Translations under genes and position numbers: made by a program
Notes under the pieces: model-generated
The model's database searches: none
Seen by the model: only the letters and a program-made list of their open reading frames with translations
Told to the model about the DNA's origin: nothing
Origin: Butyrivibrio sp.
Lineage (GTDB): Bacteria > Bacillota > Clostridia > Lachnospirales > Lachnospiraceae
DNA length: 64,000 nt
Assembly (NCBI RefSeq): GCF_017635265.1
Contig: NZ_JAGBLU010000080.1
Location: 1 to 64,000, forward strand
Direction of reading: 5' to 3'
Part shown: positions 1 to 64,000 of the stretch, in pieces
How positions within the stretch are numbered: the first letter of the stretch is position 1
Layout: each line of letters opens with the position of its first letter

Positions 1-38
1 AACTGATTAACCCTGGTTTTATTAATAATCATGAGAGA

Positions 39-126
39 CCCTCAAACCAGCCCCTCAAACCAAACCCTCAAACTAGCCCCTCAAGTTAGACCCTCAAAGT
101 AAACCCTCAAACCGATTGACCCTCAA
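39..126. repeat. 13-bp tandem repeat array (7 units)
   Basis: Seven copies of CCCTCAA begin at 39, 52, 65, 78, 91, 104 and 120, an exact 13-bp period except for the last step of 16. Typical units are CCCTCAAACCAGC and CCCTCAAACCAAA, and the second half of the unit drifts. A period of 13 is not a multiple of three, so this is not a coding repeat. It lies just before a hairpin terminator and may be the 3' part of a transcript that starts left of the window. Function unknown. Confidence 0.85.
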
Positions 127-143
127 AAAGTTTGATTACCCGA

Positions 144-178
144 TAGAGCCTACTCCGCAAGGATGGGCTCTGTTTTTC
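144..178 (+). terminator. Rho-independent terminator
   Basis: AGAGCC (145-150) pairs with GGGCTCT (165-171), with an inner TCC/GGA helix closing a GCAA tetraloop, and GTTTTT follows. It would end the transcript carrying the 13-bp repeats and insulate the esterase gene downstream. Confidence 0.75.
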
Positions 179-278
179 TGATAATTTTACATAAAACTCG
201 ATAAAATGGATATACCCGTGGGTTCTGGCGAATACTATAATGTTACCAAAATATTCGAAAATACTAGGAGAACAAGAA

Positions 279-1709
279 ATGCATGGTATAGTTTTGACAC
301 AAAAGCCTGATGATTGGCAAATATTCCAACAGGTTGAGGGGAAGGCAGGCGTTTGTATCAAGGGGAAGTATAAAGTAATAAAAGATGCGATAGATGTAGG
401 TGTGGTTTCGGTTCATCCCATTGTCAGAGTAGTTAGAGAAGATGATAACTATATGATCATTCCATGGCATGAGGTGGAGACTGAGGAAAAGATTTCTGAG
501 TATGAGGGAAAATTTGAAACAACTTTATATATTCCTGAAGGCGGGCTATACAGAATAGATACAAGCCTGGAGACTAAGAGCACGCTTCCAAATGTGACAT
601 GGCTATATAGGGGAGATAGTGTACTACATTTGGGAGTAGGGGATATTTTTATTATTGCCGGTCAGTCCAATTCATCAGGCTATAGCAGAGATTTTTGCCC
701 CGATGCGCCTCATCTGTGCGTTCACCTTTTTAGAAACAGGGGGAAGTGGGACTTGGCAACTCACCCTATGAATGACAGCACAGATGCAGAGGGAGTGGCT
801 AATGAAGAGTGGGGAATTCCAGGAACATCTCCGTATCTTTCCTTTGGAAAAGAATATTATAAAGCTACAGGTCGCCCGGTAGGCTTTATTCAGACATCAT
901 TGGGAGGTTCACCTATGAAAAGGTGGAACCCCGATGTCGGTGACCTTTATGCAAATATGATAGATAAGATAAACCTTACAGGAAGAAAGTATGCCGGAGT
1001 TTTGTGGTATCAGGGCTGTTCAGATACTGAACCGGAGTCAGCAACTGTTTATTTTGACAGATTTAAATATATGGTAGAGAGTCTTAGAAAAGAGTTGGGG
1101 TATGATATTCCTTTTTTTACCATGCAGCTTAACAGGCAGATAAACGGAATAAACGATGAATCATGGGGAATGGTGAGAGAAGCCCAAAGAAAAGCAGCGA
1201 TGGAAATATCAGGCGTTTATCTTATGACAACCGCGAACTTGCAGCTCTCAGACGGAATTCATAACAGCGCTATGTCAAATTTAGTACTTGGAGAGAGACT
1301 TGCGAGGCAGGCTCTTTCAAAGCTTGAAAACGGAGATACATTTGAACCACCATTTATTGAGAAAGTGAGTGAGATGACTACTGATGAAAAGGAAGAAGAA
1401 AAGGTAGATGGAAGCTGGATAAGGCTTGATTACGGCAATATCAATAACTGCATAATAATGTATTCCACACTTCCTGAGGATAGTGGCTTTATGCTAGAAG
1501 ATGAAGAAGGAAAAATCGAGGTTCTTGAAACTAAGACAAATCGCAGTAATAAGAATAAGATGTATATAAAAGTATCAAGAATTCCTAAGGAATTTATTGA
1601 TATATCATATTTGTGGGAAGCTAATCCGAAGGGAATACCTTTTGTGGATGAAGTGTCATTTCTTCCACCGGTTTCTATGTATAAGGTTAGATATAAGATT
1701 GACAGGTGA
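279..1709 (+). CDS. SGNH/SASA-family carbohydrate esterase (sialate O-acetylesterase-like, CE6-like)
   Basis: A 476-residue esterase of the SASA (DUF303) type, expected to remove O-acetyl groups from oligosaccharides. The nucleophile block IAGQSN puts the catalytic Ser at about residue 130, and the DGIH block gives Asp325 and His328. LGGSPMKRW and YQGCSD match the intermediate SGNH blocks. No signal peptide is visible, so it is probably cytoplasmic. I chose ATG 279 because AGGAG lies at 266-270. An in-frame ATG at 240 has no ribosome-binding site and falls inside a TATAAT-like stretch (236-241). It sits 5 bp upstream of the GH29 gene, so the pair is probably one operon. Acetyl specificity is inferred from the family. 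Confidence 0.8.
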   Translation: MHGIVLTQKPDDWQIFQQVEGKAGVCIKGKYKVIKDAIDVGVVSVHPIVRVVREDDNYMIIPWHEVETEEKISEYEGKFETTLYIPEGGLYRIDTSLETKSTLPNVTWLYRGDSVLHLGVGDIFIIAGQSNSSGYSRDFCPDAPHLCVHLFRNRGKWDLATHPMNDSTDAEGVANEEWGIPGTSPYLSFGKEYYKATGRPVGFIQTSLGGSPMKRWNPDVGDLYANMIDKINLTGRKYAGVLWYQGCSDTEPESATVYFDRFKYMVESLRKELGYDIPFFTMQLNRQINGINDESWGMVREAQRKAAMEISGVYLMTTANLQLSDGIHNSAMSNLVLGERLARQALSKLENGDTFEPPFIEKVSEMTTDEKEEEKVDGSWIRLDYGNINNCIIMYSTLPEDSGFMLEDEEGKIEVLETKTNRSNKNKMYIKVSRIPKEFIDISYLWEANPKGIPFVDEVSFLPPVSMYKVRYKIDR

Positions 1710-1714
1710 TTACA

Positions 1715-3139
1715 ATGGAAAAGATAAATTGGGAAAATGTACGGCACGAGACCCCTGAGTGGTTTAGAGATGCAAAGTTTGGGATTTTTTTCCATTGGGG
1801 ACCATATAGCGTTCCAGCATATATGAATGAGTGGTATTCCCGCAATATGTACGCCAAGGGACTTGAACAGAATAAGTATCATGAAAAGACCTATGGCAAG
1901 CTGCATGATTTTGGATACAAGGATTTTTATCCAATGTTTAAGGGGGAGAAATTTGATGCCGATGTCTGGGCAGACCTGGTTGTAAAATCTGGAGCTAAGT
2001 ACGCCGGACCTGTTACTGAACATGCGGACAATTTTTCTTTATGGGACAGTAAGGAGAACTCTGTAAATGCGGTAAACTATGGCCCGCATAGAGACGTGGT
2101 CGGAGAATGTGAAAAGGCATTTCGGAAACGTGGAATAAAGTTTATAACAACCTTCCATCATCAGTGGCTATGGGGCTGGTTTATGTCCACAGATAATGAA
2201 GCTGATGTCTATGACCCGGCTAATGAAAAGTACTATGGACCGGCACTTCCTCTTGAAACCAACAGGTATGAGCCCTATAGATACCCGGATGAGGCCTTTT
2301 GCAAGAAGTGGTACGGAAAAGTTGAGGAAGTGATAGATAAGTACAAACCAGATATGATCTATTTTGACAGCAGAAGTTTCATAATAGATGAAAAATACAG
2401 ATATGGCATCGCTGATTATTATTACAATCAAAAGGGCTTTAAGGACGGTCTTATTACCTACAAGCAGGAAGATTTTCCTAAGGGCATAGGAACCTATGAT
2501 ATAGAGTGTGGCAAGTTCTCGCTTCCTAAGCCATTTCCATGGCAAAGCGATGATAGACTTGAAGATAACATTACCTGGTGCATAGTTCAAAATCCCAAGT
2601 ACAAATCAGCTAAAAGAATCATTCACCAGCTTTGTGATATTGTGTCCAAGAATGGAAATTTGCTTTTGAATGTAGGTCCCTGTGCTGATGGCTCTTTTCA
2701 TCCGGATGCGGTAAAAGAACTTGAGGAAATAGGTAACTGGCTAAAACTCAATGGAGAGGCTATCTACGGAACAAGACCTTTTGTAATTGCCGGGGAGGGA
2801 CCAACTATTATTGAGGATGCCCAGTATGACATAGAAAAGATTAATAAGCAGCTAAATTATGGCGGTGCAGTTGACGTGCATAGCGAGACGCTATCTGAAT
2901 TTGATATTCGTTTCACTACTAAGGGTGATGTTCTATATGCTATTGCCATGGGCTGGCCTGAAGATGGCAATTTTACCATAAAATCTCTTGCCTACGGAAA
3001 CTACGTAGATAAAGAAGAACTTACAGTTGAAATGCTGGGAGCAGGCCCCCTTACTTGGACAAGGGACAATGGAGGTCTCCACATACAAGCCCCATTAGAG
3101 CGACCTTGCAAACACGCCTATGTTATAAAGATCAGCTAA
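1715..3139 (+). CDS. GH29 alpha-L-fucosidase
   Basis: A 474-residue retaining alpha-L-fucosidase of family GH29. The N-terminus has the family signature FGIFFHWGPYSVPAY followed by NEWYSRNMY, and HADNFSLWDS and TFHHQWLWG match later barrel strands. MIYFDSRS contains the likely nucleophile, Asp218. A C-terminal beta-sandwich follows from about residue 340. No secretion signal is seen. ATG 1715 is preferred over the upstream GTG because AGGTGA (1704-1709) lies five bases before it. It is co-oriented with the esterase, which suggests joint removal of acetyl and fucosyl decorations from imported oligosaccharides. The exact linkage cut cannot be read from sequence. Confidence 0.9.
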   Translation: MEKINWENVRHETPEWFRDAKFGIFFHWGPYSVPAYMNEWYSRNMYAKGLEQNKYHEKTYGKLHDFGYKDFYPMFKGEKFDADVWADLVVKSGAKYAGPVTEHADNFSLWDSKENSVNAVNYGPHRDVVGECEKAFRKRGIKFITTFHHQWLWGWFMSTDNEADVYDPANEKYYGPALPLETNRYEPYRYPDEAFCKKWYGKVEEVIDKYKPDMIYFDSRSFIIDEKYRYGIADYYYNQKGFKDGLITYKQEDFPKGIGTYDIECGKFSLPKPFPWQSDDRLEDNITWCIVQNPKYKSAKRIIHQLCDIVSKNGNLLLNVGPCADGSFHPDAVKELEEIGNWLKLNGEAIYGTRPFVIAGEGPTIIEDAQYDIEKINKQLNYGGAVDVHSETLSEFDIRFTTKGDVLYAIAMGWPEDGNFTIKSLAYGNYVDKEELTVEMLGAGPLTWTRDNGGLHIQAPLERPCKHAYVIKIS

Positions 3140-3143
3140 TAAA

Positions 3144-3189
3144 AACTTCCCACATTCTGGTTCGAGTCCGAGCCGGGGCGTGGTAAGTT
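3144..3189. terminator. Bidirectional terminator hairpin between convergent genes
   Basis: AACTTCCCAC (3144-3153) pairs with GTGGTAAGTT (3180-3189) with one mismatch. The loop contains a second helix, GGTTCG/CGAGCC around AGTC. The outer flank on the minus-strand side is rich in U in the transcript. It lies between the GH29 stop and the stop of the minus-strand lipoprotein gene and probably serves both. Confidence 0.6.
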
Positions 3190-3194
3190 TGTAG

Positions 3195-4844
3195 TTATGA
3201 TTGGGCGAGGTTGTAGGCCTCGTTTTGGCGTTCAATGTAATCTTCCAGGCCTTGATAATACATCTGATCCAAGGCTCGATTCCAACAATCCAATGTGTCG
3301 TCAGAACTGATGATGCATTGGATTAATTTATCCTGTACCACAGAAGTACTGAATAGATCAGAAGCCTCTTTTGGGAACATCAGAAAAGAATATGGACGGG
3401 TAAGCTGCGTTGTGTTTTCTGAATACCAAATGGCGGATTTTCTTGAAATTGCCAAAGTATCCTCTCCATAAAGAAGTTTGTTGAGATTGTTTTCTTCAAA
3501 ATCCGTCCAACTGCCTCCCCATGTGGCGAGCCCAGAGAACATATACATTGAGGGATATTTTGATTCAAGAAGAGTCTTTAGCTCGCAGTTTTGAGTATCT
3601 AACAGACATTGATAGTTTCCATCACCGGTCTTTATGTAGTCCTCACCTTCAATACCATATTTTGTAAGCATGTATCCTTTTTCGGATAAAAGAAATTCAA
3701 ATAGCGCCAGTATGCGTTCTCTTTTTTCATCTCCTGCATTAGAGGAGATGTATGACTCTGACCAGAAGATACTACTTGAGTTACTGTACCTTTTTCCATC
3801 GGGAGCAGGAAAAATGGGAAGGATGTCTACACATTCCTCAAAGGGCTTATCGTTATGGGAATCCCACAGCTTTTTTATCTCTAAAAGGGTTCCTGGGGAT
3901 GATTTATACTCAAGGGCTCCCAATCTTCCTGCTGCAAAGTCTTCAATAATGGTTGTTGGAGACTTTGAGTAAAAATCGGGATCAAGACCGCCGCTTTTGT
4001 AGAGATAACCATAGTCTTTAACAACTTCTTTGAATTGTGGCGTTGACCAGGAAGGAACATATCTACCATCTTGTTCAATCCATGAATAAACATTACATTC
4101 GGGAGTTATGCCCAGCATTACCCATTTGCCAATGGCAGACAGAGTGTTTACGTTGTAGCCTAAGGTATCATCTGTGCCGTTGCCGTCGGGATCGTCATTG
4201 GCAAAGGCACTGACCATTCTGGCAAACTCGTCAAAAGACTGGGGATCAGAGTAACCAAGATTGTTCATCCAGTCGCGTCTTACAAGCATGGCAGCATCTG
4301 TAAAACCAAGTTCTGAATCAAGAAATGCGCATCTTGGAATTGCATAATATTTGCCGTCGTTGTATTTGGTATAGCTTACAGAATTCAGCAAAGATGAAAG
4401 AGCGGGATATGGAGACATATCTTCGGGTAAAGAACATATACTGCCATTTTCAATCATTTGCGTATAAGTTGCAGAATCGTTGGCATCATTGGAGGAAATT
4501 GTAAGGTTTGCAAAGACATCAGGGAGACTATCTGTAGCCATAAGAATCTGATATCGTTCCTTGTAATTTGTCCATGTTACAGACATGGGGATAATTGTGA
4601 TGTTAAACATTTCTTCTATCAAAGCTCTTAATTTATCATTTTCCGCATCATTTTTCATGTTCTCAATATTCCAAAAGCCTACGGATATATCGAGATGTTT
4701 ATCATAGGATAAGTTCTTCAAGGAATCAGTAAGGTATTGGTTTCGAAGATCTTTTGCAGAAATTACATTATTAGTATTCGAACATGCAAATATATTTACT
4801 ACCAATGTTAACAATAAGCATAATGAAGTAATCTTTTTTTTCAT
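3195..4844 (-). CDS. Extracellular solute-binding lipoprotein (LplA type) linked to a two-component system
   Basis: A 549-residue lipoprotein with a signal peptide ending in a lipobox (NIFAC, acylated Cys21). It resembles the large LplA-type oligosaccharide-binding proteins of family 1, with ITIIPMSVTW, SLPDVFANL and a DPDGNGTDDTLGYN block that may bind calcium. ATG 4844 is chosen over GTG 4853 because AGGTG lies six bases before it. It is the last gene of a minus-strand operon after a histidine kinase and response regulator. A separate binding protein at 9533 serves the divergent permeases, so this one may act as a sensor for the kinase or as an alternative ligand binder. The sensor role is inference. 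Confidence 0.8.
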   Translation of the reverse strand: MKKKITSLCLLLTLVVNIFACSNTNNVISAKDLRNQYLTDSLKNLSYDKHLDISVGFWNIENMKNDAENDKLRALIEEMFNITIIPMSVTWTNYKERYQILMATDSLPDVFANLTISSNDANDSATYTQMIENGSICSLPEDMSPYPALSSLLNSVSYTKYNDGKYYAIPRCAFLDSELGFTDAAMLVRRDWMNNLGYSDPQSFDEFARMVSAFANDDPDGNGTDDTLGYNVNTLSAIGKWVMLGITPECNVYSWIEQDGRYVPSWSTPQFKEVVKDYGYLYKSGGLDPDFYSKSPTTIIEDFAAGRLGALEYKSSPGTLLEIKKLWDSHNDKPFEECVDILPIFPAPDGKRYSNSSSIFWSESYISSNAGDEKRERILALFEFLLSEKGYMLTKYGIEGEDYIKTGDGNYQCLLDTQNCELKTLLESKYPSMYMFSGLATWGGSWTDFEENNLNKLLYGEDTLAISRKSAIWYSENTTQLTRPYSFLMFPKEASDLFSTSVVQDKLIQCIISSDDTLDCWNRALDQMYYQGLEDYIERQNEAYNLAQS

Positions 4845-4856
4845 GTGTGTCACCTG

Positions 4857-5630
4857 TCATTTCTGAGGTTGTAGTGAAAGACTTTTTCGATAGTTTGTTG
4901 GTGTGTCTCCTTTTATTTTTTTGAAAACCTTGGCGAAGTAGAAATAGTCGTTAAAACCTGCTTTCTCAGATATTTCAAATACAGTATCTTCAGAGTGTTC
5001 CAGAAGATAGCAGGCATATACTATGCGAAGATTGTTGAGATAGGAAATAAATGACTGGCCAGTTTCCTGCTTGAAAATCTGGCTTGCATAATTGGGATTT
5101 ATTGAGCAGTACTGGGATATGTCATGCATGGATATATCTTCTTGGAAATGAGCTTCGGCATAGTCTATCATCATTTTTACTGACTTATGAGATACACTTA
5201 GATGTTTTGGGACAAAGTTTTCCTGTGAAGAATTTTCTAAACTGGGGGCATTGATCTTACTATCAAGAATTATATAGGCTTTGTTCATGGCATCTATGAG
5301 TTCACTTTTTGAAAAGGGCTTAAGACAGTAGCCAATGGCATTGTGGAACATTGCTTTTTGCGCATAGGCAAATTCTGCGTGCCCACTTATCATTATGAAC
5401 AACGTAGGAAGGCCCTCTGCGTGAGTTGTTTGCAGAATATCAAGACCTCCCATTCCTGGCATTCTGATATCAACAAATGCCAGATCAGGCTTTCTGGTCC
5501 TGATATACTCAAGGCCTGAAGTTCCATTGTAGAACTCAGCTGTTATATCGAACATGCTTTGATCTTTTATAGTGGCTATAAGACTTTTTACTACCCATTT
5601 TTCATCATCGATAATCACTGCATGATACAT
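4857..5630 (-). CDS. YesN-type response regulator, AraC output domain
   Basis: A 257-residue response regulator. The receiver domain covers residues 1-120, with the acidic pocket IIDDE and phospho-acceptor Asp54 in FVDIRMPG; SGHAEFAYAQ and YCLKPF supply the conserved Ser/Thr and Lys. The C-terminal 100 residues carry two AraC helix-turn-helices (MHDISQYCSINPNYASQIFK and the VFEISEKAGF to YFAKVFKK stretch). It lies 11 bp after the kinase gene, so they form one two-component system. In this family the regulator usually activates the neighbouring transporter, here the divergent permease operon from 7645. Confidence 0.92.
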   Translation of the reverse strand: MYHAVIIDDEKWVVKSLIATIKDQSMFDITAEFYNGTSGLEYIRTRKPDLAFVDIRMPGMGGLDILQTTHAEGLPTLFIMISGHAEFAYAQKAMFHNAIGYCLKPFSKSELIDAMNKAYIILDSKINAPSLENSSQENFVPKHLSVSHKSVKMMIDYAEAHFQEDISMHDISQYCSINPNYASQIFKQETGQSFISYLNNLRIVYACYLLEHSEDTVFEISEKAGFNDYFYFAKVFKKIKGDTPTNYRKSLSLQPQK

Positions 5631-5641
5631 AAGTTTGCTCC

Positions 5642-7426
5642 TTATAATTTGACCTCATCATATGGAATGTGAAATTGAACGTTTGTGCCAACTCCTTCCT
5701 CTGAGTCTAATGTAAGAGTGAAATCAGCTCCGTAATATAAAACCATTCTACTGTTAACGTTTAAAAGCCCTATGCTGGTGTGGTCATTAGGGTTCTTGGG
5801 ATTGTCCACATTTTTCAAGGACTGACGAAGAGCATCTCTTGTAACAGTATCCATTCCTACGCCGGTATCATATACCCATACTGCGTAGTAGGAATTTGAA
5901 GGATCCGGTCCAGCACCTATTATAAGTTTTCCCGGTGTTTCGCTGGGTTCTAAGCCATGAACAATGGCATTTTCTACGAGGGGTTGCAGAACCATACGAG
6001 GAATCATGCATTGTAAACATTTGTCTGCTACTTCGTATTTAACTTCGAATCTGTCTCCGAATCTTTCTTTTTGGATCATGAGATAAGACTTAACTATTTC
6101 AAGTTCTTCTTCTAAAGTAACAATATCTTTTCCTTTGATGCTGTATCTAAAAATCTGTGATAGAGCGTTAGTGACGGATATTATTTCGTCATCCATGGAA
6201 GCAGAGGCAAGTCCGCAGATAAGAGTCAATGTGTTATAGAGAAAATGCGGGTTTATCTGGCTTCTTAAGTATGCAATCTCGGTTTTTCTGTTGTTGGACT
6301 CCATTTCATACATTCTTGTATAGGTCTCAAAAATTGTGTGGTTAAGTCTGTCCGTCTCAGTAAGCATTTCATTAAAAGAAGTGGTGATGTCGTCTAGTTC
6401 TTGAATTCCGATAAGGCCTTGATCAACATGAAGGCCTGCTTTGGCGACATTTCTGTTTCCTGTGGATACCTTGTGCATGAAGTCAGTCATCTGATCAAAT
6501 GATGTAATGAAAGGCTTATATAGCAAAAACATGAAGAGTAATATCAGGGCTGAAAGACATAAAAGTCCGATAAGTACACCACGGGATAATGAAACAAGCT
6601 GCATAGTGATTCTTTTTTGCTCCACCAGAACATAAAGTGTATATGAGATAGAAGATATGTTATGAGCTTTTACGGCATAGTATGCTTTGGTAGATGGAAG
6701 GTATGTCTTATAGATAGCATTTTCTGAATACTCTTCCGGCAGGTTGCCTGTAAATTCAGGATCTCCGAACACTATGTTCTTATTGGAATCTTCCAACAGT
6801 ATAATTGGTGAAAAAATCTCAACTTCTTCTGAACCATTTCCCAAAAGAGCTTCCAGATCAATAGCCAAAAAAAGAATTCCAAGATACCTGTGATCAGCAG
6901 AATTCAGTGTGTATATCGGCATAGCAAGAATATGGCAATACTTTTTTCCTATGGTAGTAGTTCCTAGTGCCCTGTAGGGAAAACGTGATGGCTCTAGTGA
7001 AGAAGTATATATCTCGTAGTTTGATATGGCTCCGTTTAATGATACAAAGTCTCCATTTGTTCCATATACTGCAATGTCAGCTATAGATGATGCAAGTTGG
7101 GCAGAATCAGAGAATTGTTTGTGCAGAGCCTGATACAGCTCATATTTGGAATCGATGTTCTCATTCTGAAGATATTGCTGAACAGAGTTTCCGTAGGCCA
7201 GGCTGTAGCAGATGTTTTCGTAGTTCTCATAAGCATTTCTTGTGGTCTTTGCCAATTGAGATGAATAGGTTGTAAGACTGTTATTAAGCAAAGCCAGATG
7301 TGAAGTTGTATTTTGGATGGTGATAAGAACTGTTAAAACAAAAGCCCCCAGGATAAACAAAATCATTATAGACAATAATTGTCTTTTTAAAGGAATTAGA
7401 ATCTTTTTGTCTTGAAAACGTATCAT
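5642..7426 (-). CDS. YesM-type sensor histidine kinase
   Basis: A 594-residue membrane sensor kinase of the His_kinase/HATPase family. Transmembrane segments lie at about residues 15-37 and 280-305 and flank an extracytoplasmic sensing domain of about 240 residues. A HAMP-like segment follows, then the phospho-acceptor in SQINPHFLYNTL (His about 394). The ATP-binding lobe has N-box LVENAIVHGL and G-box YDTGVGM. ATG 7426 has AAGGATG upstream. It is the first gene of the minus-strand operon with the response regulator and lipoprotein. The likely input is an oligosaccharide or the lipoprotein loaded with one, which is inference. Confidence 0.92.
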   Translation of the reverse strand: MIRFQDKKILIPLKRQLLSIMILFILGAFVLTVLITIQNTTSHLALLNNSLTTYSSQLAKTTRNAYENYENICYSLAYGNSVQQYLQNENIDSKYELYQALHKQFSDSAQLASSIADIAVYGTNGDFVSLNGAISNYEIYTSSLEPSRFPYRALGTTTIGKKYCHILAMPIYTLNSADHRYLGILFLAIDLEALLGNGSEEVEIFSPIILLEDSNKNIVFGDPEFTGNLPEEYSENAIYKTYLPSTKAYYAVKAHNISSISYTLYVLVEQKRITMQLVSLSRGVLIGLLCLSALILLFMFLLYKPFITSFDQMTDFMHKVSTGNRNVAKAGLHVDQGLIGIQELDDITTSFNEMLTETDRLNHTIFETYTRMYEMESNNRKTEIAYLRSQINPHFLYNTLTLICGLASASMDDEIISVTNALSQIFRYSIKGKDIVTLEEELEIVKSYLMIQKERFGDRFEVKYEVADKCLQCMIPRMVLQPLVENAIVHGLEPSETPGKLIIGAGPDPSNSYYAVWVYDTGVGMDTVTRDALRQSLKNVDNPKNPNDHTSIGLLNVNSRMVLYYGADFTLTLDSEEGVGTNVQFHIPYDEVKL

Positions 7427-7570
7427 CGTGCATCCTTGTACAACATTTTATAGTCTTTCAATGATTACTCTATCCCAATGATACCAAAACCTCAATGTAA
7501 TATTCCATACAGAATCTGAGAATTTTACATATTAAATCTAAGAATATTATTTCACATGAAAAATATGCAT

Positions 7571-7619
7571 AGAACGGTGGGAATTATACATTTTACCGAA
7601 TATAAACCGTTCTTATAAT
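7571..7619 (+). promoter_or_regulatory. Inverted repeat and -10 box of the permease operon
   Basis: AGAACGGT (7571-7578) is mirrored perfectly by ACCGTTCT (7606-7613). The right arm touches a consensus TATAAT at 7614-7619. The best -35 is weak (TTTACC, 7592-7597, spacing 16), which would fit an activator-dependent promoter. The neighbouring response regulator is the obvious candidate to bind here, but that is inference. Confidence 0.5.
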
Positions 7620-7644
7620 GGGAGTATCAAGCGGAGGTAAGTGT

Positions 7645-8565
7645 ATGAACGGGAAGAAAAATTTCTGGAAGACTTTAGCCAGACAAAAGACTCTGTGCTT
7701 TATGGCTCTTTTGCCTGTGCTGATGATCATTGTCTTTAAATATGTTCCTATGTACGGTATTCTTATTGCTTTTAAGAACTATAAAGCAGCTAAGGGCATT
7801 TGGGGAAGCCCATGGTTGAATCCTGTATTAAAGAACTATCATACTTTTTTTAAAAATGTAAATTGCATACAGATTATTTGGAATACCTTGAAGATTGGAG
7901 TATTGACGCTGGTATTTACATTTCCAATGCCAATAATATTCGCTATTCTCTTAAACGAATTAAAGGGGAAAATATACAAAAGGATTGTGCAGACAATTTC
8001 GTATATTCCGCATTTTATATCTATTGTAGTGGTTTGTTCTATGCTGAATGGTTTTGGTTCGACATCTGGGTTCTTTAATGATATAAGAGCCTTTTTTGGA
8101 GCAGCAAGAGTAGACATGAATAATGGAAGTACATATTTCCTTCCTATGTATATAGGCTCTGCAATTTGGCAGGGAGTTGGGTGGGGCTCAATAATTTATC
8201 TGTCGGCTCTTTCCAATGTGGATGTATCACTCTACGACGTAGCAAACATTGATGGCGCCAACAGATGGCAGAAGATTAAGCATATTGTATTTCCATCTAT
8301 TCTTCCTACAACCACTATTATGCTGATCATGAATGTAGGAAATGTTTTAAACAGTGATTATACAAAGATTCTGCTTATGCAGAACAGTACAAATATGAGT
8401 GATCTGGAAACTATAGCGACTTTCGTTTACAGGCAGGGTATCGTTGAAGGAAAATTCTCATATGCGACGGCAGTTAACCTGTTTGTTTCAGTTATTTGTT
8501 TTATATTGGTGTTTGGCGCCAACATGATTACCAGAAAGATAAACCCTGAAAACAGTATGTGGTAG
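7645..8565 (+). CDS. ABC oligosaccharide transporter permease (LplB type)
   Basis: A 306-residue integral membrane protein of the binding-protein-dependent permease family, with six predicted membrane segments. The cytoplasmic EAA loop appears as YDVANIDGANRWQKI. It forms a heterodimer with the next gene product and imports oligosaccharides delivered by the 9533 lipoprotein. ATG 7645 follows GCGGAGG at good spacing; the in-frame ATG at 7618 lies inside the TATAAT box and is rejected. First gene of an operon divergent from the two-component system. No ATPase gene is present nearby. Confidence 0.9.
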   Translation: MNGKKNFWKTLARQKTLCFMALLPVLMIIVFKYVPMYGILIAFKNYKAAKGIWGSPWLNPVLKNYHTFFKNVNCIQIIWNTLKIGVLTLVFTFPMPIIFAILLNELKGKIYKRIVQTISYIPHFISIVVVCSMLNGFGSTSGFFNDIRAFFGAARVDMNNGSTYFLPMYIGSAIWQGVGWGSIIYLSALSNVDVSLYDVANIDGANRWQKIKHIVFPSILPTTTIMLIMNVGNVLNSDYTKILLMQNSTNMSDLETIATFVYRQGIVEGKFSYATAVNLFVSVICFILVFGANMITRKINPENSMW

Positions 8566-8574
8566 GAGATGAAG

Positions 8575-9474
8575 ATGCTTACTAAGGAAGAAAACAGCAA
8601 CAAAATATATATTGGCAGCAAAGTCTTTGATGTGTTTTTGATAGTTTTTATGGCGGTTTTATCACTGGTGTTTATTTATCCGTTTCTTAATGTTATAGCA
8701 ATATCGCTTTCGAGTAACAGGATGATCACTACCGGACAGGTAACCTTTTTTCCGAGGGAGCTGTTCTTTGAAGGCTACAAGCTTTTGTTTAAGGAACAAA
8801 ACATATTCAGAGCCTATGGAAATACTGTAATAATTGCAGTGGCAACTATGGTATTGTCGCTCTCTCTTACGTCACTTTTAGCCTATGTCATGATGGTTCC
8901 TGATTTCGTTCTTAGAAAGTTTCTTGCTATTTTTTTGCTTATAACAATGTTTTTTAGTGGTGGTACAGTGCCGACATACATACTTATACAGCGGCTTGGA
9001 ATATATGATACATGGTGGGCTCTTATTCTTCCAAATGCTCTATCGGCTTACAATGTCTTTATTTATAGGGCGTTTTATAAGGGAATATCACTTGAAATAA
9101 GAGAAGCGGCCAGAATAGATGGAGCAGGAGAATTAAGAATCCTTACTACAATATATGTACCTCTTTCCAAGGCATTGTATGCGACCTTTGGACTTATGTC
9201 GGTTGTTGGCGTTTGGAACAGTTATTATGAAGCTCTTTTATACATCAAGGATCCGGACAGGCAGCCCATACAGATGCTTCTCAGGAAGATAGTTTTTTCG
9301 TCTGGAACAGACAGTATGAATGACACAAATCTGATGCTTGCCAGCGGAGCTTTAAATCCACTTAATGTTCAATATGCATGTGTTGTGGCTACAATTGGCC
9401 CTATACTTCTGGTTTATCCATTTGTTCAAAAGTATTTCGCCCAGGGAATGCAAATTGGAGCTGTGAAAGGCTGA
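8575..9474 (+). CDS. ABC oligosaccharide transporter permease (LplC type)
   Basis: A 299-residue partner permease. The EAA loop reads IREAARIDGAGELRI, and the C-terminus FVQKYFAQGMQIGAVKG is the typical end of LplC/YtcP proteins. The start is set at ATG 8575 because AGGAG (8564-8568) abuts the in-frame ATG at 8569 but lies six bases before 8575. It follows the previous permease stop within ten bases, so the two are translationally coupled. Confidence 0.9.
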   Translation: MLTKEENSNKIYIGSKVFDVFLIVFMAVLSLVFIYPFLNVIAISLSSNRMITTGQVTFFPRELFFEGYKLLFKEQNIFRAYGNTVIIAVATMVLSLSLTSLLAYVMMVPDFVLRKFLAIFLLITMFFSGGTVPTYILIQRLGIYDTWWALILPNALSAYNVFIYRAFYKGISLEIREAARIDGAGELRILTTIYVPLSKALYATFGLMSVVGVWNSYYEALLYIKDPDRQPIQMLLRKIVFSSGTDSMNDTNLMLASGALNPLNVQYACVVATIGPILLVYPFVQKYFAQGMQIGAVKG

Positions 9475-9532
9475 GCATGGTGAGAGTGTTTTTGTGATTC
9501 TTAATCATTTTTCATATGAAAAGGAGGATAAA

Positions 9533-11344
9533 ATGAAGAAGAAAGTATTGGAAAAACTTGCTGCTTTGTGCCTGATTGGCACGATGATAGTTGGGGTTGT
9601 TGGATGCGGACAGACAGAGACGTCATCTTCAATAAATGATGAGGCGGAAAAAGAAGTGAACACCTCAGCTCAGACAGAGGCATCCGAGTCTAAGTCCACT
9701 GAACAGGAAGCTAATAGTGAGGCTACTGTAGACAAGAATGATCCTAATGCTACAGCTATGACAAACGGACTTAATTTGCCTGAGATTGACGGTGGTGTGT
9801 TAAAACTTAATGTAAGTATCCCGGAATTCAATATTTCATCTGAAGGAACCATGATCCAGCAGGAGTGGGAAAAGAAAATGGAAGCGTATCTTGGAGTAGA
9901 CCTTGATATTACTTGGACCAGAACTCCTTATGCAGATTACAGAGAGAACGAGCTTTTGGTATTACAGGCGGGAACAAATATTCCAGATATTGCTACTACT
10001 ACAAAAGGCTCTTCCATAGTTGAATATGGCGAGGATGGAACATTACTTAATCTTTCAGATTACATGGATTACATGGTTTACTATCCTGATTATCTTGAGC
10101 AGACTAATGGTGGTCCTAACTATGCCAAGAATGAAGATGGATCTATGTATTACTTTATCGATGGCTTCTATAATCCTGATGACATTATGGGGGCACAGTC
10201 ATTTACCGCATTTGCATACCGCTTTGACATACTTCGGGATATGGGCTGGACACCGGCAACAACACTTGATGAGTTCACGAAGCTCTGCGAAGATATGAAG
10301 GCAAAAATAGACGACGGAACTCTTGATCTTGATTATGTCATAATAAATAACACCAAGGACTATTCAATTTACCGCGGGTTCGTAGGAATTTTCCATACTT
10401 GGGACTGCTTGTATTACAACGGATCTGAGTGGGTATTTGGACCAATAGAAGATAATTTCCGTGATATGCTCAAGTACATCAATGGTCTATATAAGGCAGG
10501 ATACATTGATCCCGAGTTTGCAACTGCTGACTTTAATCAGGGAACAGTTAAGGCAACAACTGGTGTAGGGGCTATATGTCCCACTCTCTGGGCTGGATCG
10601 GTAGCCTCCTGGAATTCTGCAAGAACTGATGACAAGACAGAATGGGGACTGGCTTATCTTCCTGCTGGTGACTACGGTACGGCATGGAAATGGGGCTCAA
10701 GGCAGGCTGGAAAATCTCTAAACGCCAATGCTTCCGGTATATATATCAGTGCAGATGTTGAGTATCCTGAGTATGCAGTAGCACTCATAGATTATCAGTA
10801 CTCTGACCAGATAGTTGAGCTGCTTAACTGGGGCATTGAAGGTCAGACATACAACGTTGTAGATGGCGAGAAAGTTTTTGTTGATGAAATCATGAATGCT
10901 GAGAATCCAGCGAACACATCAGGTGAGTATGGACTTATGGCTTCAAGTGTATGCCGTACAGGTATTCCATTTGTACCGATTGACTTTAATGCCATGCTTG
11001 ATCTTGCATCACTTCCCGAACCTTGGTGGAACGAGAGCAATGGTTTCTACGAAGGCAAGTATTGGGTAGAGTCGAGCGTAAATGGTGGGGATGATTCTGT
11101 ATCCCCATACGACAGAGCCCCTGTTACATATCTTTCAGCTGAAGAGCAGACGGATAAGTCACAGCTTAGTTATGGTGGTGTTTGCGAGAGCAGAGCAAAA
11201 GAGCTTGCTCACAAGTTTATCGTAGGCGAACTTGATATCAATGATGATGCAGCTTGGGAGAGCTACATTGCAGATATTAAGAGTCAGACAGACAATGACT
11301 TTGATTCTATTCTTGAAACATTAAACGCTAGGACAGTTAAATGA
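9533..11344 (+). CDS. Extracellular oligosaccharide-binding lipoprotein (LplA type)
   Basis: A 603-residue substrate-binding lipoprotein for the two preceding permeases. The signal peptide ends in a lipobox (VVGC, Cys25), and a Ser/Glu/Thr-rich linker runs to about residue 70. The binding fold then begins near residue 85. ATG 9533 is preceded by AAGGAGG; the longer in-frame reading from 9494 lacks a signal-peptide-like start. It differs strongly from the minus-strand lipoprotein at 3195-4844. Ligand unknown; the downstream rhamnosidase and galactosidase suggest a pectin-derived oligosaccharide. Confidence 0.88.
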   Translation: MKKKVLEKLAALCLIGTMIVGVVGCGQTETSSSINDEAEKEVNTSAQTEASESKSTEQEANSEATVDKNDPNATAMTNGLNLPEIDGGVLKLNVSIPEFNISSEGTMIQQEWEKKMEAYLGVDLDITWTRTPYADYRENELLVLQAGTNIPDIATTTKGSSIVEYGEDGTLLNLSDYMDYMVYYPDYLEQTNGGPNYAKNEDGSMYYFIDGFYNPDDIMGAQSFTAFAYRFDILRDMGWTPATTLDEFTKLCEDMKAKIDDGTLDLDYVIINNTKDYSIYRGFVGIFHTWDCLYYNGSEWVFGPIEDNFRDMLKYINGLYKAGYIDPEFATADFNQGTVKATTGVGAICPTLWAGSVASWNSARTDDKTEWGLAYLPAGDYGTAWKWGSRQAGKSLNANASGIYISADVEYPEYAVALIDYQYSDQIVELLNWGIEGQTYNVVDGEKVFVDEIMNAENPANTSGEYGLMASSVCRTGIPFVPIDFNAMLDLASLPEPWWNESNGFYEGKYWVESSVNGGDDSVSPYDRAPVTYLSAEEQTDKSQLSYGGVCESRAKELAHKFIVGELDINDDAAWESYIADIKSQTDNDFDSILETLNARTVK

Positions 11345-11386
11345 TCTAGGGCAGATAAAGAGAGCAAAAGCATTAAATATGCATAG

Positions 11387-11423
11387 AAAAAGCGGTGTGG
11401 CATTTTGTTACACCGCCTTTTTG
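11387..11423 (+). terminator. Rho-independent terminator after the transporter operon
   Basis: AAAAAGCGGTGT pairs with ACACCGCCTTTTT around an 11-base loop (11399-11409). Its position between the binding-protein and hydrolase genes suggests partial termination, so transporter mRNA would exceed hydrolase mRNA. Confidence 0.85.
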
Positions 11424-11445
11424 AGAAGGAGTATATGATGTAGCC

Positions 11446-14034
11446 ATGGTTATTGAAAAGCTGAAGGTAAACCATATAGAAAAAAATATAAATGTAGAGG
11501 ATCGGGATCTTTTTATTTCATGGGTTGCTTCTGAATTCGAAAATGACAGTAAAATGGAGTGCTTTAGCATTTGTATAAAAAATGATGACGGAGATACTAT
11601 TTGGGAAAGCGGGCTTGTTAAGGAGCAGCGTAGAACAGCTTATAGATGTAGTAATGTTCCTCTTAAATCTGATGAGAGGTATGTTTTTACTATATCTCTT
11701 TTGGCAAAGGCAAATGGGGAAATGACGGAAGCTAAAGCAAACGGCTTTTTTGAGACCGGGTGGCTTTTTGACAAAGAGAAAAAAGGTATCTTTATTGGAG
11801 AAACTAAGGAAGGAGAAAATCACCTTTTCAGAAGAGATTTTCGATGCAATAAGGAAATTAAAAGTGCAAAGCTATATGTATGCGGAATGGGGCATTTTAG
11901 TTGTCTTATAAATGGAAAAAAGGTGACGGAAAATGTTCTTGAGCCTGGTTGGAGTGATTATAGGAATCGTTCTTTTTATGTGGCTTATGACATAAAAGAT
12001 AGATTAAAGTCAGGAAATAACTGCATGCTCTTCAGGCTTGGAGAAGGAATGTTTCATGTACCTCAGTCAGATTATAGATATGTATATTATCCTCGAAGCT
12101 TTGGTCTCCCTAAGCTGTGGGTAAGGCTAAGTATAACTTATGAGGATGGCGAGAAAGAGTTTATTGAAACCGATGAAGAATGGAAGCAGATCATAGGGCC
12201 TGATATCTATCAGGAAATGTATGGTGGAGCTTACTATGATGGGAGACTATATAAAAAGGAGTACGCTGAGCCGGATGTGGTTCCAGATAGCTCTTGGGAG
12301 AAAGCTTCTATTGTGAAGGGACTTCAAGGGAAAATGACTGTAATGCCAATAAGACCTTTAAAAGTTATGAAAGTTCTTTACCCTGTTAAGGTTCAGAGTA
12401 TTGCTGATGGAATCTGGTTATATGATTTTGGTACCAATTTTTCAGGTTGGGCACGAATAAAAATAAGACTAAAGAAAAAAACTGATAGGCCAATTATAAT
12501 GCGCCCGGGAGAACTACTAAAAAAGACAGAAGACGGAATTAGAGTTGATCAGAAAGTAACCGGCCAAAACTATAGCTGGATATATGTTCCCGGAGAGGGA
12601 GAAGAACAGGAGTATGCGCCGGACTTTACTTATACAGGTTTTAGATATCTAGAGATTGAGGGAGCAACTCCCTTAGAACATGAAAGCATTAATAGAGAAA
12701 GCTTTCCGATCATAGAGAGGGTTATAGGGGAGTTTATTTATCCGGACTATGAGGATATGGGGAAGTTTACCTGCTCCAATAAGCTTTTTAATGACATTCA
12801 CAAGATTGTCCGTCAGGCAATTCTCAGTAATACAAAAAGCTATTTTACTGACTGCCCGCACAGAGAGAGACTTGGATGGCTTGAACAGACTCATCTTATA
12901 GGACCATCGATTCTTTATAATTTTGATGCAATAGATCTTTATTACAAGATAGAGAAGGATATGGTGGACTCCCAGCATGAAAACGGACTTGTTCCTGATA
13001 TATGTCCGGAGTATGTTACGGGTTTTGAAAAATGGCATGAGGGATTTGTTGATTCTCCTGAATGGGGAAGTGCCATAGTACTTAATCCCTGGTATATTTA
13101 TCGAAGGTGTGGGGATAAGACTCTTATAGAACAGCATTATGATTCCATGAAAAAGTATGTGGATTACCTTACAGACAAGACTCATCATTATGTTTTGCAT
13201 CATGGCCTTGGAGATTGGTTGGATATAGGTCCCAATACCCCTCATTCGCAGAACACTCCTGTTGCAGTAGTGGCTACCTGCATCTACTATCTGGACCTTC
13301 AGATAATGGTTAGGGCAGCAAAGCTTTTGGGGAATGAAAAAGATATGGATTTTTATTCTCAGCTGGCTGGGAGGGTTCAAAAGGAATACAGATTACAGTT
13401 TTTTGATGACCAGACATCTAGATTCGCTACGGGAAGTCAGACAGCTCAGGCCATGAGTCTTATGTGTGGTCTTGTGGATTTTAAGGATGAAAAGAAAGTT
13501 CTTAAGGTACTTATAGATGATATAGAAAAAAGAGGTTATGCCATAACTGCTGGGGATATAGGGCATCCATTTTTGATAGCAGCTCTCATGAAATACGGAA
13601 TGTCAGATGTGATAAACAAAATGACTAATATAACTGAGCACCCGGGATATGGGTATCAGGTTGTAAATGGTGCCACGACACTTACAGAAGAATGGGATGG
13701 AGTAGACCCTGATAATCCACATGGCTCACAGAATCACTTGATGCTTGGAAGTATTGAGGAATGGTTCTATGGAGGTCTGGCTGGTATGGAATGGATAAAA
13801 GGAAAGGGCCATTGGGACAACATTTTTATTAAGCCTGCCGTTTTAGAAGATATCGATTATGTGGATGCATCTACCTGGCATCCTAATGGCATAATATCTG
13901 TAGCATGGCGAAGAAATGACAAAACCATAAAGGTTAAGGTGACTATACCCTTTGGAATAAAAGCGACATTATGTGACAGAGAGGGTAATGCCATAAGGCA
14001 GGTAGGATGTGGGATACACGAATATGACTTATAG
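11446..14034 (+). CDS. GH78 alpha-L-rhamnosidase
   Basis: An 862-residue GH78 enzyme that releases terminal alpha-L-rhamnose. N-terminal beta-sandwich domains cover about residues 1-430 and a six-hairpin (alpha/alpha)6 barrel follows. The family hallmark DCPHRERLGWLEQ starts at Asp469. EEWDGVDPDNPHGSQNH is the usual late barrel motif, and a C-terminal beta-domain ends the protein. No signal peptide, so probably cytoplasmic. The AAGGAG at 11426-11431 fits an ATG ATG TAG mini-frame (11435-11443) better than this ATG, which lies three bases after that stop; initiation may be by re-initiation. The 892-residue GH78 at 30811 is a distant paralogue. Confidence 0.9.
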   Translation: MVIEKLKVNHIEKNINVEDRDLFISWVASEFENDSKMECFSICIKNDDGDTIWESGLVKEQRRTAYRCSNVPLKSDERYVFTISLLAKANGEMTEAKANGFFETGWLFDKEKKGIFIGETKEGENHLFRRDFRCNKEIKSAKLYVCGMGHFSCLINGKKVTENVLEPGWSDYRNRSFYVAYDIKDRLKSGNNCMLFRLGEGMFHVPQSDYRYVYYPRSFGLPKLWVRLSITYEDGEKEFIETDEEWKQIIGPDIYQEMYGGAYYDGRLYKKEYAEPDVVPDSSWEKASIVKGLQGKMTVMPIRPLKVMKVLYPVKVQSIADGIWLYDFGTNFSGWARIKIRLKKKTDRPIIMRPGELLKKTEDGIRVDQKVTGQNYSWIYVPGEGEEQEYAPDFTYTGFRYLEIEGATPLEHESINRESFPIIERVIGEFIYPDYEDMGKFTCSNKLFNDIHKIVRQAILSNTKSYFTDCPHRERLGWLEQTHLIGPSILYNFDAIDLYYKIEKDMVDSQHENGLVPDICPEYVTGFEKWHEGFVDSPEWGSAIVLNPWYIYRRCGDKTLIEQHYDSMKKYVDYLTDKTHHYVLHHGLGDWLDIGPNTPHSQNTPVAVVATCIYYLDLQIMVRAAKLLGNEKDMDFYSQLAGRVQKEYRLQFFDDQTSRFATGSQTAQAMSLMCGLVDFKDEKKVLKVLIDDIEKRGYAITAGDIGHPFLIAALMKYGMSDVINKMTNITEHPGYGYQVVNGATTLTEEWDGVDPDNPHGSQNHLMLGSIEEWFYGGLAGMEWIKGKGHWDNIFIKPAVLEDIDYVDASTWHPNGIISVAWRRNDKTIKVKVTIPFGIKATLCDREGNAIRQVGCGIHEYDL

Positions 14035-14059
14035 AAAGTCACATACAAGGAGAAGCACA

Positions 14060-17000
14060 ATGATAGCTATTACAGACCCTAGGATTGAAAAATATAAGAC
14101 ACCATATAAGTATTCCGTTCCGGTGCTATCTGGTTCCGGTGCAGTGGGGGCTTTTGATGAAAAAGCTGTGGATATTCCTTTTGTCTTTTGGCATAAAGAT
14201 AAGTTTTATATGCTTTATACAGGATTTGATGGGAAGGGGTATCAGTCTGCTCTTGCTACTAGTGAGGATCTGCTTAATTGGGAGCACAAGGCAGTTATAT
14301 TAAAAAAAAGTGAGGATGCCAATAGATGGGATCATGTGGGAGGTGCTGCTACATGGATTATCAAGGAAAATGATGATCTGTGGTCCCTTCCAAAACTTCG
14401 TAAGATAGAAGGAAAGTATTGGATGGTTTACCACTCTTATCCACAGGAAGGCTATGAAAATGGACCAGCGGAAATAGGTCTTGCCTGGACTGAGGATGAA
14501 GAGCTGATTGACTGGCACTTTCCGGATGCCCCTGTTTTTTCCTGGAAAGACGGAGATGACTGGGAAAAAGGAGGGCTTTATAAGGCGTGCATAGTTAGGG
14601 AAAATGATACCTGGTACATGTTTTATAACGCCAAGGATAAAAAGGAAAGATGGATTGAACAGACGGGAGTCGCATTTTCAAAAGACCTGAAGACATGGGA
14701 AAGATGCCCGGAAAATCCTGTTCTTAGAGTGGGTGAGGATAGCTGGGATCAGCGCTTTGTATCAGATCCATATGTAGTAAAGGATAAGGACACATGGGTG
14801 AATTTTTACTTTGGCTACGGAAAGGTGTATGAGGATGGGCATGCGCATGCCCAGGAGGGGCTGGCACTGTCCAAGGATCTTATTCATTGGGAAAAAATAC
14901 AGGACCCCATAATTACTTTTGGAAAAACTGGAGATTATGATAGTGGTCATGCCCACAAAGCATCTATTCTGTATCATCAGGGAAGACTTTGGCATTTTTA
15001 TTGTGGGACGAGCAATTGGAGAGCAGGTTTTTCCACTGATGCATTCGGAGAGTACAGAACTATTTGTGTGGCGTCGGATAAGCCTTTTGAAAATGACAGT
15101 CACATCAGGCCATTTTTGTGGATGAAAGGAGAAGGTAAAGAGGCTATTTCAAAGGAGCTTGAGCAGATACAGGCATGTGGGATAAAGGAAGTATGCTTAG
15201 AATCAAGACCTCATCCTGATTTTTGCCAAAAAAAATGGTGGGACGAAGTTTCTTTTGTTCTGGAAAAAGCAAAGAAAAATGGAATGAGAGTATGGATATT
15301 GGACGATGACAAATTTCCTACAGGACATGCCAATGGTGCTTTTGCTAGGCAGCAGGATAAAAAGAAATGGTATCTTGCTGAAAGGCATATGGATATTATG
15401 GGCCCATGCAGGCAGGGGGCTGTACTTGTTGAGCCTTTTTATAAGAGCGGTAAACTGCTTGGAATAATAGCTGTGCCAAAACCTGATGGAGACAGTCTTG
15501 ACGTGTCTATGGAAGGCTGCATTGAGTTAACTGATAAGGTGGTTAATGGTTTTGTGTATTTTGACCTTCCAAAAGGACCCTATAGATTATTTGTTCTTTA
15601 TACAACTCATGAGGGCGGCGGAAGGGACGATTACATGAACCTTATTGATGAGGATTCTGTAAGAGTTTTGATAGATGAAGTGTATGAGGCTCATTACACT
15701 CATTTTAAAGAATACTTTGGCAGCACTTTAGCGGGTTTTTTCTCGGATGAACCTGAGCTTGGTAACGTAAAGGGATATCCTTTTGATGACACATTGGGGA
15801 AAAGGGATCAAAAGCTTCCCTGGAGCAGTGAATTATCGGACAGACTGTTGGAGCTTTGGGGAGAAGACTTTTTGAAAAATATGATTTCTCTTTGGTACGA
15901 GAGCGGGATGGAAACAGCAAGGATCAGAAGTGAGTACATGGACTGTATGTCTGAGCTTGTTTATAAATGTTTCTCGGGACAGATAGGAAGATGGTGTCAG
16001 GAGCACGGAGTTGAATACATAGGTCACATTATCGAGGATGATAATGCCCATACACGGATGGGATGTAGCATAGGACATTACTTTAGAGAAATGCAGGGAC
16101 AGCAGATGGCTGGCATTGACGTTGTGCATCACCAGATTGTTCCGGGATTTACGGAACCTGTTCATCAGTGGATAGCAGGGGACAGGGATGGAGAATTTTT
16201 CCACTTTGGTCTTGCTAAGCTTGGGGCATCTGCAGCTCATCTGCAAGAAAATAAAAGAGGAAGAGCACTCTGCGAGATATTTGGAAACTATGGCTGGGCT
16301 GAAGGTATTAGCTTTATGAAGTGGCTAACAGACCATATGTTGGTTCGAGGAATAAACGAGTTTACGCCTCACGCATTTTCTATGACTTATCCTGACAAGG
16401 ACTGTCCGCCCCATTTTTATGCCGGCGGCAATAATCCGGGATTTGAGTGTTTTACATATCTTATGAGATATATGAATAGCGCAGCAAAGTTCCTTAGCAA
16501 AGGAGTTCATGTGGCTGAGGCAGCTATTCTCTATCATGCAGAGGCTGAGTGGGCTGGTGGAGAGTACGAGCTTTATCAAAAGGCTGGACGTAATCTCATG
16601 GAACATCAGATGGACTATGATATTGTCACGGAAGATATGCTTATGGAGCTTATATCTGATGGAATAGAAAATCATCTTACAGGGAACGGCTTTGAGATAA
16701 ATGGAGTGAGCTTTAGCGTACTGGTCTTGCCCTATAGGACATATATTGATGATGCATTGGAGACATTTGTTATAAAGGCTGGAATGGCCGGAATCAAGAT
16801 AATACAGATAAAAGGGTGCCCGGAAAAGAAGATTGATAAGGAAAAGGTTTCGGAGGAATTTAGTAAGTGTGTGACAGTGGTATCTGATTACAAAGACTTA
16901 TATAGGGATATTCCAAGGAAGTGTTTTGATGTTTGCGGAGGAAATATAGATCTTCGAAGTTTTGCCATGAAAGATGGAGAAGAGCTTAATACCATGTGGT

Positions 17001-17665
17001 TTAATGAAAGCGTAGATGAAAAGATAAGCTTTTGTATAAAACCGCTGGATGTAGGTTTTAACAGAGTAAAACTTTATGATCCATGGAATGAGAAAAATGT
17101 GACTTATAAAATAGCAGATTCTGGCTTCCTGTTAGAACTTGAGCCAGGAGAAGCGGTATTTCTTGATATCTATAAAGAGAATAATGAAAATGAATATCCG
17201 CTTTCAAGAAAGATGATTTATAGACAGAATCTTGATATAAGTTGGAAACTTTTTTCTAAAAGAGTGTCAGAAGATTATTTTGAGCCTTTTAGGATACTTC
17301 AGACTGGTGAATATCCCGCATTAAATGGAATAGGTTATAATCCAGCTTTTGCAGGAGCTTATCGCTATTGTGGAAGTTTTTTGTGGCGTGGAAATTTAGA
17401 AAAAGAATGTGTTTTACATATTCCCGAAGCCTCGGATTGCGTTAAAGTAATTCTAAATAACCATGAAATTGGCTGGGTGGCTGGTTTTCCGGGCAAGGTA
17501 GATCTGACAGGAAAGCTCTTGGAAGGGGAAAACGATCTGATTCTTGAAGTTAGAACAACACTGGTGTGGACCATAAAGGATGGCGCTTCAACCCATTTGC
17601 AGGTATCGGCAACCGGAATTACCAGGGAGCCTTATATTGGAGTATATGAATTGGAGTATACATAA
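14060..17665 (+). CDS. Bifunctional glycosidase: GH43/GH130-like propeller fused to GH106-like barrel
   Basis: A 1201-residue fusion. Residues 1 to about 345 form a five-bladed propeller of the GH43/GH32/GH130 kind, with repeated blade motifs such as VFWHKDKFYMLYTG, KIEGKYWMVYHSY and ENDTWYMFYNAKD. From about residue 350 (RPFLWMKGEG) a long hydrolase begins, with a TIM barrel (GIKEVCLESRPHPDF, RVWILDDDKFPTGHANG), FFSDEPEL, a CEIFGNYGWAEG block and a C-terminal jelly-roll. This half resembles GH106-type or related unclassified rhamnosidase-like proteins; I am not sure of the family. ATG 14060 follows AAGGAG at seven bases. It lies between GH78 and GH42 genes, so a role on rhamnose- and galactose-containing pectin fragments is likely. 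No frameshift signs at the junction. Confidence 0.7.
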   Translation: MIAITDPRIEKYKTPYKYSVPVLSGSGAVGAFDEKAVDIPFVFWHKDKFYMLYTGFDGKGYQSALATSEDLLNWEHKAVILKKSEDANRWDHVGGAATWIIKENDDLWSLPKLRKIEGKYWMVYHSYPQEGYENGPAEIGLAWTEDEELIDWHFPDAPVFSWKDGDDWEKGGLYKACIVRENDTWYMFYNAKDKKERWIEQTGVAFSKDLKTWERCPENPVLRVGEDSWDQRFVSDPYVVKDKDTWVNFYFGYGKVYEDGHAHAQEGLALSKDLIHWEKIQDPIITFGKTGDYDSGHAHKASILYHQGRLWHFYCGTSNWRAGFSTDAFGEYRTICVASDKPFENDSHIRPFLWMKGEGKEAISKELEQIQACGIKEVCLESRPHPDFCQKKWWDEVSFVLEKAKKNGMRVWILDDDKFPTGHANGAFARQQDKKKWYLAERHMDIMGPCRQGAVLVEPFYKSGKLLGIIAVPKPDGDSLDVSMEGCIELTDKVVNGFVYFDLPKGPYRLFVLYTTHEGGGRDDYMNLIDEDSVRVLIDEVYEAHYTHFKEYFGSTLAGFFSDEPELGNVKGYPFDDTLGKRDQKLPWSSELSDRLLELWGEDFLKNMISLWYESGMETARIRSEYMDCMSELVYKCFSGQIGRWCQEHGVEYIGHIIEDDNAHTRMGCSIGHYFREMQGQQMAGIDVVHHQIVPGFTEPVHQWIAGDRDGEFFHFGLAKLGASAAHLQENKRGRALCEIFGNYGWAEGISFMKWLTDHMLVRGINEFTPHAFSMTYPDKDCPPHFYAGGNNPGFECFTYLMRYMNSAAKFLSKGVHVAEAAILYHAEAEWAGGEYELYQKAGRNLMEHQMDYDIVTEDMLMELISDGIENHLTGNGFEINGVSFSVLVLPYRTYIDDALETFVIKAGMAGIKIIQIKGCPEKKIDKEKVSEEFSKCVTVVSDYKDLYRDIPRKCFDVCGGNIDLRSFAMKDGEELNTMWFNESVDEKISFCIKPLDVGFNRVKLYDPWNEKNVTYKIADSGFLLELEPGEAVFLDIYKENNENEYPLSRKMIYRQNLDISWKLFSKRVSEDYFEPFRILQTGEYPALNGIGYNPAFAGAYRYCGSFLWRGNLEKECVLHIPEASDCVKVILNNHEIGWVAGFPGKVDLTGKLLEGENDLILEVRTTLVWTIKDGASTHLQVSATGITREPYIGVYELEYT

Positions 17666-17666
17666 A

Positions 17667-19679
17667 ATGAGAAAAATAGGTGGCTTTATTCATGGAGGAG
17701 ATTACAATCCGGAACAGTGGCTGGATAGACCGGATATATTGGAAGAGGATGTCCGGATGATGAAAAAAGCTGGTATTAACTGCGTTACCCTGGGGGTATT
17801 TTCATGGTCTTTTTACGAAAAGGAAGAGGGCTGCTTTGAATTTAACTGGCTAAAAGAAATAGTTGACCGCCTGTACGAAAATGGCATCTATTTTATCCTG
17901 GCAACTCCATCAGGGGCAAGACCTGCATGGTTAGATGCTAAATACCCTGATGTCATGAGAGTAAATGAAATGGGAATAAGAAATCACCATGGGGGAAGAC
18001 ACAACCATTGCATGAGTTCGGTTAATTACAGAGAAAAGGTCAGAATTTTGGATAAGAAGTTGTCTGAGAGCTTTGGTAGTCATCCTGGATTTATCATGTT
18101 TCATATTTCCAACGAGTATGGTGGATATTGTTTTTGTGACGCTTGTACTAAGCGCTTTAGAAATTATCTTAAAGACAAGTTTGGAGGTGACATTGAAGCT
18201 CTGAACCGCGCGTGGTGGACCAGCTTTTGGAGTCATAGATATAACAGCTTTGAGCAGGTAGAGCCTCCTTTTATCATTGGAGAGAGAAGTGTTATGGGGC
18301 TTAATCTTGAGTGGAATAGATTCACTACCTATAACACCACAGACTTTATGAAGGAAGAGATAAAGGCTGTAAGAGAGGCTACTCCGGATGCTAAGGTAAC
18401 TACCAATTTCATGTGCCTCTATGGAGCTTTGGATTATCATGCTATGGCCAAAGAGCTTGATGTCATATCTTGGGATAGTTATCCCAAGTATGGTAACGAT
18501 TATGAAAGCCTTTATGAGACAGTGGCAGAGACTGCGTTTAGTCATTCGATGATGCGCTCAATGAAAAAAGACAGACCATTTTTATTGATGGAAAGCGCAC
18601 CGGGGCTGGTTAACTGGCATGAGTACAACAAGCTTAAACGCCCTGGGGTTCACAAACTTGCATGTATGCAGGCAGTTGCCTGTGGTTCTGATAGCGTACA
18701 GTATTTTCAGTGGAGAAAGGGAAGAGGCTCTTTTGAACAGTATCACGGCGCTGTAGTGGACCATCTTGGTAAGGATGACACAAGGATTTTCAAGGAGGTT
18801 ATAGAAGTATCGGAGCTTCTTAAGAAGATAGAAGAAGTTGCTGGATCGGTTGTACAGTCCAAAGTTGCCATATTATTTGACTGGGATAGCAGGTGGGCAA
18901 TCGCAGATATGAAGGGACTTTCTGCCAAAACCAAGAACTATGAAAAGACATGCATAGACCTCTATAAGGACCTTTTGAGGCTTGGCGTTGAGGCAGATGT
19001 TATTCCTGTGACAGAAAAACTTTCTGATTATGATATTGTTTTAGCCCCAATGCTGTACATGTTAAAGCCTGGTATGGCAGATGCTTTAAGGACGTATGTG
19101 CATGATGGTGGGAATCTTGTAGCAACATACCTTACAGGATATGTGGATGATAATGCTTTGTGCTATATTGGAGGATTCCCCGGGAGTGGGCTTTGTGAGT
19201 TGTTTGGAGTTATCAGTGAAGAGATAGATACCCTTTATCCTACAGATAAAAACGGAATGAGATTTGCAGACGGGACTGTACTGGAAATTCATGACTACGC
19301 TGAAATCTTAAGGGTTTCTGATGCTGAGGTACTTGCCAGCTATACTGATGATTTCTATAAGGATACTCCAGCGCTTACTTGCAAGAAATATGGGGCTGGA
19401 AGCGCATATTATGTGGCAGCAAGGCTTATTAGAAATGGCAGACTTGGAATGGTTCAAAAGCTCCTTGAAAAACACGGCGTGAAAACTTGCATACTTCCTG
19501 ACAATGTTGAATACCATCAGAGAGTAAAGGATGGAGTAAGCTATAGCTTTTATCTGAATTCAGGCAAGAAAGATGAAAGGATAAATAATGTAAAGGGCTA
19601 TGATCTTGTAGGCCAGGAAGATGTCAGTGGCGAGTTATATTTGAAACCTTTTGAAGTTGCTGTTATAAGGGAGGATTGA
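17667..19679 (+). CDS. GH42 beta-galactosidase
   Basis: A 670-residue GH42 retaining beta-galactosidase. The start HGGDYNPEQW is typical. The acid/base is Glu150 in HISNEYGG and the nucleophile Glu309 in LLMESAPG. The CFCDAC cluster matches the family's zinc-site cysteines. The trimerisation and C-terminal domains are present, so the length is normal. ATG 17667 is chosen because it follows the previous stop by one base with GGAG at 17653-17656; longer readings would run into the upstream gene. Last gene of the GH78/fusion/GH42 set. Likely substrate: beta-galactosyl ends of pectic galactan or arabinogalactan. Confidence 0.93.
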   Translation: MRKIGGFIHGGDYNPEQWLDRPDILEEDVRMMKKAGINCVTLGVFSWSFYEKEEGCFEFNWLKEIVDRLYENGIYFILATPSGARPAWLDAKYPDVMRVNEMGIRNHHGGRHNHCMSSVNYREKVRILDKKLSESFGSHPGFIMFHISNEYGGYCFCDACTKRFRNYLKDKFGGDIEALNRAWWTSFWSHRYNSFEQVEPPFIIGERSVMGLNLEWNRFTTYNTTDFMKEEIKAVREATPDAKVTTNFMCLYGALDYHAMAKELDVISWDSYPKYGNDYESLYETVAETAFSHSMMRSMKKDRPFLLMESAPGLVNWHEYNKLKRPGVHKLACMQAVACGSDSVQYFQWRKGRGSFEQYHGAVVDHLGKDDTRIFKEVIEVSELLKKIEEVAGSVVQSKVAILFDWDSRWAIADMKGLSAKTKNYEKTCIDLYKDLLRLGVEADVIPVTEKLSDYDIVLAPMLYMLKPGMADALRTYVHDGGNLVATYLTGYVDDNALCYIGGFPGSGLCELFGVISEEIDTLYPTDKNGMRFADGTVLEIHDYAEILRVSDAEVLASYTDDFYKDTPALTCKKYGAGSAYYVAARLIRNGRLGMVQKLLEKHGVKTCILPDNVEYHQRVKDGVSYSFYLNSGKKDERINNVKGYDLVGQEDVSGELYLKPFEVAVIRED

Positions 19680-19702
19680 ATGGAGTAAAGGGGAATTTAA
19701 GT

Positions 19703-19717
19703 AAACATAGGATGTTT
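19703..19717. promoter_or_regulatory. Palindromic site AAACAT-AGG-ATGTTT (copy 1)
   Basis: A 15-bp perfect inverted repeat with 6-bp arms and a 3-bp centre. The 13-mer CATAGGATGTTTG (19706-19718) recurs exactly at 19911-19923 before the next transporter. The size and symmetry suit a GntR/FadR-type operator, and a GntR gene lies in the same operon at 25123. The link is inference. Confidence 0.45.
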
Positions 19718-19724
19718 GTGCATA

Positions 19725-19762
19725 AAAAGAGATTTTAGTAACTTCTAAAGTCTCTTTTGTTT
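19725..19762 (+). terminator. Rho-independent terminator after GH42
   Basis: A 14-bp stem, AAAAGAGATTTTAG (19725-19738) with CTAAAGTCTCTTTT (19745-19758), contains one G-U pair and a 6-base loop and is followed by GTTTAT. It closes the upstream hydrolase operon. Confidence 0.75.
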
Positions 19763-19803
19763 ATGGTTGAATAATGCTGACCGAAATAACAACCTATGTT
19801 GAG

Positions 19804-19856
19804 GCGGTGATGATTCCAAGCAGGAATACCTGATAAAACAGGCAATACATCATTGC
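19804..19856 (+). ncRNA. Candidate three-way-junction leader RNA
   Basis: Within the 212 bases between the terminator and the binding-protein gene, 53 bases fold into a compact three-way junction. P1 is GCGGTGATG/CATCATTGC (9 bp, two G-U). P2 is ATTCC/GGAAT with loop AAGCA, and P3 is CCTG/CAGG with loop ATAAAA. A weaker hairpin, AAAATAGT/ACTATTTT (19931-19938 with 19952-19959), followed by T residues, abuts the GGAGG before the gene and could be an attenuator. It matches no riboswitch I recognise. I found no convincing promoter upstream of it. Confidence 0.35.
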
Positions 19857-19905
19857 GGTTTGAAATATATACAAATAATTTTATTTGTATTTGTATATTA
19901 ATAAT

Positions 19906-19962
19906 ATATACATAGGATGTTTGATTATTTAAAATAGTAATTGCTTATAAAACTATTTTTTT
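19906..19962 (+). promoter_or_regulatory. Second palindrome copy overlapping a possible promoter
   Basis: CATAGGATGTTTG (19911-19923) repeats the 19706 site. It overlaps a possible -35, TTGATT (19921-19926), with TTATAA at 19945-19950 (spacing 18). Binding here would block this promoter. Transcription from it would give a very short leader before ATG 19975 and would exclude the upstream three-way junction. The two readings are alternatives. Confidence 0.4.
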
Positions 19963-19974
19963 GGAGGGTAAAAA

Positions 19975-21345
19975 ATGAAAGGAAAAGTATTGGCTAGTGT
20001 TTTGACATTATCTATTGCAGCTTCACTGGTTTGTGGTTGCGGTTCTCAGGCTACAGAGACAGTTGCAGAGGATAAGACGAGTGATTCTACAGGTGCAGTT
20101 ACTGAAGCTAAGACGGAAGAGAAAACTTCAGAAACAAAGTCTGAGGAAAAAACTTCAGAAACCACAGAGTCAGTGCCTATCACTGTATGGGGATGGGATC
20201 AGTCATTTAACGGCGTTTCTTTTGAAGAAGCAGACGCACTTGATGACAGTGTAACAGTTGATTTTCAGGAAATGGGAAAAGCAGATTGCCTGCAAAAAAT
20301 ACATACAGTTTTAGCGTCTGGAGTAACTGATGATCTTCCGGATATTGTAATTATTAGTGACGCAGCGGCACAAGGATATCTTATGTCATATCCGGGATCT
20401 TTTCTCCCAATGGATGATTATCTGAACTATAACGATTTTGCAAGTTATAAAAAGGACTATGTGTCTTACGATGGGGTTGGCTATGGAGTTCCTTTCGATA
20501 CCGGTGTGGCAGGTCTTTTTTATAGAACTGATTATATTGAAGAAGCGGGTTATACTGAAGATGATATGCAGAATCTGACATGGGATGAGTATGCGGAGCT
20601 TGGCAAAAAGCTTGCAGCTAATGGGCATATGCTCCAAACCTTTAATCCAAACGACGTTTCAAATTTCCAAATATTGCTCCAGTCATGTGGCCAGTGGTAT
20701 ACGGATGATAATGGTCAGGCTAAATTTGTTGACAACGAAGCACTTCATGAATGCTATAGATTATTCAAAGAGTTTAACGAAAGTGATTTTGTGAAAGTGG
20801 TCAGTGATTGGTCTGAGTTCCAGGGAGCAATAAATGGAGGAGATGTTGCATGTGTTATCAGAGGTTCATGGATAGCATCAACAATCAAAGCCGGAGCCGA
20901 CCAGAGTGGATTATGGAAGCTGGCTCCAATTCCTGTACTTGAAGGTATAAATGGAGCAACTAATAAGTCTAATCAGGGTGGATCAAGTTTTTACGTTCTT
21001 GCAAATGCAAAGAATGCAGATGCAGCAGCAAAATTTCTTGCGAACACATTTGGCGGCAATACAGATCTTTACAATACACTTGCGAAAAATGCCAATATTA
21101 TGGGCACATATTTACCTGCTTCTTCAGTAGAGGCATATAGCACAGGCGATGATTATTTCAGCGGGCAGGAAGTAAACAAGATCCTTGCTGGTTGGATTGC
21201 TGAGATCCCAGCGGTTAATCCGGGTGCGTATACTGCAGAAGCTCAGGCTGCACTTCTTGCGGTTACTCCCGAGATATTAAATGGTGGAGATATAGATTCA
21301 CTTCTTTCCACAGCAGAAGAGCAGTTTAATCAGTCAATACAGTAA
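19975..21345 (+). CDS. CUT1 sugar-binding lipoprotein (family 1)
   Basis: A 456-residue solute-binding lipoprotein. The lipobox LVCGC gives acylated Cys22, followed by a Thr/Glu/Ser/Lys-rich linker to about residue 62. The binding fold starts at VPITVWGWDQ. GGAGG lies before ATG 19975. It is smaller and of a different class (MalE-like) from the LplA-type proteins in the other clusters. It heads the operon with permeases 21406 and 22271, which define one CUT1 importer. The ligand is unknown; the GH42, GH127 and GH78 genes downstream point to an oligosaccharide with galactose, arabinofuranose or rhamnose. Confidence 0.9.
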   Translation: MKGKVLASVLTLSIAASLVCGCGSQATETVAEDKTSDSTGAVTEAKTEEKTSETKSEEKTSETTESVPITVWGWDQSFNGVSFEEADALDDSVTVDFQEMGKADCLQKIHTVLASGVTDDLPDIVIISDAAAQGYLMSYPGSFLPMDDYLNYNDFASYKKDYVSYDGVGYGVPFDTGVAGLFYRTDYIEEAGYTEDDMQNLTWDEYAELGKKLAANGHMLQTFNPNDVSNFQILLQSCGQWYTDDNGQAKFVDNEALHECYRLFKEFNESDFVKVVSDWSEFQGAINGGDVACVIRGSWIASTIKAGADQSGLWKLAPIPVLEGINGATNKSNQGGSSFYVLANAKNADAAAKFLANTFGGNTDLYNTLAKNANIMGTYLPASSVEAYSTGDDYFSGQEVNKILAGWIAEIPAVNPGAYTAEAQAALLAVTPEILNGGDIDSLLSTAEEQFNQSIQ

Positions 21346-21351
21346 AAGAGA

Positions 21352-21387
21352 AATAAGATGCCGGGATGCAATGTCTCGGCATCTTAT
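21352..21387 (+). terminator. Intercistronic hairpin between binding protein and permease
   Basis: A perfect 12-bp stem, AATAAGATGCCG with CGGCATCTTATT, encloses a 12-base loop. Only a short T-containing tail follows, so it probably attenuates or protects the upstream message, raising binding-protein mRNA over permease mRNA. Confidence 0.7.
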
Positions 21388-21405
21388 TAAAAGGATAGAG
21401 TGAAA

Positions 21406-22278
21406 ATGGAAAATAAGAAAACTGTTCTTGCACGATGGTCGATGATATCAATTGCAGCAGTATGCGTAATGGTTTTTAGCTATGTTCCGACTGCCTCAGC
21501 TTTTTTGCTTTCGTTCCAGACTGGAAAAGGTGCTAATCTTCAGTTTAATGGATTTGCAAACTATATAAGACTAATAAATGATGGTACTTTTTGGGTAACA
21601 CTGGGGAATACTCTTATATATGCGGCGGTAGAAATACCTATCATGCTCTTTATTGCGCTTGTTGTTGCAGTTCTTTTAAATGATCCAAATATAAAAGAAA
21701 GAGGAGTGTATCGTACCTGCATTTTTTTGCCATGTGTTACATCGATGGTCTCGTATTCGATTCTGTTCAAAAATATTTTCGCATTAGACGGAATAATAAA
21801 TAATCTACTACTTAGATTAAATATTGTTGCAACACCAATTCCTTTTGTGCTTGATGCATTTTGGGCCAAGGTGGTAATAATAGTATCTTTGATATGGCGA
21901 TATACAGGATATTATATGATCTTCTATTTGGCTGGTCTTCAGAACATAGATCCGTCTATATATGAAGCTGCTAAGCTTGATGGCTGTAACTTTAACCAAA
22001 CTTTTTTTAAGATTACAGTACCGCTTCTTAAGCCGATTATTTTTTTGACTACGATCATGGCTTTAAATTCCACATTACAGCTTTTTGATGAAGTTGTTAA
22101 CCTTACAGGTGGAGGCCCTGGAAATTCAACAAGGACTATATCGGAATACATATATGATCTTTCATTTAACTATGTTCCGTCATATGGGTATTCAGCCACA
22201 GTGTCATTGGCAGTATTTGCTCTGGTTGTTGCTTTGACAATTTTGCAGAAGGAGGTTACGAGAGAAAAAGGTGAATAA
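21406..22278 (+). CDS. CUT1 ABC permease (MalF-like)
   Basis: A 290-residue permease with six likely membrane helices. The EAA loop is IYEAAKLDGCNFNQTF and the late motif FDEVVNLTGGGPGNSTRTI is typical of MalF/UgpA-type proteins. ATG 21406 lies ten bases after AAGGA; GTG 21400 is possible but too close. It pairs with the next gene, which starts inside its last codons. Confidence 0.9.
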   Translation: MENKKTVLARWSMISIAAVCVMVFSYVPTASAFLLSFQTGKGANLQFNGFANYIRLINDGTFWVTLGNTLIYAAVEIPIMLFIALVVAVLLNDPNIKERGVYRTCIFLPCVTSMVSYSILFKNIFALDGIINNLLLRLNIVATPIPFVLDAFWAKVVIIVSLIWRYTGYYMIFYLAGLQNIDPSIYEAAKLDGCNFNQTFFKITVPLLKPIIFLTTIMALNSTLQLFDEVVNLTGGGPGNSTRTISEYIYDLSFNYVPSYGYSATVSLAVFALVVALTILQKEVTREKGE

Positions 22279-23080
22279 AGCAGTTAGCTATTCAATAAAG
22301 AGACTTTTTTTAATAATTATTTCTTTTCTTTCTGTATTTCCTTTTTTGTGGATGGTCATAAGCGCTACTAATGATTCGGCTGATATTATGATGGGGAAGC
22401 TGACATTTGGAAGAGCTTTGCTAAAAAATATTAGAAATGCTATAGAAAGCGCAAATTTGGGGAGGTCTTTTATTAATTCGACGCTCTTGTCAGTTGTGAT
22501 CACAATTCTTTCGCTTTTCATATGTTCTTTGGCTGGTTATGCCTTCGTTATTTATAAGAATAAGGCCACAGAAGTTTTGTGCATGATAATAGTTGCATCG
22601 ATGATGGTTCCATTTGCGGCTAAGATTATTCCTCTTTATAGAATGTTTGCGAATATGGGATTACTTAATAACTATTTGTGTATTATTCTCCCAGCAATTG
22701 GAGCGCCTTTTTTAGTATTTTTCTTTAGACAGAATTCTGAAAGTTTTCCAAAAGAAACTATAGAGGCTGCCAGAGTTGATGGATGTAATGAGTGGATAAT
22801 CTTTACTTCAATTTATTTTCCCATGATGCGTTCTACATATGCCGCTGCTGCAATTTTTTCTTTTATGGCAGCTTGGAATAATTACATGTGGCCATTGATA
22901 GCATTGCAAAGCGAAAGTAAATATACTCTTCCGTTGGCAGTGTCTAATTTGGCCAATGGATTTACCCCTGATTATGGAATGGTAATGGTGGGAATTATTA
23001 TATCTACAGCCCCTACAATTTTGATTTTCTTTATACTTCAGAAGAACTTTGTTGAGGGAATATTGGGATCAGTAAAGTAA
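22271..23080 (+). CDS. CUT1 ABC permease (MalG-like)
   Basis: A 269-residue partner permease with EAA loop IEAARVDGCNEWIIF and C-terminus LQKNFVEGILGSVK. It begins with GTG and overlaps the previous gene by eight bases, so translation is coupled; AAGGAGG at 22249-22255 is rather distant. The importer is completed by the 19975 lipoprotein and an unlinked ATPase. Confidence 0.9.
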   Translation: MNKAVSYSIKRLFLIIISFLSVFPFLWMVISATNDSADIMMGKLTFGRALLKNIRNAIESANLGRSFINSTLLSVVITILSLFICSLAGYAFVIYKNKATEVLCMIIVASMMVPFAAKIIPLYRMFANMGLLNNYLCIILPAIGAPFLVFFFRQNSESFPKETIEAARVDGCNEWIIFTSIYFPMMRSTYAAAAIFSFMAAWNNYMWPLIALQSESKYTLPLAVSNLANGFTPDYGMVMVGIIISTAPTILIFFILQKNFVEGILGSVK

Positions 23081-23094
23081 GAGGAAGGTTAATT

Positions 23095-25113
23095 ATGGAT
23101 AGGAAGCTAAGCAGGCCATTTATCCTGTTTGGAGGAGACTATAATCCTGATCAATGGGATGATGAGACTATAGATCAAGACATTGAGGTCTTTAAAAAAA
23201 CAAAAATAAATACGGTCACACTTCCGGTTTTTTCTTGGGCAAAATTGGAACCATCGGAAGGAATATATAATTTTGAATGGCTTGATCACATTTTGGATAA
23301 ACTTGATGAAGCTGGACTTTCTTATTTTTTGGCCACACCAACAAGTGCGCAGCCTGCATGGCTTTCCAGAAAATATCCGGAAGTGCTACCTGTTGATATT
23401 GCAGGAAGAAAAAGAACTCATGGAATGAGGGTATTCTTTTGTGTCAATAGTGATAAGTTCAGAGAGCGAGCAGCAATAATCGCAGGCAAGATGGCAGAGC
23501 GTTACAAGGATAGACCGGGACTGATCGGGTGGCATGTTGCAAATGAATATGGTACATATTGCTATTGCGAAAATTGTCAGAAAAAGTTTAGAAGCTGGCT
23601 TAAAGAACGCTACAAAACATTGGATGAATTAAACTTAAGGTGGCATACATGTTTTTGGGGAAAGACACTATATGATTTTGAAGAAGTGGTAGTTCCAACG
23701 GAATTAAACGATGATTACAGGTTTAATCCGGCAGTTCAGCTAGACTATATGAGGTTTATAACTGATTCAACTATAGAGTGTTATGAAAACGAGGCTAAAA
23801 TACTAAAGGCTGCAACGCCGACACTTCCTGTATTTACAAATATTTCAGGGTATATAAAAAAGCTTGATCAATCAAAGATGGTTTCGCATATGGACACAGC
23901 CGGATGGGATAATTATCCATGGCCTACTGATGAAAGGAGTTTTCCGGCTATGAAGCATGATATCATGCGAGCTCTTAAAGGCGGAGAATCCTACTATGTC
24001 ATGGAGCAGTCGCCTAATCAGCAGAACTGGCAGCCATATAATAAGTTGAAAAAACCTGGAGAGGTAAGGAGGCTTGCTTATCAGGGCTTGGCGCATGGCT
24101 CTGATAGTAGCCTGTATTTTCAGATGAGGCAATCTGTTGCTGGGCAGGAAAAGTTCCATGGAGCTGTTATATCACATTCAGGTAGGACAGATACCAGAAT
24201 AATACGAGAGTTTACAGAGCTTGGTGGTGAATTGGAAAAGCTTGGGGATCAGTTTATTTGTGGGAAAGCTGATAGCAGGATAGGAATTGTGTTTGATTGG
24301 AATAATTGGTGGGCGCTGGAGTTATGCAGTGGACCTTCAAAGGACATGGATTATCTTAGAGAAGTTCATAGATATTACAAGCACTTCTATTACAATAATT
24401 ATTCAGTTGATTTTCTTATTCAGGATGTGGATTACAGCAAGTACAAAGTAATAGTTGCTCCAATGCTTTACATGATGAAGGAGGGGATAGCTGAAAAACT
24501 GCGAGAGTTTACGCGAAACGGTGGCATTCTCATAGGAACATATATGACAGGGTATGCAGATGAAAATGACAGATGCATCTACGGTGCATATCCGGGACCA
24601 TTAAAGGATGTATTTGGGATATGGGTCGAAGAGACAGATGCTTTATATCAGGATGAATATAATCAGATTCATGAAATAGATGATGATAGCTGTTCATATA
24701 AATGTAGCTTTTTGTGCGATCTGATTCATACCGAATCTGCGAATACCTTAGCAGTTTACGAAAGAGATTTTTATGCGGGGTTACCGGCGGTTACTGTTAA
24801 CAGTTTTGGAAATGGGAAAGCATATTATATTGCAACAGCTCCGGACTATGAATATCTTGATAAGCTAATAAATAGAATACTGGTTGATGAAAAAGTCGAA
24901 CCAGTTATGAAATCCAGTGGAGAAATTGAGATTGTTAAGAGAATAAAAGACGGTGATGAGTATATTTTTGCTATAAATCATGGGAATGAACGTGGCATAA
25001 TATATATCGGAGATAACCATTATAAAAATCTATTAACAGAAGATCAGGTCACTGGAACAATAGACATATCTGCCGGTGATGTAATGGTTATGAAAAAAGG
25101 AATTGATAAGTGA
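23095..25113 (+). CDS. GH42 beta-galactosidase (second copy)
   Basis: A 672-residue GH42 enzyme and paralogue of 17667-19679. It has GGDYNPDQW, acid/base Glu151 (HVANEYGT), nucleophile Glu304 (YVMEQSPNQ) and the cysteine cluster CYCENC. No signal peptide. It follows the CUT1 permeases by 14 bp with GGAAGG upstream. Having one GH42 in each of two transporter clusters suggests different imported galactosides. Some GH42 enzymes act on alpha-L-arabinopyranosides instead, which sequence alone cannot exclude. Confidence 0.93.
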   Translation: MDRKLSRPFILFGGDYNPDQWDDETIDQDIEVFKKTKINTVTLPVFSWAKLEPSEGIYNFEWLDHILDKLDEAGLSYFLATPTSAQPAWLSRKYPEVLPVDIAGRKRTHGMRVFFCVNSDKFRERAAIIAGKMAERYKDRPGLIGWHVANEYGTYCYCENCQKKFRSWLKERYKTLDELNLRWHTCFWGKTLYDFEEVVVPTELNDDYRFNPAVQLDYMRFITDSTIECYENEAKILKAATPTLPVFTNISGYIKKLDQSKMVSHMDTAGWDNYPWPTDERSFPAMKHDIMRALKGGESYYVMEQSPNQQNWQPYNKLKKPGEVRRLAYQGLAHGSDSSLYFQMRQSVAGQEKFHGAVISHSGRTDTRIIREFTELGGELEKLGDQFICGKADSRIGIVFDWNNWWALELCSGPSKDMDYLREVHRYYKHFYYNNYSVDFLIQDVDYSKYKVIVAPMLYMMKEGIAEKLREFTRNGGILIGTYMTGYADENDRCIYGAYPGPLKDVFGIWVEETDALYQDEYNQIHEIDDDSCSYKCSFLCDLIHTESANTLAVYERDFYAGLPAVTVNSFGNGKAYYIATAPDYEYLDKLINRILVDEKVEPVMKSSGEIEIVKRIKDGDEYIFAINHGNERGIIYIGDNHYKNLLTEDQVTGTIDISAGDVMVMKKGIDK

Positions 25114-25122
25114 GGATGTTGC

Positions 25123-25830
25123 ATGAGCGCTGAGCATGGATTTGAAGAGAAAAAGAAATCTGTGGTTGATAAAGTGATGGATGGAATAATCGCAGACATT
25201 ATTGAAGGGAAAATCAACCCGGGAGATAAATTGCCTACAGAGATTGAACTTTGCGATAGATATGATGCAGGGAGAAATTCTGTGCGAGAGGCTATCAAGA
25301 AGCTGGAAGCAAATGGAATAGTATATATAAAACGAGCAGATGGAACCTTTGTAAGTGAAAACTATAATCAGAAAATGCTTGATCCAATGCTTTATAGCAT
25401 TATTCTTCACAAAAACAGTTGGCAGGATTTTGTTGAATTGCGATCTGTAATAGATATAGGAACGCTGGAAGTTATCATCAATAATGCGCATGAAGGTGAT
25501 AACTATCGGGAATTTAAGAGAATTCTGGCTAATATGGAAAAAGAGATATATGAGGACGAACCATCCATAGACAAGATCATGGAGTGCGATGCGGAATTTC
25601 ATGCGGCAGTAGCGGCAATAGCGCATAATCCTCAGCTTGTAACAATAACAGATTACATAACAAAACTTACTGCACCTTCCAGGAAACAGGCTATTAAAAA
25701 TTTTATAGAAAAGAATGAAGAAGACAACTTTATAAAACTTCATAGGCAAATGTTAGACGTCATTGAACACAAGAGAAGTGAGTTGATTGTAAAAACAGTT
25801 CTTGATCATTATGTTTATTGGAAAAAATAA
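25123..25830 (+). CDS. GntR/FadR-family transcriptional regulator
   Basis: A 235-residue regulator. The N-terminal winged helix-turn-helix (residues about 14-80) shows DIIEGKINPGDKLPTEIEL and GRNSVREAIKKLEANGIV. The C-terminal all-helical FCD domain (about 95-230) has the metal/ligand pattern with Asp and His in ECDAEFHAAVAAIAHNP. FCD-domain regulators usually sense organic or sugar acids, which fits the acid-catabolism genes starting 11 bp downstream. Candidate operators are the palindromes at 19703 and 19911. Confidence 0.92.
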   Translation: MSAEHGFEEKKKSVVDKVMDGIIADIIEGKINPGDKLPTEIELCDRYDAGRNSVREAIKKLEANGIVYIKRADGTFVSENYNQKMLDPMLYSIILHKNSWQDFVELRSVIDIGTLEVIINNAHEGDNYREFKRILANMEKEIYEDEPSIDKIMECDAEFHAAVAAIAHNPQLVTITDYITKLTAPSRKQAIKNFIEKNEEDNFIKLHRQMLDVIEHKRSELIVKTVLDHYVYWKK

Positions 25831-25841
25831 GGAGAAAACAC

Positions 25842-26519
25842 ATGAAAGTCGGAGTAGTTTATACAAGCACAACACCTGAACTTATAGAAGATGTAAATAG
25901 AGAAATAAAGAAAGAACTTGGAAATGACGTTGAGATTTATGCGCAGCAGGATCCAACGATCCTTGCTGATGTCAGAGAGGCAGGATATGTTACTCAGGCT
26001 CCTGCAGCAAGACTTATTAAGATGTTTATGAACGCAGCAGAAGAGGGATGCGATGCAGTGCTTAATGCATGCTCATCTGTGGGTGAGGTGGCTGACAGCG
26101 TTCAGGTTACAGCTGCATATATTGGAATGCCCATTGTTAGAATTGATGAGGAAATGTGCAGGGATGCAGTAAGAAAAGGACTAAAGGTAGGAGTTATGGC
26201 TACACTTCCAACAACTCTTGTGCCAACCTGCAATACAGTTAACAGAATGGCAAGAGAGTGTAACAAGCATGTGGAGATCAGTCAGTGTCTTGTGGAAAAT
26301 GCTTTTGGTCTTGATCAGGAGCAGTTTAGAGAGCGCATGAGTGCATCTGCAGAAACAATTGCTAAAGATGTAGATGTTATAGTTCTTGCCCAGGGAAGTA
26401 TGGCATATTGTGCAAAGTACCTGAGTGATAAGTTCGGAGTTCCTGTTCTGGCCAGCCCTGCATACGGAGCGGCAGCACTTAAGGCAGCACTCGTGAAAAA
26501 AGGAGTCATCAATGGATAA
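25842..26519 (+). CDS. Aspartate/glutamate racemase superfamily protein (one catalytic Cys missing)
   Basis: A 225-residue protein of the Asp/Glu/hydantoin racemase fold. The first catalytic block is NACSSVGE with Cys77. Where the second Cys is expected, the sequence reads LAQGSM, with Gln184-Gly185 in its place. Two-cysteine racemization is therefore unlikely. Maleate-isomerase- or arylmalonate-decarboxylase-like chemistry, or another one-base reaction, is possible. ATG 25842 follows AAGGAG; the longer reading from 25818 overlaps the GntR stop. It overlaps the BKACE gene by eight bases, so the two are coupled. Confidence 0.8.
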   Translation: MKVGVVYTSTTPELIEDVNREIKKELGNDVEIYAQQDPTILADVREAGYVTQAPAARLIKMFMNAAEEGCDAVLNACSSVGEVADSVQVTAAYIGMPIVRIDEEMCRDAVRKGLKVGVMATLPTTLVPTCNTVNRMARECNKHVEISQCLVENAFGLDQEQFRERMSASAETIAKDVDVIVLAQGSMAYCAKYLSDKFGVPVLASPAYGAAALKAALVKKGVING

Positions 26520-27327
26520 GGTTATATTATCGGCGGCGCCTGTCTGTGCCACACCTCATAGAATTGATCCGGAAGAACTCGCAAATGAAATATATGAATG
26601 CTATAAATGTGGGGCTGCAATGGTGCATCTTCACGTAAGGGATGAGAATGCAAATCTCACTCCCGATATTTCACATCTGTCTAAGACCATAGAAATAGTT
26701 AAAAAGAGATGTGACATCATTATCGAGATTTCCACAGGAGGAGTTTCCAACCTGACAATTCAAGAGAGATGTGCACCTATCTATGCAGATTTTACGGAAG
26801 CGGTGAGCCTTAATGTGGGTTCTGTAAATCTTGGAAAAAGTGTATATCAAAATCCTATTGATGATGTTAAATACTGTGTTAAGGAGCTTCTTGCTCACAA
26901 AAAATTCCCTGAAACAGAGCTCTTTGAACTTGGAATGGTAAATACAATGGCGAAGCTTGTTGAGGAGTTTGATTTTTGTTCACCTATACTTCTTGCCCTG
27001 GTATTTGGCCATGAAGGAGAGCTTCCGGCAACAGAGAACGCTTTGCGTCACATGGTCCAGTATGTAAAAGAGTGTTTCAGAGGAAGAGAAGACATCATTT
27101 GGGGATACACACAGGCTGGCAGAAAGAACTGGGATATGATGAGATATGCTCTTAACTATGGAGCGGGGACCCTGCGAGTAGGATTCGAGGACTCAGATTA
27201 CCTTGATGAGAAAACGCGAGTTGAAACTAATAGCCTCATTGTGAAAAGAGCAGCAGATCTCATCCGCGAATGTGGAAAAAAGGTAGCAACACCAAGGGAA
27301 GCAAGACAGATCTTAAATCTCTTTTGA
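26512..27327 (+). CDS. BKACE beta-keto acid cleavage enzyme (DUF849)
   Basis: A 271-residue TIM-barrel enzyme of the 3-keto-5-aminohexanoate cleavage family. Metal ligands His39 and His41 (MVHLHVRD) and Glu226, with Arg222 and Asp227 (LRVGFED), are all present. Also visible are VSLNVGSVN and the GELPATENALRHMV loop. Characterised members condense a beta-keto acid with acetyl-CoA to give acetoacetate and a shorter acyl-CoA. Its natural substrate here is unknown. It sits between the racemase-like gene and a sugar-acid kinase, suggesting a beta-keto sugar acid. Confidence 0.88.
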   Translation: MDKVILSAAPVCATPHRIDPEELANEIYECYKCGAAMVHLHVRDENANLTPDISHLSKTIEIVKKRCDIIIEISTGGVSNLTIQERCAPIYADFTEAVSLNVGSVNLGKSVYQNPIDDVKYCVKELLAHKKFPETELFELGMVNTMAKLVEEFDFCSPILLALVFGHEGELPATENALRHMVQYVKECFRGREDIIWGYTQAGRKNWDMMRYALNYGAGTLRVGFEDSDYLDEKTRVETNSLIVKRAADLIRECGKKVATPREARQILNLF

Positions 27328-27373
27328 AAAAAATATATTCATAAAATACAAATAGGGGAAGGTTTTACCGGGG

Positions 27374-28828
27374 ATGGAAAAAGTATCTTATGAAGAACTG
27401 CTGAAAAATGCAAAAGCTATCAGCGCTGAATACAGGAAAGAATTGGATATTGCCAAAAAAGAGCTCAAAGAAGCGGCAAATTCTTTAAACATGGTTTGGG
27501 TCGTTCTTGATGATGACCCAACGGGAGTTCAGACAGTTCATGATATTGCGGTTTACACAGATTGGGAAAAGACCACTCTTCTTAAAGCTTTGAAGAGTGA
27601 AAAAAGTATGTTCTACATACTGACCAACTCAAGAGGCATCACTAAGGATGCGTCTTTAAAGCTTCACAGAGAGCTTATGGATAATCTCATAGATGCATCG
27701 CTTGAGAGCGGCATAGCCTTTGGAGTAATTAGCAGAAGTGATTCAACACTTCGAGGACATTTTCCTCTTGAAACAGATGTTATAGAAGAGCGTATCAGAG
27801 ACAGACTGGGGCAAAAGAGCGACGGTCTTATTCTGGCGCCCTTTTTTTATGCCGGAGGAAGGATAACTTATAACGATGTTCATTACGTTAAATATGGAGA
27901 TGAACTGATCCCTGCCGGTTCTACTGAATTTGCCAGAGATGAAACATTTGGATATATAAGTTCTGACCTTAGAGACTACATTGAAGAGAAGACCGGAGGA
28001 AAAAGAAAATCAGGTGAAGTTATCAGTATTTCGCTTGAGCTTTTAAGACAGGGAAATCTGGATGAGATTGAAAAAAAGCTGGATGAGGCGACTAATGGCG
28101 CTCCGATAATAGTTAATGCGCTTGAGCCGGTTGACCTTGAAGTGTTCTGCGCAGCTCTATATAGGAGTCTGAGAAAGGGAAAGAAATTTGTTTATCGCAC
28201 GGCTGCAGATTTTGTAAAAGCTGTTGGGGCAATTTCTGACAAGCCTCTTTTAACAAAGAAATCGCTGAATATCACATCCGATAAAGGCGGGGTGATAATT
28301 ATCGGATCACATACTGAAAAAACAACAAGGCAGCTTGAGAGGTTAAGGGGCTTGGATAACCTGGTGTTTATGGAATATGACTCAGATAAAGTTTTGGAAG
28401 GAAAGCTTAGTGAAGAAACAAAAAGGGTTTCCAAGTGGGTGACTTCTGAAATTGAAAAAGGAGTAACAGCTGTAGTTTATACCAAGAGGAAGGTACTGAG
28501 TTTACCGGGAGATACTAAGGAGACAGCTCTTTTGCGGTCTGCTGAAATATCGGATGCCTTTACAAATATAGTCGCAAGTCTTGGTTGCGAGCCGGCATAT
28601 ATTATAGGTAAAGGAGGAATAACCTCCAGTGATATTGGAACAAAAGCCCTTGAGGTGAAAAGAGCTCTTGTGATGGGGCAGATACAGCCCGGAGTTCCTG
28701 TGTGGAAAACAGATGAAGATAGTAGATTTCCCGGAATTCCTTATGTAATATTCCCTGGAAATGTAGGCGATGATGAGACTCTTTATAATGCGGTAATGGC
28801 GCTGACAGACTCAGAAAGGACTGACTGA
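27374..28828 (+). CDS. Four-carbon acid sugar kinase family protein (DUF1537)
   Basis: A 484-residue DUF1537 kinase. The N-terminal substrate domain has VVLDDDPTGVQTVHDIAVYT and ISRSDSTLRGHFPLE. The C-terminal nucleotide-binding domain has IIIGSHTEKTTRQL and GKGGITSSDIG. Known members phosphorylate D-threonate, D-erythronate, 2- or 3-oxo-tetronate and 3-oxo-isoapionate. It has an N-terminal helical extension of about 40 residues. Found 46 bp after BKACE and two bases before GH127. No aldolase or dehydrogenase of the usual tetronate pathway is nearby. Confidence 0.88.
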   Translation: MEKVSYEELLKNAKAISAEYRKELDIAKKELKEAANSLNMVWVVLDDDPTGVQTVHDIAVYTDWEKTTLLKALKSEKSMFYILTNSRGITKDASLKLHRELMDNLIDASLESGIAFGVISRSDSTLRGHFPLETDVIEERIRDRLGQKSDGLILAPFFYAGGRITYNDVHYVKYGDELIPAGSTEFARDETFGYISSDLRDYIEEKTGGKRKSGEVISISLELLRQGNLDEIEKKLDEATNGAPIIVNALEPVDLEVFCAALYRSLRKGKKFVYRTAADFVKAVGAISDKPLLTKKSLNITSDKGGVIIIGSHTEKTTRQLERLRGLDNLVFMEYDSDKVLEGKLSEETKRVSKWVTSEIEKGVTAVVYTKRKVLSLPGDTKETALLRSAEISDAFTNIVASLGCEPAYIIGKGGITSSDIGTKALEVKRALVMGQIQPGVPVWKTDEDSRFPGIPYVIFPGNVGDDETLYNAVMALTDSERTD

Positions 28829-28829
28829 T

Positions 28830-30809
28830 ATGCTGACTGATACAAGTAAAAGTAAAAATGCAAAGGTGGTACCCCTGGGAGCCAGGGAAGTTGAGCTTAC
28901 AGATGGTTTTTGGAAATCTGTGAGAGACGTTGTATTTAGCGCGACTGTTCCTCAGCTTGAAAAGATGTTTGACTCAGCAGATATCAGCCATGTGGTTGAG
29001 AATTTTAGAATATGTGCCGGTGAATCAAAGGGGGATTTTGCGGGAACCGTATTTGGTGACGGCGATTTTTATAAGTGGCTTGAAGCTGCGATGTACTGTG
29101 CAGTCATGGAAAACAACTGTGACCTTTTTGACAGGATAGAAAAATATATTGATCTTGTTGGAAGGGCTCAAAGAGAGGATGGCTATATTTCAACAAAGCA
29201 GATAATCGGTGAGATGAATCACAGCGGCCTTGGAAGAATGGGCGACATCAACGATTTTGAAGTGTATAACTTTGGCCATTTGATGACGGCAGCAGCTCTT
29301 TATTACAGACTGACCGGAAGAACGAGCCTTCTGGATATTGCATCAAAAGCTGCTGACTATTTAGATAGCATGTACGAAGATGCAGAGGAAAAAGATCAGG
29401 TGCAGACAGCTGTTTGTCCATCTCATTACATGGGACTTATAGAACTTTATAGAGCTGTTGGGGACAAGAAATATCTTTTATTGGCTGAAAAAGCTATAAA
29501 GCTCAGGGATTCTGTAAAGAACGGGCTCGATGATAACCAGGACAGACTCCCGCTAAAGCAGCACAGAAAGATCATAGGACATGCGGTAAGGGCCAATTAC
29601 CTGTACGCAGGACTTGCTGATCTTTATCTGGAAGAGGGTGGAGATGAGTACCTTGAGGTTCTAAACAGTGTCTGGGATGATCTGATGAGGCACAAGATAT
29701 ACATAACAGGAGGGTGCGGAGCGCTTTATAACGGAGCATCACCTTATGGAAACTTTTTTAAACAGCAGCTTGTGCATCAGGCTTATGGATATGATTATCA
29801 GCTTCCAAATGTGACGGCATATAACGAGACCTGTGCTAATGTCGGGCTTGTAATGTGGGCATACAGGATGTTTCTGATAAGTCCTAAGGCAGAGTATTTT
29901 GATGTTATTGAAAGAGTAATGCTCAACACAAACCTTGCTTCACTAAGTCTTGATGGAATTAAATTCTTTTATGAAAATATGCTTGAAAGGATTAAAAATC
30001 CCGGATTTGATCCGGTGTGGCCCCTTCATAGAACGGAATATATAACAAGTTATTGCTGTCCTCCGAACCTTGCCAGAAATCTTGCTCAGAGTTCTGAGTA
30101 TCTATATGCAGTCCGCGATAATGCAATATACATAGGAATGTATGCGGCTTCAAACGCGCATATTAAACTGTATTCAGGTATGGAGACAGAGCTTAAGTGC
30201 GAGACTTCATATCCCTACGACGGAACAATTATATTCACTTTTGAAAATGTAAAAAATGAGGCCCGCGCAGATTTAATGCTTAGGATTCCTTCATGGGCAA
30301 AGAGCGGCAAGATAAAAGTAACTGATGCAGGAGTTGAAAAAATAACAGATATCACATCTGATCTGACAGGATCATACTATAGGGTATCTATTGAAAATCC
30401 AAGTGAGTCGGTTGTGGAAATTGTTTTTGATATGCCGGTGAGATATACCGCAGGGCATGATAGAATTGAAGAGTGTAGAGGCAGAGTATGCCTTGAAAGG
30501 GGGCCTTTAGTTTATTGCATGGAAGAGGGCGATGCAGGAAGTGCTGAGCTTAAAGATGTTTTTCTTCCGGTAAACGAAAGATTTTTTGTCGAAAAACACG
30601 TAGATATCCTGGGGCGGGATATACTGAAAATTGAAGGAAAGGTTAAGATTTTAAAAGGCGATGAGAATAAGAGTGGCAGTCTGTACAGAGAATTGCCTGA
30701 AGTAAGATTCGAAGATCAGACAGTTTGCTTTATTCCCTATTTTGCCTGGGACAACAGGGGAGAAGACAAAGACATGAGGACATATTTCCCGTTGTATTAT
30801 GGAGGGTGA
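28830..30809 (+). CDS. GH127 glycosidase (beta-L-arabinofuranosidase or related)
   Basis: A 659-residue GH127 protein with an (alpha/alpha)6 barrel and C-terminal beta-sandwich. The zinc/thiolate centre is complete: Glu333 and Cys335 in NETCAN, Cys409 and Cys410 in YCCPPN. In the family a zinc-bound cysteine is the nucleophile. Known activities include beta-L-arabinofuranosidase and release of aceric acid (a branched acidic sugar) from rhamnogalacturonan II. No signal peptide. Its coupling to the acid-sugar kinase (one-base gap) makes the second activity worth considering, as inference. Confidence 0.9.
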   Translation: MLTDTSKSKNAKVVPLGAREVELTDGFWKSVRDVVFSATVPQLEKMFDSADISHVVENFRICAGESKGDFAGTVFGDGDFYKWLEAAMYCAVMENNCDLFDRIEKYIDLVGRAQREDGYISTKQIIGEMNHSGLGRMGDINDFEVYNFGHLMTAAALYYRLTGRTSLLDIASKAADYLDSMYEDAEEKDQVQTAVCPSHYMGLIELYRAVGDKKYLLLAEKAIKLRDSVKNGLDDNQDRLPLKQHRKIIGHAVRANYLYAGLADLYLEEGGDEYLEVLNSVWDDLMRHKIYITGGCGALYNGASPYGNFFKQQLVHQAYGYDYQLPNVTAYNETCANVGLVMWAYRMFLISPKAEYFDVIERVMLNTNLASLSLDGIKFFYENMLERIKNPGFDPVWPLHRTEYITSYCCPPNLARNLAQSSEYLYAVRDNAIYIGMYAASNAHIKLYSGMETELKCETSYPYDGTIIFTFENVKNEARADLMLRIPSWAKSGKIKVTDAGVEKITDITSDLTGSYYRVSIENPSESVVEIVFDMPVRYTAGHDRIEECRGRVCLERGPLVYCMEEGDAGSAELKDVFLPVNERFFVEKHVDILGRDILKIEGKVKILKGDENKSGSLYRELPEVRFEDQTVCFIPYFAWDNRGEDKDMRTYFPLYYGG

Positions 30810-30810
30810 C

Positions 30811-33489
30811 ATGAAAATCGTTGATCAAAAATGCAATTATCAGTTTAATCCAATAGGTATAAGTCTGGAAAACATTGTTTTTACATGGAAGTGTGCAGAA
30901 GCACTTGGAACAAAAAGTGTTAAGACCAAATTTATCCTTGCGGAAGACGATAAATTTGAAAAGGTTCTGCATCAGGAAGAAAGTAGTGAGATAGCAAGTC
31001 CCTATCATCCTGAGTTTTCATATGATGCAGGGAAAACATATTACTGGAAAGTGTGTGTGACAGATGATGCAGGAGATTACTGTGAAAGTGGAGTAAGCTC
31101 TTTTGAAGGTGGACATCCTGACGGTAATTTTAGAGGAATGTGGATAACACCAAAGTTTTCACATGATCTTCATCCGGTTATGAGAAAAGTCTTTTCACTT
31201 ACAGAGGATGAGATTGAAAAAATAAAAAAGTCCAGATTGTATATATGTGGGCTTGGATTATATGAAGCCTGCATTAATGGTGAGAAAGTAGGTAATGACT
31301 ATCTTACACCATATTTTACTGATTACAGATATTGGATACAGTACCAGACATATGATATCGGAGAGCTTTTAAAAGAAGGAGAAAATACGGTTACTGTATA
31401 TCTGGCAAATGGCTGGTATAAAGGTAAATTCGGCTATATGGCTCATGGGCAGATGTGTGAGTACTATGGCGATAAATTCCTGTTGATAGCAGATATGATC
31501 CTATCGGGTGATGGCTTTGAAAAGCGCATATGCACGGATGAGAGCTGGGATTGCTTGAAGTCACCTGTTGCATCTTCAGGAATATATGATGGTGAGGTTT
31601 GGGATTTTAGAAAACAAAAGAATATTTGCAGTGCGCAGGGAAGAGAAGTTTCAAAAGCGATAGCTGCAAAAGCGCCGGTCGGTAAAATAACTCCAATGAT
31701 TGGGGCGCCGGTCCGCGCCCATGAAAGGATAAAACCTAGTGAGATCCTGTTGACGCCTGCAGGTGAGTATGTAATTGACTTTGGCCAGGAAATAAGCGGA
31801 TGGGTTGAGTTTACCAATGAAACAGAAAAGGATAACAGAGTAGTCCTTGAATATGGCGAAGTTCTTCAAAAGGGCAATTTTTATAGGGATAATCTTCGTA
31901 CTGCAGAGGCAAAATATACTTATATAAGTTCGGGAGAAAAAGACAGAGCCAGAGCTCATTTTACATTCTTTGGATTTAGATATGTAAAAGTTACAGGTAT
32001 GACACTTGAGGAAATAAAAAAAGCTGATTTTGAGGCAGTGGCACTGTATTCCGACATTGCAGAGACTGGTTTCATTGAGACTTCAAATGAAAAGATAAAC
32101 AGGCTTATCTCCAACACAAAATGGAGCCAAAAAGATAACTTTGTTGATATACCAACCGACTGTCCTCAGAGAGATGAGAGGTGCGGATGGACCGGAGACG
32201 CTCAGATTTTTTCTGGTTCTGCATCTTATCACATGGAGACACCTTCCTTCTTTAGAAAGTATTTGAAAGATATGCTTTTTGAGCAGAGGGAGAAAAATGG
32301 AGCAGTTCCCTATGTGGTTCCTGATGTACTTACCATTGGAAGAGAAAAAATGGCTGAGCCTGAATTTGACCTTACAGAAGATAAGTGGGGAGAGGCAGGT
32401 GCCAGCGTTTGGGGGGATGCTGCTGTAATCATCCCATGGAACATGTATCTTCATTATGGCAATAAGGAATGGCTTTCCGAGCAGTATGACAATATGAAGT
32501 CCTGGTGTGATTTTGTGATCCATATGGAGGAAGACCATTGTCAGGGTAAGAGATTATGGGACTGCGGATTCCATTTTGGAGACTGGCTATCTCTTGACGT
32601 TGAGGGCGATGCAGCCGGAATGGATAACAGAGAAGGTGGAACCGATAAATACTTTGTTTCATCAGTCTATTACATGACTTCTCTTGAGATTACTTCAAAG
32701 GCAGCAGCAATACTTGGAAAAAAAGAAGATGCGGAAAAGTATCATGTTCGTTCACTTGAGGTAAGGAAGGCTATAAGGGACAAGTATAGGACCGGCAAAG
32801 GGACTATCAGTATAAACACTCAGACAGCTTACGCTATATCCATATGGTTTGATGTTTTTGACGAAGATGAAACGGAAGCAGCCGGAAACAACCTGATAGA
32901 TATTTTGAAAAAATGGAAATATCACCTTGCAACAGGATTTGTGGGTACGACATTTCTGTGCAGTGCTCTAACTAAGACGGGACACACAAAAGAGGCGTTT
33001 ACACTTCTTTTGAATGAGGATTACCCAAGCTGGCTCTATGAAGTAAACCTTGGAGCAACCACCATTTGGGAGAGATGGAATTCTCTTTTACCTGATGGAA
33101 GCATAAGCGGAACTGGGATGAACAGCCTGAACCATTATGCATATGGTGCAATTGTTGAGTGGATATATACAATGGTTTGCGGCATAAGTGTTGATGAAGA
33201 TCATGTTGCAGGCAAAAAAGTATGTATAACTCCGCATGTTGACGAGAGATTAAGCTTTGCGAGAGCTTCTGTTGACATGCCGGTTGGTAAATATGAGTCA
33301 GGATGGGAAATAAATAATGACGCAGTAACATATTCATTTACTGTGCCATTTGATGGTGAAGCCGTATTTGTCCCTGATAAGAAGATCACTGACATTACTT
33401 TAAATGGTGATAGTATCTCTTTTGACGAACTAGTGAAAAGAACTTTCTCAAAGGGAAATTATGAGATTAAGGCTACCTACAAGCAGTGA
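30811..33489 (+). CDS. GH78 alpha-L-rhamnosidase (second copy)
   Basis: An 892-residue GH78 enzyme. N-terminal beta-domains include an early fibronectin-like segment and the LYICGLGLYEACINGEKVG block. The catalytic barrel hallmark DCPQRDERCGWTGDAQ starts at Asp450. WGEAGASVWGDAAVIIPW and GATTIWERWNS follow, with a C-terminal beta-sandwich. ATG 30811 follows GGAGGGTGAC; the in-frame ATG 30799 lies inside the GH127 gene. Its last 13 bases overlap the convergent LacI gene. Last gene of the long plus-strand run from 19975. Confidence 0.93.
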   Translation: MKIVDQKCNYQFNPIGISLENIVFTWKCAEALGTKSVKTKFILAEDDKFEKVLHQEESSEIASPYHPEFSYDAGKTYYWKVCVTDDAGDYCESGVSSFEGGHPDGNFRGMWITPKFSHDLHPVMRKVFSLTEDEIEKIKKSRLYICGLGLYEACINGEKVGNDYLTPYFTDYRYWIQYQTYDIGELLKEGENTVTVYLANGWYKGKFGYMAHGQMCEYYGDKFLLIADMILSGDGFEKRICTDESWDCLKSPVASSGIYDGEVWDFRKQKNICSAQGREVSKAIAAKAPVGKITPMIGAPVRAHERIKPSEILLTPAGEYVIDFGQEISGWVEFTNETEKDNRVVLEYGEVLQKGNFYRDNLRTAEAKYTYISSGEKDRARAHFTFFGFRYVKVTGMTLEEIKKADFEAVALYSDIAETGFIETSNEKINRLISNTKWSQKDNFVDIPTDCPQRDERCGWTGDAQIFSGSASYHMETPSFFRKYLKDMLFEQREKNGAVPYVVPDVLTIGREKMAEPEFDLTEDKWGEAGASVWGDAAVIIPWNMYLHYGNKEWLSEQYDNMKSWCDFVIHMEEDHCQGKRLWDCGFHFGDWLSLDVEGDAAGMDNREGGTDKYFVSSVYYMTSLEITSKAAAILGKKEDAEKYHVRSLEVRKAIRDKYRTGKGTISINTQTAYAISIWFDVFDEDETEAAGNNLIDILKKWKYHLATGFVGTTFLCSALTKTGHTKEAFTLLLNEDYPSWLYEVNLGATTIWERWNSLLPDGSISGTGMNSLNHYAYGAIVEWIYTMVCGISVDEDHVAGKKVCITPHVDERLSFARASVDMPVGKYESGWEINNDAVTYSFTVPFDGEAVFVPDKKITDITLNGDSISFDELVKRTFSKGNYEIKATYKQ

Positions 33490-34490
33490 GAGAGCCTCTT
33501 GATCATTTTGGTGCTGACTTCTGTTTTGCAGCAGTGGAGCATTTTGGTTGTGATCTGCTCAATGAGCTGCTTGGCAGCGGTCTGACCGATAAAAAGTCGT
33601 GGAACGTCCATGGTTGTAAGACTTGGTTCAACGACGCGGCATTCGGAAATATTGTCAAATCCAATAATGGCAATATCTTCCGGGATGCGGTATCCACGAA
33701 GCTTGAAAGCTTTAAGAGCACCGATGGCGATGATATCATTGTCAGCAAAATAGCACCTGGCAATCTCGGCGCCATCATCTATTATTTCGAGCATGTCCCC
33801 CATGGCATCTTCGATGGATGGGGCAAGTTTATGAATTATGGAACGGGATTTTGACATCCCGTTCTCTTTTATTGCCTTAAAATAGCCTTCCTGTCTGGCG
33901 GCAAAATTGTAAATAGGATAGCTTGACTGCAGGTAACCGGGCTGAGTACCGGAGATACTGATCAGATATTCCGTGGCGATGTAAGCGCCTTGAGAGTTAT
34001 TTATAAGAACGCTGTTGCAATCCAGCGACTCAAAATATGTATCCATAAGCGTAAGAGGGATGTGAAGGTCTATAAATTTCTGACATACCTCTTTAGTTAT
34101 CTCAGTTCCGACAAGAATGATACCAAGACAGTCAGATCCTCGAAGTTCTGCAAAGCATTCGTCAAGACTGTCTGTTTTTTCATAGAAATGAATAATCTTC
34201 GTTCCGATCTTTCTTTTTTGGCATTCTTCTTTTACCCCCTGATATAACTCATCAAATATAGGAGTATAGGAAAGAATAGCGTTGTGAGTCTTATAAAAAA
34301 TCACGTAGATGCTTCCGTTTAAACTGTCGGAGTTTTTGAGTTTTGTAAAGTCATACCCGGCTTCTTCCGCAGCCTTTATAACGAGCTGTCTGGTGCTTGT
34401 ACTGACTCCGGGTTTATTGTTTAAAGCCATGGAAATGGCTGTTTCACTGAGATTTAGCTTCTTTGCAAGTTCTTTTGCTGTAATAGACAT
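33477..34490 (-). CDS. LacI-family transcriptional regulator
   Basis: A 337-residue LacI/GalR repressor. The N-terminal helix-turn-helix is MSITAKELAKKLNLSETAISMAL and the hinge/periplasmic-binding-like domain runs from about residue 60. The effector domain ends with AAKQLIEQI. The start has GAGGTGAGGGT just upstream. It is divergent from the isomerase/transketolase operon at 34630, whose promoter region holds a TAAAGTA palindrome, so it probably controls that operon. Its 3' end overlaps the GH78 gene tail to tail by 13 bases. Confidence 0.92.
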   Translation of the reverse strand: MSITAKELAKKLNLSETAISMALNNKPGVSTSTRQLVIKAAEEAGYDFTKLKNSDSLNGSIYVIFYKTHNAILSYTPIFDELYQGVKEECQKRKIGTKIIHFYEKTDSLDECFAELRGSDCLGIILVGTEITKEVCQKFIDLHIPLTLMDTYFESLDCNSVLINNSQGAYIATEYLISISGTQPGYLQSSYPIYNFAARQEGYFKAIKENGMSKSRSIIHKLAPSIEDAMGDMLEIIDDGAEIARCYFADNDIIAIGALKAFKLRGYRIPEDIAIIGFDNISECRVVEPSLTTMDVPRLFIGQTAAKQLIEQITTKMLHCCKTEVSTKMIKRLSHCL

Positions 34491-34520
34491 ACCCTCACCT
34501 CTCTAAAGATAATTCTAAAA

Positions 34521-34586
34521 TAAAGTAAAAATAAAGTAAATAATACTTTACTAAATATTGGAATAAAGTTTGCGTGAAGTTATATT
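34521..34586 (+). promoter_or_regulatory. Operator palindrome and promoter of the isomerase/transketolase operon
   Basis: TAAAGTA (34532-34538) and TACTTTA (34544-34550) form a perfect 7-bp inverted repeat with centre AATAA; an extra TAAAGTA lies at 34521-34527. Eight bases downstream is a promoter: TTGGAA (34558-34563), 17-bp spacer, TATATT (34581-34586). The divergent LacI protein is the likely binder, although the site lacks the central CG common in LacI operators. Confidence 0.55.
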
Positions 34587-34629
34587 TACGCTATAGAGAT
34601 GATTGTTTTTTTCGTAGAGGAGGATGAGT

Positions 34630-36033
34630 ATGGCTAGTATAAAAATTGGTTTCGCACCTACAAGAAGAAGCATTTTCAGCGCACCGGCAGCAGTTGAATA
34701 TGCTAACTACACAAGGGAAAAACTAAGGAAAATGGGCGTTGAGTTTGTCGATATCGATGATATCGCTGAAGATGGGCTTCTTCACGATGACGCTGACAGA
34801 ATAAAGATTGAAGAGAAATTCAGAAAAGAGAAGGTTGACGGATTATTTTTTCCACATGGTAATTTTGGAACTGAATATGAGGTGGCAAGACTGGCAAAAA
34901 ACATGAATCTTCCGGTGCTTATCTGGGGACCAAGGGATGAAAGACCTGATGAGAATGGAATCAGATTAAGAGACAGCCAGTGCGGCATTTTTGCGACAGG
35001 AAAGGTATTAAGAAGGTTCAGAGTGCCATTCACATATCTAACAAACTGCAATTTGGATGATCCTGGATTTGAGCAGGGAATAAGACAGTTTATCAGAGTT
35101 TGCAATGTGGTTAAGGCTTTTAGGAATATCAGAATTTTGCAGATTGGACCACGTCCCTATGATTTTTGGTCAACCATGTGCAATGAGGGGGAACTTCTTG
35201 AAAAATTCAATATACAGCTTGCACCCATACCACTTCCGGAGCTGACAGCTGAGATGAAGGCTGCCAAGGAAGAAGGAAAAAAGGTAGCTGAGACTATTAA
35301 GTATTGTAAAGAAAACTTCAACATTTCTGTAAATGAAGAGCAGCTTGAGAATGTTGCGGCTCTTAAGGTTGCTATGAGAAGTCTTGCAGATAAGTATGGA
35401 TGCACTGCAGGAGCCATTCAATGCTGGAATGCGCTTCAGTCAGAGATAGGCATCATGCCATGCGCTGCCAATTCTCTTTTGAATGAAGAGGGATTTCCTG
35501 TAGTATGCGAAACAGATATCCATGGTGCAATAACAGCACTTATGGTGGAAGCTGCCGGTATGGATGAGAGCAGATCCTTTTTTGCTGACTGGACTGTAAG
35601 ACATCCAGATAATGATAACGGTGAGCTTTTGCAGCACTGCGGGCCATGGCCTATTTCCTGTGCCGGCTGCAAGCCAACAATCGGGTATCCTCTTGCCTTT
35701 GACCATCCAGGTGCAGTTGAGGCAGAAGCTAAACACGGAGATCTGACTCTCGCAAGATTCGACGGGGATGATGGGGAATATTCACTCCTTTTGGGAAATG
35801 CAAAGGGAATCGATGGCCCATACACAAAAGGAACATATCTGTGGGTTGAAGTTGCTAACTGGCCAAGACTTGAGGCAAAGATTGTGGAAGGCCCATATAT
35901 CCATCACTGTGTAGGAATTCATCAGGACGTTGTTCCTGTTCTTTACGAGGCATGTAAGTATATCGGTGTTAAACCGGATCTCTATGACGATGTTGAGCAG
36001 GAAGTACTGGATAAGATACATGGAATTATTTAA
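34630..36033 (+). CDS. L-fucose/L-arabinose isomerase-fold protein
   Basis: A 467-residue protein of the L-fucose/arabinose isomerase superfamily, an aldose-ketose isomerase fold with a bound divalent metal. VVCETDIHGAITALM matches the Glu/Asp metal-ligand strand and IHHCVGIHQD supplies a late His. It is shorter than classical L-fucose isomerase (about 590 residues). ATG 34630 is six bases after AGAGGAGG; ATG 34624 abuts it. First gene of an operon with a split transketolase and an FGGY kinase, so it probably makes the ketose for the kinase. Substrate unknown; D-apiose is one hypothesis. Confidence 0.78.
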   Translation: MASIKIGFAPTRRSIFSAPAAVEYANYTREKLRKMGVEFVDIDDIAEDGLLHDDADRIKIEEKFRKEKVDGLFFPHGNFGTEYEVARLAKNMNLPVLIWGPRDERPDENGIRLRDSQCGIFATGKVLRRFRVPFTYLTNCNLDDPGFEQGIRQFIRVCNVVKAFRNIRILQIGPRPYDFWSTMCNEGELLEKFNIQLAPIPLPELTAEMKAAKEEGKKVAETIKYCKENFNISVNEEQLENVAALKVAMRSLADKYGCTAGAIQCWNALQSEIGIMPCAANSLLNEEGFPVVCETDIHGAITALMVEAAGMDESRSFFADWTVRHPDNDNGELLQHCGPWPISCAGCKPTIGYPLAFDHPGAVEAEAKHGDLTLARFDGDDGEYSLLLGNAKGIDGPYTKGTYLWVEVANWPRLEAKIVEGPYIHHCVGIHQDVVPVLYEACKYIGVKPDLYDDVEQEVLDKIHGII

Positions 36034-36062
36034 CTGCCAGGTGCTCAAAGAGGTGATTGATC

Positions 36063-36911
36063 ATGAATAGAGAAAGAGTAAAAGAATTAAGTATAAAAGC
36101 GATGGACCTAAGGAAAGTCGTTCTTGAAATGATAAGAAAATCCGGCGGAGGACATATTGGTGGTGACTTTTCCGTTATGGAAACGCTGGTGACACTGTAC
36201 TTTGACATTATGAATATATCGCCGGACAACAAGGATGATCCGGATCGTGATTATTTTGTAATGAGTAAAGGGCATTCTGTTGAAAGCTACTATGCCGTTT
36301 TGGCAGATAAGGGATTTTTTGACACGCAGGAGCTTATTGATACATTTTCTCAGTTTGGTTCAAAGTTTATTGGACATCCCAATAATGAGGTGGATGGAGT
36401 GGAGATGAACTCAGGTTCCCTTGGACATGGACTTCCTGTGGCGGTTGGAATGGCTCTTGCATGCAGGATGGACAAAAGACCAAGTCGCATCTACACAGTT
36501 ATGGGTGATGGAGAACTTGCGGAAGGCTCGGTATGGGAAGGCTTCATGGCAGCAGGTCACTATAAACTCGGAAACCTCTGTGCTGTGGTTGACAGAAACC
36601 ATTTACAGATTTCGGGAACAACAGAGGAAGTGATGACTCATGAAAATCTTCATCAACAGGTGGAAAGCTTTGGATGGAATGTTCTGGAAGCAAACGGAAA
36701 CAGTATAAGTGAGATGTCGGAGGCTTTTCAAAGTGCTATGAACGTAGATGATAAGCCTACTCTTATCATTGCCAATACAATAAAAGGATTTGGTGGTGGT
36801 GATGTTATGGAAAACAATGTGGGATGGCATCATCATGTTCCAAATGATGAAGAGTACGAGAAGATTGTTAAGGCAATAGATGAAAGAAGGGAGGAACTTG
36901 AAAATGAATAA
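36063..36911 (+). CDS. Transketolase N-terminal subunit
   Basis: A 282-residue thiamine-diphosphate-binding half of a split transketolase. The Mg/ThDP motif is GDGELAEGSVWEGFMAAGHYKLGNL ending in VVDRN (roughly residues 142-172). Early GHIGGDFS and MSKGHS supply the catalytic histidines. ATG 36063 is six bases after GAGGTGA. It overlaps the C-terminal subunit by eight bases. Split transketolases in sugar operons are often specialised, for example in apulose 4-phosphate or sulfosugar metabolism. Confidence 0.9.
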   Translation: MNRERVKELSIKAMDLRKVVLEMIRKSGGGHIGGDFSVMETLVTLYFDIMNISPDNKDDPDRDYFVMSKGHSVESYYAVLADKGFFDTQELIDTFSQFGSKFIGHPNNEVDGVEMNSGSLGHGLPVAVGMALACRMDKRPSRIYTVMGDGELAEGSVWEGFMAAGHYKLGNLCAVVDRNHLQISGTTEEVMTHENLHQQVESFGWNVLEANGNSISEMSEAFQSAMNVDDKPTLIIANTIKGFGGGDVMENNVGWHHHVPNDEEYEKIVKAIDERREELENE

Positions 36912-37845
36912 GATTCCGAACAGACAGGCTATCTGCGAAGTTTTAATGGAACATGCAAAAAGTGATAAAGATATAATTGCACTCTGTTCAGATTCAAGAG
37001 GCTCGGCTTCTATGACTCCTTTTTTTAAGGAGTTCCCGGAGCAGGCTGTGGAAGTTGGGATTGCTGAGCAGGATCTTGTTGGAATAGCGGCAGGAATGGC
37101 ACATGCAGGTAAAAAGACATACTGTTTTTCCCCGGCTTGTTTTTTATCTACTCGTTCTTATGAGCAGGCAAAAGTTGATGTGGCTTATTCAAATACTAAT
37201 GTTAAGCTCATTGGAATAAGCGGCGGAATAAGCTATGGTGAACTTGGAATGAGCCATCACAGCGCACAGGATATAGCAGCAATGTCAGCAATTCCCAATA
37301 TGCGAGTTTATCTTCCAAGCGACAGATTTCAGACGGCAAAGCTTATTGAAGCTCTTTTAACAGATGATTCACCTGCATACGTAAGGGTGGGGCGAAATCC
37401 GGTGGAAGATATATACAGTGAAGAGAGCACACCTTTTGAGATGGATAAGGCAACTGTGTGGAAGTTTGGAGATGGAATCGGCAAGAAGATTGTGATCGTG
37501 GCTTGTGGAGAAATGGTGAGACCTGCGCTTGAAGGGGCTAAAAGCCTTGAAAAAGAAGGTATTACAGTTACGGTTCTTGATATGTACTGCGTTAAGCCTT
37601 TTGACAAAGATGCACTGATTAAAGCAGCAGAGGATGCAGACCTTGTTGTTTCTGTCGAGGAGCATGCTCCTTTTGGAGGTCTTGGATCAGATGTTGCGTC
37701 TGTTGTATCGGCGAACAAGCCTTGCAAAGTAGTGCAGATGGCACTTCCTGACGATCATGTCATAACAGGAAAATCCAAAGCAGTATTCGATTACTACGGG
37801 TTAAATGCTGAAGGAATCGCAAAAACGGTAAAGGGGAACTTATGA
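36904..37845 (+). CDS. Transketolase C-terminal subunit
   Basis: A 313-residue pyrimidine-binding and C-terminal half. EVGIAEQDLVGIAAGMA contains the Glu that activates thiamine diphosphate, and MSHHSAQDIAAM and YVRVGR are typical. GGAGG precedes ATG 36904. It is translationally coupled at both ends: it overlaps the N-terminal subunit and shares ATGA with the kinase gene. Together the two subunits transfer a two-carbon ketol unit from a ketose phosphate to an aldehyde acceptor. Confidence 0.9.
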   Translation: MNKIPNRQAICEVLMEHAKSDKDIIALCSDSRGSASMTPFFKEFPEQAVEVGIAEQDLVGIAAGMAHAGKKTYCFSPACFLSTRSYEQAKVDVAYSNTNVKLIGISGGISYGELGMSHHSAQDIAAMSAIPNMRVYLPSDRFQTAKLIEALLTDDSPAYVRVGRNPVEDIYSEESTPFEMDKATVWKFGDGIGKKIVIVACGEMVRPALEGAKSLEKEGITVTVLDMYCVKPFDKDALIKAAEDADLVVSVEEHAPFGGLGSDVASVVSANKPCKVVQMALPDDHVITGKSKAVFDYYGLNAEGIAKTVKGNL

Positions 37846-39320
37846 GTGGGCGGTATGTAATAAGTATCGATCAGAGCACGCAAGGAACAAAAGCTCTTTT
37901 GTTCGATAAAAACGGGGTGCTTATGTGCAGATGTGATGTGGCTCATAAGCAGATAATAAATGATCTCGGATGGGTTAGTCATGACCCTGAGGAAATCTAT
38001 GAAAATGTAATAACGGCAGTTAAAGGAGTCATTTCAAAAGCAAATATAAGTCCTGAACTTGTGGTGTCGGTTGGAATAAGCAATCAAAGGGAAACAAGTC
38101 TTATTTGGGAAAAAGAGACCGGCAAACCCTTGAACCATGCGGTAGTCTGGCAGTGTGCAAGAGCGGCCAGCATATGCGAAAGATCGGAGATAAAAGAAAT
38201 TGAGGCATATATCTACAAGACAACAGGCATAAAACTGTCGCCATATTTTCCGGCTGCCAAGATAGCATGGCTTTTGGAAAACACAATGGGGGCGGGGAAA
38301 CTGGCAGATAATAACGCCATTTGCCACGGCACGATGGACAGCTATCTTGTGTACAGGTTAACAGGTGGACAAGTATATGCAACTGATTATTCCAATGCTT
38401 CAAGGACGCAGCTATTTGACATTTTTAATCTGAAGTGGGATGAGAGAATCTGTTCAGCCTTTGGGATAGAAGTTTCTAATATGCCAAAAGTCATGGATTC
38501 TGATTCTTGTTATGGCTACACTGATTTTGAAGGCCTTTTGTCTGAAAAGATACCGATCCATGGAGTAATGGGCGACAGCCATGCTGCATTGTTTGGTCAG
38601 GATTGCTGCGAAAAAGGAAAAACAAAAGCCACTTATGGTACAGGCTCATCTATAATGATGAATATAGGTGAAAAGCCCATACTAAGTAAAAATGGATTGG
38701 TGACGTCTCTTGCATGGGGAAGAGGTGGGCATGTTCAGTACGTTCTGGAGGGAAATCTTAACTATACCGGAGCTGTTATTACATGGCTTAAAGATGACCT
38801 TGGCCTCATTGAAAATGCAGCTGAGACCGAGAAGTTTGCCAATGAAGCAACCAGGGATGACGAGCTTTACCTTGTGCCGGCTTTTACCGGGCTTGGGGCT
38901 CCATATTGGAATTTCCGCGCAAAAGCAGCGATAATAGGAATGGACAGAACTACAGGGAAAGCTGAGTTTTGCAGAGCAGCCCTTGAATGCATTGCATATC
39001 AGATCACTGATATTGTAAAAGCCATGAGCGAAGATTCAGGAGTGACACTATCGGAGTTAAGAGTAGATGGTGGTCCCACCAGAAATGAGTATCTGATGCA
39101 GTTTCAAAGTGATATGGCGGGCTGTAAAGTTCTTGTCCCCAATCAGGAGGAATTATCCGGTATCGGAGCTGCATATATGGCGGGAATTGCTGCAGGTCTC
39201 TGGGATGATAGCATCCTTTCGAAATTGAAAAGAACTGTTCATGAGCCGACAATGGATGAAAAGAAAGTAAAGAGTAAATATGAAGGTTGGAAAAAGGCAG
39301 TAGAAACTGTCAATAAATGA
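37842..39320 (+). CDS. FGGY-family sugar kinase (glycerol-kinase-like)
   Basis: A 492-residue FGGY kinase. The N-terminal phosphate motif is ISIDQSTQGTKALLFD, with NQRETSLIWE and the glycerol-kinase-like AVVWQCARAA. GTGSSIMMNIG and RVDGGPTRNEYLMQF form the ATP side. It starts within the stop of the transketolase gene. Sequence style is nearest to glycerol kinase, but in this operon a ketose substrate is more likely, with the isomerase upstream and transketolase acting on the phosphorylated product. Apulose kinase of the apiose pathway is a candidate; glycerol or dihydroxyacetone cannot be excluded. Confidence 0.85.
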   Translation: MSGRYVISIDQSTQGTKALLFDKNGVLMCRCDVAHKQIINDLGWVSHDPEEIYENVITAVKGVISKANISPELVVSVGISNQRETSLIWEKETGKPLNHAVVWQCARAASICERSEIKEIEAYIYKTTGIKLSPYFPAAKIAWLLENTMGAGKLADNNAICHGTMDSYLVYRLTGGQVYATDYSNASRTQLFDIFNLKWDERICSAFGIEVSNMPKVMDSDSCYGYTDFEGLLSEKIPIHGVMGDSHAALFGQDCCEKGKTKATYGTGSSIMMNIGEKPILSKNGLVTSLAWGRGGHVQYVLEGNLNYTGAVITWLKDDLGLIENAAETEKFANEATRDDELYLVPAFTGLGAPYWNFRAKAAIIGMDRTTGKAEFCRAALECIAYQITDIVKAMSEDSGVTLSELRVDGGPTRNEYLMQFQSDMAGCKVLVPNQEELSGIGAAYMAGIAAGLWDDSILSKLKRTVHEPTMDEKKVKSKYEGWKKAVETVNK

Positions 39321-39330
39321 GGTAAAAGAC

Positions 39331-40215
39331 ATGATAAAATTCAATATTCCGGATGAGAAAAAAGTAAGAGTAATTCTAGATACAGATGCAAAGAATGAAG
39401 TAGATGATCAGTTTGCGATTGTTCAGGCACTTCTTTCTGAGTCCATGGATCTAAAGGCGCTTGTAGCCGCGCACTTTGGTACAGGAAAATCAGAACATAG
39501 CATGAAGGACAGTTACGATGAGATTCAAAAACTTCTTGATCTAATGCACATGAATGGCCAGGTTAATGTTGTTTGCGGCGGGGAAAGAGCAATGTCATCG
39601 GAAGATGATCTGGTGGAGTCTGAGGGCGCCAGATTTATTGTGGAAGAAGCTATGAAAGATGACGACAGACCATTATATGTGGCATTTCTCGGTCCCCTTA
39701 CTGACATGGCAGCAGCTCTTAAGATGGAGCCTCGAATTGCTAAAAAGAATCTGACTGTTATATGGATTGGAGGAAGAGATTGGCCAATTGGAGGTTGGGA
39801 ATACAATCTTAGTAACGATGTTGCTGCAGCAAACTATGTTTTTAAGTCCGATGTGCAGCTTTGGCAGGTGCCTAGAAATGTATACAGAATGATGCCTGTT
39901 TCTTTTGCTGAAATGTATGACAAAGTGTATCCTTGCGGAGAAGTTGGGAAATATCTCGTTGAGAATGTAATTGCTTTTAACAATGAAGATAAAGCACGCC
40001 CAATTGAATACAGATGTCTGGGCGATTCTCCTGCTGTGGGAATCATTATGTTCAATGATTGTGGTGAATGGGATTACAAGCCAGCACCTTCATTTGATGA
40101 AAAGATGAATTATATTCATGAGGGTAAATACAGACCTATTAAGGTTTATAAGAATATCGATAACAGATTTATTCTGGAGGATTTCTTTGCGAAATTGAGA
40201 CTTTTTACGTCTTAA
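39331..40215 (+). CDS. Nucleoside-hydrolase-fold protein (IUNH superfamily)
   Basis: A 294-residue member of the inosine-uridine nucleoside hydrolase superfamily. The calcium-binding motif is VILDTDAKNEVDDQFAI, a variant of the usual DTDPGxDD. GPLTDMAAAL and NLSNDVAAANYVF are present. Classical members release ribose from nucleosides. The variant motif and the position at the end of a sugar operon suggest a different N- or O-furanoside substrate, which is inference. It follows the kinase by 10 bp and is the last gene before pflB. Confidence 0.82.
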   Translation: MIKFNIPDEKKVRVILDTDAKNEVDDQFAIVQALLSESMDLKALVAAHFGTGKSEHSMKDSYDEIQKLLDLMHMNGQVNVVCGGERAMSSEDDLVESEGARFIVEEAMKDDDRPLYVAFLGPLTDMAAALKMEPRIAKKNLTVIWIGGRDWPIGGWEYNLSNDVAAANYVFKSDVQLWQVPRNVYRMMPVSFAEMYDKVYPCGEVGKYLVENVIAFNNEDKARPIEYRCLGDSPAVGIIMFNDCGEWDYKPAPSFDEKMNYIHEGKYRPIKVYKNIDNRFILEDFFAKLRLFTS

Positions 40216-40254
40216 TTTTGAACATTCTGTGAAAAATAAAAAATAAATAAAAAC

Positions 40255-40296
40255 TTGATTACAATCAATGTTCACTCTATGACTAGGTGTTAAGAT
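40255..40296 (+). promoter_or_regulatory. FNR/CRP-type box and -10 of pflB
   Basis: TTGATTACAATCAA (40255-40268) is a perfect match to the FNR consensus TTGAT-N4-ATCAA. TAAGAT at 40291-40296 is a plausible -10; a start seven bases beyond would put the box centre at -41.5, the class II activator position. The same box also overlaps a weaker promoter (TTGATT, 17 bp, TATGAC), where binding would repress. Confidence 0.6.
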
Positions 40297-40361
40297 ATGC
40301 TTCGTAAACATTAGTGATAAATAATTAACAAACAATTTTATTGGTTTGAGAGGAGTATATG

Positions 40362-42626
40362 ATGAACGAAGCATGGAGAGGGTTTAAAGGAACCCACTGG
40401 CTGGATGATGTAAATGTTAGAGACTTCATCCAGAACAACTACACACCATATGATGGAGATGAAAGCTTCCTTGCTGATGCTACAGATGCTACAAACAAGC
40501 TCTGGGGCAAGTTACAGGAGCTTCAGAAGCAGGAACGTGAAAAGGGCGGCGTTCTCGAGTGCGAGACAGAAGTTGTATCAAGCCTTACAGCTTATGGCCC
40601 TGGATACATCGATGAGTCTATGAAGGACCTTGAGCAGATCGTTGGTCTTCAGACAGACAAGCCACTTAAGAGAGCATTCATGCCTTACGGTGGAATCAAG
40701 ATGGCAGAAGAAGCTGCTGAGACATATGGTTACAAGGTAAATGAGAAGTTCCACAAGATCTTCACAGAGTACCACAAGACACACAACCAGGCAGTATTTG
40801 ATGCTTACACACCTGAGATGAGAGCTGCCAGACACAGCCACATCGTAACTGGTCTTCCAGATACATACGGCCGTGGACGTATCGTAGGCGACTACAGAAG
40901 AGTAGCTCTTTACGGTATTGATTACCTCATCAAGAAAAAGCAGGAAGATTTCAACAACTGCGGTGATGGCACAATGCTTGATCACATCATTCGTCAGAGA
41001 GAAGAGATCTCAGAGCAGATCAGAGCTCTTAAGGGAATGAAAGAAATGGCTGCTGTATACGGATTCGATATTTCACAGCCAGCTAAGAATGCAAAAGAGG
41101 CTGTTCAGTGGCTTTACTTTGGATATCTTGCAGCTATCAAGACTCAGAACGGTGCTGCTATGTCTGTTGGACGTGTTTCAACATTCCTTGATATCTATAT
41201 TGAGAGAGATATTAAAGAGGGAACTCTTACAGAGTCACAGGCTCAGGAGCTTATCGACCACATGACAATGAAGTTCAGAATGGTTAAGTTTGCTCGTATC
41301 CCTTCATACAACAACCTCTTCTCAGGAGACCCGGTTTGGGCAACACTTGAGGTTGGTGGACTTGGTATGGATGGTCGTCACATGGTTACAAAGAACGACT
41401 TCAGATTCCTCCACACACTTGAGAACATGGGACCTTCACCAGAGCCTAACCTTACTGTTCTTTACACATCAAAGCTTCCAGCTACTTTCAAGAAGTATGC
41501 TGCTAAGATTTCAGTTACAACATCTTCAATCCAGTACGAGAACGATGATGTTATGAGACCTATCTGGGGCGATGACTACAGCATCTGCTGCTGCGTATCT
41601 GCTACACAGACTGGTAAAGAAATGCAGTTCTTCGGAGCCAGAGCAAACCTTGCTAAGTGTCTTCTTTACGCTATCAACGGTGGTAAGGATGAGAAGTTCC
41701 TTACAAAAGATGGTCAGCACATGCAGGTAGGACCTGAGATGGCTCCTATTACTTCAGAAGTACTTGATTACGACGAAGTAATGCACAAATATGACATTAT
41801 GATGGATTGGCTTGCAGGACTCTATGTAAACATCCTCAACCTCATCCAGTACATGCATGATAAATACTACTATGAAGCAGCTGAGATGGCTCTTATCGAT
41901 ACAAATGTAAGACGTACATTCGCTACAGGTATCGCTGGTTTCTCACACGTTGTAGATTCACTTTCAGCTATTAAGTACGCTAAGGTTTCAACTGTTCGTG
42001 ATGAGTCAGGTCTTGTAATTGATTACAAGGTAGAGGGAGACTTCCCAAGATACGGTAACGATGATGAGAGAGCTGACGAGATCGCTGTATGGCTTCTTAA
42101 GACATTCATGAAGAAGATCGAGAAGCATCACACATACCGTGATTCAGAGCCTACAACATCTATCCTTACAATTACTTCAAACGTAGTTTATGGTAAGGCT
42201 ACAGGTGCTACACCTGATGGAAGACCTGCATTCGCTTCATTTGCTCCCGGTGCTTCACCATCATACGGTGCAGAGAAGAACGGTCTTCTTTCATCACTTA
42301 ACTCTGTTGCTAAGATTCCTTACGAGTACGCTCTTGATGGAATTTCAAACACACAGACAATGAACCCTAACGCTCTTGGTCATGACGACGAAGAGAGAGC
42401 AAATAAGCTTGTTAACGTACTTGATGGTTACTTCAACCAGGGTGCACACCACCTCAACGTTAACGTATTTGGTAAGGAGAAGCTCATCGATGCTATGGAG
42501 CATCCTGAGAAGCCTGAGTATGCTAACTTCACTATCCGTGTATCAGGATATGCTGTTAAGTTCATCAACCTTACTAAGGAGCAGCAACTCGACGTTATCG
42601 CACGTACATGCCATACAGCTCTTTGA
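40362..42626 (+). CDS. pflB: Pyruvate formate-lyase (formate C-acetyltransferase)
   Basis: A 754-residue glycyl radical enzyme converting pyruvate and CoA to acetyl-CoA and formate in the cytoplasm. The catalytic cysteines lie in SICCCVSAT, with Cys410-Cys411 the likely pair, and the radical site is Gly729 in RVSGYAV. Length and C-terminus match canonical PflB rather than diol-dehydratase or choline lyase types. ATG 40362 is six bases after AGGAG. Codon use is visibly more biased (many CTT, TAC, AAG, ACA) than its neighbours, as expected for a very highly expressed gene. No activase gene is adjacent. It appears to be a core gene between accessory sugar clusters. Confidence 0.95.
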
Positions 42627-42724
42627 TATACTTTCTTGTGAGCGCTAAACTAAAATTCTGTGTTGCATAGCTTTATATAGAGCTCTGTAGTATTTGCAAA
42701 GACACAGTAAATAAAAAATAATTC

Positions 42725-42776
42725 GCCTCATTTCCTTTCATGCTTATTCAGAACAGGAAATGAGGCTTTTATTTTT
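42725..42776 (+). terminator. Rho-independent terminator of pflB
   Basis: GCCTCATTTCCT (42725-42736) pairs perfectly with AGGAAATGAGGC (42755-42766), followed by TTTTATTTTTT. In the 296-base gap 42627-42922 I see no gene beyond this terminator. Confidence 0.92.
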
Positions 42777-42922
42777 TATTAACTGTCTCTATTGCTCATA
42801 CTAAATCGCTCTATCTAAAGCTATGGTCACCACAGAATTTTTCTATTTACTGCTGAAGATAGTACCATTTGTGTATGAAGAACAGCAGACTGCCCATGCT
42901 CATGGCCAATCCGCGTCCCTCT

Positions 42923-44929
42923 TTAGAAGAGTAGTGATTTCCATACGAGGAGTTCTTTGGATGAAACGGTGCTAAGTGGTCCTGGTATGGTCTCCGATGA
43001 GCGGTGGTTTCCGAGAAGGTCACAATCAAAGATGATCGGCGTGCCATCGGGATTTTCAAATTTCTGCTCTGGTTCGAATGCAACTCCAAGGCAGTCTGTG
43101 CTTAAAACTCCGCAGGTGAAATCCTTAAGTGCTTTGTCATAATTTGTCTTAAGGAAATATTCTCCATTTTTTTCTTTTAGCTCTATGGTGACTTTAGTCT
43201 TCTTATCTACAAGCTTATTCTTCTCTTTCTTATAAACAGTTGCTCCATTGAAGTAAGCATTACCATCAACCCATACTGGAAGATGACCAAAGTGAGCTTC
43301 GGCAAGATGTCCCATATCGGGATCTTTTTCAAAGTCAAATTGATTATTCCACTCATCATAGGTTGGGAAAATATCAAATGGTGCAGTTCCAACTACCTTG
43401 TAATCTGCATCAGCGGCAGTTTTCTTTTTGTCATCTATTTTGTGCTGCTGCACAAAGATGTTGTTGTAAATTCTGTCATCACCATGAAGGATGGTCATAA
43501 AGCCTGCAACCTCTGTACGGTGACGGATATGGTAAGGTGTATATCTTGGCTCACGTTGACCGTTAACGATGCTGTCTACACCGGAATTTATAAGGCTGAA
43601 GCTTCCGAGAAGAAGATTGTGAAGTACTGCAATTCCTTCACTTGGAATAGTGATAGCAACAGGTGATAAAAGAATGTTGTTATCAATAAGTGTAGGACCA
43701 TGTCCAACCTCTATAAACACATCGCTGTTAAACATGGCACCGGGACCTTGTTTTATACCATCAGGACGGGTATTGTCATGCATAAGATTTTGGCTTACTC
43801 TTGCCCCTTGAGCCTGCCAGTCAAGCCAGACACCCATAATGCTGTGATGAATATGATTTCTCCTTATTGTCACATCTATTGCGGCATGGAGCTTTATTCC
43901 TGCAGTCTCTGCACCACCAAGCTGCTGAGAGGTACATACATCATGAATTTCGCAGTCCTCAATTGTCGAGAATACTGCGCCCATTCTGCCAACTATACCT
44001 GTCTGTTCGCAGTGGTGGATGTGACATCTGCGAACAGTATGATGACCTATGTTTTCTTTTAGCCATCCGTGGTACTGACCGCGGCATACAGCGTCTCTCT
44101 CCATTTGAGTTGGGCTCTTGACCTGTCTTTTTGTAAAGTACATATCGTTTTCCGGATCGAGATACTTACCAAGAGAAATGCCACAGCATTTACTTCCGTA
44201 AATTTCGCAATCTTCAATTACCCAGCCTTTGCTCCAGTGAGGTCCGATCATTCCATCCTGATAAGCAGCAGGAGGAGCCCATGTTGTGGCAGCTTTACAG
44301 ATAGTAAAGCCACTGACTGTTATATAGTTGATACCGTTTTCTTCAGGCATAAAACAATTGCGTCTTACAAGAAATTCTACATTTTCCTTATTAGGGTCAA
44401 GTCCCTGGAAATTACCATAAAGAATCGTCTCATCTCCGTCCTGTTCAGTGTACCATAGGTATTTTGCTGCATCCTGATTCCAGGCAAGAGGATCCGGATT
44501 GCCCATTTGGCATTCAGAAAGGGAAGTGGTTTCAAACATCATGCTGTTATTAATGAAAACAGCGCCTGTGTGCCTGATGATTGGAGCAAAGTACCAATCT
44601 CCGTAAACTCGTGTTGTGTATGGATTATAGTCACCAAAAATGCTGTTCTTAACAGATGTTTTCCAAAGGTTTCCTTTAACCTTAGTCCAGTTTTTGGCTT
44701 CTTCGGCACCGGTTATTACGGCAGCAAGCGGTTTTTCAGAGCGATATATTATTGGAGAATTTTCTGTTCCGGCATTTCTCGGAACTACATGTTCTCTGTA
44801 TATCCCCGGTCTTACAATAATCTCATCTCCCGGCTGAGCAATTTTTGCAGCATCACCGATAACTTTAAAAGGGCGCTCAGTGCTTCCGTCCCCATCGCGA
44901 AAGGCATTGGCATCAACGTAGTAGATCAT
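42923..44929 (-). CDS. GH120 beta-xylosidase-like parallel beta-helix glycosidase
   Basis: A 668-residue right-handed parallel beta-helix protein. It opens with YYVDANAFRDGDGSTERPFK and GDEIIVRPGIYREHV, then carries the GH120 signatures WAPPAAYQDGMIGPHWSKGW, AGIKLHAAIDVTIRRNHIHH, GVWLDWQAQGARVSQNL and VFIEVGHGPTLIDNN. The last two blocks hold the catalytic Asp and Glu of the family as I recall it. Expected product: xylose from xylo-oligosaccharides. No signal peptide. ATG 44929 follows AAGGAG at seven bases; the in-frame ATG 44944 precedes that ribosome-binding site. It is divergent from its likely LacI regulator. Confidence 0.85.
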   Translation of the reverse strand: MIYYVDANAFRDGDGSTERPFKVIGDAAKIAQPGDEIIVRPGIYREHVVPRNAGTENSPIIYRSEKPLAAVITGAEEAKNWTKVKGNLWKTSVKNSIFGDYNPYTTRVYGDWYFAPIIRHTGAVFINNSMMFETTSLSECQMGNPDPLAWNQDAAKYLWYTEQDGDETILYGNFQGLDPNKENVEFLVRRNCFMPEENGINYITVSGFTICKAATTWAPPAAYQDGMIGPHWSKGWVIEDCEIYGSKCCGISLGKYLDPENDMYFTKRQVKSPTQMERDAVCRGQYHGWLKENIGHHTVRRCHIHHCEQTGIVGRMGAVFSTIEDCEIHDVCTSQQLGGAETAGIKLHAAIDVTIRRNHIHHSIMGVWLDWQAQGARVSQNLMHDNTRPDGIKQGPGAMFNSDVFIEVGHGPTLIDNNILLSPVAITIPSEGIAVLHNLLLGSFSLINSGVDSIVNGQREPRYTPYHIRHRTEVAGFMTILHGDDRIYNNIFVQQHKIDDKKKTAADADYKVVGTAPFDIFPTYDEWNNQFDFEKDPDMGHLAEAHFGHLPVWVDGNAYFNGATVYKKEKNKLVDKKTKVTIELKEKNGEYFLKTNYDKALKDFTCGVLSTDCLGVAFEPEQKFENPDGTPIIFDCDLLGNHRSSETIPGPLSTVSSKELLVWKSLLF

Positions 44930-44971
44930 AAAAACTCCTTTCATACATAATTGACAATAAAGTTGAAATTT

Positions 44972-45029
44972 GTTTAACGATTAACATAGATATGTATAAT
45001 ATACTATGCACGAAATGCCCAAAAGTCAA
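44972..45029 (-). promoter_or_regulatory. Promoter and LacI-type operator of the GH120 gene
   Basis: On the minus strand, TTGACT (45024-45029), a 17-bp spacer and TAGTAT (45001-45006) form a promoter. GTTTAACGATTAAC (44972-44985) lies just downstream of the expected start and matches the palindrome before the permease gene at 12 of 14 positions. Confidence 0.55.
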
Positions 45030-45090
45030 TGATAAATGCACAAAAATAGAATGAATAAACCGAATAATTAGTTAACTTTAACAAAAAACC

Positions 45091-45142
45091 TTGACAAGAG
45101 AGTTTGCTGAGCGTAATAATATACATACGTTTAACGATTTAC
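45091..45142 (+). promoter_or_regulatory. Promoter and operator of the LacI gene
   Basis: Consensus TTGACA (45091-45096), a 17-bp spacer and TAATAA (45114-45119). GTTTAACGATTTAC (45129-45142) lies a few bases beyond the expected start, where a repressor would block initiation or escape, implying autoregulation. Confidence 0.6.
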
Positions 45143-45168
45143 TAAATATCACAAATGAGGAATCATAA

Positions 45169-46218
45169 ATGGTAACACTCAAAGAGGTTGCTGAAAGGTG
45201 CAACGTGTCTGCCACAACAGTTTCTAATGTTATCAATGGCAAGGCGAAGACCAGTGAAGAAACTAAAAAAAGAATATTGCAGGTGATAAAAGAGACCGGT
45301 TATAAGCCTAACTATATTGCGCAGGGACTTCGAGTAAAAAAGACCAGAACAATTGCCATAATAGCAGAAGATATTGCGCAGTTCACTTCTCCTGCAATCA
45401 TCGAGCGTATCATGGAGACCTGCGAAAAAAAGAACTATCGGGTTGTGGTTCATAATCTCAGACTTTATGACAGGTGGTCGGACACCTGGTATGGTCAGGA
45501 AGACGAATATCATTCGGTTTTGGATCCGGTGATAAAAGATATACTTTCATCTCAGGTTGATGGAGTTATATATCTGGCCGGACATGCCAGAATCATAAAG
45601 ACATTTAATGCAGGCTTTGATCTGCCGATAGTTATGTGTTATGCCTACTCGGAATCTTCTGCAATTCCGTCAGTTGTCATAGACGACGAGAAAAGCGCCT
45701 ATGAGATGGTTTCATATCTTATAAATAAAGGGCATGAACGTATTGGATTTATCGGAGGACGAATGGACAATATTCATACTGCTCAGCGATTATTGGGGTA
45801 TCAAAGGGCCATGTATGAGAAGGGACTTTTATTTGATCCAAAGCTTGTATATTACGGGGACTGGACGAGGCAGGCAGGCTTTGATGGTGCGAGGTCATTG
45901 CTTGAGAAGAACGTCACGGCAATATTTGGAATATCTGACAGGATGACCGGAGGTGTATATGACTACCTCGAAGAAAAAAATCTGATTGTCGGAAAAGATA
46001 TTTCAGTAGCCGGATTTGACAATGAAAGTATAGCGGCGTTCTTTAGACCTCAGCTTACAACAACAGAACTACCACTTGGAGAAATAGGAAGTAAAGCAGC
46101 AGAACTTTTGCTTGATAAACTGGAAGATGCGAATGGGGATTCGCAAAATGGGGATAATCCGAGGGTTTACAAGTTTCCATGCAAGATGATCATCAGAAAA
46201 TCGGTTTCTGAAAGATAG
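45169..46218 (+). CDS. LacI-family transcriptional regulator
   Basis: A 349-residue LacI/GalR regulator. The helix-turn-helix MVTLKEVAERCNVSATTVSNVIN is followed by the hinge GYKPNYIAQGLRVKKT and an effector-binding domain (GFIGGRMDN, IFGISDRMTGGVYDYL, SVAGFDNESI, LTTTELPLGEIG). GAGGAA precedes the ATG. It lies between the divergent GH120 gene and the transporter operon, and copies of one operator sequence stand before all three units. The effector is probably a xylo-oligosaccharide or xylose, as inference from GH120. Confidence 0.94.
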   Translation: MVTLKEVAERCNVSATTVSNVINGKAKTSEETKKRILQVIKETGYKPNYIAQGLRVKKTRTIAIIAEDIAQFTSPAIIERIMETCEKKNYRVVVHNLRLYDRWSDTWYGQEDEYHSVLDPVIKDILSSQVDGVIYLAGHARIIKTFNAGFDLPIVMCYAYSESSAIPSVVIDDEKSAYEMVSYLINKGHERIGFIGGRMDNIHTAQRLLGYQRAMYEKGLLFDPKLVYYGDWTRQAGFDGARSLLEKNVTAIFGISDRMTGGVYDYLEEKNLIVGKDISVAGFDNESIAAFFRPQLTTTELPLGEIGSKAAELLLDKLEDANGDSQNGDNPRVYKFPCKMIIRKSVSER

Positions 46219-46232
46219 TGTTTTTTTACCAT

Positions 46233-46254
46233 TTTGGTTTAACGTTAAACCAAA
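46233..46254. promoter_or_regulatory. Perfect 22-bp palindrome (LacI-type operator)
   Basis: The core GGTTTAACGTTAAACC is extended on each side by TTT/AAA to give a perfect 22-bp palindrome with a central CG, the usual LacI-family geometry. It lies between the regulator stop codon and the GGGAGG of the permease gene. No good -10 box is visible beside it, so it may act as a roadblock to transcription coming from the regulator gene. Confidence 0.75.
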
Positions 46255-46268
46255 GGGAGGTGTTAGGG

Positions 46269-47177
46269 GTGTCAAAAAAGAAGATTTATTCTCTTAAACT
46301 ATTTCTGTTAGTATTACCATTCATTATTTTGGTATTACTCTTTAGCTACTATCCGCTCTATGGCTGGATGTACGCGTTTTATGATTATAAGCCGCCAAAA
46401 ACTTTATCTAATTGTCCGTTTGTGGGATTTAAATGGTTTGAATCTTTGGTAAGCAGCGAGACTAAAGTGCAGCAGATCATTCAGGTTCTGAAAAACACAT
46501 TTGCCATGAGTGGACTTACGCTTGGAACCAGCTGGCTTCCAATGCTTTTTGCAGTATTTCTTAATGAGATCAGAGGTGTAAAGTTCAGAAAGTTTGTGCA
46601 GACAGTAACAACACTCCCAAACTTTGTGAGCTGGGTAATGGTTTACTCAATCGCTTTTTCACTTTTTAACAGCACAGGTATGCTCAATTCCCTTTTATTA
46701 AAGTCAGGAGTGATTGATCAGCCTATTCTTTTCCTTCAGTCATCAAGTCATGTATGGTTTACACAGTGGCTTTGGCTCACATGGAAAAATCTTGGCTGGG
46801 CAGCAATTATGTACATTGCGGCTATATCAAGCATTGATGATGAGATGATACAGGCAGCCAGAGTTGATGGAGCAACCAGAATGCAGATAATCCGGCACAT
46901 TACAATACCTAGTCTTTTGCCAACCTATTTCGTGCTTCTGGTGCTGAATGTGGCTAACTTCCTCAACAATGGAATGGAACAGTATTACGTATTCCAAAAC
47001 GCTTTTAATAAAGAGTACATCCAGGTTCTCGACCTGTACGTTTACAACATGGCTATGGGTAGTGGCGGATATTCGGTTTCTGTAGCAATCAGCATGCTAA
47101 AGAGTCTGGTAAGCGTAGTTCTTTTGGTCATAGTTAACGGAGCATCAAAGAGAATCCGCGGTGAGAGCATACTATGA
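46269..47177 (+). CDS. ABC oligosaccharide transporter permease (LplB type)
   Basis: A 302-residue six-helix permease. The EAA loop is IQAARVDGATRMQII. GTG 46269 is chosen because GGGAGG (46255-46260) precedes it; an in-frame GTG at 46218 would place the operator palindrome inside the gene. First gene of the transporter operon controlled with GH120; partner of the next permease. Confidence 0.88.
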   Translation: MSKKKIYSLKLFLLVLPFIILVLLFSYYPLYGWMYAFYDYKPPKTLSNCPFVGFKWFESLVSSETKVQQIIQVLKNTFAMSGLTLGTSWLPMLFAVFLNEIRGVKFRKFVQTVTTLPNFVSWVMVYSIAFSLFNSTGMLNSLLLKSGVIDQPILFLQSSSHVWFTQWLWLTWKNLGWAAIMYIAAISSIDDEMIQAARVDGATRMQIIRHITIPSLLPTYFVLLVLNVANFLNNGMEQYYVFQNAFNKEYIQVLDLYVYNMAMGSGGYSVSVAISMLKSLVSVVLLVIVNGASKRIRGESIL

Positions 47178-47189
47178 TGGAGGTTTGAG

Positions 47190-48116
47190 ATGGGACATTC
47201 AAATGAAAAAGGTTCAACAATAAAAGTAAGTGCAGGGGACAGAACAGTGGAAATTGTGTGCTATATAGTTTTTTCTATAGCAGCTTTCCTTTGCCTTTAT
47301 CCTTTCTATTACATAGTTATCAACACAATTAGTGCCAATGATTTAAGCGCAAAAGGAGATATTCTTTTTTGGCCGCAGGGGATTCACTTTAAAAACTATT
47401 TGTCGGCTTTCCGGATTGATGGTCTTTTAAGGGCATTTCAGATTTCTCTGATGAGAACAGTTATAGGAACAGCGCTGACAGTATTTGCTTCAGCTTTCCT
47501 TGGATTTATGTTTACTCAGGAAAAAATGTGGCTCAGAAAGTTCTGGTACAGACTGATAGTTGCAACGATGTATTTTAACGCCGGAATCATTCCATGGTTC
47601 CTCGTAATGAAGACAATGCATCTTACTAATAATTTCTGGGGCTATATTCTTCCGGCAATCGTGTCACCTTTCAACCTGATCCTTACAAAAACATTTGTTG
47701 AGTCAGTGCCAAAGGAACTGCAGGAAGCAGCAGAGATGGACGGGGCAGGAGTTCTGACTGTATTTTTCAGGATAATAATTCCTGTAATCAAGCCTATCAT
47801 GGCTACAGTAGCGATTTTTTCAGCGGTAAGTCAGTGGAACGCTTTTCAGGACACATTGCTTCTTATGACAGATACAAAGCTTTATCCGTTGCAGTTTGTA
47901 TTGTATCAGTATTTAAATCAGGCAAGTTCACTGGCATCTCTTGCTCAAAGTAACACCAGCACCTCTTCACTTGCCGCAGCAGCCGCTACAACACAGACAA
48001 CAACAAGTGTAAGAATGACTATTACAGTAATCGTAGTGTTACCAATCATGCTCGTATACCCAATCTTCCAGAAATACTTCGTAAAAGGAATCATGATTGG
48101 AGCAGTAAAAGGCTAA
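47190..48116 (+). CDS. ABC oligosaccharide transporter permease (LplC type)
   Basis: A 308-residue partner permease with EAA loop LQEAAEMDGAGVLTV and C-terminus KYFVKGIMIGAVKG. A Ser/Thr/Ala-rich periplasmic segment (SNTSTSSLAAAAATTQTTTSV) before the last helix is unusual in length. GGAGG precedes the ATG, 12 bp after the previous stop. Confidence 0.9.
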   Translation: MGHSNEKGSTIKVSAGDRTVEIVCYIVFSIAAFLCLYPFYYIVINTISANDLSAKGDILFWPQGIHFKNYLSAFRIDGLLRAFQISLMRTVIGTALTVFASAFLGFMFTQEKMWLRKFWYRLIVATMYFNAGIIPWFLVMKTMHLTNNFWGYILPAIVSPFNLILTKTFVESVPKELQEAAEMDGAGVLTVFFRIIIPVIKPIMATVAIFSAVSQWNAFQDTLLLMTDTKLYPLQFVLYQYLNQASSLASLAQSNTSTSSLAAAAATTQTTTSVRMTITVIVVLPIMLVYPIFQKYFVKGIMIGAVKG

Positions 48117-48189
48117 CGCCCCCAAAAGGTAATGGAAGCAACCCATGCGGGTTGATATAAATGTTAAGAGGTTAAAAGGAGGAATGAAA

Positions 48190-49974
48190 ATGAAGTGTAA
48201 GAAAATTGCTTCTCTTGCTCTTTCCGCAGTTATGGCAGCATCAATGCTGGCCGGTTGTGGAAGTAGCGGAGACAGCGCAGGGGGAACAACAAACACACAA
48301 ACTCAGACGGAAAGTAAAACCGAAGCTACAACTACAACTGAAACATCTACAGGGGATACGGCTGCAGCTGCTGAAGTGTCACATGATGAAGAGTACACCG
48401 TAGACTTTTACGATGTAGCTGCAAACTTTCAGGGCGTTCAGTCCGGATGGTATGGCAAGATTGTAAAAGACAAATTTAATATGAATCTCAACATTATTGC
48501 TCCACAGGTTTCAGGTGATGGCGCAGCTCTTTACCAGACACGATGTGCAGCAGGCGCTCTGGGTGATCTTATCATTCTTGATAATGCTGATATGCAGGAG
48601 TGTGTAGAGTCAGGGCTTATTCATGATCTTACAGATGTAATTGCCCAGTATCCAAATCTTTCCAGATATATGGAACAGATTAAAGCTTTCAATGCAATGC
48701 TTGGTGATGGAAGCAAGATTTATGCCATTCCGCTTGAAATGAATACAAATGGTCCAACAGCCTATAAGCAGCTTCATGTTTATACTTATCCTCGTTTGGG
48801 ATGGGATATGTACAATGAAGTAGGTGCTCCGGAACTTAAGAATACTGATGATCTTCTCAATTGTCTTGCTGAAATTCAGAAGGCTCATCCACAGAATGAT
48901 AAAGGCGATCCGGCATATGCAATCAGTATGTGGAAAGACTGGGATAGCCAGTACATGGAAAATGTTGCGCAGCTTACAAAATGGTATGGACAGGAAGTTA
49001 ACGGTTCCGTTCTTATCGGAACAGACAATTCAATTGCACCCCTTACAGATAAAGCCGGTGCATATTACAAAATGCTTAAGTTCTTTTATCAGGCAAATCA
49101 GATGGGACTTGTAGATCCCGATTCAGCTACACAGGACTGGAACATGATGGTTTCAAAGATGCAGGACAAGAGAGTTTACCTGTATTGGTACAGCTGGCAG
49201 TATGGATTCTGGAACACGCCTGCTAAGGGAGAAGAAGGTGTTAACTACATTGAGATTCCTGTAGCAGATACGAACCTTTATCAGCCTTCTGATACATATT
49301 ATGGCGACGGAAGAGTTATTGCTGTAGGCTCTCAGGTCAGTGATGAAAACTTTGCAAGGCTTATGGAATTCCTTGACTGGTATGCGTCACCGGAAGGCGT
49401 ACAGATACAGCATGGTGGTACAGAAGGTCTTATCTATACAGTAGAAGATGGCAAATATGTCCTTACAGAAGACGGACTTAATCGTTTCTCTGCAGAAGTT
49501 GCAGTTCCTGAAGATCAGGGCGGCGGAAACTGGAATGATGGCAACAACCAGATTAATCAGTGGATCGTTGCAAGCTGCGATATCAATCCTGATACAAACG
49601 AGCCTTATGGAACAGATATGTGGTCATCAACAATCAAGATGAATGAGACAAAGACAACAAAAGAATGGACTGAGAAGTTTGGCGCAGCTGATGACGTTGA
49701 GTATCTGTCAAAGAACAATATGATGACAGTAGTTCCAAGTATCAACATTGCTCTTGCAATTGATACAACTGATATAAGCCTTATCCGTAAGCAGTGTGGC
49801 GATATTATCAAGGATGCATCCTGGAGAATGGTATTTGCTGCTGACGATGCAGACTTTGAGAAGCAGTGGGATGATATGACTTCCCAGCTTGAAGGCCTTG
49901 GATGGGCAGACCTGGTAGCATTTGATACAGAAAAGTACGCTCCAATGCTTGAGGCAAGAAAAGCAGCACAGTAA
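48190..49974 (+). CDS. Extracellular oligosaccharide-binding lipoprotein (LplA type)
   Basis: A 594-residue binding lipoprotein. The lipobox MLAGC gives Cys23, a Thr/Gln/Glu-rich linker runs to about residue 55, and the binding fold starts at EYTVDFYDVAANFQG. ATG 48190 is seven bases after AAGGAGG; ATG 48184 is only one base after it. Completes the importer with the two preceding permeases. Likely ligand: xylo-oligosaccharides, inferred from the co-regulated GH120 gene. Confidence 0.9.
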   Translation: MKCKKIASLALSAVMAASMLAGCGSSGDSAGGTTNTQTQTESKTEATTTTETSTGDTAAAAEVSHDEEYTVDFYDVAANFQGVQSGWYGKIVKDKFNMNLNIIAPQVSGDGAALYQTRCAAGALGDLIILDNADMQECVESGLIHDLTDVIAQYPNLSRYMEQIKAFNAMLGDGSKIYAIPLEMNTNGPTAYKQLHVYTYPRLGWDMYNEVGAPELKNTDDLLNCLAEIQKAHPQNDKGDPAYAISMWKDWDSQYMENVAQLTKWYGQEVNGSVLIGTDNSIAPLTDKAGAYYKMLKFFYQANQMGLVDPDSATQDWNMMVSKMQDKRVYLYWYSWQYGFWNTPAKGEEGVNYIEIPVADTNLYQPSDTYYGDGRVIAVGSQVSDENFARLMEFLDWYASPEGVQIQHGGTEGLIYTVEDGKYVLTEDGLNRFSAEVAVPEDQGGGNWNDGNNQINQWIVASCDINPDTNEPYGTDMWSSTIKMNETKTTKEWTEKFGAADDVEYLSKNNMMTVVPSINIALAIDTTDISLIRKQCGDIIKDASWRMVFAADDADFEKQWDDMTSQLEGLGWADLVAFDTEKYAPMLEARKAAQ

Positions 49975-49999
49975 TAACAACATTGCAAAAACCAAAGAA

Positions 50000-50037
50000 A
50001 CACTCTATGCTAAAATATAAGCATAGAGTGTTTTTTT
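50000..50037 (+). terminator. Rho-independent terminator
   Basis: A perfect 12-bp stem, ACACTCTATGCT (50000-50011) with AGCATAGAGTGT (50020-50031), runs into a seven-T tract. It ends the GH120-linked transporter operon. Confidence 0.95.
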
Positions 50038-50077
50038 GGTTTAAAAAGCTTTTTGGATTAATTTTGAGGATAAAAAT

Positions 50078-52546
50078 ATGACATATTTCACTTGCTTTTT
50101 TCTGGACAATGAAAAAGACATAATAGTTAACCTGTACAAAGAATTGGACAGGATGTACTACGTACTGACTACGCCTAATCATGGTACCGGGAATCTTATA
50201 AGAAATCTGGCGAGTTTATGTAAACTGCCACTTTCCAAGGGAGAAAATGATATGCTTGTCATCCGCGGTGAAGTGCCGTGCTTTGTTGATTCATCCAATG
50301 CGGAGAGCTATGTTTTTATGTTGGGAGGGACTGAGGTCGCCAGTATTTATCCGGACGGACGTGTTTTGGTTAAAGCTTCAATTCCTGCAATAGCCAAGAC
50401 TCTTATGAGCCAGACCAAGGACTTTAAGCTTGAGCTTGACAAGACAATATTTAAGACCAGAGTTCGCAAAGACTTGAAATTCCGTGCGGACCTTCACACG
50501 CATATGAACGGAAATCTTCCGGGTGATGTGCTTATTGCATTGGGAATAGCTCATCAGATAAGATATCCTCTTTATTATGTAAAAAAACTTGATCTAAAGC
50601 TCACTCCCATGCAGTGGGAGAAAGTTAATGCCCAGAGAGAAAAGGTGGCAAGACAGTTTGTTACATCAGGACTTCAGGGAAAATATCTCGACAGACGAAT
50701 CAATGACAATACGTTCATTAACTTTGCGGACCTTATCTTAAATAATCTGGATAATGCAGAGATGAATATAGTTAAAATCCGCGGTTCCCTTGCTGTTATT
50801 AAGGATGGGCAGGCCGTTTTCACAAACCTTGAGAAAGTCTATCTCTATCGCTATGTCTTTTGCAAAGGAAAAGAGAGCGAAGAAAAAATAAATCTGCACA
50901 GTGTGGATCAGATTCCGGATGAAGATGTAAAAGCTTATCTGAAGCAGATGCTCAAGGATAAAGAAAATGCTGATTACTGCAAGAACACAATCTTTCAGGA
51001 TAAGCTCTTGTGGATAGCAAGAAACTACAAAGCACAGGGTGTTTATTATGCCGAAATAAGTGATACGACTCTTGTAAAAAAATACGAGTCTCTGGAAATG
51101 CTAAGACAGGTTCATGAGGTCATGCCTCATATATACAGGGAAACCGGCGTAATGATCAGGTTCCTTGCAGCTATGCGAAGAATACCTTTGACTATTGTAA
51201 AAGATGCGGTAACACCGTCGGATTACATAGAGCAGAATCTTGAAGTTCTGAAAGCCACTGCACTTGACCCATATGTTGCAGGATGCGATTTTGTTGGCGA
51301 AGAGATAAATGACATAATCACATTAAAACCGGCTTTCAAGGAGATTGTAAAGATTGCAGGTAAAGATCCAAGTTTTGTTATAAGGGTTCATGCCGGAGAA
51401 AATGACAGCCAGAAAGATAATATTGCGCACAGTATCGCCTGTGTAAAGGATTCTCTTGCTCCCGGACAGAAAATGCCGAGAATGCGCCTTGGACATGGTC
51501 TATATACCTATAGTCCGACTTCCAAAAAGGGAAAAGAAGTATTAAAGCAGCTTAAGGAAAACAACGTTGTTCTTGAATTTCAGATAACAAGTAATGTGCG
51601 CCTTAACAACCTTAACTCATTGGAGCATCACCCGCTTAAACAGTATCTTAGACAGGGAATAAGCTGTGTTCAGGGAACTGATGGTGCAGCTCTGTACGGA
51701 ACATCATCTATCGATGAGCAGCTGTCGCTGGCCAAAATGCTTGGGTTATCTGATGCAGAGCTTAAGCTTATGAAAGACTCTGAAACCCGGATAATAAATG
51801 AGGCCCGCGAAGCATATTCGGTCAAGAAAGCTTCTTTTGCTGAGCTGGTAAAAGACAGGGATATGGAAGAAGTCCTTTTGGAAAAGATGCAAACTGTGAA
51901 GATTTCAAAAGGTAATTCCAAAAAGATGGCAAAACTTGACTCTAATCAGGAGTTAAAGGAGCAGATAAGCGAAATAACCTGGGACAGATTCCCGGTAATA
52001 TTTATCGGAGGCAGCTTTAATACTGAGAACAGAGCTACGAGAATCAGTAAAAAAGCAACAATGCAGATTGATGAATTACTGGAACATATGAATCCGGATG
52101 AAGTGTGTTTTGTTATTGGACATAAGCTGGCAGGTTATGAAAAATATCTTTTAAGTCATAATAAAAAGGGCTTTAGAATTTATGCCGTTGTCCCCTCTCA
52201 GATGGAGAGAAAGGAAATAGACAAGATAAAAGCTTTGGGAGTACAGGTCAGAGTATCAACGGAATCTCAGGGAATGGGAATATATAAGAGCTTCAATTAC
52301 GAAATATTTGAGCGCAGACCTTCTGCTGTTGTGGCATTTGATGGTAACAGTGCTGCAGCAAATCTCATTCAGGAAGCCAAAAACGGCAAAGGTAAATCAG
52401 CTATTTTTGTTTGGGAGCATTCCAAAAACCTGATGCAGAAAGCAAAATCCCTTCACGGATATGTGTATACCTTTGGAGATGAGTCAAGTTTAGTAAAAAT
52501 CATGACGGATCTTCAAAAGGATTTACTAAGAGATGTCAGGCAGTAA
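50078..52546 (+). CDS. Adenosine deaminase domain fused to a Rossmann/SLOG-like domain
   Basis: An 822-residue three-part protein. Residues 1-130 are unrecognised. About 135-600 form an adenosine/AMP-deaminase barrel: His140 and His142 (DLHTHMNG), His438 and Glu441 (VHAGEND), His473 (LGHGLY), FQITSNVRLNN, and Asp535 (GTDGAALYG). The usual TDDP is TDGA here, so the second Asp is lost. About 636-822 form an alpha/beta domain (FPVIFIGGSF, FVIGHKLAGYEKYLL, SAVVAFDGNSAAANLIQEA) resembling SLOG/DprA/LOG nucleotide-binding folds. Ordinary adenosine deaminases are about 340 residues. It stands alone between transporter clusters behind a strong terminator with no clear promoter, and ends 11 bases inside a convergent LacI gene. 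Role unknown: purine salvage, or nucleotide signalling or defence. Confidence 0.75.
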   Translation: MTYFTCFFLDNEKDIIVNLYKELDRMYYVLTTPNHGTGNLIRNLASLCKLPLSKGENDMLVIRGEVPCFVDSSNAESYVFMLGGTEVASIYPDGRVLVKASIPAIAKTLMSQTKDFKLELDKTIFKTRVRKDLKFRADLHTHMNGNLPGDVLIALGIAHQIRYPLYYVKKLDLKLTPMQWEKVNAQREKVARQFVTSGLQGKYLDRRINDNTFINFADLILNNLDNAEMNIVKIRGSLAVIKDGQAVFTNLEKVYLYRYVFCKGKESEEKINLHSVDQIPDEDVKAYLKQMLKDKENADYCKNTIFQDKLLWIARNYKAQGVYYAEISDTTLVKKYESLEMLRQVHEVMPHIYRETGVMIRFLAAMRRIPLTIVKDAVTPSDYIEQNLEVLKATALDPYVAGCDFVGEEINDIITLKPAFKEIVKIAGKDPSFVIRVHAGENDSQKDNIAHSIACVKDSLAPGQKMPRMRLGHGLYTYSPTSKKGKEVLKQLKENNVVLEFQITSNVRLNNLNSLEHHPLKQYLRQGISCVQGTDGAALYGTSSIDEQLSLAKMLGLSDAELKLMKDSETRIINEAREAYSVKKASFAELVKDRDMEEVLLEKMQTVKISKGNSKKMAKLDSNQELKEQISEITWDRFPVIFIGGSFNTENRATRISKKATMQIDELLEHMNPDEVCFVIGHKLAGYEKYLLSHNKKGFRIYAVVPSQMERKEIDKIKALGVQVRVSTESQGMGIYKSFNYEIFERRPSAVVAFDGNSAAANLIQEAKNGKGKSAIFVWEHSKNLMQKAKSLHGYVYTFGDESSLVKIMTDLQKDLLRDVRQ

Positions 52547-53549
52547 ATACTCGTGTGGATTCTCTTAGGTGGATTGTGTGTTCAACAGTTATCATAGTTC
52601 TTTTTTCAGTACCGTTAAGAAGACCATACATTGCTTCACCTGCATATACTCCCATTTGACGCGCGTCAAAATGGGCGGCAGTTATGGAAGGGTTGTGGTG
52701 TGCCAAATCGCTGCTGTCATAGCAAGCTGCAAGCAGTATGTCTCCAGGTACGGACACACCCATTTTTGTGAGGGCATCACAAGACCAACCGGCAGTTACA
52801 TCATCACAGCATATTATGCCGTCGCAGCGCCTTTGCATAGCGGTTTCAACAGCAATTTTACAAGAGCTGAAGCTTGAGACGTCACGAAATATTAAATTGG
52901 GATCGGGGTCTATGCAAAAGTCGGAGATGCCCATTTTGACCCCTTCCAGCCTTTTTATGTTGACGTTATAATTCATGTTTCCGCCGATAAAAGCGATCCG
53001 TTTACAGCCATTGTTCATAAGACTTGAAGTAAGTTCCCTGCAAGCCAGAGCAGTGTTTGGTTCTACCATAACAGCGTCTTTTATTCCGGAGCCTACAACT
53101 ACCACAGGAATATTTTTCTTTTTTAGATATGAATGGCTTTTCTCACCTGAAATGGCACGGGTAAATATCACACCGTCAAGTGCGCCTTTTTCTACGGCCG
53201 GAATAAGTGGCTCGTACTCATCGGTGTTACAAAGTATCAGAAGAGTTTCATAGCCGTGATCTGCCAGAGCCCCTGCGGCTCCAAGAAGACACAGGTGAAA
53301 AAATTCTGATTCATATAAAAGATCTCTTGATAAGACCACACCAACATTACCACTTTTTCCATTGGAAGGAGTGGTATTTTTTTGCCTGTTCTGAGAAGGA
53401 GAGCTGTAGTCCAGTTCTCTGGCGGCTTCAATGACCTTTTTTCTTGTCTCTTCTGAGACCCTTCCATTTCCGGATAAGGCCCTTGAAACAGTTGTGGTGG
53501 AAATATTCAATTTTTCAGCTAGTTCGTTTAACCGTATTTCTTTTCCCAT
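52536..53549 (-). CDS. LacI-family transcriptional regulator (leaderless start)
   Basis: A 337-residue LacI/GalR repressor with helix-turn-helix EIRLNELAEKLNISTTTVSRALSG and effector domain motifs GVVLSRDLLYE, FIGGNMNYNVNIKRL and GIICCDDVTAGW. The start is fixed by the conserved N-terminus, yet no Shine-Dalgarno sequence precedes it and a consensus -10 ends seven bases upstream, so the mRNA should begin at or beside the ATG. It is divergent from the transporter/GH2 operon and probably represses it through GCGCAA palindromes. Confidence 0.9.
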   Translation of the reverse strand: MGKEIRLNELAEKLNISTTTVSRALSGNGRVSEETRKKVIEAARELDYSSPSQNRQKNTTPSNGKSGNVGVVLSRDLLYESEFFHLCLLGAAGALADHGYETLLILCNTDEYEPLIPAVEKGALDGVIFTRAISGEKSHSYLKKKNIPVVVVGSGIKDAVMVEPNTALACRELTSSLMNNGCKRIAFIGGNMNYNVNIKRLEGVKMGISDFCIDPDPNLIFRDVSSFSSCKIAVETAMQRRCDGIICCDDVTAGWSCDALTKMGVSVPGDILLAACYDSSDLAHHNPSITAAHFDARQMGVYAGEAMYGLLNGTEKRTMITVEHTIHLRESTRVFTA

Positions 53550-53556
53550 AGTTTTG

Positions 53557-53585
53557 ATTATAGTTTGGCAAATTCAAAAAGACAA
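53557..53585 (-). promoter_or_regulatory. Promoter giving a leaderless LacI mRNA
   Basis: On the minus strand, TTGTCT (53580-53585), a 17-bp spacer and perfect TATAAT (53557-53562). Seven bases remain before the ATG at 53549, so the predicted start site coincides with the initiation codon. Confidence 0.7.
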
Positions 53586-53589
53586 TCAG

Positions 53590-53637
53590 TTTTGCGCAAA
53601 AAAATTGAAATTGCGCGGATGATGCGCAAAATTGCGC
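53590..53637. promoter_or_regulatory. Cluster of GCGCAA operator palindromes
   Basis: TTTTGCGCAAAA (53590-53601) is a perfect 12-bp palindrome. TTGCGC (53611-53616) and GCGCAA (53624-53629) form an inverted repeat with a 7-bp spacer, and another TTGCGC follows at 53632-53637. The cluster touches the -35 of the leaderless LacI promoter and precedes the permease operon. GC-rich sites stand out in an AT-rich gap. Confidence 0.65.
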
Positions 53638-53728
53638 GCAGATTATAAAATATTCGTAAATTTGATATAAAAACTTTGAATTATTTGAAAATTATTCATC
53701 TAGAGGCTTTTGGGCACAATTACTAAAA

Positions 53729-53734
53729 TATAAT
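53729..53734 (+). promoter_or_regulatory. -10 box of the permease/GH2 operon
   Basis: Perfect TATAAT, 44 bases before ATG 53778, but with no good -35 at 16-18 bp. Either activator-assisted or not the true promoter; TATAAA at 53644-53649 beside the operators is the alternative. Confidence 0.4.
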
Positions 53735-53777
53735 CATGGATTTCGAAAATTTATAAATAATGCACATGGGAGAGGGT

Positions 53778-54710
53778 ATGGAAAAAAGTAAAACGAAGAC
53801 TCCGTTTATGAAGGTAATAAAAAGGCATTGGCTACTTTTACTGATGCTTTTACCGAGTCTTTTATATGTGATCATTTTCAGTTACGTTCCAATGACAGGA
53901 ATAATCCTGGCTTTCAAAAAATATCAGTATGCAGGAGGAATTTACTTTTCTCCTTGGAATGGTCTTAATAACTTCAAAGCTCTTTTGATTTCAGGGAAAC
54001 TTGGGATGGTTACAAGAAATACGCTGCTCTACAACATAGCCTTTATAACTTTGGGTGTCTTATTTGAAATGGGTAGCGCAATTTTGCTCAACGAGTTGTT
54101 CTCCAAGTACTTTAAAAAGATAACTCAGTCACTTATGTTTTTGCCCTACTTCATAAGCTGGGTTGTAGCAGGCGCCATAATGTACAACATTTTCAACTAC
54201 GAGAAAGGAGTATTTAACCATGTATTGACATCTCTTGGAGGCAATGCATTTGATTTATACAATACTCCATCGGCGTGGATCATAGTAATTATTTTCCTGA
54301 AGATATGGAAACAGACAGGTTATGGCTCAGTTGTTTATCTGGCAGCCATTACAGGTCTTGACCAGGAAATGTTCGAGGCAGCATCAATTGACGGTGCCAG
54401 TGCCTGGCAGAAGATAAGATATCTTACGATCCCATCTCTTATGCCAACCATGATGATATTGGTTCTTTTGGGAATAGGAAATATCTTCAGAGGAGATTTT
54501 GGTCTGTTCTATCAGACAGTAAGGTCAAGCGCACTGCTTCAGCCAACAACTGACGTTATTGATACATATGTGTTCAGACTCCTCATAGACAACGGAGATA
54601 TCGGAGTATCTGCGGCAGCAAGTTTATATCAGTCAGTGCTGTGCTTCATAACCATAATGATATCCAATGGCTTAGTTAAAAAAGCTAATCCTGATTATGC
54701 ACTGTATTGA
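53778..54710 (+). CDS. ABC oligosaccharide transporter permease (LplB type)
   Basis: A 310-residue permease. The EAA loop is FEAASIDGASAWQKI. ATG 53778 follows GGGAGAGGGT; the earlier in-frame ATGs at 53760 and 53766 lack a ribosome-binding site. First gene of the fourth transporter set in the window, divergent from a LacI gene. Confidence 0.9.
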   Translation: MEKSKTKTPFMKVIKRHWLLLLMLLPSLLYVIIFSYVPMTGIILAFKKYQYAGGIYFSPWNGLNNFKALLISGKLGMVTRNTLLYNIAFITLGVLFEMGSAILLNELFSKYFKKITQSLMFLPYFISWVVAGAIMYNIFNYEKGVFNHVLTSLGGNAFDLYNTPSAWIIVIIFLKIWKQTGYGSVVYLAAITGLDQEMFEAASIDGASAWQKIRYLTIPSLMPTMMILVLLGIGNIFRGDFGLFYQTVRSSALLQPTTDVIDTYVFRLLIDNGDIGVSAAASLYQSVLCFITIMISNGLVKKANPDYALY

Positions 54711-54726
54711 TGGGAGGAAGGAAGAC

Positions 54727-55644
54727 ATGACAAATCAAGTAGTTATAAATAAACGCAGAAGGCTAAGTAAAGATGAGCTTGCGGTTAATATAGTCGGAGT
54801 TGTTCTGATAGGTATTTTTGCTCTGATCTGTGTAATTCCTTTTTACCTGATAATCATAGCTTCTTTTACCTCAGAGACATCACTTATCAGAAACGGCTAT
54901 CCGCTTTTGCCGTCAATTGAAAACTTTAGCTTAGACAGTTATAAGCTCAGCCTTAAAAATCCAATCGCGATACTTAAGGCATATGGAACAACAATAGGAG
55001 TTACGGTAGTTGGAACATTTTTGTCAGTTCTTTTGGCTACAATGACAGGCTACGTTCTTTCAAGAAAAGATTTTCCCTGGAGAAATAAGTTCGCATTTTT
55101 CTATTTCTTCACAACTTTGTTTAATGGAGGACTCGTTCCATGGTATTTGCTCTGTGTAAGATACCTTAATTTCAAAAACAGCTTCGCGGGACTTATTTTG
55201 CCACTGATGTTCTCTGTCTGGAACATGATAATAGCCAAATCATTCATGTCAGGGCTGCCTATGGAAATAACAGAGTCAGCAAAGATAGACGGAGCCAATG
55301 ATCTGGTCATATTTGCAAAACTTATCATTCCGCTTTCAAAGCCGCTTCTTGCGACCTTATCTCTTTTCTCAGCGCTGGCTTACTGGAATGATTGGTATAA
55401 CTGCATGTTATATGTGACTGACGAAAATAAATTTACACTTCAATACTACCTGCAGAGACTTTTGGGAAGTGCGGAAGCAATGAGAATAGTTGCTGAAAAG
55501 TCAGGAATTGCTCTTCCGTCAATTCCAATCGAGAGTATGAAGATGTCCATGACAGTAATAGCTACAGGACCAATCGTGTTGCTTTACCCGTTTGTACAAA
55601 GATATTTTGTAAAGGGGTTAACTATAGGAGCAGTGAAAGGATAA
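54727..55644 (+). CDS. ABC oligosaccharide transporter permease (LplC type)
   Basis: A 305-residue partner permease with EAA-type loop TESAKIDGANDLVIF and C-terminus RYFVKGLTIGAVKG. GGGAGGAAGG lies before ATG 54727; the longer reading from 54697 overlaps the previous gene and has no signal. Confidence 0.9.
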   Translation: MTNQVVINKRRRLSKDELAVNIVGVVLIGIFALICVIPFYLIIIASFTSETSLIRNGYPLLPSIENFSLDSYKLSLKNPIAILKAYGTTIGVTVVGTFLSVLLATMTGYVLSRKDFPWRNKFAFFYFFTTLFNGGLVPWYLLCVRYLNFKNSFAGLILPLMFSVWNMIIAKSFMSGLPMEITESAKIDGANDLVIFAKLIIPLSKPLLATLSLFSALAYWNDWYNCMLYVTDENKFTLQYYLQRLLGSAEAMRIVAEKSGIALPSIPIESMKMSMTVIATGPIVLLYPFVQRYFVKGLTIGAVKG

Positions 55645-55656
55645 AAGGAGGTATAA

Positions 55657-57318
55657 ATGAAAAAGAAGGTATTATCAATTATTTTGTCTGTCGCTATGAC
55701 AGCGGGGGTATTAACAGCTTGTGGTGAGAGCGCTTCTACAACAAGTGCTGACACAACAACACAGAGTGCAGGATCGGCAGAGCAGACACAGACTTCAGCA
55801 GAGGCACCGGCAGCAGAATCAACCGATCTGTTGGCAGGGCTTCCCTCAGCAATCGGGGAAGGAACAGTTACCGCAACACCTGAGATGTACTCAGGAATTG
55901 ACTTAAGTAAGCCCTACACAGTTCAGATGTATCTTATCGGCGATACACCAAATGACTGGGACGAGGTACTTGGGCTCATAAATGACTATCTTAAGCCATT
56001 TAACACAGATCTTAATGTAACATTCCTTAGCTGGAGTGATTACTCGACAATGTATTCACTTGTTCTTCAGGGAGGAGACGCAGACCTTATTTTCACAGCT
56101 CCATGGTGCTACATGTACACCGAAGCTGCAAAGGGATCTTTCTATACACTGGATTCTGACTTTATTGCAAAATGTATGCCACTTACAAATAAGTATCAGG
56201 CAGCAGAGAGCTGGGATGAGACAACTCTTTCAGGTAAGACCATAGCAGTTCCATCAAACACAGCTCAGCCAATGGGTAAGATTGTAGCAATCAGACAGGA
56301 TATTGCTGACAAGTATGGAATTTCAGAGCTTACAAGCTGGGATGACTACAAGAACTTCTCTCTTACAGTTGCAGAAAAAGAAACTCCTGAGACAGGTGTG
56401 TATGCACTTGCTGCAGCAGGGGATAACAACGAGCTTTGGGATGTATACAGAGAGCAGTATGACACATTCCTGGCACTTGATTCAGATTTCTTTGACATGA
56501 TCTATGAGTATAAGGAAGGATCACTTCCTACAAAGGACGATATCAAGCTGGTATACGAATATGAACCTTTCCGTCAGTATGCAAAAGACATGAAGGAAAT
56601 GGCTGACGCAGGATGCTGGAGCAGATCAGCTCTTACAAACACAGTAACAGATGACGATGCTTTTGGAGCACTTCAGGGTGCATCAATTGCATGGAACGCT
56701 TCAGTATTCACATACATCAGACAGGCAGAGCAGACAGACGGCGTAGTAGGCGCTGCTTATGATATCACAAAGCCACATCTTGTAGGCTGCGAAGCATATT
56801 CCAACAACGACATGGCTATCACAGCAAGCTCCAAGAATCCTGAGAGAGCAGCTATGGTTCTTGATATCATGAAGATGGATACATATGTTAACCGCCTTAT
56901 TCTTCTTGGTGAGGAAGGAAAGCATTACACAATCAATGAAAACAATGAGTACACAAAGGTTGACGGAGCAACAGAAAACTATCCTCCAATGACAGTTTCA
57001 GCATCCTGGGCAATCAAGAATGGCGAGCTTTCAGAGGCAGGCGGAGATCCTAGAGAAAAAGAGGTTTCTGACAGCTGGGAAGAAAGAGTTGTAAGCAACC
57101 CTACTATCACATTTGTATTTGATGACACAAATGTTTCCAATGAAAAAGCAGCAGTTAACACAGTATTGAATTCTTATGTTCCAATGCTTGAGCTTGGTCT
57201 TGTAGATGATGTTGATGCTACTCTTGATAAGATGATAAAAGAGTGCTACGATTCAGGACTTCAGACAGTACTTGATGAATTCTACAGTCAGTATGAAGCT
57301 TGGCTTGCAACAAGATAA
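55657..57318 (+). CDS. Extracellular oligosaccharide-binding lipoprotein (LplA type)
   Basis: A 553-residue binding lipoprotein with lipobox VLTAC (Cys22) and a Ser/Thr/Gln/Ala-rich linker to about residue 50. The fold starts at YTVQMYLIGDTPNDW. AAAGGAGG precedes the ATG. Completes the importer with the two permeases and is followed by a GH2 enzyme. Probable ligand: a beta-galactoside. Confidence 0.9.
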   Translation: MKKKVLSIILSVAMTAGVLTACGESASTTSADTTTQSAGSAEQTQTSAEAPAAESTDLLAGLPSAIGEGTVTATPEMYSGIDLSKPYTVQMYLIGDTPNDWDEVLGLINDYLKPFNTDLNVTFLSWSDYSTMYSLVLQGGDADLIFTAPWCYMYTEAAKGSFYTLDSDFIAKCMPLTNKYQAAESWDETTLSGKTIAVPSNTAQPMGKIVAIRQDIADKYGISELTSWDDYKNFSLTVAEKETPETGVYALAAAGDNNELWDVYREQYDTFLALDSDFFDMIYEYKEGSLPTKDDIKLVYEYEPFRQYAKDMKEMADAGCWSRSALTNTVTDDDAFGALQGASIAWNASVFTYIRQAEQTDGVVGAAYDITKPHLVGCEAYSNNDMAITASSKNPERAAMVLDIMKMDTYVNRLILLGEEGKHYTINENNEYTKVDGATENYPPMTVSASWAIKNGELSEAGGDPREKEVSDSWEERVVSNPTITFVFDDTNVSNEKAAVNTVLNSYVPMLELGLVDDVDATLDKMIKECYDSGLQTVLDEFYSQYEAWLATR

Positions 57319-57380
57319 AAAAATATGCAGTATCGTGATTTTGTGTGATGCCGCAACAAAAATGCACGAAATGATTATTC

Positions 57381-57410
57381 AGGGAGCAGATAATCCTGCT
57401 CCCTATATTT
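57381..57410 (+). terminator. Terminator/attenuator between binding protein and GH2
   Basis: AGGGAGCAG (57381-57389) pairs with CTGCTCCCT (57396-57404) around GATAATC-like loop bases, followed by ATATTTTT. The T tract is interrupted, so readthrough into GH2 is likely. Confidence 0.6.
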
Positions 57411-57434
57411 TTAAACTTTATCAGGAGAGAGGAA

Positions 57435-59819
57435 ATGGAGTTAAAAGATACCAGCTTAATAAATCAAAATTGGAAATTCAACTTGGAAGATTGTAATGGA
57501 GATATTTTTGCAGGAGCTGAATATGATGATTCATCATGGGAAGTGTTGACACTGCCCCACGACTGGGATACTTTTTTTGCTCCTGATAAGGATAACAAAA
57601 GTGGTGCCGGGGGCGGCTATGCAAAGGCCGGAACCGGATGGTACAGAAAAGAAGTGACCTTAAAAGATGAGGATGTCAAAGAATCAGGATATGAACTCAT
57701 TTTTGAGGGAATCTATATGGAGAGTACCGTGTTTGTTAACGGCAAAAAGGTAGGTGGAAACAACTACGGATACACAACCTTTTCTGTGGATATCACAGAC
57801 AAAATAGTTCCAGGAAAAAATGTCATAGCTGTTAAAGTTAATAATAGCAAGCAGCCAAACAGCAGATGGTATACAGGATCTGGAATTTACAGAGATGTTT
57901 ACTTAAGAAAACACGGAGATGTCTGCACCAATCTGTTTGGGGTAAAAGTGGATACAAATACAGTTACAGATGATGGAACCTTAGCTACACTGGATTTAAG
58001 AACTAAGATAGACAATTATTCTGATACAGACAAAGACTCAGTTATCAGATGGACAATAAAAGATAAGAGTGGAAAAGAAATTGCTACTACAGGCGCATCC
58101 CTGTGGATAGGCGCAAATGGAAGCGCAGAAGCAGCAAGCATGATGTTTGTTAATGACCCTGTTTTGTGGTCTGAAAAAGATCCATATTTATACTCCCTTG
58201 AGACAAGAGTATACGAAGGAGAAACATTAGTTGACAGACGCATAGAAAAAATAGGAATAAGGAAAGCTCTTTTTACCAAAGATAAGGGCTTTGTGTTAAA
58301 TGGAGAACAGGTGAAGATAAAAGGCGTATGTCTCCACCATGACAGCGGATTATTCGGCGCAGCTTTCCACAAAGAGGTCTGGAGCGAAAGATTTAAGTCA
58401 CTTAAGGATATGGGCGTAAATGGAATCAGATGTTCACACAATCCTCCGGCGCCAGCCTTCCTTGATCTTTGCGATGAAATGGGCTTTATCGTAATGGATG
58501 AAATCTGTGATGAGTGGACCCTGGGCAAGAATAAAAATGAGAACTATTATTCGGATAAACCATCCTACGGCTTTAGTCAGTTCTTTTCACAGGATGCGGA
58601 AAAAGAGCTAAGAACCATGATAAGGCGCGACTATAACCATCCAAGTATTGTCCTGTGGAGTATTGGGAATGAAATCCCTGAGCAGGGCTATGCGTCTGGG
58701 GCACAGATAGTAAAAATGCTCTCTGACATAGTGCACTCAGAGGATTCACAAAGGCTTGTTACAAGTGCCTGCGATAACATCGCATCCCTTCCTGCAATTG
58801 CCACCAAAGACAGCTTCCTTGAAGCTCTGGATGTAGTTGGCTACAACTATGTGGGAAGATGGCGTGAAAGGGCTGAAAGGTTCTATGAAGACGATAAGAT
58901 TGCTCACCCGGACAGACTTTTTATTGGAACAGAGAATCCGTCTGTTTGCGGGGACAGAGGCGACTACAGCTTAGAAGGGCCAAATAACACAAACTATATC
59001 ACAGCGACTCTGACCCATGAAGCTCTTTGGAGATTTACTGCAAGCAGGGACTATGTTGCAGGAGACTATATCTGGACAGGAATAGATTACCTCGGGGAAG
59101 CTCATTGGCCAAGGCGCGGCGCCAACTTTGGAGCAATTGACACTGCGGGATTTAAAAAGGATGCATTTTACTATTTCAGATCTATATGGAATAAGGATGA
59201 TGTGACACTACATCTTTTGCCTCACTGGAACTTTAAAGGAGACGAGGGCATATTTAAGCAGGTTCTTTGCTACACTAACTGCGAAAGAGTTAAGCTCTAT
59301 CTGAACGGACGACTTATTTCAGAAAAGTCAGGTGCTGCCTGTCCAAGATATGGAGCTACACAGAGCTGGGATGATGAGATGAGAAGATATCATCCGACTA
59401 CAGGAGACCTTCATTTATCCTGGGATGTGCCATATGAAGCAGGCGAGCTGCGGGCAGAAGGTTATATTGGAGATAAGCTTGTAAAAGAGTGTGTGGTAAA
59501 AACTACAGGCGAAATGTCAAAACTGGCAGCAGATGTGAAGAACGTCGGAGAGTTTACGTTTGTGGAAATAAGCGCTGCAGATGAAAATGGCAATTGTGTT
59601 CCGAACGAAGATTCTGTAGTTGCTGTTAAGTATGATGACACAGTTGAGTTTATTGGAATGGATGCAGGTAACATGCTTGATCTGTCCTGTTATAAAGAAG
59701 AAAAAAGAGCCATGCTCGCCGGAAAACTACTGGCAGTTTTCAGGAAAAAAGAACAGGGCTCTAGGGCAACAGTTTGTTTTAAGGCAGAAGGACTATCAGA
59801 ACTGAATATTGATATCTGA
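57435..59819 (+). CDS. GH2 beta-galactosidase
   Basis: A 794-residue GH2 retaining glycosidase. The N-terminal sugar-binding sandwich holds WEVLTLPHDWD and GTGWYRKEV, then immunoglobulin-like and TIM-barrel domains follow. The acid/base is Glu413 (SIGNEIPEQG) and the nucleophile probably Glu500 (FIGTENPS). NGIRCSHNPPAPAFLDLCDEMGF is the family core. The C-terminal domain matches the GH2 type found after the barrel. No signal peptide. Its stop abuts the stop of the convergent methyltransferase gene without a gap. Other beta-glycosidic activities in GH2 are possible but the motifs favour galactosidase. Confidence 0.9.
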   Translation: MELKDTSLINQNWKFNLEDCNGDIFAGAEYDDSSWEVLTLPHDWDTFFAPDKDNKSGAGGGYAKAGTGWYRKEVTLKDEDVKESGYELIFEGIYMESTVFVNGKKVGGNNYGYTTFSVDITDKIVPGKNVIAVKVNNSKQPNSRWYTGSGIYRDVYLRKHGDVCTNLFGVKVDTNTVTDDGTLATLDLRTKIDNYSDTDKDSVIRWTIKDKSGKEIATTGASLWIGANGSAEAASMMFVNDPVLWSEKDPYLYSLETRVYEGETLVDRRIEKIGIRKALFTKDKGFVLNGEQVKIKGVCLHHDSGLFGAAFHKEVWSERFKSLKDMGVNGIRCSHNPPAPAFLDLCDEMGFIVMDEICDEWTLGKNKNENYYSDKPSYGFSQFFSQDAEKELRTMIRRDYNHPSIVLWSIGNEIPEQGYASGAQIVKMLSDIVHSEDSQRLVTSACDNIASLPAIATKDSFLEALDVVGYNYVGRWRERAERFYEDDKIAHPDRLFIGTENPSVCGDRGDYSLEGPNNTNYITATLTHEALWRFTASRDYVAGDYIWTGIDYLGEAHWPRRGANFGAIDTAGFKKDAFYYFRSIWNKDDVTLHLLPHWNFKGDEGIFKQVLCYTNCERVKLYLNGRLISEKSGAACPRYGATQSWDDEMRRYHPTTGDLHLSWDVPYEAGELRAEGYIGDKLVKECVVKTTGEMSKLAADVKNVGEFTFVEISAADENGNCVPNEDSVVAVKYDDTVEFIGMDAGNMLDLSCYKEEKRAMLAGKLLAVFRKKEQGSRATVCFKAEGLSELNIDI

Positions 59820-60638
59820 TCATTTTGATAATTCCCAAAAAGCTACAGCGCTTGCGGCTGCAACGTTAAGAGAATCAACGCCATGTGCCATTGGAATCTT
59901 AACGCAATAGTCGCAGGCGCTTATTGTTTCAGGTAAAAGTCCATCACCTTCAGCACCGAGAAAAATGGCCAGTTTGTCTGCGTTTCGGAGTTCATCATCG
60001 CTAATATTCTTAGTGTCGTTTCTAAGTGCCATTGCGACGCTCTTAAATCCAAGCTCCTTTAAACTCTCAAACTCTTTTCCCTCAGGGAGAAATGTCCAGG
60101 ACACCTGGAATACAGTTCCCATGCTGACCCTGGCAGCACGCCTGTAGAGCGGATCAGTGCAGCCATGTGTGAAAAGAACAGCATCTATAGAAAGGGCAGC
60201 AGCACTTCTTACGATGGCTCCGAGATTTGTTGGATTAGTTACATTTTCAAGAACTGCAACTCTTCTGGCCTTTTGACATACATCAGCTACAGAAGGCAGC
60301 TCTTTTCTCCTCATAGCGCAGAGCACGCCCCTTGTAAGGTGAAAGCCTGTGATCTGTGTCAGAACTTCAGACTCGGCAATATATACCGGAACATCGAAGC
60401 TATTAGTGAGCCTCTCTATGATTTCCTCTGCTTCTTTTTCAGTCTGATCTTTTTCCAGTAAAAGAGATATGGGCTCGTAGCCTGCATCCAGAGCGCGTTC
60501 AATAACCTTGGGACTCTCGGCGATGAATATTCCAAGATCCGGTTCATTTATGTGAAATAACTGATTCTCGGAGTATTCATGATAAACGCGAAGATCAGGA
60601 GTGTTTAAGTTTTCTATTTTGATTAAAGTTTTTGCCAT
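59820..60638 (-). CDS. TrmH/SpoU-family RNA 2'-O-methyltransferase
   Basis: A 272-residue SPOUT methyltransferase. The family motifs are VLENVTNPTNLGAIVRSAAAL (motif 1), IFLGAEGDGL (motif 2) and VKIPMAHGVDSLNVAAASAVAFWE (motif 3). It has an N-terminal substrate-binding domain of about 100 residues. Substrate is probably 23S rRNA or tRNA. ATG 60638 is chosen because conserved sequence begins there; AAGGA lies about 12 bases before. It starts seven bases after the XRE gene, so they are probably co-transcribed. Confidence 0.9.
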   Translation of the reverse strand: MAKTLIKIENLNTPDLRVYHEYSENQLFHINEPDLGIFIAESPKVIERALDAGYEPISLLLEKDQTEKEAEEIIERLTNSFDVPVYIAESEVLTQITGFHLTRGVLCAMRRKELPSVADVCQKARRVAVLENVTNPTNLGAIVRSAAALSIDAVLFTHGCTDPLYRRAARVSMGTVFQVSWTFLPEGKEFESLKELGFKSVAMALRNDTKNISDDELRNADKLAIFLGAEGDGLLPETISACDYCVKIPMAHGVDSLNVAAASAVAFWELSK

Positions 60639-60645
60639 TATATAG

Positions 60646-60990
60646 TTATTCCTTTTTATTATTTTTGAGTTTTTGATAATAGTTTGCAATTCGAATGGCT
60701 GAATCTGAATTTTGTTGATAGGTTTGAATAAGATCAAATAGTACAGGGTCATCAGATTTATATATCGTGATGCAATTAGCTGATGGGTTATTTACTTTAT
60801 CATATAGATAATCAGAGGATGTGCCAAAAACCTGAGCTATATAGTTTATAGTCTGAAAGGATGGCTCTCTTTGTCCGTTTTCATACCTTCCATACCCCAT
60901 TGCTGTCATGTTTAGTCGTCGCGCGGCTTCAGCTTTACTAATACCTAAATTTTCGCGAATTTCCTTTAATCGTCTAGAATTAAAGCTCAT
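60646..60990 (-). CDS. XRE-family transcriptional regulator
   Basis: A 114-residue helix-turn-helix protein. The HTH_3 domain spans residues 1-60 (RLKEIRENLGISKAEAARRL, GYGRYENGQREPSFQTINYIAQVF). The C-terminal part is unrecognised and Asn/Lys-rich. AAGGAGG precedes ATG 60990. It is divergent from hicAB, with twin AACC-GGTT palindromes in the 166-bp gap. Either an autoregulator of its own operon or a regulator of the neighbouring toxin-antitoxin pair. Confidence 0.88.
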   Translation of the reverse strand: MSFNSRRLKEIRENLGISKAEAARRLNMTAMGYGRYENGQREPSFQTINYIAQVFGTSSDYLYDKVNNPSANCITIYKSDDPVLFDLIQTYQQNSDSAIRIANYYQKLKNNKKE

Positions 60991-61010
60991 TATTTTCCTC
61001 CTTGACATAT

Positions 61011-61042
61011 AACCAATGGTTGCGCTAACATAACCAACGGTT
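61011..61042. promoter_or_regulatory. Twin AACC-N3-GGTT operators
   Basis: AACCAATGGTT (61011-61021) and AACCAACGGTT (61032-61042) are near-identical palindromes whose centres are 21 bp apart, two helical turns. They overlap the region expected for the XRE promoter, which suggests cooperative autorepression by the XRE dimer. Confidence 0.7.
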
Positions 61043-61114
61043 ATATGGTATCAGATTTTTTTGTTATTGACAAGTAAGATGTTTTTTAGAATTGTTTTAA
61101 ATAACGATATTCAT

Positions 61115-61143
61115 TTGACACCAAATACGATACCAATTACAAT
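61115..61143 (+). promoter_or_regulatory. Strong promoter of hicAB
   Basis: Consensus TTGACA (61115-61120), exactly 17 bp, TACAAT (61138-61143). The ATG of hicA is only 14 bases beyond the -10, leaving about seven bases of leader, so the upstream GAGG would lie largely outside the message. Confidence 0.7.
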
Positions 61144-61156
61144 GAGGAAAAAGAGA

Positions 61157-61426
61157 ATGTCAAGATGGGAAAAACTAATAAATAATATACTCAAAATGTC
61201 AGGAAATATGCGATTTGAAGAGCTTAAGAGGGTTTTAGAGGCATATGGGTATGTTATGCAGGGAACTAAAGGTGGGAGTAGTCATTTTACATTTAGAAAA
61301 CCTGGCAAAAATCCAATAACAATCCCTGCTCATGAACCTATTAAAAAGATTTATGTAGAGATGGTTAGGAATGTAGTTTTGGAGGAAGGTGAAGATGATG
61401 AAGAAGATGAAAATGAAAAAGATTGA
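61157..61426 (+). CDS. hicA: HicA-type toxin (mRNA interferase)
   Basis: An 89-residue HicA toxin. The double-stranded-RNA-binding-like fold shows MRFEELKRVLEAYGYVM, then GGSSHFTFRKPG with the conserved catalytic His, and ITIPAHEPIKK. The C-terminus is very acidic (EEGEDDEEDENEKD) and overlaps hicB. Start 61157 is preferred; M61208 is the alternative that trims the MSRWEKL extension. HicA cleaves mRNA in the cytoplasm until HicB binds it. Confidence 0.85.
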   Translation: MSRWEKLINNILKMSGNMRFEELKRVLEAYGYVMQGTKGGSSHFTFRKPGKNPITIPAHEPIKKIYVEMVRNVVLEEGEDDEEDENEKD

Positions 61427-61784
61427 GGATTTTGTAGCGCTACCTTACAAGATGGAAATAGTAAAAGATTTAGATGAAGGCGGATATGTAGTTTCTTTTC
61501 CAGATCTACCAGGATGCCTTACAGTAGGAGAAACAATTGAAGAGGCAATAAAGAATGCTGAGGACGCAAAACGTGCGTGGTTAGAGGCTGCAATTGAAGA
61601 GCAAATAGAAATAAGTATTCCTGAAAATAAAGAAAAGTATTCTGGTCAATTCAAGCTACGGATTCCCAAAAGCTTGCACAGGATACTGGCTGAGCAATCA
61701 AAACGCGAAGGAATCAGCATGAATCAGTACTGTGTATATCTCCTTTCAAGAAACATTGCTCTTAGTACAAATAAACTGAATTAG
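61395..61784 (+). CDS. hicB: HicB-type antitoxin
   Basis: A 129-residue antitoxin. The degenerate RNase-H-like HicB domain has YVVSFPDLPGCLTVGETIEEAIKNA. The C-terminal ribbon-helix-helix part is FKLRIPKSLHRILAEQSKREGISMNQY, which would bind DNA and autoregulate. GGAGGAAGG precedes ATG 61395. It overlaps hicA by 32 bases, so the two are co-translated. Confidence 0.9.
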   Translation: MMKKMKMKKIEDFVALPYKMEIVKDLDEGGYVVSFPDLPGCLTVGETIEEAIKNAEDAKRAWLEAAIEEQIEISIPENKEKYSGQFKLRIPKSLHRILAEQSKREGISMNQYCVYLLSRNIALSTNKLN

Positions 61785-61877
61785 TTTTCTACAAACGGAT
61801 CTGAACTATTCATATCTTCCTTTTATGTTTGGATAATATTACAATTATTCCATAGCATTACCTATTTTGGAGGATAA

Positions 61878-62921
61878 ATGGAAGAAAAACAGCATAAGCG
61901 CAGAGTACACTATTCCGGGAAATATCCCAGAAAGTTTGAAGAAAAATATAAAGAGCAGAATCCTGAGAAATATGCAGATACAGTGGCGAAGGTTATCTCA
62001 AAAGGTTCGACACCTGCAGGTATGCATATTTCCATCATGGTAAAAGAGATTCTTGAGGTGCTTAAGATACAGCCAGGCGAAAAGGGGCTCGACTGTACAC
62101 TAGGATATGGCGGACATACCAGAAAGATGCTGGAGCAGCTTAAAGGAAACGGCTGTGTTTATGGGCTTGACGTTGATCCGATAGAATCACAAAAGACCGT
62201 GGAGAGGCTAAGAAGCGCCGGCTTTGGAGAAGACAATTTTAAATTCAGACTCATTAACTTTGCAAACATAGATAAAGTGGCTGAGGAAGCCGGGAAGTTT
62301 GACTTTGTTCTGGCAGATCTTGGAGTTTCCTCTATGCAGATCGATGATCCTAAGAGGGGCTTTTCTTATAAGGTCGACGGACCACTTGATCTAAGGCTTG
62401 ATCCTGAGCATGGAGAGTCTGCAGCAGAAAGACTTCGCAACATTACAAGGGATGAATTTGTCGGGATGCTAATAGAGAATTCTGATGAGCCATATGCTGA
62501 AGAAATTGCCGACAAAGTTTTTAACCTGATGAAAAAGGGGAATCCAATGGACACCACAACTGCCCTCAGAGAAGCAATTGAAGGGGCTCTTTGGAAAGTT
62601 CCAAAAGAAGAGAAAGATCAGGCGATTAAGAAGAGTTGTGCAAGGGTATTTCAGGCACTTAGAATAGATGTAAACAGTGAATTTGAAGTTCTTTATGCAT
62701 TTTTGGAAAAGCTCCCAGGGATACTTAATCCAGGTGGAAGAGTTGCAATTTTGACCTTCCACTCAGGGGAAGACAGACTTGTTAAAAAGTCCTTTAAGGA
62801 ACTGAAAAAGAATGGAATTTACAGCGATATATCAGAGGATGTTACAAGGCCTTCAGCAGAAGAATGCAGGCTGAATCCTCGCAGTAAGTCTACCAAGATG
62901 AGATGGGCAATTAAGGCGTAA
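61878..62921 (+). CDS. rsmH: RsmH-family 16S rRNA cytosine methyltransferase
   Basis: A 347-residue SAM-dependent methyltransferase of the MraW/RsmH family, which N4-methylates C1402 of 16S rRNA. LDCTLGYGGHTRKML binds SAM; FVLADLGVSSMQIDDPKRGFSY and LRIDVNSEFEVL are family blocks; AILTFHSGEDRLVKKSF is the C-terminal motif. It has a basic N-terminal extension of about 45 residues before HISIMVKEIL. It is not in an ftsL/mraZ cell-division cluster, so it may be a second paralogue rather than the housekeeping copy. TTTTGGAGG precedes the ATG. Confidence 0.85.
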   Translation: MEEKQHKRRVHYSGKYPRKFEEKYKEQNPEKYADTVAKVISKGSTPAGMHISIMVKEILEVLKIQPGEKGLDCTLGYGGHTRKMLEQLKGNGCVYGLDVDPIESQKTVERLRSAGFGEDNFKFRLINFANIDKVAEEAGKFDFVLADLGVSSMQIDDPKRGFSYKVDGPLDLRLDPEHGESAAERLRNITRDEFVGMLIENSDEPYAEEIADKVFNLMKKGNPMDTTTALREAIEGALWKVPKEEKDQAIKKSCARVFQALRIDVNSEFEVLYAFLEKLPGILNPGGRVAILTFHSGEDRLVKKSFKELKKNGIYSDISEDVTRPSAEECRLNPRSKSTKMRWAIKA

Positions 62922-62957
62922 CAATCAAATTTGTATTGATGTGTATTGAGGAGTTTT

Positions 62958-64000
62958 TATGGAAAAGCGATATGTTACCGATATGACACAGGGCAATGAA
63001 ATAGCGCTTCTTATTAAGTTTACTATTCCTATGCTTTTAGGTAATCTGTTCCAGCAGTTTTACAATCTTGCAGATACTATAATAGTAGGGCAGTTCGGTG
63101 GCGAATATGGCCTTGCTTCTATTGGAGCGGTTGGAAGTGTGAACTTCTTATTCTTTTCACTTTGCATGGGTATGGGCGCCGGTGTAGGCATCATGATTTC
63201 CCAGAACTTTGGCGCCGGAAAAGATGAATATGTAAAAAAGATTGTAGGAAACTCTATATACATAACCTTAGTGGCAGGTATCCTAATGAGTGTTGTAAGT
63301 GTGTTCTTTGCAAGGCCAATTCTGACAATCATGGATACTCCGGAAGAATGTATGGCAGATGCTCTTTTATATATGAGGATAGTTTGCGGTGCCACATTTT
63401 TGGTTGCTGCTTATAATATGATTTCTTCAATATTAAGGGCACTTGGAGATAGCAAGACACCACTCATTTTTCTGGTTGTGGCATGCTTTGTGAATGTAGT
63501 ACTGGATCTTGTAACAGTAGTAGGACTTCATATGGGAGTTGCGGGAGCGGCGATAGCAACTGTTTTTTCCCAGACAATTGCCATGATAGGCTCCATAGCT
63601 GTAGGTGTTAAAAAGAATCCATATCTTCAACTTAATCCCAGCCATAAGGAACTAAACACAGATATCATAGATAAAGCTGTAAGACTTGGTATTCCGCTGG
63701 CGCTCCAGAATGCGCTTATTGCTTTTTCATGTGTGGCTCTTCAGAGAGTTGTTAACAGCTTCGGAAGTAACGTAATGGCAGCTTATACTGCTACAGGACG
63801 TATTGAACAGCTTGTTCAGCAGCCATTTGGCTCTCTTGGAACAGCAGTGTCTACTTTTGCAGGACAGAATGCAGGAGCCAAAAAACTGGACAGGGTAAAA
63901 AGTGGATGTATCAAGAGCGTTTTCCTTGTTGCAGCATTTAGCATACTAATGATCATAGTTATGTTTGCATTTGGAGAAAATATAATAAGATTCTTTACGC
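62958..64000 (+). CDS. MATE-family efflux transporter (5' part, runs off the window)
   Basis: An open frame of 347 codons with no stop before the window edge; MATE proteins usually have about 450 residues, so roughly 100 are missing. The N-terminus MEKRYVTDMTQGNEIALLIKFTIPMLLGNLFQQFYNLADTIIVGQF is characteristic. Several membrane helices and the GAGAGVGIMISQNFGAGK and AGQNAGA motifs follow. GAGGAG precedes the ATG. Cation-coupled export of drugs or metabolites is the family role. Confidence 0.92.

Follow-up and report, generated by a model that had tools for sequence, protein, structure and literature searches.

The 822-residue protein described here, encoded within a 64,000-nucleotide stretch of Butyrivibrio DNA (the window; positions 1 to 64,000 of contig NZ_JAGBLU010000080.1), is by sequence comparison a conserved three-domain fusion and appears to represent a new adenosine deaminase (ADA) subfamily, in which an N-terminal domain without known relatives precedes an ADA core and a C-terminal SLOG-like domain. 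The mechanism that we consider most likely, tentatively and with a probability of about 0.4, is the ligand-gated deamination of an adenine nucleotide by a stand-alone enzyme. According to this proposal, the protein would be a soluble, metal-dependent purine deaminase, whose ADA core would remove the amino group from the adenine of a phosphorylated nucleotide or of a derivative, not from free adenosine, while the TRPM-type SLOG-like domain would bind a nucleotide-like ligand and gate the deaminase. The N-terminal domain and a family-specific insert in the core would probably shape a lid over the active site or an oligomer interface.

In the literature, so far as the available portions of the reports go, nucleotide deaminases with a signal-sensing Rossmann-type domain are defence effectors (Cad1, PMC12669630) or partner-driven machines (RADAR, PMC9994260). 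A similar pairing is found here in a conserved stand-alone chromosomal gene of rumen fibre degraders; if this gene indeed specifies a ligand-controlled ATP-type deaminase, ITP production could belong to ordinary physiology, beyond abortive infection, defence effectors could derive from enzymes of this sort, and there would be a bacterial soluble TRPM-type SLOG domain with an enzymatic output. Judged from the titles and abstracts listed, no paper deals with this fusion.

Architecture of the fusion

The start of the 822-residue protein is kept in relatives, 42 of which can be aligned to it at 53-91% identity. Because the complete fusion is found in many species, neither a chance reading frame nor faulty assembly can account for it (Table 1). 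Pfam A_deaminase (PF00962) matches residues 314-565 with E 1.1e-16 and 61.2 bits against a cut-off of 27, and the ADA core also retrieves adenosine deaminases from the PDB (best E 5.9e-10, profile A5). Residues 1-132 and 630-822, on the other hand, give neither a Pfam match over cut-off nor a convincing PDB sequence match; the distinct N-terminal domain proposed by the sequence-only reading is supported. The fusion is fixed: across 246 genomes of the order, all strong matches to the C-terminal domain share a frame with the ADA or fall at a contig break. Four very weak matches lie outside the fusion (E 2e-4 to 0.0076, same genomes). Of the two inspected by eye, one coincides in part with a short frame next to a copper-ATPase-like gene, and the other falls inside a spore-protease-like gene; we do not take these two for free-standing copies of the domain.

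Table 1. Features of the deaminase gene and of the DNA just upstream (window positions; counts refer to the 97-protein alignment)
Feature	Position	Strand	Basis or conservation
Terminator-like hairpin and T-run, between upstream transporter gene and deaminase gene	about 49999-50037	+	by eye
Three-domain gene (N-terminal domain, ADA, SLOG-like), 822 aa	50078..52546	+	open frame ending in stop
N-terminal domain without known relatives, residues 1-128 (about 1-130)	50078..50461	+	
ADA core with family-specific insert, residues 133-605	50474..51892	+	Pfam A_deaminase and PDB matches
Metal-binding HTH, H140 and H142, then Asn144 for the usual Asp	50495..50503	+	H140, H142 97/97
Family-specific block Q245-x2-F248-x3-E252-x2-Y255-x2-R258-x2-F261	50810..50860	+	all six residues 97/97
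HAGE, H438 (metal) and E441 (catalytic)	51389..51400	+	97/97
Catalytic His473 of GHG	51494..51496	+	97/97
Metal-binding D535 and G536 (G536 at mouse ADA Asp296 position)	51680..51685	+	97/97 each
Putative C-terminal SLOG-like domain, residues 628-806	51959..52495	+	seen via sister branch

Active site and probable substrate

The alignment of 97 proteins consists of the 822-residue protein, 91 of 93 family loci, three proteins of the group f211 and two members of a divergent sister branch; at least four of its rows are contigs present twice, and L095 (767 aa), L101 (in-frame stop) and the f211 member L187 are not part of it. The ADA motifs HTH, HAGE, GHG and TD, which the sequence-only reading had picked out, are all present, and their named residues are identical in every row. 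As this invariance extends down to 53% identity and into the far sister branch, catalysis appears to be under selection. The departure from TDDP to TDGA that the same reading pointed out is real and fixed, and there is a second change, absent from its list: the usual aspartate of the HxHLDG motif (mouse ADA Asp19) is Asn144 or its equivalent in 95 of the 97 proteins and Ala in the remaining two. By alignment, then, both canonical adenosine-binding aspartates are replaced, Asp19 by Asn and Asp296 by Gly.

The same two positions are altered in TaqCad1 and its close homologues. TaqCad1 is a CARF-ADA enzyme with ATP as substrate, and adenosine deamination is reported, in the available part of its description, to be lacking (PMC12669630). 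There, mouse ADA Asp296 corresponds to Asn and Asp19 to Gly, residues at these positions are described as recognising ATP, and restoring both aspartates raised the adenosine activity without rescuing it (PMC12669630), which implies that other features matter as well. By analogy with what is described for TaqCad1, the loss of both aspartates makes a nucleotide substrate plausible for the protein studied here. The two proteins share an ADA core and a Rossmann-type domain (predicted in our case), as well as the replacement of both aspartates, but the replacing residues recorded for TaqCad1 are Gly and Asn, as opposed to Asn144 and Gly536. Furthermore, loss of Asp296 is not diagnostic by itself, since two plain ADAs of the same class (L183 and L184) have Asn at this position and keep the Asp19 motif.

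Three plain ADAs, when aligned with the protein, have a gap in place of the family-specific block. This block, Q..F...E..Y..R..F, may resemble a part of AMP deaminases; membership of that family was rejected, the AMP deaminase profile PF19326 having no match at E up to 10 in the genome that holds the protein (G000, 88% complete). The canonical adenosine deaminase model aden_deam (TIGR01430) gives 53 bits, below its NCBIfam equivalog cut-off of 216.55. A block similar to the family insert was also noticed in a 367-aa stand-alone ADA-like protein of another genome, G1240 (L193:1453-2556, + strand), which has TDS for TDD and lacks the N- and C-terminal domains.

Relative to canonical adenosine deaminase (Add, PF00962), the protein thus has the ADA core with its metal and catalytic residues but differs in the two substrate-binding aspartates, the large insert and the two extra domains. 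It could still be an ordinary adenosine deaminase of purine salvage, with the extra domains serving assembly or allosteric feedback, and we regard this as unlikely. The ADA core and the conserved chromosomal location of the gene are in keeping with salvage, and so is the fact that the protein is the sole A_deaminase member found in G000, which means that, at 88% completeness of this genome, it could double as the cell's adenosine deaminase. Three observations speak against salvage. First, both adenosine-binding aspartates are replaced, and Gly536 is fixed. Second, some relatives hold an additional plain-sized ADA-like frame (326-340 aa, for example in G037, G067 and G065). Third, no purine gene family appears among the best 25 of the 146 Pfam families listed for neighbouring genes; the siting in purine-salvage operons, which the sequence-only reading had named as a refuting finding, was not seen among these families.

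The C-terminal domain and its putative ligand

That the C-terminal domain is SLOG-like had been proposed from the letters of the gene, and the assignment is now supported transitively, via the sister branch, and not through any match with the 822-residue protein itself. When excised, the sister-branch C-domains match both TRPM-type SLOG models of Pfam (LSDAT_euk and LSDAT_prok) weakly, with E 2.8e-4 and 1.1e-3; all scores are below the Pfam cut-offs (18.8 bits against 25.4, and 20.8 against 25.7), and the whole sister-branch proteins score weaker still (E 0.0069 and 0.0014). The C-domain of the 822-residue protein can be aligned to those of the sister branch, and a local profile comparison between the two gives E 1.3e-5. 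Taken together, these matches indirectly support a C-domain of SLOG type, closest to the TRPM/LSDAT kind. None of the main-branch or f211 proteins and C-domains scanned, the 822-residue protein included, has a Pfam LSDAT match; one f211 C-domain has an unrelated match to CdhD, also under its cut-off, whose strength (E 0.0032) is similar to that of the LSDAT matches. Nothing convincing was found when three C-domain profiles were compared with the PDB, the best match being a dehydroquinate synthase at E 0.059. The glycine-rich segments differ between the branches, reading TGG and GGG in the sister branch and GHK and DGN in the main branch, whose lack of the former suggests that ligand binding may differ there or be lost.

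DprA and LOG proteins are both of the SLOG fold, and LOG enzymes are SLOG-fold nucleotide N-glycosidases with the motif PGGxGTxxE. In the local profile comparison, which used 11 DprA and three LOG sequences, the C-domain gave E 0.23 against DprA and 0.061 against LOG, and two LacI proteins, taken as a negative control, gave 0.26. The two halves of the DprA set matched each other at 4.3e-80, but DprA matched LOG at only 0.09, and the comparison is thus too weak to exclude DprA or LOG membership. A further possibility is that of a bifunctional enzyme of nucleotide degradation, whose ADA would make an inosine nucleotide from which the SLOG-like domain would free the base in the manner of a LOG phosphoribohydrolase. 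The glycosidase activity of LOG enzymes and the unbroken association of the two domains among strong matches would suit such an enzyme; however, the profile comparison, with its low power, detected no similarity to the three LOG proteins of the same genus, and in place of the LOG motif the protein reads, by eye, DGNSAAANLIQE in the corresponding region. We hold this bifunctional role to be highly improbable.

Distribution, genomic context and biological role

Among the 79 Butyrivibrio genomes searched, 58 carry the gene at an identity of at least 66% (hand count), three of them as pieces only, and three full-length frames contain a single in-frame stop. The copies with in-frame stops (G043:C84, G021:C20 and G026:C42, with a second piece in G043 that has two) may reflect gene loss in some lineages or assembly errors. 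The gene was not found in the other 21, and because six of these (G038, G042, G051, G053, G070 and G072) are 95-99% complete, it is dispensable. Even sampling of the order gave matches at E 1e-20 in 39 of 392 genomes, which belong to 8 of 173 genera; even sampling of the phylum gave matches in 2 of 398 genomes, both Butyrivibrio. Genome contigs yielded 427 relatives, the best 80 of which come from Butyrivibrio, Pseudobutyrivibrio, Lachnospira, Bilifractor and other or less exactly named Lachnospiraceae. When the ADA part by itself was searched against the class, 14 of 341 genomes matched at E 1e-9; five belong to the family itself, four are full-length f211 proteins (834-841 aa), one is a divergent protein of 783 aa (G1118) and four are plain-sized ADA-like frames. 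Within 151 relatives of G1118, four genomes match: G1118 itself, G1178 (784 aa), G1192 with a fragment and G1240 with the 367-aa frame. The 783- and 784-aa proteins form the sister branch, which is divergent and has the same three-part layout as the 822-residue protein.

By codon comparison, the gene is under purifying selection. Against its relative at L109, dN is 0.048 and dS 1.01. When seven window genes were compared with L065, the deaminase gene had a larger dN (0.054) than any of the other six (0.005 to 0.035), and its dN/dS of 0.034 fell among their values (0.009 to 0.042).

A role in defence is possible but finds no support in the genomic data. The protein would then act against phages by itself, like Cad1 or RADAR RdrB, with the SLOG-like domain perceiving an infection signal and the core deaminating ATP, a reading that we judge to be distinctly unlikely. 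The active-site aspartates are replaced at the two positions described for TaqCad1, and the gene is patchy both within Butyrivibrio, where six of the non-carriers are at least 95% complete, and within the class, with many different genomic contexts, all of which would fit an effector. Against it stand several findings. First of all, the siting in a defence island that the sequence-only reading suggested looking for was not borne out: among the best 80 of the 427 relatives, contexts vary widely and the largest neighbour clusters cover 12 of 80 loci, and in a capped sample of 127 neighbouring proteins (130-650 aa, at most three genes away and one from each cluster) no PADLOC family at E 1e-10 occurs in more than two, as judged from the best 25 of 68 families ranked by number of members, many of the single matches being to helicase models. 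Pfam at E 1e-8 finds GGDEF and response regulator four times each in the same sample, and three families three times, NUDIX among them. Second, scans of viral contigs seeded by patterns from the 822-residue protein, its alignment and the divergent protein returned no relative, and plasmid and phage records match the ADA part only, at 26-29% identity. Third, identity is high within lineages, as against 24-28% between the RdrB proteins of distinct RADAR systems, a figure given in the available text for the C-terminal part only and over a different breadth of comparison (PMC9994260). Finally, the Cas10/Csm1 type III-A model TIGR02578 exceeds its cut-off in one of 107 relatives, outside Butyrivibrio, and scores below it in 34 more, G000 among them.

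Cad1 and RdrB are among the closest known systems. The single PADLOC match of the 822-residue protein, to CARF5--CARF_ADA (5.8e-10), covers residues 306-559, that is, the ADA part only, and is generic, as two plain ADAs score far better on this model (1e-50 and 1e-40); membership of Cad1 was rejected on these grounds. No CARF family is among its Pfam matches at the sequence level. In the PADLOC model, moreover, CARF precedes a C-terminal ADA, whereas in this protein the SLOG-like part follows the ADA and a different domain precedes it, the core contains a large conserved insert, and no recurring CRISPR neighbour was seen. RdrB of RADAR resembles the protein in its N-terminal extension before HxH (H152/H154 in RdrB, H140/H142 here) and in an insertion within the ADA core, and differs in that the available part of the report on it mentions no SLOG-like domain at the C-terminus (PMC9994260). 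No RdrB chain appeared among the PDB sequence matches, the RdrB content of the PADLOC and PDB sets being uncertain; nor does a partner gene recur across the 80 loci, and RdrA is not among the best 25 of the 68 PADLOC families listed for the 127 sampled neighbours.

Since the gene is chromosomal, is conserved within its lineages and has neither defence nor purine genes as recurring neighbours, it more likely serves the balance of nucleotides, in housekeeping or under stress, than dedicated phage defence. A bolder reading, which seems to us very unlikely, would be a previously undescribed, self-contained sensor-effector family of gut and rumen Clostridia, in which a SLOG domain of the TRPM-channel type would sense an ADP-ribose-like or other nucleotide signal and switch on deamination of the adenine-nucleotide pool, with ATP turned into ITP. 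The cell would thereby answer stress or phage by its own means, with neither CRISPR nor a partner gene required.

TIR_2 is over its family cut-off in the genomes of 64 of the 107 relatives, many times in frames of about 1000 aa, and is too unspecific to be used. In the window, the gene has sugar ABC-transporter genes (by eye) on one side and, on the other, a LacI-type regulator gene that converges on it. Inspected by eye, the region 42923-59819 around it contains glycoside-hydrolase-like genes and two sets of genes for sugar ABC transporters, together with two LacI-type regulators, surroundings as expected of a fibre degrader. The terminator-like hairpin with its T-run recurs upstream in several species (L050, L065, L109 and L121), in L050 and L121 beside other upstream genes; neither the window nor nine loci contain an Rfam match that reaches the gathering score. 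In 69 of 79 cases, the next ORF upstream, as called mechanically, runs in the same direction as the gene. By eye, genes for NUDIX-like hydrolases are found upstream, one or two genes away, in two distinct contexts, one comprising L051, L052, L057, L058, L059, L062, L064 and L093 and the other L082, L083, L085, L088, L097, L101 and L115, and there is a further one near a divergent relative (L189:3537-3998). Their nearness is possibly due to chance and possibly a functional hint, given the link between NUDIX and ADP-ribose.
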